Source of the DNA: a virus
Virus record (IMG/VR): IMGVR_UViG_3300036859_000057
Coordinates: 1-38,183 of that record
DNA: 38,183 bases
Strand: one strand, 5' to 3'
Shown here: positions 1-38,183 of the stretch, piece after piece
Position numbering within the stretch: the first letter of the stretch is position 1
Layout: each line of letters opens with the position of its first letter
Notes under the pieces: generated by a model
Databases searched by the model: none
What the model was told of the DNA's origin: nothing
What the model saw: only the letters and a program-made list of their open reading frames with translations
Position numbers and translations under genes: made by a program

Positions 1-8
1 GAGCCGAA

Positions 9-203
9 ATGACTGAAACCGAAGATGCCCGCCTGACGATTTTCTATGGTGGGGAAGCCGCCGCATTTGACGGAAAGGCTTTGGAGAGTACCCCTTACCC
101 GGAAGGAGATGAACGCCGCGACTGGTGGACTGATGGGTTCAAATGGGGGGACTTGGTCGGTTTCGACTACGGTAAGGTTCTAAACGACGCTCAATCGGAT
201 TAA
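9..203 (+). CDS. Small acidic protein, possibly Rmf/CrpP-like
   Basis: This 64-residue acidic protein is on the plus strand, opposite to the rest of the left arm, and converges on the tail spike gene with a 4-base stop overlap. The middle of the protein (about residues 29-46, PYPEGDERRDWWTDGFKWG) resembles the short 'PY..G......W..GF' segment seen in ribosome modulation factor and CrpP-like small phage proteins. That is a weak family hint from motif shape only, so no function is assigned. The start is the ATG at 9. Its ribosome binding site would fall at the very edge of the window, and the frame is open further left, so the true start could lie outside. Confidence 0.55.
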   Translation: MTETEDARLTIFYGGEAAAFDGKALESTPYPEGDERRDWWTDGFKWGDLVGFDYGKVLNDAQSD

Positions 204-2761
204 CCGTTGTCGTTGCGACCATACTCCAGATAGTCATTCCCTCGTTTCTTGGCCGTGAAGATATCGCGGGCATTCCCCATTACGAAGTTAGATGAAAGCC
301 TAATGTTGCCACCAATGGTTACTGTGATGACGTTGTTGGTGGAGGAGGCAGGGCTAAGGTCAACCGTCTGACCTTCTCGGCCCCCGTTAATTTGTGTCAG
401 ATCATCTGCCGTGCCGCTTTCCACAGTCACAAAATGCGAATCCATGAATACTGTTATGGCCCCACTGGAGATTGTTAGGTTTCTGATGGAGAAAGCCACA
501 TCGACATTCGTCCTGTTGCTGCCCCAATACAGTTCACCATAACTGCCGGTTTTACCCCATGCAGCGGTGCTACCAGCAACTTCGTTGTCGGTGATGTAGC
601 TAGGATCGGAAGCCCCAGCAGTTACAAAGGCTGTAGTGCAGCCATCGATATCATTGCCCTTGAAGCCAAACCGTTTGACGGCGGATGTCACATTAATCGC
701 CACACCAGAAGCATCCGCGAGTGTATTGCCTTCTAGGATCAAATCCAGGTCGGTCATCGTTCCTGATAATGAGATAGGCACGGCCGCTCCAAGAACAATA
801 TTGTTTGTGAACCGAATTGTGCCGGACAAGGGTGACGAACTAAACCAACCGGCAGAAGCTCCACGAAACACGTTTCCGTCAACGATGGCATTCTTCAGGT
901 TTCGAAGGTCTAGGCTTCTGTTCCCGCCTTGGGACACGTTATTCGAAATGATAAGGTTCTCGAATGTGGCGGATCCGCCCTGATATTGGCCGTCTACGAA
1001 ATAGCAGTTCCCGACCGCGCCACGGATTGTATTGCCACTAATCACTGCATTTTGGCCGATGAAGGATGTATATGAGTCCCCCTGCCCGATCATGCCAATG
1101 ATGCCGGACACAGTGCTGACCTGCCCGTCAACAGTGTTGGCGATGATAGAGATAGACCCACCATCCGGCTTTGCTGAGAACGCAGTTCCAAACACATTCT
1201 CAGCGTAATTCCCAATTATTATTGCTGACTTGTGTCCTGAATAGAAGTAAATGCAGCCCAGATTGGCCGGGGCTTTCCCGAAGTTTTTAAATCGGTTGCC
1301 AGCAGCGTAGCCGCTACCCCAAGCCAAACTAGTTGACCCAGCTGGACGCTGAAGAATAATGCCACCACGTCCAAACGTTGTGACGCCGTCAGATACTCCA
1401 CACTCAAAGTAGTTCCCTTCGGCATAGATGTTGACGCCTTCCTCGGCATGCACGGCCTGTGCTGCGCGTGCTGCACTATCGGTCGAGAGGAGGCCGTCGA
1501 TGAATCTCGAGCCTGTCACCTTGAGGTCTACACTCTCACCCGAGCCGGTCGGGCCTACGCAGAACACATCGATAATCCTACCGTTCAATAAATCGACATT
1601 ATCGATGACCAGCGTAGAACCATCTGCGGGCCGGAGATCGATGGCGGCATAATAAGCCGAGGCGTGGTCGGTGTGCCCTTGACGGTTACAATCGATCGTC
1701 AGATTGCTGAAAACCCAGTTCCTCAGTGAACCGGAGAAATCGCGAATAAGGCTGGCTGTGCCGGTCGGGTCGATCCACTTGAGAATGGATTTCTCGCGGT
1801 TCAGCCCGTGCACGTTGAGATCGTATGGATAAGCTGTAGGCGTCAGCCAATATTCACGCTCCTGCAGTACAATCGGACGACCTAGCTGGGCAGCAGCAAG
1901 GAATGCTGCCGTGTCGAGTGTCGCATCGGAGCCAACGGCTGCCAGCATTTCAAGAAATACGGACGTTTCGTCTAGAAACCAATAACCGCCGTTTGTGTTG
2001 TCCGTCGAGCCATCAGGCATGAAGCGGTCAACCGAGCGGAAATAGGCCAATGTGGGGACTGAACCGAGATCCGCGAAGCTGATACGGCGATAATGGGCAC
2101 CTCCAGTCTGGTTAGCGGTAGCATAGAATTGCGTGCGGAGCCGCTTGTTGCGGGCGGGAATGGTTGCGCTCGTCGCCGTCGCCACGTCAGCGAAGACCGC
2201 ACCAACCTGAAGGTTATCCTGCGCCGTTCCCTTGTCGGCAAGATCATTGAGGTTTTGCGCCTTCTGGGCGGCGCCATCGGCAAGCGCACCTTGAGCAGCC
2301 GTCGCAAATTGTCCGCTTATAGCCGCATCGAGAGTTCCGGGGTTCGATAGGATGAACTGCGCGCCGTCGTACCAGAAGGATTGATCAGCGCCGGCGACAA
2401 GGTCACCAACCGCAAGATCGACAATACCGGCTACAGACGACTTTCTGATTTGAGCGGGAGGCCATTCCCCAAACTGCAGCGTCGGCATCGTGGTTGCGTT
2501 GGCGCGATTGATGCGAAGGCGCAGAACCTCATATTGATTGAACCGCGGGAACGAGACTTCCGGCTCGACGAAATAGCTATCGCCCACCCCAACCGTCTCG
2601 TAATACGGGTTGGACCGCCGCCATGAGCGCTTAGCGGCACCCATCATCATCCGGCCAACGGAGTCGATATATGCAGGCATCCCGCCAGGCCAGCCATCCG
2701 GCTGCTGTTCCGTGTTGCGGTCGTCCTGTTCTGTCCATTGACGTTCAGCAATATCGGGCAT
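200..2761 (-). CDS. Tail spike, right-handed beta-helix protein
   Basis: An 853-residue virion protein that very likely forms the receptor-binding tail spike, possibly an exopolysaccharide depolymerase. The N-terminal 170 residues carry a charged head- or tail-binding segment. Residues about 280-770 are a long series of short strands rich in the pattern 'I.GN.I..' (for example ISGNTIRG, ISNNVSQG, VDGNVFRG, FTNNIVLG), typical of parallel beta-helix spikes and pectate-lyase-like folds. No catalytic pair can be assigned by eye. The start at 2761 follows a good site (GGAGAA). It is the last late gene in the window, immediately downstream of another fibre gene, as expected for P22-type late operons, where the spike lies distal to the ejection proteins. 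Confidence 0.8.
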   Translation of the reverse strand: MPDIAERQWTEQDDRNTEQQPDGWPGGMPAYIDSVGRMMMGAAKRSWRRSNPYYETVGVGDSYFVEPEVSFPRFNQYEVLRLRINRANATTMPTLQFGEWPPAQIRKSSVAGIVDLAVGDLVAGADQSFWYDGAQFILSNPGTLDAAISGQFATAAQGALADGAAQKAQNLNDLADKGTAQDNLQVGAVFADVATATSATIPARNKRLRTQFYATANQTGGAHYRRISFADLGSVPTLAYFRSVDRFMPDGSTDNTNGGYWFLDETSVFLEMLAAVGSDATLDTAAFLAAAQLGRPIVLQEREYWLTPTAYPYDLNVHGLNREKSILKWIDPTGTASLIRDFSGSLRNWVFSNLTIDCNRQGHTDHASAYYAAIDLRPADGSTLVIDNVDLLNGRIIDVFCVGPTGSGESVDLKVTGSRFIDGLLSTDSAARAAQAVHAEEGVNIYAEGNYFECGVSDGVTTFGRGGIILQRPAGSTSLAWGSGYAAGNRFKNFGKAPANLGCIYFYSGHKSAIIIGNYAENVFGTAFSAKPDGGSISIIANTVDGQVSTVSGIIGMIGQGDSYTSFIGQNAVISGNTIRGAVGNCYFVDGQYQGGSATFENLIISNNVSQGGNRSLDLRNLKNAIVDGNVFRGASAGWFSSSPLSGTIRFTNNIVLGAAVPISLSGTMTDLDLILEGNTLADASGVAINVTSAVKRFGFKGNDIDGCTTAFVTAGASDPSYITDNEVAGSTAAWGKTGSYGELYWGSNRTNVDVAFSIRNLTISSGAITVFMDSHFVTVESGTADDLTQINGGREGQTVDLSPASSTNNVITVTIGGNIRLSSNFVMGNARDIFTAKKRGNDYLEYGRNDNG

Positions 2762-2813
2762 GCGTTTTCTCCAATAGAAGCGTCTGGGGCGCAGCTATCT
2801 CGTGTTGTGAAGA

Positions 2814-3935
2814 TCAGAAATTGTAGGAAAGGCCTTCGAAGGCGCGCTGTATAAGACCGGCAGAACCTGAAGGCGTACGGGCTTGGACGACGTAGGTAAC
2901 GGACGTCAGTGCAGCCTGCGCATTGTCGAACGTCATGAATGTGAACCCACTGGTCGCACCCAAACTCACGGTCATTTCGGCAACGCTTCTATTTTCGCTG
3001 ACGTTGAAAACTCTCGTTTGAGAGCCCGAGGCCAAGGCACCCGAACCAACTAGGAACGACCATTCAAGCCGGATGGATTGAAGCCCAGCCAACTTAGGGA
3101 CGATGACCTGTCCGATCGTGGCGTATCCCGAAGCGACGAGAAGGCTTGCCGGATCGAAGAACCTATTAATGTTGTTGATTTTCGCCGCAGTGCGAACAAA
3201 TGCGGTAGTGGCCAGGTTTTGAGAATTGTCGGTTTGGGACTTCGTGATCGCCTTGGTGCCGTCCTTGAAGATGATACCGCTGAGCCCGTTTATCTCCTGC
3301 GCGACTCTCAATGGCGTCATCAGGTTCGTGTTGTTCGTTCCGGCCTCTGCCTCTGGCTGCGATGCAATCGAGAACGTTGGCGGGATGCTCGTCAAAAGCT
3401 GGAATGCTGCCTGTACCGAGCTATAGGCCACGGAATAGATGTTGCCCGCGACGATATCACCGGAAGCAAGCTGGACAGGACCAGACGGGCCATTCTTCAG
3501 GACGGCTATGGGGGATCCGCCGCCGACCGAGAGCGTCGTCGGTCCGGTGTTGCTGATGCCAGCCGTGAACTGGATGGTAGCCCCATCAGTTCCTTCGAAT
3601 GTCCCCGCAGAGAGCGTCTGAGCGTTGGCCGTTCCACCACTCGTTCCGCCTGAAGACACGATGCCGGCGTTCGGCTCTCCGGTGGTTGTATCCCAGACAA
3701 TGTTGCCGAGATCGTCCTTCACCACCTGTCGGTATGATCCTGACCCGAAAATGATGGCGCGACCGGCGGAATCGAGAACGACAGGATTAGAGTTCAGGAC
3801 AACCTGCTGGCTATCCTGATACGTGTCCTTCATTGTCGTCGTGCCGGGAATGTAAAATTCCACCGTGCCACCCGCGAGGGGATCGCCGTTGACATCGAAA
3901 AAAGTCGTTTCGCCCAGCGGCAATATCGTGGCCAT
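2814..3935 (-). CDS. Tail fibre with P22-type head-binding N-terminus
   Basis: A 373-residue tail fibre or spike-adaptor protein. Residues 1-90 (ATILPLGETTFFDVNGDPLAGG and the following IPGTTTMKDTYQD and NPVVLDSAGRAIIFGSGSYR segments) match the widespread phage tail-fibre N-terminal domain that anchors fibres to the tail hub. The rest is beta-rich and low in charge, ending in SYNF. It starts at an ATG preceded by GGAGAA, only about 20 bases after a strong intrinsic terminator. It may therefore be expressed by readthrough or from its own promoter, which I could not identify. It probably works with the following beta-helix spike, one as adaptor and the other as receptor binder; which is which is inference. 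Confidence 0.75.
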   Translation of the reverse strand: MATILPLGETTFFDVNGDPLAGGTVEFYIPGTTTMKDTYQDSQQVVLNSNPVVLDSAGRAIIFGSGSYRQVVKDDLGNIVWDTTTGEPNAGIVSSGGTSGGTANAQTLSAGTFEGTDGATIQFTAGISNTGPTTLSVGGGSPIAVLKNGPSGPVQLASGDIVAGNIYSVAYSSVQAAFQLLTSIPPTFSIASQPEAEAGTNNTNLMTPLRVAQEINGLSGIIFKDGTKAITKSQTDNSQNLATTAFVRTAAKINNINRFFDPASLLVASGYATIGQVIVPKLAGLQSIRLEWSFLVGSGALASGSQTRVFNVSENRSVAEMTVSLGATSGFTFMTFDNAQAALTSVTYVVQARTPSGSAGLIQRAFEGLSYNF

Positions 3936-3953
3936 CTAGTTCTCCAAGAATAG

Positions 3954-3976
3954 AAAAAGGCCCCGTTTCCGGAGCC
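3954..3976 (-). terminator. Intrinsic terminator after the ejection-protein genes
   Basis: Read on the minus strand, the RNA forms GGCUCC-(GGAAAC)-GGGGCC, a 6-bp stem with one G.U pair, followed directly by UUUUU. It lies between the end of the large internal virion protein and the start of the tail fibre gene. It would end or attenuate late transcription before the fibre genes. Confidence 0.8.
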
Positions 3977-4052
3977 CTCTCGAATTCGTCAGTTTGCGCT
4001 TCGGCGCGGATTGGCGTAATGATGCTCGCCACAACCAGCTATCGAGGCCAGT

Positions 4053-4253
4053 TTGCGCAAGCTGATCTATTTCACCCTTTGCACCGCCGGGATGATCGGG
4101 TTCTGGTATCTGTGCGATTTTCTCGTCAACGGAACATCAAAGGCCTTCAGCGATGGCCTCGTTGTCGGTGTGGCGATGACGATTATTCTTGTCTTTCTCG
4201 CAGAACGAGCCGAAGGCCGATCATGGCCGTTTCGGCGTAACCGTGATCTGTAG
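4053..4253 (+). CDS. Small two-helix membrane protein
   Basis: A 66-residue protein on the plus strand, starting at TTG 4053 with a CGAGG sequence upstream. It has two hydrophobic segments (about residues 4-23 and 36-52) separated by a short polar turn, with a basic C-terminus (RSWPFRRNRDL). The topology resembles small phage holins or accessory membrane proteins, but no family is recognised. It converges on the large virion protein gene and overlaps its 3' end by 33 bases. Being alone on the plus strand inside the late region, it would need its own promoter. A holin role is only a possibility; no endolysin lies next to it. Confidence 0.5.
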   Translation: MRKLIYFTLCTAGMIGFWYLCDFLVNGTSKAFSDGLVVGVAMTIILVFLAERAEGRSWPFRRNRDL

Positions 4254-7019
4254 CGGCTTCCGTTTGGCCTGACCGAGAGCCCTTGGCGGGGAAGATTGGT
4301 TGACTTGCTGCGTTGCCGCCGGAGAGATTGTCGACAACAGACGGTTTGTAGCGCCCTGAACCCTAGGGCCAACACGAGCCCCCGCCGCAGCCTTACTCAA
4401 AGCGTCTCTGAACCCGGAAACATCGCCGCTGAGTGCATCCGCAATGAGCCGGTTGCGTGCTACATCCCGAGCCCTAAGGCCTGCTTGAACACCCTTCCTC
4501 GCCAATGAAAGGCCAATACCGGCCGCTGCGCCCGGAATGCCTCCGACCTGAAAACCAATACCGCCGGCCATTGGCGTCGTGATGCTGATGCCAGGCGTGA
4601 CTTCCGTCACCTGCGTCAACTTATTCACGGCTTGCCTCGGCGCTGTCTGTGAGCCGGCGAAGAGCTTGGCGTTCGTCTGGGCGATCTTCTGCTCGTCCTT
4701 CAGAACCTGAACGAGTTTCGCCGTCTCCCTTTTGCCGAGGATGGCTTCAAGGCGAGCAACATTCAGATCAACGTCGGCAATGGCCTCACCCTTGGCAGCC
4801 GCATTCCTGACGCTACCGATCGTTTGATCAGCCGCGACACGCGCCCCCACCTTCACAGCCTCCAGTTCAGCGGGAGATGCGTCTTTTACCCACGCCTGCC
4901 AATATTCCGGGCGGTTCTCGAGAGAGGACTTTGACGTGCCCCCTTTGAAGATTTCCAGACCCTTATCAAAGGCGTCCTGAATGGCGTTGTCATCGGCATA
5001 TTGCTGTTGCGCGGGCTTGAACTTGCCGCTGGTTGCCGTATCGATCTGGTCGATCAGTTTGCCGCGTACCTTCCGAAGGGCAGAGGCTACAAGCTTATCC
5101 TGTCCGCTGCTGCCTTTTGCCAGCGTATCGGCCTCGACGCGAAGCTGAGACTGGATCTGATGGAGACGTTCGGCATCTGTCAGCATCTCATCGCCAGCCG
5201 CGAGTTTCGCCCGGACCCGAGCAAGCGCCTGTTCTACTGGACCTTGCGGTATTTCACTCGGCTTGCCGACAATACCCTGAACGCCAGGCGCAATCTCGTC
5301 ATCGATCGCCTTGAGGACCGGAGTTACATCCACAGGCTTAGCGCCGGTGAGAGCGTCACCGAACGCTCTCGAGGCATTCGTCCTCGTGGTCTCTTTCAGT
5401 CCGTCGAGATAGGCCTTGACGTCTGGAACAGTTCCCGTTGCCGCATCATAGGCGCTATTGACGGTCCCCCGTGCTCCAGCAGCGCGGGATTGTGCCGCTT
5501 GCGCCAGGATAGACCGAGGCGCTCCGCCCTGATTGGCGAGGTTCATCGCCATCTGCTGCAGGTTCGGATCGACGTCCATAGGCGCAAGACGAGGATTGCG
5601 TGCCAATTCATTGGCTATGTCATCGGCCGATGTTCCCGACGCACTGAGCGCCTCGGAGAGGCTTCGCGATGCAGCGCCAGACGGCAACAAAGACGAAACG
5701 CCTTGAGCCAGCTTATTGACGCCTGCTCCGATGGCCTTCCCTGCTGCCGGTGCCAAACCGCCGAACAGGAGTCCGGTCTTCATACCGGATTGGATTGCTT
5801 CCGCGTCACCACCCGAACGGACAGCAGCATCCGCGCCACCGATCGCTCCCCCGGACAGGCCGCCCGTAAGCATGTTCATTCCGAGAGAAGCCGTGCGGGA
5901 TGCCCCCATCAGCGCCGGAGCTGCTGCAACAAGAGGGATCGTAGCCCCGACAGCGCCTGCAATGTTCGCGCCGGTCGTTACGTTCGGGTGAGCCGCTTGC
6001 GCCGCCTGAGTGATATCCTGAGCGCGCGTGAGATTGTTCGCGTAGCTGTCCCCGTTGATGACTGACGATAGACCGGCAGCGCCCCGCTGTGCGACCCCCA
6101 GTAACGCAGGGCCTGCCACAGGAACGCCCTCGAGCAAACCCGTCGCCGTCGCGCCGAATGTGCCGCTAGAGCCTGCCATGCGCTCTTCACGGTCGAGAAG
6201 TTCCTGTCCCTCCTCAAACGACAGGTGACGGCCACCAGGAGCCTTCTCCGCAGCCTGAGCGAGAGCGGCCGCAGGCGCTGCCTCAGACTTGTCGAGACCC
6301 CATGCCTTGATCAGTGCATCGTCTTCGGATGGCGGCTGCTGGGCGACCGATGGAGCCGAGGGCGTGCCTTCCCCGAGACCCCATGCCTTCAGCACATCAG
6401 CATCATCGCCCATTTCTCCCACAGAAGGCTCAGGAACGGCTTGGGGCTGTTCCGGCTGTATCTGGGCCGGTTGCAGCTCATTGCTCACCAGCGGCGTAAA
6501 TGCGGGCTGCTGTGTGCTGAATGGCGGCGGCACATAGGAAACGGTCTGGACTTCATTGGCCGGAACACCTGCCAAACGACCGGCTGCCATGTCGTTGACA
6601 GCATTTGCGGCACTACGCGAAGTGCTCCCGATCGCGCTACCATCCACATACGCAAGGGGCACTTCTCTGCCGTTTTCGACGCCGGCCATGGCGCTCGAAA
6701 GCTTCGCCAAGATATCGGGATCGTTAAGGTCGATCTTATCGCCCGGCTTCACGCCGAGATAGTTTGCGACCGTCTTGGCATAAGCACCGCTATCGTTCTC
6801 AGTCGGAGGAGCCCACCGGTTGATCACGCCTTCTACCGAGTCGATGCCTTTGCGGCCATAAGTCGAAAGAAGGCGCTGCATAGCATGTGCGCCCGCATCC
6901 AGATTATCAAACACGGCAAAGCGCCCATCGGACCCGACATAGCCGGGGAGAGACTGAGCGAATTTCCCGTCCTCGATATTGCCCGGGTTGTTGTTCCGGA
7001 GCCCGCGTGGAAGCTTCAT
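4221..7019 (-). CDS. Large internal virion (ejection) protein with N-terminal lysozyme-like domain
   Basis: A 932-residue protein in the position of P22 gp16, the last of three consecutive ejection proteins. Residues 1-115 begin with RGLRNNNPGNI and continue through VFDNLDAGAHAM and INRWAPPTEN. This pattern is seen in phage virion-associated peptidoglycan hydrolase-like domains. A central Ala/Gly-rich hydrophobic stretch (about 345-450) could insert into or cross membranes. The C-terminal half is helical and charged. The likely role is to travel into the host envelope with the DNA and open a passage through the cell wall and membrane. The start at 7019 is 3 bases after the stop of the preceding gene. 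Exact enzymatic activity is not established. Confidence 0.75.
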   Translation of the reverse strand: MKLPRGLRNNNPGNIEDGKFAQSLPGYVGSDGRFAVFDNLDAGAHAMQRLLSTYGRKGIDSVEGVINRWAPPTENDSGAYAKTVANYLGVKPGDKIDLNDPDILAKLSSAMAGVENGREVPLAYVDGSAIGSTSRSAANAVNDMAAGRLAGVPANEVQTVSYVPPPFSTQQPAFTPLVSNELQPAQIQPEQPQAVPEPSVGEMGDDADVLKAWGLGEGTPSAPSVAQQPPSEDDALIKAWGLDKSEAAPAAALAQAAEKAPGGRHLSFEEGQELLDREERMAGSSGTFGATATGLLEGVPVAGPALLGVAQRGAAGLSSVINGDSYANNLTRAQDITQAAQAAHPNVTTGANIAGAVGATIPLVAAAPALMGASRTASLGMNMLTGGLSGGAIGGADAAVRSGGDAEAIQSGMKTGLLFGGLAPAAGKAIGAGVNKLAQGVSSLLPSGAASRSLSEALSASGTSADDIANELARNPRLAPMDVDPNLQQMAMNLANQGGAPRSILAQAAQSRAAGARGTVNSAYDAATGTVPDVKAYLDGLKETTRTNASRAFGDALTGAKPVDVTPVLKAIDDEIAPGVQGIVGKPSEIPQGPVEQALARVRAKLAAGDEMLTDAERLHQIQSQLRVEADTLAKGSSGQDKLVASALRKVRGKLIDQIDTATSGKFKPAQQQYADDNAIQDAFDKGLEIFKGGTSKSSLENRPEYWQAWVKDASPAELEAVKVGARVAADQTIGSVRNAAAKGEAIADVDLNVARLEAILGKRETAKLVQVLKDEQKIAQTNAKLFAGSQTAPRQAVNKLTQVTEVTPGISITTPMAGGIGFQVGGIPGAAAGIGLSLARKGVQAGLRARDVARNRLIADALSGDVSGFRDALSKAAAGARVGPRVQGATNRLLSTISPAATQQVNQSSPPRALGQAKRKPLQITVTPKRP

Positions 7020-7022
7020 ATC

Positions 7023-8417
7023 TTATTCCGCAGATGGAGGAGCGATAACGCCGAGTTCGGTTGCCGTCTTGAGCGACGAGAGGAACTTCGTCTTTTCGGG
7101 GGCGGAGAGGCCCTTGAAGTACTTTTGCCGCTGTGCGCCGTCCATCATGTCGAAGCCATAGGCGACCGGGTCTTGTTTGGAATTGAACTCGGTCATCCAT
7201 TTGTTGTATTCGGCCGGACTGTCACCCGTTGTCGCGAAAGCTCTGACCTGAGCATTCTGGAAGCGCCGGAGAGAAATTGCCGTCTTGACGACATCGACGG
7301 CGGCAGCATTCGAAATGCCGAGACTCGGGTTGCCGGCGAAGGCCGCCGCGAGCTTATCGTTTGTGCCGACGTCCCCAGCCCCTCGGGCATACTGGACCAG
7401 ATATTTCCGGGCCTTATCAAAGTTCTGCAGCTCTTCGGTCGGGCTGATAATGCCCATCGAGGTCAGGAAGGATCGGACCTCATTCAACTGCTCGGTCCCT
7501 GGACCTGTTCCGGTCGTTCCGAGAGCGACCAAAGCATCACGGGCTTTCTCGAGCGGGAGAATATCCTGCTGGAAAGCGCCTTCTCGAGCGATGTCCTGAT
7601 TGAACTTATCCGTGCTTGCTGCCGATGCTCTGGAGAGAGTTTCCAACTCAGATGGCGCGGGAGAAGCAACGACGCCGCCTAGAGGGTTCTGCGTCTGCGC
7701 GGCCGGCAACGGCTGACTTTCGACAGACGGGGCAGCAGTAGCCGGGATAAGGCGGTTTTCCTGGCCCGTGGGAGCGCTCTGCGGCTGCGCAGTCATCGGA
7801 TTGATACCCGCCTGCGTCAGGACATTCCCCTTGGGCACAAGAACCGTGCGGCCCTGCGCATCCTTCGTCTGAACGAGGTCTGCGCGGGTCTCGGGAGACA
7901 GCGTCTGTTCGATCGGGGCGCCAATAGGACGAACGCCAGTAATCGGGCTGACCGTCGCCGGCACGATCCGGCTACCGTCATTGATCATCGTCGGCGTGCC
8001 GTATATCTGTCCGAACCGCTGCGCTCCATCGAGGATTTGCGTGTTCATCGTTTGCAGCCATTGCGGGATTTGCGTTGGATCCTGCGGCATCGTCGACAAA
8101 GCCGCGTCGGCAGCCTCCGGCGTGACATAGCCGAGTTTCACTGCATTCGCGGCATACTGCTGGATAAGCGCGGGACCTTCAGCAGTTCCTGCACGCGGGT
8201 CCTGAGCGATCGATCCGACGAGATTGGCAAGACCTTCATAGTGCTTGTGGGCAAGATCGACCTTCGCCTGGTCGATGGAAATATCCTGCTGCTTCTGCTG
8301 ACCCTGCAGGAGCTTGTTTTGCTCGGCTAGGTTCTTGATGCCCGCAACAGTGCTCAGGGTGTCGATGAGCGAGTTCTGTGGCGCCTTCGGATAGAAGGAT
8401 GTGTCCAAATCAGCCAT
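7023..8417 (-). CDS. Internal virion (ejection) protein, gp20-like by position
   Basis: A 464-residue protein lying between the shorter ejection protein and the large lysozyme-domain protein, the same place and nearly the same length as P22 gp20. The sequence is Gln- and Ala-rich with helical segments (residues 15-60 and 265-450), and a proline-rich stretch near 215-255. No enzymatic motif was found. The start at 8417 has a GAGGAG site. Assignment as an ejected DNA-transfer protein is from gene order, length and composition, not from recognised sequence identity. Confidence 0.6.
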   Translation of the reverse strand: MADLDTSFYPKAPQNSLIDTLSTVAGIKNLAEQNKLLQGQQKQQDISIDQAKVDLAHKHYEGLANLVGSIAQDPRAGTAEGPALIQQYAANAVKLGYVTPEAADAALSTMPQDPTQIPQWLQTMNTQILDGAQRFGQIYGTPTMINDGSRIVPATVSPITGVRPIGAPIEQTLSPETRADLVQTKDAQGRTVLVPKGNVLTQAGINPMTAQPQSAPTGQENRLIPATAAPSVESQPLPAAQTQNPLGGVVASPAPSELETLSRASAASTDKFNQDIAREGAFQQDILPLEKARDALVALGTTGTGPGTEQLNEVRSFLTSMGIISPTEELQNFDKARKYLVQYARGAGDVGTNDKLAAAFAGNPSLGISNAAAVDVVKTAISLRRFQNAQVRAFATTGDSPAEYNKWMTEFNSKQDPVAYGFDMMDGAQRQKYFKGLSAPEKTKFLSSLKTATELGVIAPPSAE

Positions 8418-8432
8418 TAATCCCGCTCCTCA

Positions 8433-9059
8433 TCACTGATACATACCTAATGCTTTATAAGTCATCAGGTTGTTGACGCCTCCGGTGAGTGCATTCGCCG
8501 CCCCGGTATATCCGGCTGCTGTCGCTGTCCCACCCTGCACATAAGCTTGGCCAGCGCCGGTCGCTGCCGCAGTCCCCGCGCTACCAGTCTGTGCCGCGGC
8601 GTTCTGACCGCTCTGCACGAGACCCAACAGCCGGTTATAGGCGTTCTCGCGATTGGTATTCTCGTTTGCAAACTGCTGCTGATAGGTCGAGTCCGCCAAA
8701 CCCGTCGCGTAGGATGCGGCACCTTTGAGAGCCGCGCCGGAAGTGCCGAGGCCACGAGCCGCCGCACTGTTCTGCGTGGACTTCAGACCTTGCGCGAGGT
8801 TGAACTGGTAACCCGGTGTTTTTTCAAGGGTTGCTTGATCCATCTTGATCGGCGATGTCAGATAATTGAGCCGCCCCTGCAGGTCCTTGAGTGCGGATTG
8901 ACCGGCTAAATTGTACGGCGACAGATCAGCGCGGGTGCGCTCGTACATCTCGAGCTGCGCATCGGCAGATTTCTCCGCGCCTTTCTGTTGCGACTTGGAA
9001 CCGGCAACAGATGCGCCAGCGCCAACAACAGCAGATCCGATTACAGCTGTGGCTACCAT
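8433..9059 (-). CDS. Short internal virion / DNA transfer protein, gp7-like by position
   Basis: A 208-residue protein. The start is set at ATG 9059, whose first base is shared with the upstream TGA stop (TGATG), rather than further upstream in the same frame. It opens with a hydrophobic Ala/Gly segment (VATAVIGSAVVGAGASVAG), then a polar region. The central section (LSPYNLAGQSALKDLQ, PGYQFNLAQG, ALKGAASYATGLADSTYQQQ) is common in small phage structural proteins placed before ejection proteins. The C-terminal third is very rich in Ala, Gly and Thr. In P22 the same slot holds gp7. Function is inferred from order and composition. Confidence 0.65.
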   Translation of the reverse strand: MVATAVIGSAVVGAGASVAGSKSQQKGAEKSADAQLEMYERTRADLSPYNLAGQSALKDLQGRLNYLTSPIKMDQATLEKTPGYQFNLAQGLKSTQNSAAARGLGTSGAALKGAASYATGLADSTYQQQFANENTNRENAYNRLLGLVQSGQNAAAQTGSAGTAAATGAGQAYVQGGTATAAGYTGAANALTGGVNNLMTYKALGMYQ

Positions 9060-9538
9060 CAGCTTTGATCCTTGTTCAGAAACTGCCAGAACATGACTTC
9101 CGTCTCTTCGAAGCCGCAAGCCTCAAGCACCCGGCGCGCATGGACGGCATGACGGACTTTCATCCCGATCTGCGTGAGTTGGACACCGCGGCGACGGCAT
9201 TCTTTGAGCCAATGGGCGAAGAGCATCTTGCCGCCCTCGAACCCGCGCCTATCGGACTTGACGAAGAAGATATCGGCCGTCGCCGTCAGGCAGGACCGGT
9301 AATGCATTCCGGGGGCAATGAAGCTGACGAGATAGCCGATCAGTTCACCTTGATCGCGAAGCGTCACATAGAGCACCTGACCGGCCGCCGCTCGAGCGAG
9401 ATAGAGGTCATATTGCGGATCGAGCGGGATGCCGGCGATCTTATGCTCGCTCAGTTCGTCGTAGTGAACCGGAAGCAGCGGCTTCACTTCCTCAAGAGAG
9501 GTCGCAGTCAGCTCTTCTACCTGAGTTGCCAGCATCAT
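9059..9538 (-). CDS. GNAT-family N-acetyltransferase-like protein
   Basis: A 159-residue protein resembling GCN5-related acetyltransferases. It has the central strand pattern LYVTLRDQGELIGYLV, a segment equivalent to motif A (DIFFVKSDRRGFEGGKMLF, with R/G-rich acetyl-CoA loop) and a C-terminal HAVHARRVLEACGFEETEVMF region typical of motif B. The start at ATG 9538 overlaps the upstream stop as ATGA, preceded by GAGGTG. It sits inside the virion-gene block directly after the hydroxylase-like gene, so it may modify a virion or host protein. The substrate is unknown. The classic Q/RxxGxG/A loop is only partly matched. Confidence 0.65.
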   Translation of the reverse strand: MMLATQVEELTATSLEEVKPLLPVHYDELSEHKIAGIPLDPQYDLYLARAAAGQVLYVTLRDQGELIGYLVSFIAPGMHYRSCLTATADIFFVKSDRRGFEGGKMLFAHWLKECRRRGVQLTQIGMKVRHAVHARRVLEACGFEETEVMFWQFLNKDQS

Positions 9539-10092
9539 GCGCACCTCAGGTCCACGATCATCACCACTCGATCATCGGCCGAGTGATTGACAACAGAATG
9601 TTCGACGGCGTTGTTGATGTGCCAGACATCGCCAGAGCGGAAATTCACTGTTTCGTCACCGATGTTGAAGACAGCGCCCGGAAGCGACTGCAGTGCCACT
9701 TGGAAGCGCTCATAGTAGGTAGCCGGCGCGCCGTGATCCTCATGCGGGGTGATTTCCTTGCCTGGCGGCAGCTTCGTGATGACGACACGGCCAAGACGAG
9801 TTGCTTCCACCGTCCGCATCAGATTGAAGATGATGTCCCGCACCTGGGGAAGCTTGTCCCATGCCGGATAAGGAATTGCCTCCCTATCGTCGGTGATCGT
9901 GCTTGGGTCTCCGGTGCGCAGATACTCATCGAGATCGTTGAACCTCAAGAGAATGTCGCTCACTTCCGCATGCGCCGTGCCTGGATGCTTGGTGCGGATG
10001 GGATTCGCGTCCCAAAGTTCCGGCTGGCGCTGCAACGCGTTCATCAGCGGCGTGACATTCACACCGGCTGCAAGCTGCTGGAAATACTTCAT
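9535..10092 (-). CDS. Aspartyl/asparaginyl beta-hydroxylase-like 2-oxoglutarate oxygenase
   Basis: A 185-residue protein with the cupin-type metal-binding arrangement of the Asp/Asn beta-hydroxylase family. HED at residues 117-119 gives the HxD pair, H165 (AVEHSVVNH) is the likely distal histidine, and R175 (SADDRVVMIVD) is the likely 2-oxoglutarate-binding arginine. The segments YYERFQVAL and VNFRSGDVWHINNAVEHS also fit this family. It would use Fe(II), oxygen and 2-oxoglutarate to hydroxylate an Asp, Asn or related substrate. It is translationally linked to the acetyltransferase and lies between the gp10-like hub protein and the ejection proteins, unusual company that suggests modification of a virion or host-surface component. 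Confidence 0.75.
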   Translation of the reverse strand: MKYFQQLAAGVNVTPLMNALQRQPELWDANPIRTKHPGTAHAEVSDILLRFNDLDEYLRTGDPSTITDDREAIPYPAWDKLPQVRDIIFNLMRTVEATRLGRVVITKLPPGKEITPHEDHGAPATYYERFQVALQSLPGAVFNIGDETVNFRSGDVWHINNAVEHSVVNHSADDRVVMIVDLRCA

Positions 10093-10100
10093 GAAGGCCT

Positions 10101-10430
10101 CTACGTCGGGATGAATGAAATCGTGGGGGCGGACGAATAGGTGACGGTCACCTCATCATCGTTTGCCATCGGGATCAGCGGTGCTCCTCCCGGAATGTCT
10201 ATGGTCGCACGAGCCCTGTTGAAGGAGATGAGCGTAACGGTACCCCCTGTTACGACCAGATTGCCTCGCTGAGAGGCTTTGTAGGTCAATGGGCTGCCAG
10301 ACACTTGCACGGTCTCTACCGCGCTTGGTGAGGCAATGAGGGCATTGAAGAACCTATGCCAAGGTGTCGTAATGATCCCGCCAGCGCCAACAAGGGGCTG
10401 AACCGAGGACGGGAATAAGTCTTTGCTCAC
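10101..10430 (-). CDS. Small structural protein after gp10-like hub
   Basis: A 109-residue protein starting at GTG 10430, which overlaps the stop of the gp10-like gene (GTGA), with a purine-rich GGGGCGGA site upstream. The sequence runs SKDLFPSSVQPLVGAGG, then TTPWHRFFNAL, then beta-rich segments, and ends SAPTISFIPT. Such small proteins are common next to gp10-like hub proteins in podoviruses, but no named family is recognised. The slot corresponds roughly to that of P22 gp26/gp14. A tail or head-closure accessory role is likely from position only. Confidence 0.6.
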   Translation of the reverse strand: MSKDLFPSSVQPLVGAGGIITTPWHRFFNALIASPSAVETVQVSGSPLTYKASQRGNLVVTGGTVTLISFNRARATIDIPGGAPLIPMANDDEVTVTYSSAPTISFIPT

Positions 10431-12385
10431 GTCTCCGCCCCTTCCGTTTCGATCCACGCGCCGTTGAGGCTCGTGCGGACCGGAGCGGACCATGAGAGTT
10501 CAAAGACCCGATCACGGGCGATGCCAAGGCGGCTCCATTTCGGAGAGACCAGATACTGCCCCGTCGCGCCCATCGATTGCATCACAGGATTGCCGAACGT
10601 CGCGCCGCGGTCGTTGCTCCACCGCAGTGAAAGCATTGGCGGATTATCAGCCGGGATGCCGCCGGTCTGGCCGACTTCGATGTCTGCGATGAAGGACTTG
10701 TATTCGATACGGTTGGCATTGCCCACGACGTGAGGGAATGTCCTGATGCGCGGAATGGGCTGATCACCATCCAGATAGAACTCTTGATCGTAGACGTAGA
10801 GCGCGCCGTTCTGGAAATCCCCGACGTGCCCTTTCCCATAGGCGAAAGCGAATGCATTTGACCGATGGCGCATGATGACGCCGTTGCTGTCCACTGAACC
10901 GCGCTCATGCCATTGGCCGGTTGCCAGCTCGTAAACCCATGTCCGGTTGGCCGATGGGAAGGTCAGGACATAGAACGCATGTCCCTCCACCTGATGGCAG
11001 TACCCGATGGCATCGCTGATGGTGTCATAGGACTGGATGTCCTGCTCGATCGCGTGGGTAGAAATACGCACGACACCGTAGCCATTGGACTTGACGATGA
11101 CGCCCTTACCTTCCCGATCCTGCGTCAGCCAGAACAGAAACACGTCCTGATGAGCGAGAGAATAGGGAGCCGCGCAACCGTGATCGACGAAGGCACCTTG
11201 GATGCGGCCGAACGTGAAGTCCGCCGCGCCGGTATTGGCCCATATTTCCGACGTCAGTTCACCAATCAGCCAGAGTTCGCCGTGGATGGATGCCAGTGTG
11301 ACGATGTTGTCTGCCGATCCCGTCTTGGCGGCGATGTCGAGTGGATCGAACGCCGAGCCATGCACGTTATCGACGCGGTAGCTGAAGCCAGAGGCGACGG
11401 CGGAAACCGTGTAGGCAAACCCTGATCCCGTGCCGCCGAGATCGGCAGCGCTTGCGGACAGGACGTTGGTAGCGGCGTATCCGGATCCCTTCGCCGTTAT
11501 CGTGACGCTTGTGACCACATTACCGAAGATGGCAACGGTTGCCTGAGCGCCCGATCCAGCACCACCCGTCAACGGGACGTTGGTGTATGTACCATCGGTG
11601 TATCCAGTGCCTGCGTCGGTAACTGAACCGCTGAGGATGCCCCCGCTTCCTATCGCAGTCGACGACGTGGTGAGAATATCGCCATTCTCATATCCACTGC
11701 CGGGATTGTTGATCGCTGCGGATGTCACGACGCCGCCGGAAATGGTCAGGTTGGCCGTGAGACCGCTTCCGTTACCCCCAGAGAGCGCCACGCCGTTGAA
11801 CGTTCCGTTCGTGTACCCAGATCCACCGGAGACGATAGAGCCCGCAAAGACAGAGCCAAGCGTGCCTGTCAGCATGTCGAAGGTCACATTCGAAAGCGAG
11901 ATGTAGAACTGCGCGGTGCCTGGGCGGTTGAAGATGAAAAACGTGTCGAGATAATCGACCTTGATTGCACCGTAGAAATCCGGGTCGGTGATCGTGCCGA
12001 AGTCCCGCGTCTCCATGTCGATCGCGTAGCCAGTAGCACTCCCATCGACGAGAACGATGACCAGACCGTTATCTGAGAACGAAAGCGGCGTCGGCCCGGC
12101 TGGAACCGATCCCAGAGCGTCCCAGGAATAGTCCTCGGCGACGAAATAGACCGTTGTGTTGACCACGAGGTACAGATCGCCATTCGTCGCGCGGTAGGCG
12201 GCGCGCACACGGCCCACCGTTGGCGACTGAGAAACCTTCCTCAGTCCCGGCGTCAGGTAATGCGTGACGGGGACAGGCGGAGAGGACGCTTTGGGATTCG
12301 CCTCTGGGTATAAGTTTACCGATCTCTGAGCTGCTGCGATGAGAGACCTAGCCTGATAGGCTCCCCCTAGGAGTTGAAGTCTCAT
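10427..12385 (-). CDS. gp10-like packaged-DNA stabilisation / tail hub protein with inserted repeat domain
   Basis: A 652-residue protein resembling P22 gp10, which closes the portal channel and carries the tail. The N-terminus (LLGGAYQARSLIAAAQRSVNLYPE), the LTPGLRKV segment and the central SIHGELWLIGELTSEIWANTGAADFTF block fit that family. Between about residues 173 and 343 there is an additional Gly/Ser/Thr-rich domain containing two units of roughly 70 residues, each with a GSGYTNGTF/GTGYTDGTY motif, a LTGGAGSGA-type loop, and a VTSVTITAKGSGY-type end. The start at 12385 is preceded by GGAGTTTTAAGA. The start region overlaps the end of the upstream HNH-like gene by 38 bases. Confidence 0.75.
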   Translation of the reverse strand: MRLQLLGGAYQARSLIAAAQRSVNLYPEANPKASSPPVPVTHYLTPGLRKVSQSPTVGRVRAAYRATNGDLYLVVNTTVYFVAEDYSWDALGSVPAGPTPLSFSDNGLVIVLVDGSATGYAIDMETRDFGTITDPDFYGAIKVDYLDTFFIFNRPGTAQFYISLSNVTFDMLTGTLGSVFAGSIVSGGSGYTNGTFNGVALSGGNGSGLTANLTISGGVVTSAAINNPGSGYENGDILTTSSTAIGSGGILSGSVTDAGTGYTDGTYTNVPLTGGAGSGAQATVAIFGNVVTSVTITAKGSGYAATNVLSASAADLGGTGSGFAYTVSAVASGFSYRVDNVHGSAFDPLDIAAKTGSADNIVTLASIHGELWLIGELTSEIWANTGAADFTFGRIQGAFVDHGCAAPYSLAHQDVFLFWLTQDREGKGVIVKSNGYGVVRISTHAIEQDIQSYDTISDAIGYCHQVEGHAFYVLTFPSANRTWVYELATGQWHERGSVDSNGVIMRHRSNAFAFAYGKGHVGDFQNGALYVYDQEFYLDGDQPIPRIRTFPHVVGNANRIEYKSFIADIEVGQTGGIPADNPPMLSLRWSNDRGATFGNPVMQSMGATGQYLVSPKWSRLGIARDRVFELSWSAPVRTSLNGAWIETEGAET

Positions 12386-12878
12386 TCTTAAAACTCCACT
12401 CCGATGACGGCCTTCGGTTCGCTGATTGGCTTTCTTTCGGTACCCATCTGCAATTCCCGGGTTCGTAATTTCCGTTCACGTCTATGCGATCGATAGAGAG
12501 ACCGGGTGACCATGTGGGGCCCATGTCTTCCCAGAAGTTCTCAAAGGACTGCCAGCGTTCGCAAACTTTGATGCCGCGTGCTCCATACCATTCGAAAGCC
12601 TTGGCCTTCTCGTTTTCGCAGCGCTGGCGCATAGTGCACCAGATCATGTGAGGCTTGGTGTCAGCCATCCCATGTTTTGTGAGACGCTTTCTCGCGGAGA
12701 GACCTATATTGCAGCCGCATGATGTTGATGTTCCGTTTTTAAGCGTGGAACTGACAACAATTTTTTCGGTCCCGCATTCGCAAATGCATCGAAAATGACT
12801 CCTGCCTCTTTTGAGGCCAGCAAATTCAATGACCCGCCACTTGCCGAATACTTTTCCGGATAAATCTCTCTCTCGCAT
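12348..12878 (-). CDS. HNH-like homing endonuclease, free-standing
   Basis: A 176-residue protein of a phage family that joins an N-terminal zinc-binding-like module to a C-terminal HNH-like segment. The N-module is FGKWRVIEFAGLK...CICECGTEK...SCGC (cysteines in CxCxC and CxC). The C-segment is IWCTMRQRCENEKAKAFEWYGARGIKVCERW...LSIDRIDVNGNYEPGNCRWV. The leader (12879-12937) is AT-rich compared with flanking genes and contains a strong AAGGAGG site. The gene separates the gp4-like and gp10-like genes, and its last codons run through the ribosome binding site and start of the gp10-like gene. These points suggest a mobile homing gene inserted between two late genes. Confidence 0.75.
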   Translation of the reverse strand: MRERDLSGKVFGKWRVIEFAGLKRGRSHFRCICECGTEKIVVSSTLKNGTSTSCGCNIGLSARKRLTKHGMADTKPHMIWCTMRQRCENEKAKAFEWYGARGIKVCERWQSFENFWEDMGPTWSPGLSIDRIDVNGNYEPGNCRWVPKESQSANRRPSSEWSFKNETSTPRGSLSG

Positions 12879-12937
12879 GGAAAACCTCCTTAGAAATAAA
12901 TGAGGTTTGTACCATTATCCCTTTGTATTTTCTAGGT

Positions 12938-13663
12938 TTAACGGCCTTCGGTATCGCTAAAGATGTTGTAGCGGCCCCCGACTGCGCGCGGCAGATCAGA
13001 TGGGAACTGCAGAAGCGGGATTTGCGTGTTGCTGTTCTTGACCGTGTTCGTCGCAAGCTTCGCCAAGCCGTTCAATTGCGGATCAAACGGCATCCTGTAG
13101 GACACACGAAGCCGTACAGCGAGGTTTAGCCTCAGCGCCTCCTCGTACTCCGGCGGAAGAGAAACCGCGTCCTCGAGCGACGTGAAGGTCTGCAACTGAG
13201 ATTTCAGTGATAGGTGGATCTCGTAGACGTTGCTAGGAACCGGCCAGATGAAGACATTTCCCATCGGCCAACCGGAATCGTAGAACAGAACGCTTGGGAA
13301 AGACGCCATGCTCTTGAGCGCGATGTTGTTGTAGTCCTGTCGGGAATTGAGGACCGTCAACGGATAGTCAACGGCATTGATCGGACCGCCGATGGTCTGT
13401 CGGAAGTAGGCCGATGCAATGGAATCCGTCCGCGCAACGTTGATGTCACCACCAGTGCCGAGGGTGTAGGAGATCGCCCCGGTTGCCTGAAACACGACAT
13501 CGATGAGATGAAAGACCAGCCAGCGCCGACGCTCCCATTGCGCCATCATGGCGTTCAGGTTCGTCAGGGCGTCGTTCATGTCCTCTGCAAGAGGCGTCTG
13601 ACCGACACCGATGACGCCAGCATCCTTCATCGCCAGCGTTATGAGAGCGCGCGCGGTGCCCAT
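12938..13663 (-). CDS. gp4-like head completion / tail accessory protein
   Basis: A 241-residue protein matching P22 gp4-like tail accessory factors in opening (TARALITLAMKDAGVIGVGQ), length and place after the coat gene. Other supporting segments are LNAMMAQWERRRWLVFHL, TIGGPINAVDYPLTVLNSRQDYNNIALK and FIWPVPSNVYEIHL. Proteins of this family bind the portal ring after packaging and form the neck to which the gp10-like hub attaches. The start ATG 13663 follows the TAA of the 49-residue gene with no gap (TAAATG). Some gp4 proteins have been reported to have muralytic activity; no such motif is visible here. Confidence 0.75.
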   Translation of the reverse strand: MGTARALITLAMKDAGVIGVGQTPLAEDMNDALTNLNAMMAQWERRRWLVFHLIDVVFQATGAISYTLGTGGDINVARTDSIASAYFRQTIGGPINAVDYPLTVLNSRQDYNNIALKSMASFPSVLFYDSGWPMGNVFIWPVPSNVYEIHLSLKSQLQTFTSLEDAVSLPPEYEEALRLNLAVRLRVSYRMPFDPQLNGLAKLATNTVKNSNTQIPLLQFPSDLPRAVGGRYNIFSDTEGR

Positions 13664-13813
13664 TTAGCTAGCCTTCTGGCCGCGACCAACATTGAGCTTC
13701 GGAGCATCAGAAACGCCCCACTCTTCCTTCAATGCGGCCTCGGCTTCAGGCGTATGGACGATCTGGAAGCGCTTGCCGTCCTTCGGGTGATAGATTGCCT
13801 TGGGATATTCCAT
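13664..13813 (-). CDS. Small protein between coat and gp4-like genes
   Basis: A 49-residue protein (begins MEYPKAIYHPKDGKRFQIV, ends LNVGRGQKAS) with a clear AAGGA site 8 bases before ATG 13813. It lies just after the coat-gene terminator and its stop abuts the gp4-like start. Short proteins in this slot are frequent in phages with P22-type heads, but no function is recognised. Reading frame, site and spacing support it as a real gene. Confidence 0.7.
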   Translation of the reverse strand: MEYPKAIYHPKDGKRFQIVHTPEAEAALKEEWGVSDAPKLNVGRGQKAS

Positions 13814-13833
13814 CGGGATTGTCCTTCAACGGG

Positions 13834-13864
13834 AAAAGAGAAAGGGGCGCCCGAAGACGCCCCC
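13834..13864 (-). terminator. Intrinsic terminator after the coat gene
   Basis: On the minus strand the sequence GGGGCG-(UCUUCGGGC loop region)-GCCCC forms a GC-rich hairpin followed by UUUCUCUUUU. It lies 8 bases past the major coat protein stop. A terminator here is typical for phages that make an excess of coat transcript. Confidence 0.8.
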
Positions 13865-13871
13865 ACAATGA

Positions 13872-15092
13872 TCAGATCTTGTCGGCGACAACCGTAATCC
13901 ACTCGGGTCGGATGTATTTGTAGCCGTACAGGATATCCAGGCGTGTCGCCAACTGGTCCGTTCCGATCACATAGTCGGTGATCATGCGGAGCGAGATGCC
14001 GTCGTATTCGCGACGGGCAGCCTCGTGGACACCGCGCGGCAGCACGAGGTCAGCGGTAGCCAGGGTGATCGCTTCCGGTGCATAGGCGATGTTCTTGCGG
14101 TAGATTTCGCCTGCTTTGTTGACCAGGCGAACCTGGGCACCGTTTGCCGGCGAGGAGTCGACCGTCTGGTACTGCACGGCCGCACCGTTCACCGGAGGGA
14201 TGATCTCCGGATAGACAGTGATGGTCGTGCCACCGGCCGCCACATCAGCCAGAACAACGAACTGGCGAAGCTTGCCGGTCGTCTCCTTGGTCACACGGTT
14301 GACGGCGAATTCGCCATCGATCGTGATGATATCGCCCTTCTTGATCGTGCCGGTGATGGCAGAGACAGTGATGGAACCGCCGGTCTGGCCCGCGCCATTG
14401 ACAGCACCGCCGGCGGAGAACGAGCCGGTGGTGTGTTTGATGACGGTCTGGTCCATGAAGAAGTCGAAGCCGAGGGCGTTCTTCATCTGGCCGGAGCGGT
14501 ACTGCTCGGAGATTTCCTGCGACGGGTTGAAGAGGCCCGACAGGGTGTTGACCAGGCGGGCTTCCGTCCATGGGTCCTGCACGACCTTACGGGTCGGCTG
14601 CATCGGCGACGAATTGTCGTTCAGCGTTGCCTGGGCCTCAAGAACTGTGCCGGAAGTTGGGGCGATGACGTTGCCCGAACCATCGACTGCGGAGACATAG
14701 TTGCAGGCGCCGGTTTCGACGCCGGACATGACGTCAGCCGCGATAGCGCCGGCCAGGTTGTTCATCATCGGCATCAGGACGCGTTCGGAATAGTCGTCCA
14801 ACTTCAGGGCGCGTTCTGCCGAGCTGAAGGCGACGTCGACACCCTTCTGCGTCTGAAGCGGCAGAGAGGTGTACTTTTCCGAGGTGTCCTGCGACGACAG
14901 CGCTGTGCCGGTACGAACAACGAAGTCATTCGGCAGGCGGATGCGCAGCGTGTCACCGATCTTGGCGCCGTCGACAGCGAACTGGCTATCATATTGCGTG
15001 TCGATGTTCTTGATGAACATGTTGCTGTTCTTGAAGAGCGAAACAGCGGCACGGGTGATCATGTCGATCGTGAGGATTTGATTTCCGGCCAT
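13872..15092 (-). CDS. Major coat protein, P22 gp5-like
   Basis: A 406-residue major capsid protein of the P22 coat type. It begins AGNQILTIDMITRAAVSLFKN and contains an N-arm, DFVVRTGTALSSQD, an internal inserted beta domain (about 225-290, with GTIKKGDIITIDGEFAVNRVTKET) and the ending TRLDILYGYKYIRPEWITVVADK. P22 coat proteins have an HK97 core with an additional I-domain, and the segment near 225-290 is a plausible equivalent. The gene follows the scaffold gene, with a GIY-YIG gene between them, and is followed by a strong terminator. The start has an AAAGGA site. It would assemble the icosahedral procapsid around the scaffold. Confidence 0.85.
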   Translation of the reverse strand: MAGNQILTIDMITRAAVSLFKNSNMFIKNIDTQYDSQFAVDGAKIGDTLRIRLPNDFVVRTGTALSSQDTSEKYTSLPLQTQKGVDVAFSSAERALKLDDYSERVLMPMMNNLAGAIAADVMSGVETGACNYVSAVDGSGNVIAPTSGTVLEAQATLNDNSSPMQPTRKVVQDPWTEARLVNTLSGLFNPSQEISEQYRSGQMKNALGFDFFMDQTVIKHTTGSFSAGGAVNGAGQTGGSITVSAITGTIKKGDIITIDGEFAVNRVTKETTGKLRQFVVLADVAAGGTTITVYPEIIPPVNGAAVQYQTVDSSPANGAQVRLVNKAGEIYRKNIAYAPEAITLATADLVLPRGVHEAARREYDGISLRMITDYVIGTDQLATRLDILYGYKYIRPEWITVVADKI

Positions 15093-15278
15093 AGCGGGGT
15101 CCTTTCGTGGGAAGTTGCTGGATGCAGCCTTTCGCTGCTGTTCACGGCCCCGTAACCGCAGTTATCGCCGGGTATTGGCCCAGATTTCGGACTGGTGACC
15201 GAGAAGCTCCGGAGGATCCCCCAACCGGATTTGGGTATTCACGTTGATTGTAAGCGTTACGCAGTCTATGGTGCCCGA
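15093..15278. other. Intergenic segment upstream of the coat gene
   Basis: A 186-base gap separates the coat gene start from the GIY-YIG gene in opposite orientation. It includes the coat gene's AAAGGA site and a small inverted repeat (GCAGC/GCTGC near 15131-15145). I see no convincing gene. A coat promoter may lie here but no clear -35/-10 pair was found. Confidence 0.4.
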
Positions 15279-16025
15279 ATGAGCACCAAAGCCTACGTTT
15301 ACGCCATCCGTCACATCTCGACCGGCGATAGCTATGTCGGATGCACTCGCAACAAGTCACAGCGGTGGGCACGCCATCGCTCGTTGCTGAAGCACGGCAA
15401 GCATCACAGCCGCCGTCTTCAATCTCTATGGGATCAGGAGGGTCTTCAGGCCTTCGACTTCGTCATCCTTGAAGCTATCGAGGCCCCAACGACTGATCTG
15501 CAGTATTCAAGGGAGCTCCACTGGGTTTCCGTCTACGGAACCCTGAACACTCAAATCGCGAATAACGGCGTTGATGCCTTCACGCTGCGGCCTGACGATG
15601 CAGAACAACGGCGCGTGTCCAGCCTAGAGCGGGTCGCTTCCGATCCAGACCTTCGTGAATTCCTAACCGAGCGCGGACGCTCATTGGCGGAACTATCCAA
15701 ACTCCCTGAAAGCCGAGCAGCGATGTCCATCCACAGCAAGCGCCGATGGCAGAACCCAAAGGAAGCCGCAAAGCTTCGCGCTGGGCTTGAGCGTCGTTGG
15801 CAAGACCCAGAAGAACGGGTCAAAGCCTCGGAACGCATCAAGAATGCACCTGACGAATTGCGCAAGAAACGCGCGTCATCACTGGCTGCCACATGGGCCG
15901 ATCCAGAGAGGAACAATACTCTCATGGAGAGCCGTAAAAAGCGCTGGGCCGATCCTGAGGCAAAAGCCAAGCAGGCCGAAAAGATGCGACAGATATGGGC
16001 CCAACGGCGTATGCAGAAGGACTAA
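15279..16025 (+). CDS. GIY-YIG homing endonuclease
   Basis: A 248-residue protein with a GIY-YIG nuclease core at the N-terminus: AYVYAIRHISTGDSYVGCT gives the paired Y..Y / YVG signature, followed by the Arg of WARHR and the region ending FVILE. The C-terminal half has four irregular copies of a [R/T]W[Q/A][D/N]P[E/K] motif (RWQNPKEA, RWQDPEER, TWADPERN, RWADPEAK), probably a DNA-binding repeat array. It is on the plus strand, opposite to coat and scaffold genes, and its stop directly abuts the scaffold stop. The frame is open further upstream to 15195, but the ATG at 15279 begins the conserved domain. No strong ribosome binding site was seen. Confidence 0.8.
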   Translation: MSTKAYVYAIRHISTGDSYVGCTRNKSQRWARHRSLLKHGKHHSRRLQSLWDQEGLQAFDFVILEAIEAPTTDLQYSRELHWVSVYGTLNTQIANNGVDAFTLRPDDAEQRRVSSLERVASDPDLREFLTERGRSLAELSKLPESRAAMSIHSKRRWQNPKEAAKLRAGLERRWQDPEERVKASERIKNAPDELRKKRASSLAATWADPERNNTLMESRKKRWADPEAKAKQAEKMRQIWAQRRMQKD

Positions 16026-16877
16026 TTACCGCCGACGTTGCGCGATGTTCTTTAGGAACTCGTCGGCAAACTTGTCCATCGGGACTTCAGGATCGTCGAG
16101 CCGCGTACCTGCCTGCGTCTTGCCGCCGATGGGCTGGACAGGAGCTGGAGCCTTGGAGATCGGTTTGGGCGCGGGTGCCGCTGGCTTGCTCACCTTCGCC
16201 GAGAGCTTGGACAATGCGAGCGCCTGTTTCACGGGCGGTAGCCTCAGGATGCGTTCTGCTTCTTCCGGGTCTTCGGCGAGGGCCATGACCACCTTGTGGC
16301 CGTCCTCGACAATTTCCGGATCGATGATGGTCTTCATGAAGGATGCCTGCTGACGATCATCCATGAGCGATGCAATCAGGTTGCAGGATTCGTTGAACTC
16401 CTCGCGGCCGAATTCCTTGGCACCAGCCGTGTCCCATGCGGACACCTTCGACTGGAATTCACGCTGATCGACGATCTGTTCGGCGCGCCTGGTGGCGAGC
16501 GTGTCAATGTCCGGAGCAGACTCCGCGGCCTCGGAGGAACCACCATTGCGGAGACGCTCTACCTCGGCGGCAAGTTCTTCGGCCTTGCGTTCGGCCTCCC
16601 GTCGCTTGTTCGTCTCCTCATGAATGCGCTTCATTTCCCAAGTGAGGGCTTTTTTCTTGGGTTTCGGCTGCTCGGACTGATCGCCTTCGCCGGAGGCTTC
16701 AGAGCCTTCGTTCTCGCCTCCTTCGGCCGCGCCTTGGTTTTCTTCGCCGGCGTCACCATTGTCGGTGTCGGTATGCTGTTCGCCATTCGTCTGCTCCGGT
16801 GCAGAGTTGGAGTTACCCGGATCAAGCGCAGTTTCGCCTTCCGGCAAGCTCTGCGAAGCTTCCAGTGCATTAGTCAT
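16026..16877 (-). CDS. Scaffolding protein
   Basis: A 283-residue, highly charged protein directly before the coat gene in transcription order. The first 75 residues are acidic and disordered in character (runs of E, G, N, D, Q). They are followed by a long coiled-coil-prone helix (WEMKRIHEETNKRREAERKAEELAAEVERLR, 80-110), a helical middle, a Pro/Ala/Lys linker and a basic C-terminus (FLKNIAQRRR). That matches P22-like scaffold proteins, whose basic C-terminal helix-turn-helix binds coat. The start has an AGGTG site. Its leader contains two small inverted repeats (CACGG/CCGTG and CCTGTG/CACAGG) between 16880 and 16945. Confidence 0.8.
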   Translation of the reverse strand: MTNALEASQSLPEGETALDPGNSNSAPEQTNGEQHTDTDNGDAGEENQGAAEGGENEGSEASGEGDQSEQPKPKKKALTWEMKRIHEETNKRREAERKAEELAAEVERLRNGGSSEAAESAPDIDTLATRRAEQIVDQREFQSKVSAWDTAGAKEFGREEFNESCNLIASLMDDRQQASFMKTIIDPEIVEDGHKVVMALAEDPEEAERILRLPPVKQALALSKLSAKVSKPAAPAPKPISKAPAPVQPIGGKTQAGTRLDDPEVPMDKFADEFLKNIAQRRR

Positions 16878-16948
16878 GTTTCACCTGTCGTGAAGCCCTG
16901 TGTGCCGCACAGGTACGGGCCACGGATAACCGCCGTGTCGGGAACTGA

Positions 16949-17272
16949 TTATGCGGCGTCGATGATAGCGAGGACTTGCCCGCTCTTAGCCGCGAATTCT
17001 CGTGTAGTGCCGGAAGCGATGAGCCACTGATTGCCGGGCGCTGCTACCGGATCCTCTCCGAAAGCCGCCCAGACGTCGCCACCAGTCGCCGTGATCGTCC
17101 AGAACTGGTCAGCTTCACCCGCAAAAGGCGAAATCGCCGCTTGCTGAGATGTGGCCGATGACGTGGCAAACGCCGATGCATAGGGTTCGGCGTCCTGGAT
17201 CGGCACGATGGCATTGAGGCCACTGCGGGCCTTGTTGCTGACGGCGGAAAGCGTGATGGCGACGGTTGCCAT
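16949..17272 (-). CDS. Putative virion protein of unknown function
   Basis: A 107-residue Ala/Thr/Ser-rich protein (begins ATVAITLSAVSNKARSGL, contains DQFWTITATGGDVWAAFG and PGNQWLIASGTTREFA). It looks beta-rich and could be a head decoration or minor capsid component, judging from composition and its place between portal and scaffold genes. Its ATG directly follows the TAA of the upstream gene (TAAATG). No family recognised. Confidence 0.65.
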   Translation of the reverse strand: MATVAITLSAVSNKARSGLNAIVPIQDAEPYASAFATSSATSQQAAISPFAGEADQFWTITATGGDVWAAFGEDPVAAPGNQWLIASGTTREFAAKSGQVLAIIDAA

Positions 17273-17452
17273 TTACTTGCCCTTCTTCGCGCGGATCTTT
17301 GCCAGGACAGCGCCAGCTACCCGCTCTCCGGCAGCCTTCGAGCCATATTCCTTGGCTGCCTTCGATTCAATTTTGGCGAAGTTCTTGCCGGGCTTCCCGA
17401 TGTCTTTGCCTTTGCGGGCCATCTTCGGAGAGTACGATTTCGTCTTTGCCAT
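17273..17452 (-). CDS. Small basic protein
   Basis: A 59-residue strongly basic, Lys/Ala-rich protein (begins AKTKSYSPKMARKGKDIG, ends AVLAKIRAKKGK). The start at ATG 17452 is chosen because it lies just past the stop of the preceding gene with a GGAAGGGGAAG site. Such small basic proteins are common among head genes and may bind DNA or acidic coat surfaces. No specific function is assigned. Confidence 0.65.
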   Translation of the reverse strand: MAKTKSYSPKMARKGKDIGKPGKNFAKIESKAAKEYGSKAAGERVAGAVLAKIRAKKGK

Positions 17453-17454
17453 GG

Positions 17455-17703
17455 TCACTTCCCCTTCCCTGCTAGACCTGAGAGCTTCGCGGCCTGCTCC
17501 TTGGCGAGGCAAGCAACGTCCTTCATGAGGGCCTTGTCCTTTTTGAGTTCCTCGGCGCGCATCAGGGTTTCCATGGCGTTGCGCGTCCGCCACTTCTTGT
17601 CTTCTTCATCGTGGGAGGGCTTAGCGCCCCTCGCAGGTGTGGTTTTCGTTGGGCCTGCCGCCTTGGCAACCGGCTTCATGGATGCCTTCTTCATGTGGCT
17701 CAT
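17455..17703 (-). CDS. Small basic helical protein
   Basis: An 82-residue basic protein (begins SHMKKASMKPVAKAAG) with an N-terminal Lys/Pro/Ala tail and a helical C-terminal half (RNAMETLMRAEELKKDKALMKDVACLAKEQAAKL). Its ATG overlaps the upstream stop (ATGA). Position between portal and scaffold suggests a minor virion or assembly protein; no family recognised. Confidence 0.6.
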   Translation of the reverse strand: MSHMKKASMKPVAKAAGPTKTTPARGAKPSHDEEDKKWRTRNAMETLMRAEELKKDKALMKDVACLAKEQAAKLSGLAGKGK

Positions 17704-18005
17704 TGCAGGGACCTCCTGGACAATTCCGGCGTGCGCTCGGTAGCGCGCTCATTGAACTCGGTCAGCGCGTCATAGATCGCGTTCTTCTCGTGATCAGACG
17801 TGCCGGGAAGAGACAGAACCCCGACGAGGGCTTCAACCGCGACCTCGACATGATCCTTCCAGTGCTGACGCACGAAACGGCGCTGAGTGCCCGCTTGCTG
17901 GCGAAACCGCTCGGTGCGGTTCATATCGTAGAAAGCGCCCGCGATTTCCTTCGCAGTGTGCTTGATGAGCTGTGGCACCTCTCCGGCGCGGATGTTCAGG
18001 AGCAT
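17700..18005 (-). CDS. Helical protein of unknown function downstream of portal
   Basis: A 101-residue predominantly helical protein (begins LLNIRAGEVPQLIKHTAKEIAG; contains RFVRQHWKDHVEVAVEALVGVLSLPG). The ATG at 18005 shares its first base with the TGA of the portal gene (TGATG), indicating coupled translation. No named family is recognised. Its conserved-looking slot after the portal suggests a head-assembly role. Confidence 0.6.
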   Translation of the reverse strand: MLLNIRAGEVPQLIKHTAKEIAGAFYDMNRTERFRQQAGTQRRFVRQHWKDHVEVAVEALVGVLSLPGTSDHEKNAIYDALTEFNERATERTPELSRRSLQ

Positions 18006-21000
18006 CACATCATTCCTTGCTGTGGCGGCTGCATCGGCTGTTGCATGCCCATCTGCGGTGGCTCTGGCTGAACCGGCTGCGGCTGTTCAAAACCTGCCTG
18101 AGGCTCTTCCGGTCCACCGCTGGACAGCAATTGCTGTAGTAGTTGCATGAGAACCGGCTGGATCTGCTCGGGCGTGATCATCGGGCCAGAGTTACCAACC
18201 GCCGAAATGCGCCGCGTGGTGGCGTCGTATTCCTTGACGTTAAGGTCGCCGTCCTTGCTCTGCAGTTTTTGGTTCAACTCGACGATTGTGTTCTGCATCT
18301 GCTCAATCATCTGCTGCATCTGCTGAACTTCTGGCGCCGGCGCTTCACCGGTGATGTTCTTCGGAATGATGCGCGACCAGCGTTCGGCAAGCTCATCGGC
18401 CAGCGGGAAGTCCGCCGACTTGAACAGCAGATCCCCGGCGACCTTCATGAACTCTTGGTTCTGCGATGCGATCTGCGTCATCGCGTTGAACGCTTCCTGA
18501 CGCCGTGTTGCATAGCCCGGTCCGATGTCGCTCTCTACCTCGTAGCGACCGACGCTGGGGTTGAAGATGGCCGCTACCGTGCGGGATACATCGTCCATCT
18601 GCTGATCGGAAGGCATAGCGCCTGCGGACTGATAGGCAACCTCAGCGCTCGGATCGACTTGGATGTGACTTTCGGTCCCATCCTTGGCGAGGATGCGGAT
18701 CACGCGCTCGGTGTCGTAAATCTTCGGGATCAGGTCGATCAGGATCATACCGGTAAAGCGGATCCCAACGGCGAGACCATCGATGAAGTGATAGGTGGCT
18801 GTGTCGCCCTGGCGCTGACGTTCGTTGATCGCCTTGCCCGACGTGGCGTTTTCATTCTGGCCGAACTGCGATTGATACTGCCCCGAGGACATCATCATCT
18901 GGTTTTCGCAGATCTGCATACCTTGGATGTAGGCGGAGGCCATCTGCGGGGGCTGCTCGCGCTGCGGGCGAGGGATTTCCTTCCCGTCCTCGCTGAGAGC
19001 GTTATAGGGCAGCACCGCGGCGTTTGAAGTGTTCGCCTTCTTCCAATAGTCTTCGAAGTTCTCGATAGCTTCGGCGGGGGCGATATATGGCGTCTTGGTC
19101 TGCAACGCGACCTGTGCCGTCGCTTCGGATGTGTTGTGCGTCGGTACCATGCTAGGACCAGCGAGGAACAAATGCGACGGGCTGTCTATGGAAACACACC
19201 GAACCGGAACCGAAGTGACTTCGACTATTGCGATGATGCCGTGGCGCTTTGTGCGGCGCGCGTGGCTCTTGCGCAATGCGTTCTGGATTTTTGCCTTACG
19301 CTCCATCCTGAAGACGGGAAGGTCAGAAGTAAATGTAACTCGTTGAGATGGAGCACACGAATAGGTTTCGCCGTTCGGGAAGCGTTTAGTGCGGCCAGCA
19401 AGTGCATAAACGAACGCTTTCATCCCGAGGGATCGGATTAGCTCCACCACGCCAGCCATGATGACCGGATTGGAGTTATCAAACGAGCATTGGCGTGTCG
19501 TCTTGTTGATATTTCCGTCTGTGTCCATAAGCCCTTGAAGAAGGGCCAATCGCTGGTCGAAAGACCCACGAAGGTAGACAGTGGGAATGTGCTTGTCACC
19601 GAGGACGCCAGCCTTGCGCAGATCACTCGTCAGACCATAGGTCGGGATACGCATAGCGGTTGCGGTCAAAACGGGGTCGCCTACATTAACGCCAGCGGCG
19701 CTAAGCGCATCGGCCATGCCAGAAGCGTCGTCAACCGACGCCGTAATGCCGCCACCAGCACTCGTTCCGTCTCCAAGCCATACTCCAAGGGCATATGGAT
19801 CTACGGCAAGATCTGCAGATGGCAATTCAAGCGGCTTGGCAACGTCGATAAAGTGATCTCCGGGGCGAAGATCCGCCGTTGTCAGCTTCTTCTTGGTCCA
19901 TTCCCATGTCGCCGCTTTGCGTTTTCCTCGCTCTTCAACTACCCACGGGTGCTCGGCATCAGCCACGATCTCCGAACCATCGTCGAATGTGACACGGAAG
20001 CATTTCCGGTCAAGGAACACATCGCTCATGCCCCGGACGTTGGTAGGCTTCCCAGCATCGTCAAGGATGGTATCCCCTACCTCGATATCGCCCATCTTCG
20101 TCCAGCCAGTCGGCGTGGGAATAGGCGTATCCAAGCTGAGAGGCCAATAATTGTACATCCTCTGGGCGTCCTTCATCCCGCGGGTATGTCCCTTGCGGTC
20201 AAGCTTGCCCTCGATGATCGTCTCTTCGCCTACGACACGAACGATCGGGATGTATTTCCCCGGCCACGGACGGCTGTCGATGACACGATTGCCGGCGATC
20301 TTGTACCACATGATTTCGTCGGTCAGGATCTCGCGAGACGTCGTTCCCTCCGCGTCCTTGACCAACTCGAGAAGCGCTTTCTGCTCGTCGGTCATTACCG
20401 ACTGGCGAACGATGACCTGTTCTCCGGCGCCTTCGAACCCTTCCGGGATCGTCATCGCCCAAAGACGGTCCTTCTTGTTCTCCTTGCGATAGTATTCGCA
20501 GATGCGGACGGTATCCTTCCCGGCCCAATTCCCCTCGACGCCGAAGGTGCTATTCGAGAGATATTCCGATTCATCCGGGTATTCCGCCTTGAACTGATCG
20601 CACGGGATATCCTCGAACACGAAGCCGAAGCGAGCGTCCGAACCATCGGCCTGCGTGATATCCGGATCGAGATAAACGGCCATCGGGTTCTTTACCCGGC
20701 GGATGTAAATCTCCTGATCGAAGCTGTCATCGCTCACATAGTCGGTGACGATGCGCCAGTATCCGACGCCGCCTTGCACCTGAAACATCGACGCCGTGTC
20801 ATAGGCCTGCTCAGCATTGGACTGATACTCGACGTGGCGGACAACGCCTTCAAAGACCTGGGCAGCATCATAGCTCGCGCCATCGCCAACCGGCTTGATG
20901 TTGACGCCTGGCTTGTTCTGCTTGGCATCGTTGGTGATGATCAGATTGTGCTGGCGCGTCTTGTTGATCGTCAGGCACGGCTTGTCGTCATTGATGCGGT

Positions 21001-21178
21001 TCGTGGTGATCGCTGCATCCCACTGCCATCCGTTGTCGGGATCAGCGTTTGCGAACTTCAGATCCTCGATAAACTTCCGGCGCGTGTCAGCTTCCCAGTC
21101 CTCGCACTTCGTGAAGCGCTCTTTGGCTTCCGTGACGATCTTGTCGTTTTCGGACTTGCGGTCCTTCTTGGATGCCAT
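18005..21178 (-). CDS. Portal protein interrupted by a class 3 intein
   Basis: A 1057-residue precursor. Removing residues 346-682 leaves about 720 residues, close to the P22 portal length (725). The N-extein (1-345) and C-extein (683-1057) both fit P22-type portals, including NDDKPCLTINKT, PWPGKYIPIVRV and, after the junction, TKTPYIAPAEAIENFEDYW. The C-terminus is Gln/Pro/Met-rich. The dodecameric portal forms the packaging channel and the tail attachment vertex. The ATG overlaps the terminase stop (TGATG). The intein sits after MYNYW and before TSEATA, inside a conserved portal segment, so splicing is needed for a working portal. Confidence 0.85.
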   Translation of the reverse strand: MASKKDRKSENDKIVTEAKERFTKCEDWEADTRRKFIEDLKFANADPDNGWQWDAAITTNRINDDKPCLTINKTRQHNLIITNDAKQNKPGVNIKPVGDGASYDAAQVFEGVVRHVEYQSNAEQAYDTASMFQVQGGVGYWRIVTDYVSDDSFDQEIYIRRVKNPMAVYLDPDITQADGSDARFGFVFEDIPCDQFKAEYPDESEYLSNSTFGVEGNWAGKDTVRICEYYRKENKKDRLWAMTIPEGFEGAGEQVIVRQSVMTDEQKALLELVKDAEGTTSREILTDEIMWYKIAGNRVIDSRPWPGKYIPIVRVVGEETIIEGKLDRKGHTRGMKDAQRMYNYWPLSLDTPIPTPTGWTKMGDIEVGDTILDDAGKPTNVRGMSDVFLDRKCFRVTFDDGSEIVADAEHPWVVEERGKRKAATWEWTKKKLTTADLRPGDHFIDVAKPLELPSADLAVDPYALGVWLGDGTSAGGGITASVDDASGMADALSAAGVNVGDPVLTATAMRIPTYGLTSDLRKAGVLGDKHIPTVYLRGSFDQRLALLQGLMDTDGNINKTTRQCSFDNSNPVIMAGVVELIRSLGMKAFVYALAGRTKRFPNGETYSCAPSQRVTFTSDLPVFRMERKAKIQNALRKSHARRTKRHGIIAIVEVTSVPVRCVSIDSPSHLFLAGPSMVPTHNTSEATAQVALQTKTPYIAPAEAIENFEDYWKKANTSNAAVLPYNALSEDGKEIPRPQREQPPQMASAYIQGMQICENQMMMSSGQYQSQFGQNENATSGKAINERQRQGDTATYHFIDGLAVGIRFTGMILIDLIPKIYDTERVIRILAKDGTESHIQVDPSAEVAYQSAGAMPSDQQMDDVSRTVAAIFNPSVGRYEVESDIGPGYATRRQEAFNAMTQIASQNQEFMKVAGDLLFKSADFPLADELAERWSRIIPKNITGEAPAPEVQQMQQMIEQMQNTIVELNQKLQSKDGDLNVKEYDATTRRISAVGNSGPMITPEQIQPVLMQLLQQLLSSGGPEEPQAGFEQPQPVQPEPPQMGMQQPMQPPQQGMM
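19133..20143 (-). mobile_element. Class 3 intein with LAGLIDADG homing endonuclease in the portal gene
   Basis: This in-frame 337-residue insertion covers portal precursor residues 346-682. Block A is LSLDTPIPTPTGWTKMGD, but residue 1 is proline, not Cys, Ser or Ala. The three hallmark residues of class 3 inteins are present. Trp412 lies in block B two residues after the block B histidine (AEHPW). Cys661 lies in block F (VPVRCVSID). Thr680 precedes the terminal His681-Asn682 (VPTHN). The +1 extein residue is Thr683. In class 3 splicing the block F Cys attacks first and forms the branched intermediate. Two LAGLIDADG motifs are visible (ALGVWLGDG ending at 471 and LLQGLMDTDG ending at 555), with likely catalytic acids D470 and D554. 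Confidence 0.88.
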
Positions 21179-22989
21179 CAGTTACCCATCCATCCTTGAT
21201 TTTGTGACCGGCCGAGATTGAGCCGAGACTTCTCTTTCGGAAGCGTGACGCTTGCCGCCGTCTTTCCCTTAACGGGCCAGAACGCCATGACGATCGCGTC
21301 AGCTATGTTCGGTGACCGAGTGCCTTCCGGAGCCTTCTCAACTACCAGCTTGAGCGTTCCCGTCGTCTTGCGCGCCGTGGCCTGGCACAGTTCTTTCTCA
21401 ATCTGCCGCAGGAGTGGCTTCAGCCCCTCGGAATCAAGGCTGATCAACTCATCGACCTCGTAAGTGATCGATGGATCATTGATGACCTGCCATGTCCGAT
21501 AGAAGCGCGTCCTCAGTTCCCACCATCCCTGAGCTTTCAGGTTGGCGTAGAAGTCCTTGTTCTTCGGGCTCTTTCTGTCGCCCGAAATGACATAGCCGTC
21601 AGGGTTGAGAACCTTCGCCCCCGCGCTCCACGGCACAAGGGAAAGCCCCTTCGGCATCTTGCGCTCTTCTTCGAGCCGGTTGGCTTCTGACTTCACGCCA
21701 GCACCGACGCCCACACTGTCGTATTGCATGGCCATTTGCTGCCCCGTGCAAAGCTCTATGGCGCGTCTGGCTGTCTCGCCTACGTCCCTGGCTCCCCACT
21801 CCTCTGCGAAGCGCAGGACGATCCCCTCGCGCCTTACCAGAGCGTTACGGTCTCCGCCTTCGTCCGCAACATCGAGTGCGGCTCCCCACATGCCGAGATC
21901 ATCAATCTCGAGTTTCAGGTGCGCGTCTATCGCGGCCTTCACCCATTCAAGATCGATGATCGTCCCCTCTACAGAGGCCGCATAGTTCCGATCGACCTCC
22001 TGCGCGAAGACGTGAAGCAATCCCTCGCCTTCAGCCTTAGACCGCCTCTGAGAATACCAATCCTGCGTCTTGCCTGGGTGATCCCGCCAATCCATGACGA
22101 AGACGTTGACGGCATCCTGCCTGACGGGTGCCCCCGGAGACCATTCAGAGCCATTCTCGCGGCGCCGATGGAACACATTACCAAGCCCGTTGACCGACGA
22201 AATATCGATCTGAACGCGCGTATTGTCAGCAAGAGCCGCTTCTATCTTCTCGGGCCGCTCATAGTGCGCGCTCTCATCCTTGAAATAGATGAGCTTACGG
22301 CCACCGCGCCCGATATTGTCGCCCGCTTCACCGGTGATCGTCGCCCCATTCTGGGGGTTTACGAACCGCATGAATGTCATATGCGCATCTGGCGCAAACC
22401 CGACTGGGAGAAACGCTTCAGGAAGTCCGCGGATGATGATCCTGATCTTCTCAAAGATGCTGTCGGTATCGCCAAGACGATCGACAAGCTGCTCTTTACG
22501 AGAACCCCAGCCAACAGCCGCACCAGGCCAGAACAGCCACAGCCAGACCGAGAAGGCGCAGCACACCCAAGTTGCCCCCATATCGCGGGCTTTCTCAATC
22601 AGGCCGGAGCCTTCTCCCTGCACGCAAGCGAGGAGGAAGCGCACCAGATCGTCCTGACGCTGAAACAGGACCAAAGGCATCTTTGCCATCCGGCCTGTTC
22701 CAGCAAGGCGAGGGTCATAGGTTTCGCACCAATGGTTGATGAACTCGACAGGGCGCGTCCGGTAATAGGCCTTGGCGTCATGAGCAAGCTTTGGCGTCAG
22801 TTCAAACTTGGCAATCTGTATTCGACGCCATGCAAGCACCGAGACATAATCTGGCGGCCATTGTTCATTCGGAACCGTCGAGGGTGCTGGCATACGAGCC
22901 TGCGTCTCCCTCATCATCCGTTCGGCTTTCACCGCCGCCATGGCCTCGCTGAAGCTTGCCGATGACTCTTTCGAGGGCGTCAAGCTCAT
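21178..22989 (-). CDS. terL: Terminase large subunit
   Basis: A 603-residue DNA-packaging motor. The ATPase domain has a Walker A-like segment KARDMGATW (133-141) and a Walker B segment LIYFKDESA (233-241, with D238 and E239). The nuclease domain has ALDVADEGGDRNAL (first acidic residue D373), MQYDSVGVGAGV (421-432) and a late acidic segment in NIADAIVMAFWP. It translocates DNA into the procapsid through the portal and cuts concatemers. The chosen start at 22989 overlaps the small terminase gene by about 125 bases; in-frame ATGs at 22941 and 22893 are possible alternatives that would shorten the overlap. Confidence 0.88.
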   Translation of the reverse strand: MSLTPSKESSASFSEAMAAVKAERMMRETQARMPAPSTVPNEQWPPDYVSVLAWRRIQIAKFELTPKLAHDAKAYYRTRPVEFINHWCETYDPRLAGTGRMAKMPLVLFQRQDDLVRFLLACVQGEGSGLIEKARDMGATWVCCAFSVWLWLFWPGAAVGWGSRKEQLVDRLGDTDSIFEKIRIIIRGLPEAFLPVGFAPDAHMTFMRFVNPQNGATITGEAGDNIGRGGRKLIYFKDESAHYERPEKIEAALADNTRVQIDISSVNGLGNVFHRRRENGSEWSPGAPVRQDAVNVFVMDWRDHPGKTQDWYSQRRSKAEGEGLLHVFAQEVDRNYAASVEGTIIDLEWVKAAIDAHLKLEIDDLGMWGAALDVADEGGDRNALVRREGIVLRFAEEWGARDVGETARRAIELCTGQQMAMQYDSVGVGAGVKSEANRLEEERKMPKGLSLVPWSAGAKVLNPDGYVISGDRKSPKNKDFYANLKAQGWWELRTRFYRTWQVINDPSITYEVDELISLDSEGLKPLLRQIEKELCQATARKTTGTLKLVVEKAPEGTRSPNIADAIVMAFWPVKGKTAASVTLPKEKSRLNLGRSQNQGWMGN

Positions 22990-23377
22990 CGTCGGTCATG
23001 CCCTTAAGCTTTTCGGGGTCGATGTTGAACGTCTGGTTCTGGATCGCGCCACCATGCGGGCCGGTGTGCTCATTGACGATGCGATCTGCCCAGTCATCCT
23101 TGTATAGGTTCTTCATCGCGAAGATGATTGCAGCCGTGTTCCCGTCGCCGGTTTCGGCCTGTTTCGAGAGCCTCTGCTCCCATTTGTGCTGCCCTGCGGC
23201 CCTGCCTCTTTTTATAGCGTCGGAGAATCGAGGGTGAACCTTGGCCCATTCGTAGAGCGTGTCGCGCGATGAGCTGACGATTCCGCCGAATGATGCAAGG
23301 GTAAAGCCTTGCGATAGATGCCCGTAAACTTGCTCGACATAGGCCTCTTGATAGTCCGTTGGCCGTCCGGCTGGCAT
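22865..23377 (-). CDS. terS: Terminase small subunit
   Basis: A 170-residue protein typical of phage small terminases. It starts AGRPTDYQEAYVEQVYGHLSQGFTLASFGGIVSSSRDTLYEWAK, a helix-turn-helix-like DNA-binding N-terminus. A helical oligomerisation core follows (residues 55-95), and the C-terminus is acidic and disordered. It recognises the packaging site and loads the large subunit. The site GGGGAAATAAAAC precedes ATG 23377 and lies inside the last codons of the truncated homing gene upstream. Confidence 0.82.
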   Translation of the reverse strand: MPAGRPTDYQEAYVEQVYGHLSQGFTLASFGGIVSSSRDTLYEWAKVHPRFSDAIKRGRAAGQHKWEQRLSKQAETGDGNTAAIIFAMKNLYKDDWADRIVNEHTGPHGGAIQNQTFNIDPEKLKGMTDDELDALERVIGKLQRGHGGGESRTDDEGDAGSYASTLDGSE

Positions 23378-23380
23378 GTT

Positions 23381-23743
23381 TTATTTCCCCATCTGATTAA
23401 CGCCGACTGGCCACCGCTGGTCGCTGTTCTTGTTGTAGCAACGCTTTTTCATGCCGCACCATGTCGAATAAAGTGGATGGCGTTGCGCCTTAATCAGGGA
23501 CGCTCCCCCGTGTTTCTCGAATGATATTCTCTGTGTCTCAGAATTAAGACATCCACAACTGCGCGAACGACCTTCCTTCAGATGACCTCCGTGAACGGTT
23601 TTACTTGTGCCGCACTCACACATGCAGTTCCAATAAGGCTGCCGCCCTCGTTTTCCTGCGTAACTCACGATGATGAAGCGCCCGAACTTCATTCCGGTTA
23701 GATTCTTGAATTGAGGGTTATTCGGCATTTCTACACTGCTCAT
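23381..23743 (-). pseudogene. Truncated HNH-like homing endonuclease upstream of terS
   Basis: A 120-codon reading frame whose N-terminal module (FGRFIIVSYAGKRGRQPYWNCMCECG ... SCGC) is clearly related to that of the HNH-like gene at 12348-12878. The next conserved segment begins normally (HPLYSTWCGMKKRCYNKNSDQR) but then stops. The expected YG.RGI...W and DRID..G.YEP.NCRW parts are missing, and the last residues (WPVGVNQMGK) read into the terS ribosome binding site. The element seems to have lost its nuclease half by deletion. The start is ATG 23743, with GAGGA upstream. It may still bind DNA through the N-terminal module. Confidence 0.7.
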
Positions 23744-23764
23744 TCGCGTGAAATCCTCTTCCGT

Positions 23765-23793
23765 TTGAGAGATTTTCACAATATCAGTGATAC
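23765..23793 (+). promoter_or_regulatory. Promoter with operator-like palindrome for the HTH gene
   Basis: A -35-like TTGAGA (23765-23770) and a -10-like TGATAC (23788-23793) are separated by 17 bases. An 11-base perfect palindrome around a central base, TATCA-G-TGATA (23782-23792), covers the -10 box. A ribosome binding site AAGGAG (23817-23822) lies 7 bases before ATG 23830. Palindromes in this place are typical operators for small repressors, so autoregulation is likely but untested. The segment may also influence the divergent late transcript. Confidence 0.5.
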
Positions 23794-23829
23794 TTGCCCC
23801 TAGCAATAAACGCCACAAGGAGTATGAGA

Positions 23830-24006
23830 ATGTCGCCTCAATCTATGCGGTCCTGGCTTGCCGCGATGAAGATCAGCTCCGCAGAGGGCGCTCGCCTTCT
23901 CGGCATCCATGCCAACACCATGACCCGTTACAAGGCTGAGGGAGCGCCAGCGCATATAGCTCTTGCTTGTGCTGCGCTCTATCATCGTATTGAGCCGTGG
24001 AAGTAA
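23830..24006 (+). CDS. Cro-like helix-turn-helix regulator
   Basis: A 58-residue protein with a compact helix-turn-helix: SWLAAMKISSAEGARLL-GIHANTMTRYK, followed by the phrase APAHIALACAALYHRIEPW common in small phage XRE-like regulators. The start ATG 23830 is chosen over 23824 because AAGGAG is 7 bases away. It is transcribed divergently from the terminase operon and ends 7 bases from the end of the convergent head-fibre gene. It probably regulates its own promoter and perhaps late genes. No partner repressor is seen in the window. Confidence 0.7.
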   Translation: MSPQSMRSWLAAMKISSAEGARLLGIHANTMTRYKAEGAPAHIALACAALYHRIEPWK

Positions 24007-24013
24007 TCCCCCT

Positions 24014-25846
24014 TTACGTCGCCATTATCCCAGCCGTGCGCAGTTTGGCGAGGAGGCTGTTGAAGTCTGAGACGAGGCCCGCGACAGTGGTTGCTGCGCT
24101 ATCCGCCTGAGCGGCAGCTTGCTTGACCAGACCAGCTACGGACGCCGTGGCGCTTGCGTTTGGAGCAGTGACACCGGCCGTCGCAGAAAATGCGCCAGTA
24201 TGGGCCCACGCGCCCGATCCACTTGTGGTCGTGATGCCAGTGACGCCGCTTGCCTGACCACCGCTTATTGTCAGAAAATCAAGGAATGCGTTGCGAGCAT
24301 CATTGGCAAACCTGAACTTGAGGCCTCCCGAGATAAACAGCATGTCCATTGTGCGATTGTTTGCACTTAGCGCCTGGTCATAAAAGCTCGCCATCGCCCA
24401 AGTCGGAGCGCCACCGATCGTGATACCGCTATTCGTCGGGCTCGGGGCCGAAGTATTCGCAGCGGATCCAAGTTGTCCGGCAATATATGCATTGCCGCCG
24501 ACTGTGGCGTTTCCGGTGATAGCAGTCGGGCTATCGATCGTTACGCCGCCCGCGCCCTTCGCCTTGATCTCAAGAGAGATGTCGGTCGCCGCGCCCGTTG
24601 CCTGGATAGACGGCACGCCCGTCGAATTAGTTCCAGTGATTACAACGCCGTTTCCGCCTGCCGGGAGAACAGTGTGCGTGCCAGTTGTGCTGAAAGCACC
24701 AGTATGCGCCCAATCTCCGCTACCACTGTCAGACGCGATACCAGTGACTGCAAGTCCGGTGCGCGTCGTGGTCAGCCATGTGAAGTTGTTCTGGCCATCA
24801 TCGCTGACAGTCCGAAGGGAAAATGTTCCATTGCCTACAAAAGCGTCCCACCACTTCTGCTCTGCGGGCGCGAGAGACTGAAACCACGCAATGGCAGCTT
24901 GACCGGCACCAGTCGTATTCGCAGAAATTAGGCTAGCGAACTGACCACCGCCGGGAAGACCGGCATTGACGCCATTTACCGTAGTCTTGCCGAGAAATGC
25001 ATTAGTGCCAGACGCATTCAATCCGCCGGCGGTGACATCAAGCGCGTTCGTGAACGTATGCTTTCCCGTCCAAGTCGGCACGATCGCCTGATCGATCGCA
25101 GGAGCGGCATCAGAGCGCATGTATGACGTTGCAACGCCGTTCTTGGCCGTCAGTCCAACCGTTACGCTCGGGTCGGCCGCTCCACCCCCGAACTCTCCTG
25201 TATCCGTCCAGTTGGCGAGCGTGGAAGCTGGATCGGTATGAAGATAAAACATATGCGGGGGGGTGAAGTCTGTACGGATGCAGATTGCGGGCGCCGTCAC
25301 AGAAAGAGCAAGCATTGCGGCTTCGCTGGCGGCTTCCGCAGTGTCGTGTTGAGCCGGCGGCAGAAGGCTTGTCGGGATCTTGCCGGAGCCATCGGCTACA
25401 ACCACGCCATCCACGGCATTGGTCGGGTAGGTCTTTTCCGCACCAGTCCCGTCCGTGCCGTAAATGATATTCGGGTTGCTCGACTGGGGAACGGTTCCTT
25501 GCGTGATCGCGGAGATCTGCGCATCGACATAGTTCTTGTTCGCCGCGTCAGGGCCATTCGAAGGAGCGGGGACAATGGGACTCGCCGAAAAGGTCTTCAC
25601 GCCAGCTACGGACTGTGCCGTGGTGGTGTCGACCGCGCCGAATGTGGCTGGAGCAGGAATCTGTGCCGAAGGGATTTGGCTGCTTCCGTCGAGAGGACCA
25701 GCCACACCACCGGGCTCACCGATATTGCCGGTAGATACCGTCTGCGAAAAGGCTTCATTGACCTCCTCGATCATGCGGTTCAGATCGCCACCCGTCACAA
25801 GCCGGATGCCTGGCTCAAACGTATTTATCAGGACGGGGTCAGCCAT
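24014..25846 (-). CDS. Head fibre-like protein
   Basis: A 610-residue, Gly/Ala/Thr/Ser-rich fibrous protein. The C-terminal segment (ASVAGLVKQAAAQADSAA followed by LVSDFNSLLAKLRTAGIM) matches the ending of phage head-fibre proteins, where it forms a trimeric coiled coil. The body has repeated short beta units, including two copies of a 'GSG.WAHTGAFS' motif (near 373 and 554), suggesting internal duplication. The start has an AAGGAA site. The gene lies upstream of the terminase genes rather than with the tail genes, which also suggests a head-attached fibre or decoration rather than a tail fibre. Confidence 0.7.
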   Translation of the reverse strand: MADPVLINTFEPGIRLVTGGDLNRMIEEVNEAFSQTVSTGNIGEPGGVAGPLDGSSQIPSAQIPAPATFGAVDTTTAQSVAGVKTFSASPIVPAPSNGPDAANKNYVDAQISAITQGTVPQSSNPNIIYGTDGTGAEKTYPTNAVDGVVVADGSGKIPTSLLPPAQHDTAEAASEAAMLALSVTAPAICIRTDFTPPHMFYLHTDPASTLANWTDTGEFGGGAADPSVTVGLTAKNGVATSYMRSDAAPAIDQAIVPTWTGKHTFTNALDVTAGGLNASGTNAFLGKTTVNGVNAGLPGGGQFASLISANTTGAGQAAIAWFQSLAPAEQKWWDAFVGNGTFSLRTVSDDGQNNFTWLTTTRTGLAVTGIASDSGSGDWAHTGAFSTTGTHTVLPAGGNGVVITGTNSTGVPSIQATGAATDISLEIKAKGAGGVTIDSPTAITGNATVGGNAYIAGQLGSAANTSAPSPTNSGITIGGAPTWAMASFYDQALSANNRTMDMLFISGGLKFRFANDARNAFLDFLTISGGQASGVTGITTTSGSGAWAHTGAFSATAGVTAPNASATASVAGLVKQAAAQADSAATTVAGLVSDFNSLLAKLRTAGIMAT

Positions 25847-25876
25847 CGTCTATTCCTTCTAGACTAGATCGGGAGG

Positions 25877-25904
25877 AGAGCGCACACCGGATGATGCGCG
25901 CTCT
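25877..25904. other. Strong hairpin between two virion genes
   Basis: A 10-bp inverted repeat (AGAGCGCACA / TGCGCGCTCT, one G.T pair) with an 8-base loop lies between the head-fibre gene and the next virion gene. Read on the plus strand it is followed by GTCTTTTG, and on the minus strand by CCUCCCGAUC with no U tract. It could be a weak plus-strand terminator or an mRNA-stabilising or processing hairpin. Confidence 0.5.
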
Positions 25905-25921
25905 GTCTTTTGTCCTGGGGC

Positions 25922-26500
25922 TTAGTAGAGAGCCGATACCGGACCCACGCCGGATGTGTAGGTCGTGGGCGGGGTGATCGCGGCGCTGGTGCCGAACGTG
26001 CCAGTTGCCGAGCCGGTGAGCAGCGGCGACGACGGCGCGTTGTAGCCGGAGAGTTTGGCCGTGGTGCCATTGCTCTGGACCGCGATGAAATAGCGGCCTG
26101 CGGGGGCCAGATACGGCGCCGTGAAAGCAATACGCTGCCAGGTATTCGCCGCGCCGGCGAGCGTGCCAGCAAGAGCCGAGGTAGCGACAAGCTTGCCGGT
26201 CTCGTCATGGAGTTCGACGATGAGATTGTCGGTGCCACCGACCGAGCCGATGAGAGCCGCAATGCCCGTGATCTGCGTCTGAGATCCGATATCGACGCTC
26301 GCGATGTAGCGCGTGCCGGCAACCGTGGTGATGTCCGCTTTGCTGCTGAGCTGAAGCATCGCCGTCGCGAGTTGAACAAGCGTCAGTGCCGCGGTCTGCG
26401 GAGAAGCAGCACCAGCCGCAAGCTGTGTGTCGAGGGCGAGCTTTTCGGAGCCGGTGACAACGCCAAGAGCAGGCACACCTGGGGTGTAAAGACCAGACAT
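25922..26500 (-). CDS. Putative virion protein, beta-rich
   Basis: A 192-residue protein (begins SGLYTPGVPALGVVTGSEKLALDT; contains AAGAASPQTAALTLVQLA, then IVELHDETGKLVATSALAG and PAGRYFIAVQSNG). The last 130 residues look like a jelly-roll-type beta domain, like proteins that decorate heads or fibres. The start has an AAAGGAA site. It is grouped with the head-fibre gene. Function not established. Confidence 0.6.
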   Translation of the reverse strand: MSGLYTPGVPALGVVTGSEKLALDTQLAAGAASPQTAALTLVQLATAMLQLSSKADITTVAGTRYIASVDIGSQTQITGIAALIGSVGGTDNLIVELHDETGKLVATSALAGTLAGAANTWQRIAFTAPYLAPAGRYFIAVQSNGTTAKLSGYNAPSSPLLTGSATGTFGTSAAITPPTTYTSGVGPVSALY

Positions 26501-26569
26501 TCGGTTATTCCTTTCAACGTTTCAAGTTTGGTTGGGAGTTCCGCGGTTGCGGGGTTGATAGTCCACTCA

Positions 26570-27139
26570 TCAAGTCTTTTTGGGCCGCTCTTCCCAACGT
26601 GCATGGAAGACACCTGTAATCGCGTCTGTGGCGCTCAGGTTCTGCATGCGGAAATGATAGGTAGCAGCGGCAACACCACGCTCGTCTCCACCCTCAGACC
26701 CCACCGTGGATGCCTGATTTGTGTTGTTGTTGGCCTTGAGCCGCAGAACGTCGATTTCCGTGCCGCCCGTATGCGTACCACCTGCCGTGAGAACGACCTG
26801 CGGCACATAGAACGGCATTGGACGTTCGCTCATGTTGTTGCGCCCGAAGATTGGAAGCGTTTCAGAGAACGTGCCCGCAGGCGTTCCACCGGCTACAGTC
26901 GCCAATCTCAAATGACCGGCTTCCGTTTGCACGGTTAGCCCGAACAAAATGACGTCAATCGGAACGACCGCCTTTATGACATAGGTCTCCGAGGCCGCGA
27001 TATTCAGTTCCTTGAACGTCCTAAACTCTCGGCCCGCAAAGAATCCGGTCTGTCCCACATCAACGCGAAGGCGTCGGTTTGGGCCACTCCCATTATCGGT
27101 GAGAAGGTCGAGGGGAGGAATTGCCTCTATGATAGGCAT
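26570..27139 (-). CDS. Putative virion protein of unknown function
   Basis: A 189-residue protein with a GGGAGG site before ATG 27139. It begins PIIEAIPPLDLLTDNGSG and contains FKELNIAASETYVIKAVVPIDVILFG, then VVLTAGGTHTGGTEIDVLRLKANN and ends HARWEERPKKT. The beta-rich character and place next to the other two virion-type genes suggest a structural protein, perhaps part of the head fibre complex. No family recognised. Confidence 0.6.
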   Translation of the reverse strand: MPIIEAIPPLDLLTDNGSGPNRRLRVDVGQTGFFAGREFRTFKELNIAASETYVIKAVVPIDVILFGLTVQTEAGHLRLATVAGGTPAGTFSETLPIFGRNNMSERPMPFYVPQVVLTAGGTHTGGTEIDVLRLKANNNTNQASTVGSEGGDERGVAAATYHFRMQNLSATDAITGVFHARWEERPKKT

Positions 27140-27178
27140 TTGAATTCCTCCCTAATCACTTCCCTGTTGTTGGGTTGG

Positions 27179-27606
27179 TCAGTGTATCGTCGCAATCCGC
27201 ATGTCGCGGTTCATTGCGCTCTGGGTGCATCGGACGTAGTCACCAGTCTCGATCACGTTTCCGTCTGCATCGTAGAGGCGCCATGTCCTGGGCTGGCGAT
27301 CGATAAGCTTGAGATAGCCGATGTTCGGGCTCATCCCTTCCCTCCCGAAATGGATGCGTCCGATGCCAGACTGGGCGGCTTCGATAAGCTTCTCGCCTGC
27401 GAAGATCCCCAACCACTCCCAATCTGTTGCGGTTTGTCGGTCCAGACCGAGACGACTTCGCCATTTGCGTAGGCATGAGCCTGGTTAACGGGGGGATACG
27501 AAAGTAGCTGGCTGTGCTCGATAGTTCCCGATTGCGGGTAGTGCTCTCGTAGAAGAGATAGCTATACCGAGTACGAGCCTTGAAAATCGTATGGCATCTT
27601 GCTCAT
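27179..27606 (-). pseudogene. Small gene apparently broken by frameshifts
   Basis: No single frame spans this stretch, but protein-like segments occur in order in different frames: SKMPYDF from ATG 27606, YSYLFYESTT...ASYFRIPP in the next frame, VNQAHAYANGEVVSVWTDKPQQ in the first frame again, then DWEWLGIFAGEKLIEAAQSG to GNVIETGDYVRC in the third. The last segment alone (27179-27412, possible TTG start) is a 77-residue open frame. One switch lies at a run of six G on the plus strand (27490-27495). It may be a decayed gene, the victim of the HNH insertion upstream, or a correct gene with sequencing errors. A 28-codon frame (27603-27689) links the HNH stop to this region by GTGA and ATGA overlaps. 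Confidence 0.45.
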
Positions 27607-27685
27607 CCCTTCCCTCCCGTTGGCTTTGGGGTTCCGAACCAGGGGCCTATCCATCCGCGTGGTGGGCGTGGCCATGGTTTGCGGG

Positions 27686-28213
27686 TCACGCGATAGCGCG
27701 CGGGCGGAAGTCGCCGTAATGAATAGCTTCCTGCGCTTTCCGCCAGTTGACCGCCGCAGCCTTGCTCTTGAATGTTCTGGTAATCGTCTTGCTCGGGCAC
27801 TCTTTGATGTACGCGTGCCAGACTTTGGTTGTGGTGTTAAACGACACGCCGGTTACGCCGCTCGTGTTGTTGCTCCTGACAGCGCCGCTCGCGATGTTTT
27901 CGCGCCTGGTCGCAGCCCTCAGGTTTGACCAGCGGTTGTCAGAGCGCCTCCCGTTGATGTGATCGATGTCTGCCACGGGCCAGTCGCCGGTCATAAGCAG
28001 CCACGCAAGGCGATGCGCAGCATACTCGACGCGTTCGATCTTGACGTTCACATATCCGCTGCGGTGAACTCGGCCTGCCTCATTGCCAAACAGCCGATTG
28101 CGGCGACGAGGGCGAACAAGCCACTCCAAATTGCCGGTCTCGGGGTCATAGCGAAGCAGGCAAGCGATATCGTCCCGCGTCAAGCCTGACGCAGCTTCTT
28201 TGGCTGTAGCCAT
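27686..28213 (-). CDS. HNH homing endonuclease with AP2 domain
   Basis: A 175-residue protein. The HNH core is HRLAWLLMTG followed by DIDHINGRRSDNRWSNLRAA (residues 82-101), containing the His and Asn residues of the ββα-metal motif. Residues 113-165 form an AP2-like DNA-binding domain (SNNTSGVTGVSFN, then KVWHAYIKE). It is a free-standing homing endonuclease of the phage HNH_3/AP2 type. It sits between a terminator and a small broken gene, and no good ribosome binding site is visible. Confidence 0.82.
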   Translation of the reverse strand: MATAKEAASGLTRDDIACLLRYDPETGNLEWLVRPRRRNRLFGNEAGRVHRSGYVNVKIERVEYAAHRLAWLLMTGDWPVADIDHINGRRSDNRWSNLRAATRRENIASGAVRSNNTSGVTGVSFNTTTKVWHAYIKECPSKTITRTFKSKAAAVNWRKAQEAIHYGDFRPRAIA

Positions 28214-28233
28214 ATCACTCGCTCGTTATGGAC

Positions 28234-28268
28234 GAAAAATCCCGCCCTCGGGTTATCCGGGGACGGGG
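28234..28268 (-). terminator. Intrinsic terminator closing the non-coding block
   Basis: On the minus strand CCCGUCC (plus 28261-28267) pairs with GGGCGGG (plus 28241-28247), one G.U pair, over a 13-base loop, followed by AUUUUUCG. It ends the transcript that runs from the early operon through the gene-free region and lies 20 bases before the HNH/AP2 gene. Confidence 0.75.
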
Positions 28269-28359
28269 CTGGGAATGTCGGGGTGCCTTCCTCTTCGCCG
28301 TGTCTAGAACACCGCGCGAAGGCTTGGCCACTTGGCGCTTTACCAATTGAGCTTAGACC

Positions 28360-28497
28360 TAACCGGCCTGGCAGGATCGAACTGCCTACCTCCAAGCCCC
28401 GATAAGTAACCGTCCTGATCCTGCTCGGGAAAAGCGGCTCTACTTGGCCGACCGCTTGCGGCTCGATTCGCTCCCATATCGGTCTTCCCGATCTCTG
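28360..28497 (-). repeat. Repeat unit 1 of the non-coding block
   Basis: Bounded on the plus strand by TAACCGGCCTGG (28360-28371) and CTTCCCGATCTCTG (28484-28497), with TGCTCGGGA (28422-28430) between. The same three words in the same order and orientation occur at 28611-28720. In the RNA, UCGGGAA near the 5' end can pair with UUCCCGA at the middle word. Confidence 0.6.
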
Positions 28498-28610
28498 AAA
28501 TAAGCAAGGCATTCGCGCCTTGGGCCCGCAGCTTGCTACGGGTGGGTGGTATCAGGAACGCCTTCGCCACCGCGCGGATACCGCGTCAATTCGCGGATCA
28601 TCCTGATGAG

Positions 28611-28720
28611 TAACCGGCCTGGGTGAGCCGAAGCTTGGCCGATCTTGTTATGCTCGGGAAGCCTTGCACCTCACCGTTTAACCCGCCTCGCCAGTGTACG
28701 CGGGCACTTCCCGATCTCTG
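28611..28720 (-). repeat. Repeat unit 2 of the non-coding block
   Basis: Contains the exact words TAACCGGCCTGG (28611-28622), TGCTCGGGA (28651-28659) and CTTCCCGATCTCTG (28707-28720) on the plus strand. In RNA, UCGGGAAG and CUUCCCGA form an 8-bp stem around about 45 bases. A second stem, AUCGGCC with GGCCGGU, encloses a small AGC-UUCG-GCU hairpin. Confidence 0.6.
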
Positions 28721-28734
28721 CTGCCTGCGCGGCG

Positions 28735-28813
28735 GGCTCCCGACAGGACTCGAACCTGCGACCTCCACCAACTCAATGTCGACGGCGCTCTATCCATCTG
28801 ATGCTACGGGAGC
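28735..28813 (-). tRNA. tRNA-like element with abnormal anticodon arm
   Basis: The acceptor stem GCUCCCG/CGGGAGC is perfect and can extend by two pairs. The T-arm GCAGG-UUCGAGU-CCUGU has the canonical loop. The D-arm resembles GCUC-AGAUGGAUA-GAGC but with one additional A bulged in the 5' strand. The anticodon stem CCGUC/GGUGG (two wobble pairs) is followed by the usual AGGUC variable loop. However, it encloses 11 bases (GACAUUGAGUU), not 7, and these can extend the stem by three pairs, leaving a 5-base loop. No normal anticodon can be assigned and CCA is not encoded. It is either a degenerate tRNA gene or a tRNA mimic. Confidence 0.55.
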
Positions 28814-28855
28814 CCGTTTAACCGCGCAGTTCGTTGCCGCATAGCGGCGAAGGTT

Positions 28856-29479
28856 TCAGCCTCTTACACCAAGGCTCCTGTTCTGATCTGAATGCCGCGC
28901 CCGAATATCTCGGGGTTTGATTACTCTGGTTTTGGGCAGAGCAGGGTCAACTCGCGGCTTTCCGTCCGGTGCGACCCAGTGTGTCGCGCATTTCTCGGAC
29001 GATACCGTTGTTGACGTGTGTTCTACGGCATTTTGCGACACGTCGTCTACGGGCATTGTAAACCGAACGCGATACAATCGGTTCAGATTGTCCGCAATAG
29101 TTTGACAGTGCTTCTGAATTTTTCGTTCAAATGTTCGGCGTAAGATGTCGTTTTTCTTGAGATAAGCGTCAAGATACATACCTTTGCGGGTTTTAATGAA
29201 GCCATAGTCGTAGACTAGCTTACGGCCTTCCTCGCCCAGATAGGTGTTGATCCACGTCCACGTCTCTTCCATGCGCGAGATTGCGCCCGGTGGAATGACC
29301 CTGCGGACCGAGACGCCCGAATATCCGTACCCCTCCATGGCATCGCGAACGACATCACTCATGCTACCAAGTGCCATGCGCGGCCCTAGAGCTTTGGGAG
29401 AAGCCAGTAGGGTTTCGGCCGCCTCGGTGATCCTGTCGCGGACCTGCTCGTATGTCCAATCCTCAAACGTCACCGTCAT
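28856..29479 (-). CDS. Early protein of unknown function, DUF6362-like in part
   Basis: A 207-residue protein, last gene of the early operon. The N-terminal 150 residues (TFEDWTYEQVRDRITEAAETL, then SRMEETWTWINTYLGEEGRKLVYDY, then YLKKNDILRRTFERKIQKHC) resemble small phage helical proteins of the DUF6362 type; this is a shape match and not certain. The C-terminus is basic and polar. Its ATG overlaps the upstream stop (ATGA). A hairpin without a U tract (GCCGC-UAU-GCGGC, near 28835-28849) lies just after the stop. Confidence 0.55.
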   Translation of the reverse strand: MTVTFEDWTYEQVRDRITEAAETLLASPKALGPRMALGSMSDVVRDAMEGYGYSGVSVRRVIPPGAISRMEETWTWINTYLGEEGRKLVYDYGFIKTRKGMYLDAYLKKNDILRRTFERKIQKHCQTIADNLNRLYRVRFTMPVDDVSQNAVEHTSTTVSSEKCATHWVAPDGKPRVDPALPKTRVIKPRDIRARHSDQNRSLGVRG

Positions 29480-29931
29480 GCTGCCTCTCCGGTAATTATG
29501 TCCAGCAGATCACCCTGTCGCGGGCGGTTCAATCTCAGCAGTATGAGAACCCCGAGCTTCGACCAATTGGGGGTCCGTAGTCGCATCGTCTTGGCTTCGC
29601 GCCGTATCCTGCCCAAATCCATCGCATCGAAGTCCTGCGCCAACGTCGGGGATTTGACGAGGTGTTCGTTCTCGGAGAGAACTACGGAAACCGCCGTCAT
29701 CATGTCCGCATAGAGTTCGGCTGCATTGTTCTTAGTCCCGGTCATCAACATGAGAACTAGCTTTAGATGTTCTTCGCCATGCTGCTGTCCGATGTACCGC
29801 ACAGTCGGCTTGCAATAGCACTCGAACGGCTTGCGGCTCGTCGGGCTATGCAAATGCCCATCGCGCAGGATCACGCTGCACTGGCGCGCAATCTTGTAGA
29901 TATCGCAGCGATGGGCGCGGGGGTTGATCAT
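29476..29931 (-). CDS. Early protein of unknown function
   Basis: A 151-residue protein (begins INPRAHRCDIYKIARQCSV; contains RKPFECYCKPTVRYIGQQHGEEHLKLVL and TMRLRTPNWSKLGVLILLRL). The start at 29931 is chosen for the ATGA overlap with the DnaA-like gene. Three cysteines are close together (C48, C50 region), but no zinc pattern is complete. No family recognised. Coupling to the DnaA-like gene suggests a replication or regulation role. Confidence 0.6.
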   Translation of the reverse strand: MINPRAHRCDIYKIARQCSVILRDGHLHSPTSRKPFECYCKPTVRYIGQQHGEEHLKLVLMLMTGTKNNAAELYADMMTAVSVVLSENEHLVKSPTLAQDFDAMDLGRIRREAKTMRLRTPNWSKLGVLILLRLNRPRQGDLLDIITGEAA

Positions 29932-30494
29932 TCGCCCTTCGCCTTGCTCCGGTCCAAGCTCTCCTGCGACTGCCTCAGCTTGCGCTCCACCCATGCGAGG
30001 GCTTCCGGGCATCCCCTTTCCGCATCGATCTTTCGGACATTGTGGATGATGGCGGTATGCTCGCGGTTGAGGATGCGACCGATGGCGGGATAGGAAAGTC
30101 CGAGTTGGCGCAACTCCCATGCGATCTGGTTGCGAAGCGGGAGCAGATGATGTGACCGGTTCGCGCTCTTGAGCAACTCGAATGATACCCGAGCCTCATA
30201 GCAACGCATCCTGGCGTGATCGGTCGGCGTCCGGTGCGGGTTGTTTTGCAGGAGATGCACCCGATACGCCCAGACGTGGTCGTCGGCGTCGTGCCTGCGC
30301 TTCCGCTTAGGAGAGCCGCTGGCGTTGATCAGCGTCGGCGCGGCCTTCACCACCGCCGTAGGGCTTACCAGCGTCAGACAAGGCGATTTGCGGGCAGCAG
30401 AGGCTTTCCCCATCAGCCTCGCCCGTCGCGCTGCATATGCCTCTACCATTGCGGCGGCTGTCGGATACGTTTCGGCCTGGATGCTGTAGATCAT
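29928..30494 (-). CDS. DnaA domain IV-like DNA-binding protein
   Basis: A 188-residue protein. Residues about 118-157 (LPLRNQIAWELRQLGLSYPAIGRILNREHTAIIHNVRKID) closely resemble the C-terminal DnaA domain IV: a helix-turn-helix with S...IG...-.R-HT.I.H..RKI, the stretch that reads DnaA boxes. The ATPase domains of DnaA are absent. The N-terminal half is variable with a basic patch (SPKRKRRH, 61-68). It may bind the phage origin, or host DnaA boxes, to recruit the DnaB-type helicase encoded in the same operon. Flanked by ATGA overlaps on both sides. Confidence 0.7.
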   Translation of the reverse strand: MIYSIQAETYPTAAAMVEAYAARRARLMGKASAARKSPCLTLVSPTAVVKAAPTLINASGSPKRKRRHDADDHVWAYRVHLLQNNPHRTPTDHARMRCYEARVSFELLKSANRSHHLLPLRNQIAWELRQLGLSYPAIGRILNREHTAIIHNVRKIDAERGCPEALAWVERKLRQSQESLDRSKAKGE

Positions 30495-30811
30495 GCCCGG
30501 GCCCTCCGCTCGACTGGAACTCGCCGAGCCTTCTGCTTGACGAAAGGCTGCAGGGTTGGGAATGCAGAATTGGCCGCGTCGTGGTGCGTGCCACCTTCGA
30601 AGCGTTCGCCGCGAATCTCATGGCCGTTCATGAAGGCGACGACATGCTTCAAGCACTCCTCGGCAGCCTCGCCTTTGGTATCGAACACCTTGGGCTTTTC
30701 GCCGGTATCCATGATGGGTGACGGGTGGCTATCTCGGCAGAACCGGACGATTGCCCAAAAGCCGAGGCCGCTTGGAAGGGGATGGGGATAGGCACTGTAC
30801 TTGTTTGTCAT
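30491..30811 (-). CDS. Small early protein of unknown function
   Basis: A 106-residue protein starting at ATG 30811 (ATGA overlap with the HNH stop; ATG 30820 is an alternative). It begins TNKYSAYPHPLPSGLGFWAIVRFCRDSHPSP and ends in a very basic tail (KQKARRVPVERRARA). No family recognised. The basic tail suggests nucleic-acid contact. Confidence 0.55.
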   Translation of the reverse strand: MTNKYSAYPHPLPSGLGFWAIVRFCRDSHPSPIMDTGEKPKVFDTKGEAAEECLKHVVAFMNGHEIRGERFEGGTHHDAANSAFPTLQPFVKQKARRVPVERRARA

Positions 30812-31287
30812 TTCAGCCATCCCCAATTGCGGCCTTCAATAATCTTCTGGACAGATCCAATAGACACACAGAAACGATCGGCCACCTGTCGATAGGTCAT
30901 CGTTTTCTTGAGGACGCGAATTTGCCTTACCTGATCGGCTTGCAACTTAGAAAGCCAGTTTCGAGAGCCGTAATTCCCGTTCTTTGTGCCAGAGATGTCG
31001 CCGTGCCGCCCCTTCTTGGCTCTGTCGTCCATGTTTTCTTGATGGGTACCAAGGAAGAGGTGATCGGGGTTTACCCAAGCGGGCATGTCACATCGGTGCA
31101 ACACATGAAGAGCGCCAGGGTCTTCGCATTTGAACAAAGTGTAAGCCACACGGCTTGCCTTGCTATTTCTGCCGTTGAACGCGATTCGGGCATAACCATT
31201 GACGTCCAAAGCCCCTGTCCATATCCAGCACCCGCTGTTTGGCTCGGGGGAAACTTTATCCTCAAAGCGGTCTATTAAATCGTTCAT
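30808..31287 (-). CDS. HNH homing endonuclease with C-terminal HTH
   Basis: A 159-residue HNH endonuclease. SGCWIWTGALDVNGYARI, then RVAYTLF, then LHVLHRCDMPAWVNPDHLFLG (residues 60-80) is the classic phage HNH_3 core with H64, N73 and H76. Residues 128-157 (KKTMTYRQVADRFCVSIGSVQKIIEGRNW) form a helix-turn-helix for target binding. The start ATG 31287 has an excellent AGGAGG site and an ATGA overlap with the methyltransferase-like gene. The stop also forms ATGA with the next gene. Confidence 0.85.
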   Translation of the reverse strand: MNDLIDRFEDKVSPEPNSGCWIWTGALDVNGYARIAFNGRNSKASRVAYTLFKCEDPGALHVLHRCDMPAWVNPDHLFLGTHQENMDDRAKKGRHGDISGTKNGNYGSRNWLSKLQADQVRQIRVLKKTMTYRQVADRFCVSIGSVQKIIEGRNWGWLK

Positions 31288-31969
31288 GCTGCCTCCTGAT
31301 AGAACTGGTTGACGGCATACTCGCCCCACTGGTCAGCCATGGCGGATGCGATGCCGGGGAAGAAACGGGAGCGCTCGCGCCAACGATCTGGACCGGGCGG
31401 CATGCGGTGCACGCGGGCTTCGCGCCCTTCGACAATGTCGGTCGGTTCCAGTGCCGGCAGGTTCCGCAGCCAGAAGCACGTCCGCTTGACCTCGGGATGG
31501 CCAAATTGCCAAGGCTGAACGCTCTGGGCGAACTCCTCGTAATTCTCGATCCGCTCCTTTGCGTGCTTGTGCATCACAGGGTTTTCGATACAGACGCGGT
31601 CGATCGGCGCATTCCAGAACGCCGAGAACAGTTCGGCGCCTTCATCAAGCTCCTGCCACATCTGTTCGACCGTGCGGCCGGGTGGCGGAACCGAAAGCCA
31701 GCGGACACCGCTGTTGCAAAGCCGGGTGCAAGGCGGGGTGCGCCACGATGAGCATGTCCCAGCCGTCATGCAGGATTTCGCGAGCATCACCGCGGATGTG
31801 CCTGTTGCTTCCGTTCTCTGCCGGCAGGATATCGCAGGACCACGCATCATGGCCGCGATCGAGGAATGCATTGCGCACTGTGCCGGAGAACTCACAGGCC
31901 ACCAGAACCCGCAGGGAACGCGTTTGGCTGCGACGGGTGTGTAGGGCGGGGGAAAGATAGCTGATCCAT
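31284..31969 (-). pseudogene. Cytosine-C5 methyltransferase-like gene with frameshift
   Basis: Two overlapping frames together encode one protein of a DNA cytosine methyltransferase-like phage family. The first frame carries RVLVACEFSGTVRNAF (AdoMet-binding motif I), then SCDILPAE and DMLIVAHP. The second continues PPCTRLCNSGVRWL (catalytic Pro-Cys, motif IV) and IENPVMHKHAKERI (motif VI-like). The frames meet at plus-strand 31735-31738, where one additional G (C on the coding strand) in a four-base run breaks the gene. ATG 31969 directly follows the helicase stop (TAGATG), but a second shift near 31948-31952 would be needed to join it to the conserved domain. Either a true pseudogene or homopolymer errors. 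Confidence 0.65.
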
Positions 31970-33418
31970 CTAGAAAAGCTCCCGGCGGTTCTGGGCTTGA
32001 TTGTAGGCGGGGCCGTAGGACGTCGAGTTTCCGTTCCAAGCGATCTCACGGCGCCGCGGGAACTCGCTTTCGCGCGACAGCGACAGGATGATCTCGGCCT
32101 TTCCCTCTACCTGGCGCATGAGGTCTTGCCAGACGTGGTATTCGGAGGTGCCCTCTCCCGGCTCCATGCCGGCAAGGATCGGCTTCGGATTGAAGGCGAC
32201 GAGAACTTGATCCGCGTCCTTGTCCATGTTGCCGACCAGATCGCGATATGTCGGCCGACGGTGGATGACGGCGCGCAAACGGTCCTCGGCGCTGCGGCCC
32301 TGATAATCCTGAAACGATGCCTTCTTGAGGTGTGTCAGGGCGATGACCGGGATGTTGATGTCCATGGCCAGATCCTTGAGGTAGGACGTGGCGCGCTGGC
32401 CCTGCTTGAACTCGTCCTCGTATTGCATCTTGCCTTCCCACTGGATCTTGCCGATGTGGTCGACGAAGACGGCGCCGATGCCGTGCGACTTCTTGAGGGC
32501 GTGGGCTCGGCGGGCCAGTTGCTCGAGCGTGAGCTTCCGGCAATCGATCTCGATATGCTGCAGGCGCTTCATCTCCTGCCCGGCCTGCATCAACTGCTGC
32601 ATTTCGGATTCGGTGACCTTGCCGCGCTGCTGCTGTCGGGCGGAGATGCCGGTGCGCCGCGCCTTCTCGCGCATGAGAAGCTGGTTCTTGGTCATCTCGC
32701 CGCTGTAGAGGAACACCGGTGTTTCGCGGGCGATTTCAAACATGCATTGCATCGCCAGTGCCGTCTTGCCCTGCTTCACGCCGCCGCCGATGATGATGAG
32801 TTGGCCGTTCTGCCATGGGCCGGTGAGCTGCATGATTTCCGGAATGCCTGGATCGATGCCAGAGGGAACGCGGCCGGCGGCGGCTTCCGTCGTCACCTCG
32901 AATGACTGATCGATCGCGTCGTTGAGGTTGAAACCTTCTTCCTCGCCCTCAAGCATCTGCATCGTTTCCTTGAGGCGAAGGCCCAATGCCTCTATTTCCT
33001 CTGGGATCTGCAGCTCGTCATGGAATGCGGCGTCCTGAAGCTTGGAGCCGATCGAGAAGACCTCGCGCTGTGCCGCGGCAAACGATATCGCCTTGCACCA
33101 ATCCGGAACGCTGACGAAGTTGACCGCGCCACTCATCAGGCGCGCCATGTATTGGGAAACGGTCATTCCTCCGACTTGGACATAGGGCAGAGAGGCCTTC
33201 AGCGTCACCGGGTGCAGCACCTTCCCGTCTTTGTGCATGCGATCCATCTTGTCGAACATCTCGCGATGAATCGGTTCGAAGAAATGGACGGCCTCGAATG
33301 TCGGCGGGACGTCATCCATGCATGAGTTGCGGAGGAGCAGAGCCCCCAGCAGCGCTTGTTCAGCTTCAAGGTTATTCGGGAGTTCGCGGCGGAAGTCTGA
33401 TTGATTGTGCACGTTCAT
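31970..33418 (-). CDS. DnaB-type replicative helicase
   Basis: A 482-residue hexameric helicase of the DnaB family. The N-terminal domain begins LPNNLEAEQALLGALLL (13-29). The RecA-like motor has Walker A GGGVKQGKTAL (211-221), the catalytic glutamate segment LYSGEMTKNQLLMR (237-250) and Walker B AVFVDHIGKI (316-325). A further helicase segment includes NIPVIALTHLKKA. It unwinds phage DNA at the fork. The start overlaps the upstream HNH stop (ATGA). It is probably loaded by host factors, or by the DnaA-like protein of the same operon; no primase was found in the window. Confidence 0.88.
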   Translation of the reverse strand: MNVHNQSDFRRELPNNLEAEQALLGALLLRNSCMDDVPPTFEAVHFFEPIHREMFDKMDRMHKDGKVLHPVTLKASLPYVQVGGMTVSQYMARLMSGAVNFVSVPDWCKAISFAAAQREVFSIGSKLQDAAFHDELQIPEEIEALGLRLKETMQMLEGEEEGFNLNDAIDQSFEVTTEAAAGRVPSGIDPGIPEIMQLTGPWQNGQLIIIGGGVKQGKTALAMQCMFEIARETPVFLYSGEMTKNQLLMREKARRTGISARQQQRGKVTESEMQQLMQAGQEMKRLQHIEIDCRKLTLEQLARRAHALKKSHGIGAVFVDHIGKIQWEGKMQYEDEFKQGQRATSYLKDLAMDINIPVIALTHLKKASFQDYQGRSAEDRLRAVIHRRPTYRDLVGNMDKDADQVLVAFNPKPILAGMEPGEGTSEYHVWQDLMRQVEGKAEIILSLSRESEFPRRREIAWNGNSTSYGPAYNQAQNRRELF

Positions 33419-33975
33419 GGAACTGTCCTCCCGTGATTCGGGTGAAACCCGTGCGATATTTCTGCAGCTTTTCGGGCCGCTATTGCTTGGTTGATGTCGT
33501 CAAACGTGCCGAGATTGACCATGCGCCGCGAGACGTAGATATATGCTCGCCAACCACTAGGGAGCGTTTTGCGCGAAACCTTGGTCACACCAAGCGTCCC
33601 TGATGTGTTGTTGGATCTGAGTTTTTGGTTCTTGGCGTTCCCCGCTATATCGACGTTCCGAAGGTTGGCTATCCGGTTATCCAGCGTGTCGCCGTTTTCG
33701 TGGTCTACCACCTCTGCGATAACCCCAAACCACCATAGCCACGCAAGGCGCTGCTCGCTTATGCTATTCCCGTCAATTGCAATGTATCGGTAGCAGTAAC
33801 CACCGGCGGATTCAGCGACCCACCCGGCGCGCTCGCCGGCGTGCGTTTCGTTGTACGATTCCCACTGACCGAAAGACGAGAAATCGCTCGGCGGCCTATA
33901 CCGCCAGGTGAATATCCCTGCGTCTGGATCGTAGTCCAAGAGCGCCCGTACTCGGTCGTTGGTCGGATAATTCAT
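33415..33975 (-). CDS. HNH homing endonuclease with AP2 domain
   Basis: A 186-residue protein similar in plan to the one at 27686-28213. LAWLWWFG is followed by VDHENGDTLDNRIANLRNV (HNH core, 90-108). Then comes an AP2-like domain (SNNTSGTLGVTKV, GWRAYIYVSRRMVNLGTF, 121-158). The start at ATG 33975 is set by an ATGA overlap with the upstream methyltransferase and by the family-typical opening RVRALLDYDPDAGIFTWR. Its stop forms ATGA with the helicase start. So it is a free-standing homing gene seamlessly inserted into the coupled operon. Confidence 0.82.
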   Translation of the reverse strand: MNYPTNDRVRALLDYDPDAGIFTWRYRPPSDFSSFGQWESYNETHAGERAGWVAESAGGYCYRYIAIDGNSISEQRLAWLWWFGVIAEVVDHENGDTLDNRIANLRNVDIAGNAKNQKLRSNNTSGTLGVTKVSRKTLPSGWRAYIYVSRRMVNLGTFDDINQAIAARKAAEISHGFHPNHGRTVP

Positions 33976-34565
33976 GCGTTCCTCCCGGCATACAGAATGA
34001 CCGGCGCGCGCGGCAGTCGTGGTGTCTCGGTCCAGACGTACCAAGCGTGATCTTCCGTTCCGGTCTCGCCGTTGAGCATCCATGAGATGCGATCGACGAG
34101 AACGATCTTGGCGGCGAAGCGGGGATTGTCTCGGAACAGGTGATGCCGAGTGCTGCCGCTGTCGAACTTCGCGGTCAGGAGGAGAGCAACCACGCCGGGG
34201 CACAATGCCAAGGCTCGTTCGGCGAACTTCACCGCGTCTCGGTTCTGCTTGCCGTAGGGTGGGTTGGTGATGATAGCGTCGACGAAATCGCACGACGACG
34301 GGGCGCCCCAAGCTCCAACGTCATCCATCTTCAGGAAGTCATAGATGCCGTCGTGTTCACGGTCGTATGTCGCAATGTCGGTCCTGACGACACTCGCCGC
34401 TCCGGCCTCGGCCAGGACGTCGGCTATAAGGTGGTTCCCGGCCGCTGAATCCCAGATGCGCAAGCCATCAACGGGGAAATGGCGAACGAAAGCTTCGGTT
34501 GCCCACGGCTCTGTCTGGTACAGATCGTTTTCGGCCCGGGCGTATTTCGATGCAGTGACCGTCAC
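33972..34565 (-). CDS. Adenine-N6 methyltransferase-like protein (NPPY)
   Basis: A 197-residue protein starting at GTG 34565, which overlaps the previous stop (GTGA) with a GGGAGGAAAG site. It contains RIWDSAAGNHLIADVL (AdoMet-binding motif I, 36-51) and IITNPPYGKQNRDAV (catalytic NPPY, 101-104). These are hallmarks of amino-methyltransferases acting on adenine in DNA. It is short and lacks an obvious target-recognition domain, so it may act with the larger methyltransferase next to it or on a fixed short site. The substrate is inferred from the motif. Confidence 0.75.
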   Translation of the reverse strand: MTVTASKYARAENDLYQTEPWATEAFVRHFPVDGLRIWDSAAGNHLIADVLAEAGAASVVRTDIATYDREHDGIYDFLKMDDVGAWGAPSSCDFVDAIITNPPYGKQNRDAVKFAERALALCPGVVALLLTAKFDSGSTRHHLFRDNPRFAAKIVLVDRISWMLNGETGTEDHAWYVWTETPRLPRAPVILYAGRNA

Positions 34566-35944
34566 CAGACTTTCCTCCCGCTCTTCCAAACCTTGAGGGT
34601 CAGAGTATTGACGTTGGTTCCGACGCTCGCGAACGAATTGCTTGGGTTGTCGGAGAACGCGCCGTTTAGCTTCGCAATGTGCTCGCGGAAGGCGACTGCC
34701 TTGCGGGTTTCTGCAAACTCGGTGTGTGCCGACATGATCGCGACGAGTAGCCCGTCCTCTTTCAGGAATTTCAGCGCGTGCATGACGTGGTCGATATCGC
34801 GCTCGCGGGCGAACGGCGGGTTCATGATGATCCGGTCATAGGGGCCTATCGTCGCTGGGATGATCGACAGGAAGTCGACGCAGAGGACGCGACCGTAGAT
34901 GCCGGAAGCCATCAGATCGTTCGCCAGATGCGGCTGGCATTCGATGCAATCGACCGATGCCTTTTGCTGGACAGCGCGCCGGGATAGCTGTCCCGTGCCC
35001 GCAGAAGGCTCCAGAACGCGAAGAACGCCGTCGCGGGTGTAGAGGGTGGCTAGATCAATGGTGCGCTCTGCGAGGCTGTCAGGGGTCGGGAAGAAGCCGA
35101 AGTTCTTCGCCATCTCCCGCTTCGGCTCGTGCAGGCCGCCGTCGTCCTCGTGCTTGCGCTCTTCCGGGATGACCTCGCCGTAATATTCACCGATCATCCG
35201 GTTCGCGAGCGTCACCAGATCGTCGCGCCGGAACCACAGATGCACGTTGCCGTTTTTGAAGATCCGGACGGTGTAGAACTCGCTCTCGACCTCGGTCTGG
35301 CGTGCGTTCCGAAAACCGTCCGTCATGCGGACTCTATCGATCTCGCCGACGATGCCTTCATAGTCTGACACCGGCTTGCGGCCATCGAGGATAAGGAAGG
35401 TGCGTTCGATGTCCTGAAGCGTCGAGCGGTGATCGCGGTAGTAGTTCCAATGCCCGTAGACATCGAAGGCGCCGGAGAGGATCACCCGCCCGCCAATCTT
35501 CCATCCCGAGTGCGAGCGGAAGCGGCGGTCGAGGTTGGAGAACATCTCGGCAATGCCGCGGCGGAAGATCATGCCGGCGTCGGCCATGAACTGCTCAATG
35601 GTGGCGTAGGCGTTCTCTTCCGTGAACTCCGGGGCATCGGCCATGAGTTGCTGGCGCAGCTCGTCCTTTGCCTTCTTGTCCATCAGGTGATTGAGCGCGG
35701 TCGAGTGCACGACCGAATCCCAGACGCGACCGTCGATGTAATGGCGATCGGTGATGTCCTTGATATCGCGATGGTAGAACAGGCCGGCGGCGAAAGGCGC
35801 GGCGACCTTCAAAAGGTTGTGCGCCTCCGTCATCTTCTCCTGTGCCAAGGCTTCGGCCTGCCGCGCGGCCTCAAAGGCTGCTAGTGCAGCGTCCCGATGG
35901 CGGGCGATCTCGCCGATGGACGCACGGGTAATGATCTGGTTCAT
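34562..35944 (-). CDS. DUF4942-type adenine methyltransferase
   Basis: A 460-residue protein. Residues 1-~260 match the DUF4942-type domain in character (ITRASIGEIARHRDAALAAF, RRFRSHSGWKIGGRVI, YTVRIFKNGNVHLWFRR). Residues 285-440 are an N6-adenine methyltransferase (FFPTPDSLAERTI, motif I VLEPSAGTGQLSR, catalytic IIMNPPFARERDIDH at 373-387). The start ATG 35944 overlaps the zinc-ribbon stop (ATGA). Probably methylates phage DNA for protection from restriction or for regulation; the recognition site cannot be read from the sequence. Confidence 0.78.
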   Translation of the reverse strand: MNQIITRASIGEIARHRDAALAAFEAARQAEALAQEKMTEAHNLLKVAAPFAAGLFYHRDIKDITDRHYIDGRVWDSVVHSTALNHLMDKKAKDELRQQLMADAPEFTEENAYATIEQFMADAGMIFRRGIAEMFSNLDRRFRSHSGWKIGGRVILSGAFDVYGHWNYYRDHRSTLQDIERTFLILDGRKPVSDYEGIVGEIDRVRMTDGFRNARQTEVESEFYTVRIFKNGNVHLWFRRDDLVTLANRMIGEYYGEVIPEERKHEDDGGLHEPKREMAKNFGFFPTPDSLAERTIDLATLYTRDGVLRVLEPSAGTGQLSRRAVQQKASVDCIECQPHLANDLMASGIYGRVLCVDFLSIIPATIGPYDRIIMNPPFARERDIDHVMHALKFLKEDGLLVAIMSAHTEFAETRKAVAFREHIAKLNGAFSDNPSNSFASVGTNVNTLTLKVWKSGRKVW

Positions 35945-36078
35945 GCCGCCGCCTCTCTGATGGGCTTCGGCTCGACGGTGGCCTTGCACCGTTCACAGAA
36001 CCGCTCGACCTGTTCCGGGATGGACATGATCCGCTCGCACGACGGGCAGATGTGGAATGTGGCGTAACGCCTGCTCAT
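35941..36078 (-). CDS. Zinc-ribbon microprotein
   Basis: A 45-residue protein starting at ATG 36078 (ATGA with the resolvase stop). It has two Cys pairs, CPSC and CERC, about 20 residues apart, the pattern of a zinc ribbon (HICPSCERIM ... RFCERCKATVEPKP). Possibly a small regulator or an adaptor for nucleic acid enzymes. Function unknown. Confidence 0.65.
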   Translation of the reverse strand: MSRRYATFHICPSCERIMSIPEQVERFCERCKATVEPKPIREAAA

Positions 36079-36692
36079 GCCGTTGCCCCAAACAGATCTG
36101 CGCTCGGGCGCGTGTTGCGCTGCTGTAGCAGGTTCATGAAGGCACCCTCGTAGCGTTTGGCATGCAGCTTTGCGCCCCGCCAGCAGATTGCGAGGGCCGC
36201 CGCTTCGCATGCGTTGTGGGCGATTGTCTTCCGGCTGGGTATGACGATCCCAAGCCGTTCGCATTCCGACACGGCGGCCGCCTTCCAATCATTCTCCGGC
36301 TTCTTGCCGGGTTTGGCCGGTTTCTGCGGCGGTTTGAACGATGCACCGAAGAACATTTTGCGCCACGAACCAGGCGTGATGGTCCCGTAAGGCACCCCAT
36401 GATTTGACAGGGTCGCGACGATCGCGAGTGAACTGCCCCATGCATAGATGATGGCCGCCGCATTGCTGTTGCCGATCTGGGCTAAGGATTGCTCTTCCAG
36501 AATGGCGAAGTCCGGCTTGCCAAAATCCTTGATCAGGCGCGTCACCTTCAAACCGAGTTGGTCGCCTGTGTAGTAGGGGTCGGCCTTATCGGGCATTTCC
36601 AGAACGCCGCACTGAATCGCTGAATGGTCCCGCGAAGTGTCAAAAAATGCGAAGCCAGTTGTCTTGGCAGGGTCGAAGGCTAAGATTTTCAA
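36075..36692 (-). CDS. RuvC-like Holliday-junction resolvase
   Basis: A 205-residue RNase H-fold nuclease of the RuvC type. KILAFDPAKTTGFAFFD has the first catalytic Asp (D7), FAILEEQSLAQ gives the acidic pair E66/E67, PGSWRKMFFG is typical of phage RuvC-like proteins, and AHNACEAAALAICW (E163) supplies the last acidic residue. The start is TTG 36692, overlapping the GcrA-like stop (TTGA); upstream ATG-bearing sequence in this frame belongs to that gene. The likely role is to resolve branched DNA before packaging. Confidence 0.75.
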   Translation of the reverse strand: MKILAFDPAKTTGFAFFDTSRDHSAIQCGVLEMPDKADPYYTGDQLGLKVTRLIKDFGKPDFAILEEQSLAQIGNSNAAAIIYAWGSSLAIVATLSNHGVPYGTITPGSWRKMFFGASFKPPQKPAKPGKKPENDWKAAAVSECERLGIVIPSRKTIAHNACEAAALAICWRGAKLHAKRYEGAFMNLLQQRNTRPSADLFGATA

Positions 36693-37345
36693 GACTGCGC
36701 CCTCCCGATGCTGACAGCCCTGCGCTCGCTCTCTGTGCCCCGCCCTCTCGATACCGCCGCATGGACGCCGCAGTAGGAGCCCTGAGTGGCGTTCGCACCG
36801 CAGCAGAGCATATCGGCACCAATGTCGTTGGAGACCAGCCAGCGGCAATCCTTGGGCTTCAGGTCGACGAAGCGAACTCCGGGAAACTCGGGAAGATGGA
36901 AAGGGATAGAATCGAAGGCGAAGGCCTTAGCCGGTGGATCAACACGGTCCTGCGTCTTGATCTTCTGATGGGCGCCACGAGCAGGGAAAAGTTCGCGGTG
37001 CTTGCCAGTGATGAACAGGAAGGCACCAGTTGTGCAACCGAGATCAGAGGCAATCTCTTTCGCCAACAGACCGTCCTTCCAGAGAGCTGCACCTCGAGCT
37101 ATTCTCTCTTCTGTCCATGCCGTCTTTTTGGCCTGAACCTGCTTTACTTCGGCACCTGGTCGGCGCGTCTTTCCTCTGCCCTTGCTATGACGAAAGCTGA
37201 GACCGAGGCGCGAGGCCTTACCAAGCGCCGCATTTCGAGAACAGCCGAGCTGAGCGGATGCCTGGCTTGCGGACATACCGTCGGCGATCATTTGGATTAG
37301 TCGTTGGACCGCGGCGGTATCCCATGAAAACACTCTCTGGAGCAT
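36689..37345 (-). CDS. GcrA-like cell-cycle regulator homologue
   Basis: A 218-residue protein of the GcrA family, which in alphaproteobacteria activates promoters with methylated GANTC sites. The N-terminal helix-turn-helix (SWDTAAVQRLIQMIADGMSA then SQASAQLGCSRNAALGKASRLGL, 7-49) is characteristic. A second related unit follows (WTEERIARGAALWKDGLLAKEIASDLGCTTG, 77-107), so the DNA-binding region seems duplicated. The C-terminal GcrA signature is present: CRWLV (C167) and CCGANATQGSYCGVH (181-195). It may redirect host RNA polymerase to phage promoters or adjust the host cell cycle. Confidence 0.8.
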   Translation of the reverse strand: MLQRVFSWDTAAVQRLIQMIADGMSASQASAQLGCSRNAALGKASRLGLSFRHSKGRGKTRRPGAEVKQVQAKKTAWTEERIARGAALWKDGLLAKEIASDLGCTTGAFLFITGKHRELFPARGAHQKIKTQDRVDPPAKAFAFDSIPFHLPEFPGVRFVDLKPKDCRWLVSNDIGADMLCCGANATQGSYCGVHAAVSRGRGTESERRAVSIGRAQS

Positions 37346-37346
37346 T

Positions 37347-37514
37347 TCAATTCCCCTCGATTATCTTGATGATTTCGGACATGCAGGAAGACGCGCCACG
37401 GCCCTGCTTGTACTCAGTGACGATCCGGCTGATTTCCTGCTCTCTGCGCTTGCGGCGACCAGCGTTCTGTTTGGCGCGCTTCACATCTGAGGATGAGTAG
37501 GTTTGCTCGGACAT
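37347..37514 (-). CDS. Small basic early protein
   Basis: A 55-residue strongly basic protein (begins SEQTYSSSDVKRAKQNAGRR, then KRREQEISRIVTEYKQGRG) starting at ATG 37514 with an AGAGG site. It lies just after a terminator and 1 base before the GcrA-like gene, so it probably opens the main replication operon. No family recognised; DNA or RNA binding is plausible from charge. Confidence 0.6.
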   Translation of the reverse strand: MSEQTYSSSDVKRAKQNAGRRKRREQEISRIVTEYKQGRGASSCMSEIIKIIEGN

Positions 37515-37527
37515 CTTTGAACCTCTT

Positions 37528-37556
37528 GAAAAAGCTCCGGGCCATTTGCGACCCGG
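37528..37556 (-). terminator. Intrinsic terminator upstream of the replication operon
   Basis: On the minus strand CCGGG (plus 37552-37556) pairs with CCCGG (plus 37537-37541) over a 10-base loop, followed by AGCUUUUUC. It separates the tiny genes at the right edge from the replication genes. Confidence 0.7.
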
Positions 37557-37599
37557 ACAGTTTACGGGCGCCCTGGGAGGGACGGCGGCCGGCAGTAAC

Positions 37600-37662
37600 T
37601 CAAAGACGCGCGATGTAGGCGAGAGCCCATTCGTTCGCGAAGGTGAAAGCAATCCACGTCAT
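37600..37662 (-). CDS. Possible 20-residue membrane microprotein
   Basis: A 20-codon frame (MTWIAFTFANEWALAYIARL) whose ATG overlaps the preceding stop (ATGA). It is almost entirely hydrophobic and could form a single membrane helix. Its only support is the coupled start and composition. Confidence 0.35.
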   Translation of the reverse strand: MTWIAFTFANEWALAYIARL

Positions 37663-37889
37663 GGCGATGTATGCGGCGTACTTGCTGTCGGATGGCTGCT
37701 GAGAGCAGCTAACTCGCGATCCAGCTCAGCCTGCAGAGCATCCAGATCAATCGCAGGCTCGTAGCCCTTGTGGCGATAGTGGAAGCTGGCGATCTCGTAA
37801 GCGATGTATCCGTTTACAGGAACGCCAATGACTGCAGCGCCAAGGAACCAGTTTTGCGGTGATGCGAGGATTGCAATGATGTCAGCCAT
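37659..37889 (-). CDS. Small membrane-anchored protein
   Basis: A 76-residue protein starting at ATG 37889. A hydrophobic N-terminal segment (residues 3-30, including WFLGAAVIGVPVNGYIAYEIA) is followed by a charged, helical tail (DLDALQAELDRELAAL). It looks like a single-pass membrane protein with a cytoplasmic coiled tail. It overlaps the previous gene by 8 bases. Function unknown; a role in superinfection exclusion or membrane attachment would be a guess. Confidence 0.55.
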   Translation of the reverse strand: MADIIAILASPQNWFLGAAVIGVPVNGYIAYEIASFHYRHKGYEPAIDLDALQAELDRELAALSSHPTASTPHTSP

Positions 37890-38061
37890 TGATGCACCTG
37901 TTGAAAACAGAGGTTTCAGCTTCATCGGAGTGGCGGAGCCGCTCCGCGAGGATGGCGAGGGCGATGATCTCCGGCCAGTTCTGTTCATATTCACTGTCGA
38001 AGCTGGCAACGCATTCGCGCGCGGTTTCCATGATGTCGTCGGGTATGTCCTTGCTCATCAT
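37882..38061 (-). CDS. Small acidic early protein
   Basis: A 59-residue acidic protein (begins MSKDIPDDIMETARECVASF) with a strong GGAGGCGGA site before ATG 38061. It belongs to a chain of overlapping tiny genes at the right edge. No family recognised. Confidence 0.55.
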   Translation of the reverse strand: MMSKDIPDDIMETARECVASFDSEYEQNWPEIIALAILAERLRHSDEAETSVFNRCING

Positions 38062-38117
38062 TCCGCCTCCTCTGCCGCAGTAATGGCTTTGGAGAAGGCC
38101 AATACCGCGTCGGTCAT
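38058..38117 (-). CDS. Possible 19-residue microprotein
   Basis: A 19-codon frame (MTDAVLAFSKAITAAEEAE) with a good GGGAGG site and ATGA overlaps with the genes on both sides. It could be a real microprotein or a translational relay that couples its neighbours. Confidence 0.4.
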   Translation of the reverse strand: MTDAVLAFSKAITAAEEAE

Positions 38118-38183
38118 TGAAGCCTCCCGGTCGTGAAATCTGTAAGCTGATGAAGGATCTCAGGATCAACCCCGTCCTCAACA
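38114..38183 (-). CDS. 3' end of a gene running off the right edge
   Basis: The last 22 codons of an open frame (VEDGVDPEILHQLTDFTTGR, then LQ and stop) enter from outside the window. The stop overlaps the next start as ATGA. Only the C-terminus is visible, so no function can be given. Confidence 0.5.
   Translation of the reverse strand, partial: VEDGVDPEILHQLTDFTTGRLQ

Follow-up and report, generated by a model that had tools for sequence, protein, structure and literature searches.

A class 3 intein with a LAGLIDADG endonuclease and proline at position 1 in a P22-type phage portal gene

The minus strand of the window (the whole 38,183-nt stretch of viral DNA that was analyzed) carries a P22-type portal gene, in which the portal precursor and its insert are read in a single open frame of 1057 aa (Table 1). 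The Pfam model PF16510 aligned to this ORF in two stretches (E 5e-151), the best of which ends at residue 345; both exteins match the model, and solved P22-type portals match too, in agreement with the host protein named by the first-pass annotation. No portal model matched the intervening segment from P346 to N682. This segment matches the terminase profiles phrog_36964 and phrog_15, most simply because these profiles include inteins. The boundaries given earlier for the insert (19133-20143) and the positions of P346, W412, C661 and T680 are all exact on the minus-strand ORF, and the exteins of 345 and 375 aa add up to a predicted spliced portal of 720 aa, the length of about 720 residues that had been proposed. 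Counted on the alignment, the insertion point falls near Met332/Ile333 in the P22 portal structure 3lj5. An Rfam scan of the whole window gave no match; thus, there is no group I intron signal as a competitor.

Table 1 Features of the portal locus, of the neighboring endonuclease ORFs and of the insertion registers (residues of the intein are numbered from Pro346 = 1)
Feature	Position	Strand	Basis or members
Portal protein precursor ORF, P22-type, intein-split	18005..21178	-	1057 aa; PF16510 P22_portal E 5e-151; phrog_156 portal E 1e-97
N-extein, residues 1-345, end ...KDAQRMYNYW	20144..21178	-	alignment to intein-free portals PAE2, phiAX1, DSL-LC05, ctNMl277
Class 3 intein, 337 aa, P346-N682 of precursor	19133..20143	-	sequence, structure-profile match, empty-site alignment, fold
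Intein position 1, Pro (Pro346), non-nucleophilic	20141..20143	-	sequence; Pro in 23/105 relatives
Cys48, on redox partner Cys48 of M. smegmatis DnaBi1	20000..20002	-	alignment; Cys in 96/105 relatives
Block B His65, DxxH motif (Asp62-His65)	19949..19951	-	105/105 relatives
Trp67 (W412 of precursor), W of WCT, block B position 12 (B12)	19943..19945	-	105/105 relatives; on W67 of 6bs8
LAGLIDADG homing endonuclease domain, about intein residues 105-285	19289..19831	-	PF05204 E 9e-8; Asp125 (LGVWLGDG), Asp209 (GLMDTDG); PI-SceI Z 27.7
Cys316 (C661 of precursor), C of WCT, block F position 4 (F4), predicted first nucleophile	19196..19198	-	105/105 relatives; on catalytic Cys118 of 6bs8
Thr335-His336-Asn337 (T680-H681-N682), T of WCT (G5), penultimate His, terminal Asn	19133..19141	-	sequence; relatives
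+1 nucleophile Thr683, first C-extein residue	19130..19132	-	sequence; Thr also in intein-free PAE2 and L094
C-extein, residues 683-1057, start TSEATAQVAL	18005..19132	-	alignment to intein-free portals
GIY-YIG homing endonuclease ORF	15195..16025	+	PF01541 E 2e-8; phrog_314 E 2e-18
HNH endonuclease-like ORF	23381..23818	-	phrog_374 E 1e-32
Register a, directly past the Trp345 column			window, L278, L214, L014, L203
Register b, one residue further on			L197, L198, L199, L201, L279-L289

The empty site defines the boundaries of the insert. Without the insert, the window portal is 53% identical over 679 columns to the intein-free portal of Pseudomonas phage PAE2, and the empty site is seamless, with the junction QRMYNYW/TSEATAQVAL in the window and QRMYNYW/TSSAVEQVAL in PAE2 (slashes mark junctions). 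A closer comparison is provided by the viral contig L278, whose intein is 75% and whose exteins are ~65% identical to those of the window, and by the contig L094, which belongs to a Hyphomicrobiales MAG and has an intein-free portal closely related to that of the window. The flanks of the L278 intein are ~91% identical in DNA to L094, and, when joined, align with it over 400/400 nt with no gap. Intein-free portals that keep the W, C and T residues as extein, named beforehand, in combination with a lack of splicing, as evidence against an intein, did not occur; the intein-free portals are without the insert.

Class 3 inteins are defined by a WCT triplet at positions B12, F4 and G5 (PMC5050341, PMC7891396). 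A structure-profile comparison matched the insert to 6bs8 (E 6e-32) and 6rix (E 1e-30) at the N- and C-terminal splicing blocks, with residue 2 of the insert opposite residue 2 of both structures and N337 opposite the final Asn of each. Among 105 non-redundant relatives (mutual identity below ~85%), His65, Trp67, Cys316, Thr335 and Asn337 are invariant (105/105). At position 1, by contrast, 66 relatives have Ala, 23 have Pro and 5 have Cys, the others having Leu, Gly, His, Arg or Asp. Position 1 of class 3 inteins takes no part in the chemistry, so a variable position 1 beside an invariant WCT is as expected of this class, and the E-values together with the invariance exclude a chance match. 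The window intein has Pro1, H65, W67, C316, T335, N337 and Thr at +1; its W67, C316 and T335 coincide with the class 3 triplet of the solved inteins in the block alignment that the first-pass annotation had proposed as a check, which bears out its assignment of a class 3 set lacking a nucleophile at residue 1. A class 1 intein is ruled out, position 1 being Pro and not Cys, Ser or Thr. In all its sequence and fold features, the portal insert is a class 3 intein. Meanwhile, two other portal inteins (L289, 3498-4538; L201, 3498-4514) have the full WCT plus Cys1, and thus two candidate first nucleophiles, which makes them well suited to telling class 1 from class 3 chemistry.

The AlphaFold2 model of the intein, for which two rows from the phage collection were left out of the alignment, has a pLDDT of 94.5 and a pTM of 0.92. 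It superimposes on M. smegmatis DnaBi1 (6bs8, chain C) at 1.0 Å over 125/125 residues with 54% identity (Z 23.0), so the predicted model has a HINT fold like that of solved class 3 inteins. PI-SceI is an intein with an endonuclease, and the model matches it with Z 27.7 over ~320 residues. Together with the PF05204 match and two LAGLIDADG motifs with their catalytic Asp125 and Asp209 intact, this agrees with the complete LAGLIDADG endonuclease described at first.

Compared with known inteins, the splicing domain most resembles those of M. smegmatis DnaBi1 and M. chimaera DnaB1 (6bs8, 6rix; 1.0-1.6 Å over 125-130 residues, 53-54% identity), with which it shares the positions of the WCT, DxxH and THN residues and of Cys48. 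However, these are mini-inteins in a replicative helicase, with Ala1 in DnaBi1, whereas the window intein starts with Pro, includes a complete LAGLIDADG domain and resides in a portal. The terminase large subunit (TerL) intein of phiCbK-like Caulobacter phages shares Pro1, a His-Asn end, a similar length (341 aa) and an alphaproteobacterial phage as carrier (PMC3556154), but its host protein differs and that paper does not name it 'class 3'. Of the known inteins in phage portals, the two inspected are of class 1. Portal inteins of C1 mycobacteriophages are on record (PMC5050341), and the example inspected, ET08 gp79, likewise has a LAGLIDADG domain and a +1 Thr, but has Cys1, neither block B Trp nor block F Cys, an SHN end and a portal of family phrog_2833; that of the crAss-like phage cr118_1 sits in a portal with weak P22_portal similarity, but has Cys1 and a CHN/S end. 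The TerL inteins of mycobacteriophages such as Gaia combine class 3 with LAGLIDADG and are 40% identical to the window intein over the full length, but they have a terminase host and Ala1 and are not part of the 24-row clade in which the portal inteins lie. A 2020 survey counted 1701 class 3 inteins in nr (PMC7891396), and Pro1 is found both in the phiCbK TerL intein (PMC3556154) and in 23/105 relatives; hence, the earlier framing of the insert as a rarity is overstated. The suggested widening of the host-protein range stands in part: portal inteins were already known, but the two inspected are class 1. In the open-access papers searched, class 3 inteins were not found reported from any portal, the 1701-member set not being itemised in the main text of PMC7891396. 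The portal is therefore a host protein for which we found no report of class 3 inteins, while portal inteins and Pro1 as such were already known.

The window intein is one of ~18 distinct class 3 inteins in P22-type portals of uncultivated phages, a family found by alignment-based scans of viral contigs; as a lone query against these contigs, the window intein found only ~33%-identical relatives, and the portal family needed alignment queries. All these inteins lie in one motif, in two registers one codon apart (window site 20143/20144), which resemble the adjacent TerL1-a and -b sites of mycobacteriophages (PMC5050341). Among 154 intein-free portals, the +1 residue of register b is Ser or Thr in 153, and that of register a is Thr, Ser or Cys in 45. 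The +1 residue of the register-a inteins is Thr or Cys in 5/5; in L014, it is Cys, in contrast to Val in the 80% identical intein-free relative DSL-LC05. This fits selection for a +1 nucleophile, hence for splicing, in five cases that are not fully independent. Among 80 viral and 80 genome portal loci fetched by portal motifs, an intein was present solely in L014, which indicates that it is uncommon among portals. In INPHARED, no record covers 80% of the precursor, and no isolate combining the portal with the intein was found there. Separately, two contigs (L215, 3501-4493; L225, 2990-4003) carry Pro1 class 3 inteins in PF04860-type portals (...QGAGE/PLALDT...THN/TR...). These inteins fall outside the P22-portal clade, so that class 3 inteins occur in a further family of portals, PF04860.

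The intein tree groups 19 portal rows with five non-portal rows (L204, L290, L291, L292, L295) in a clade with support of 100/100; as the five are nested inside, the portal inteins do not form a strict clade. L290 and L292 are terminases by their phrog_2 matches outside the intein, and L204 is weakly so (phrog_38); L291 and L295 have a junction of the same kind as L290 and L292 without a clear extein match. The inteins of L290 (3315-4304), L291 (3498-4499), L292 (3498-4511) and L295 (1070-2098) are inserted toward the C terminus of their terminase or terminase-like hosts, leaving a C-extein of ~120-130 residues, whereas terminase inteins usually lie in the N-terminal ATPase domain. The non-portal inteins of this clade, of which at least two (L290, L292) sit in terminases, suggest that inteins have been exchanged between the genes of terminases and portals. 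Furthermore, the insertion register is out of step with the intein tree, intein identity exceeds extein identity in 148/153 pairs, and the portal (extein) topology is rejected by the intein data (AU p 0.0004). Unequal rates of change could account for the identity gap, yet not for the topology conflict, and the data are most simply read as inteins moving horizontally among portals and into them. Between the window and L278 inteins, dN is ~0.19 and dS ~3 (saturated, so that the dN/dS value is rough); the low dN against the high dS indicates strong constraint on the sequence. The window TerL was also tried as a common-ancestry marker with other intein-bearing contigs; 13 records gave no match, which is uninformative by itself.

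We consider it very likely that a mobile class 3 intein, equipped with a LAGLIDADG homing endonuclease, has inserted into a P22-type portal, between its residues Trp345 and Thr683. Judged from its sequence, the intein is almost certainly able to splice. In the order of nucleophilic steps predicted from studied relatives, the block F Cys316, aided by the block B His65 and Thr335, would directly attack the Trp345-Pro346 peptide bond, the N-extein would be transferred from Cys316 to the +1 Thr683, Asn682 (N337 of the intein) would cyclise with the help of His681, and the exteins would be rejoined as a 720-residue portal. Splicing would presumably be needed before portal and capsid assembly. We infer that the endonuclease is active and would cut at the conserved codons for QRMYNYW in portal genes free of the intein, which would then be copied into the cut gene during repair; the conflict between the intein and portal trees is indirect support for this.

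Splicing of the intein might furthermore be conditional, a refinement of the preferred reading that does not compete with it and that we regard as unlikely: a disulfide between Cys48 and Cys316, formed under oxidation, would gate portal maturation. The window Cys48 aligns with the redox partner of M. smegmatis DnaBi1, where a disulfide forms between Cys48 and the catalytic Cys (PMC6195587), and is kept in 96/105 relatives. However, such broad conservation equally fits a structural or catalytic need, every tested Cys48 mutant of DnaBi1 lost splicing (PMC6195587), and there is no sign that the window intein splices slowly. Cys48 conservation may reflect a structural need, or possibly redox control. 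The residue is termed non-conserved by the authors of the DnaBi1 study (PMC6195587); in the present set it is Cys in 96/105 class 3 relatives, the window intein among them. The wider proposal that phage portals harbor a distinct, established lineage of class 3 inteins, at two neighboring codons of P22-type portals and separately in PF04860 portals, and that Cys48-Cys316 redox control governs capsid assembly is, taken as a whole, a long shot. Still less probable is an intein by descent that has lost splicing, leaving a dead portal or a tolerated insert. A class 3 pseudogene has been described (PMC3196547) and the window record is a single uncultivated assembly, but the catalytic residues and the +1 nucleophile are all intact, the sequence is under constraint, and a ring protein would hardly tolerate 337 unspliced residues within one of its conserved motifs. 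Finally, that the insert is a resident portal domain, as its single place in many portals might suggest, has next to no probability, since the complete class 3 active site and the conflicting intein and portal trees speak against it and the L278/L094 pair, in which the intein-free portal shares ~94% identity with the exteins of its intein-bearing counterpart and has neither insert nor scar, refutes it for the family.

The carrier of this intein had been called a probable alphaproteobacterial phage, which is plausible but unproven: the nearest intein-free portal in bacterial genomes is that of a Hyphomicrobiales MAG (68-69% identity). A portal relative at E <= 1e-20 is present in 14/297 Hyphomicrobiales genomes, none of them with an intein among the matches listed. 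The GIY-YIG ORF of the window is stand-alone and read from the opposite strand; it separates the coat gene from the scaffold gene and is possibly a second selfish element of the head-gene block. The HNH endonuclease-like ORF adjoins the terminase small subunit gene and is the third homing-type endonuclease in ~10 kb.

A survey of mycobacteriophages compared class 3 inteins via exteins that contain an ATPase, with RecB as the exception (PMC5050341). Protein engineering could draw usefully on class 3 inteins that begin with Pro, Leu, His, Asp or Ala, and the intein-bearing L278 and intein-free L094 portals are a ready pair for a homing test. The portal is a structural ring without ATPase and would offer a direct test of whether the splicing rate limits capsid assembly. 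Since it has no ATPase, its inteins indicate that class 3 inteins also spread in a further component of the packaging machinery.
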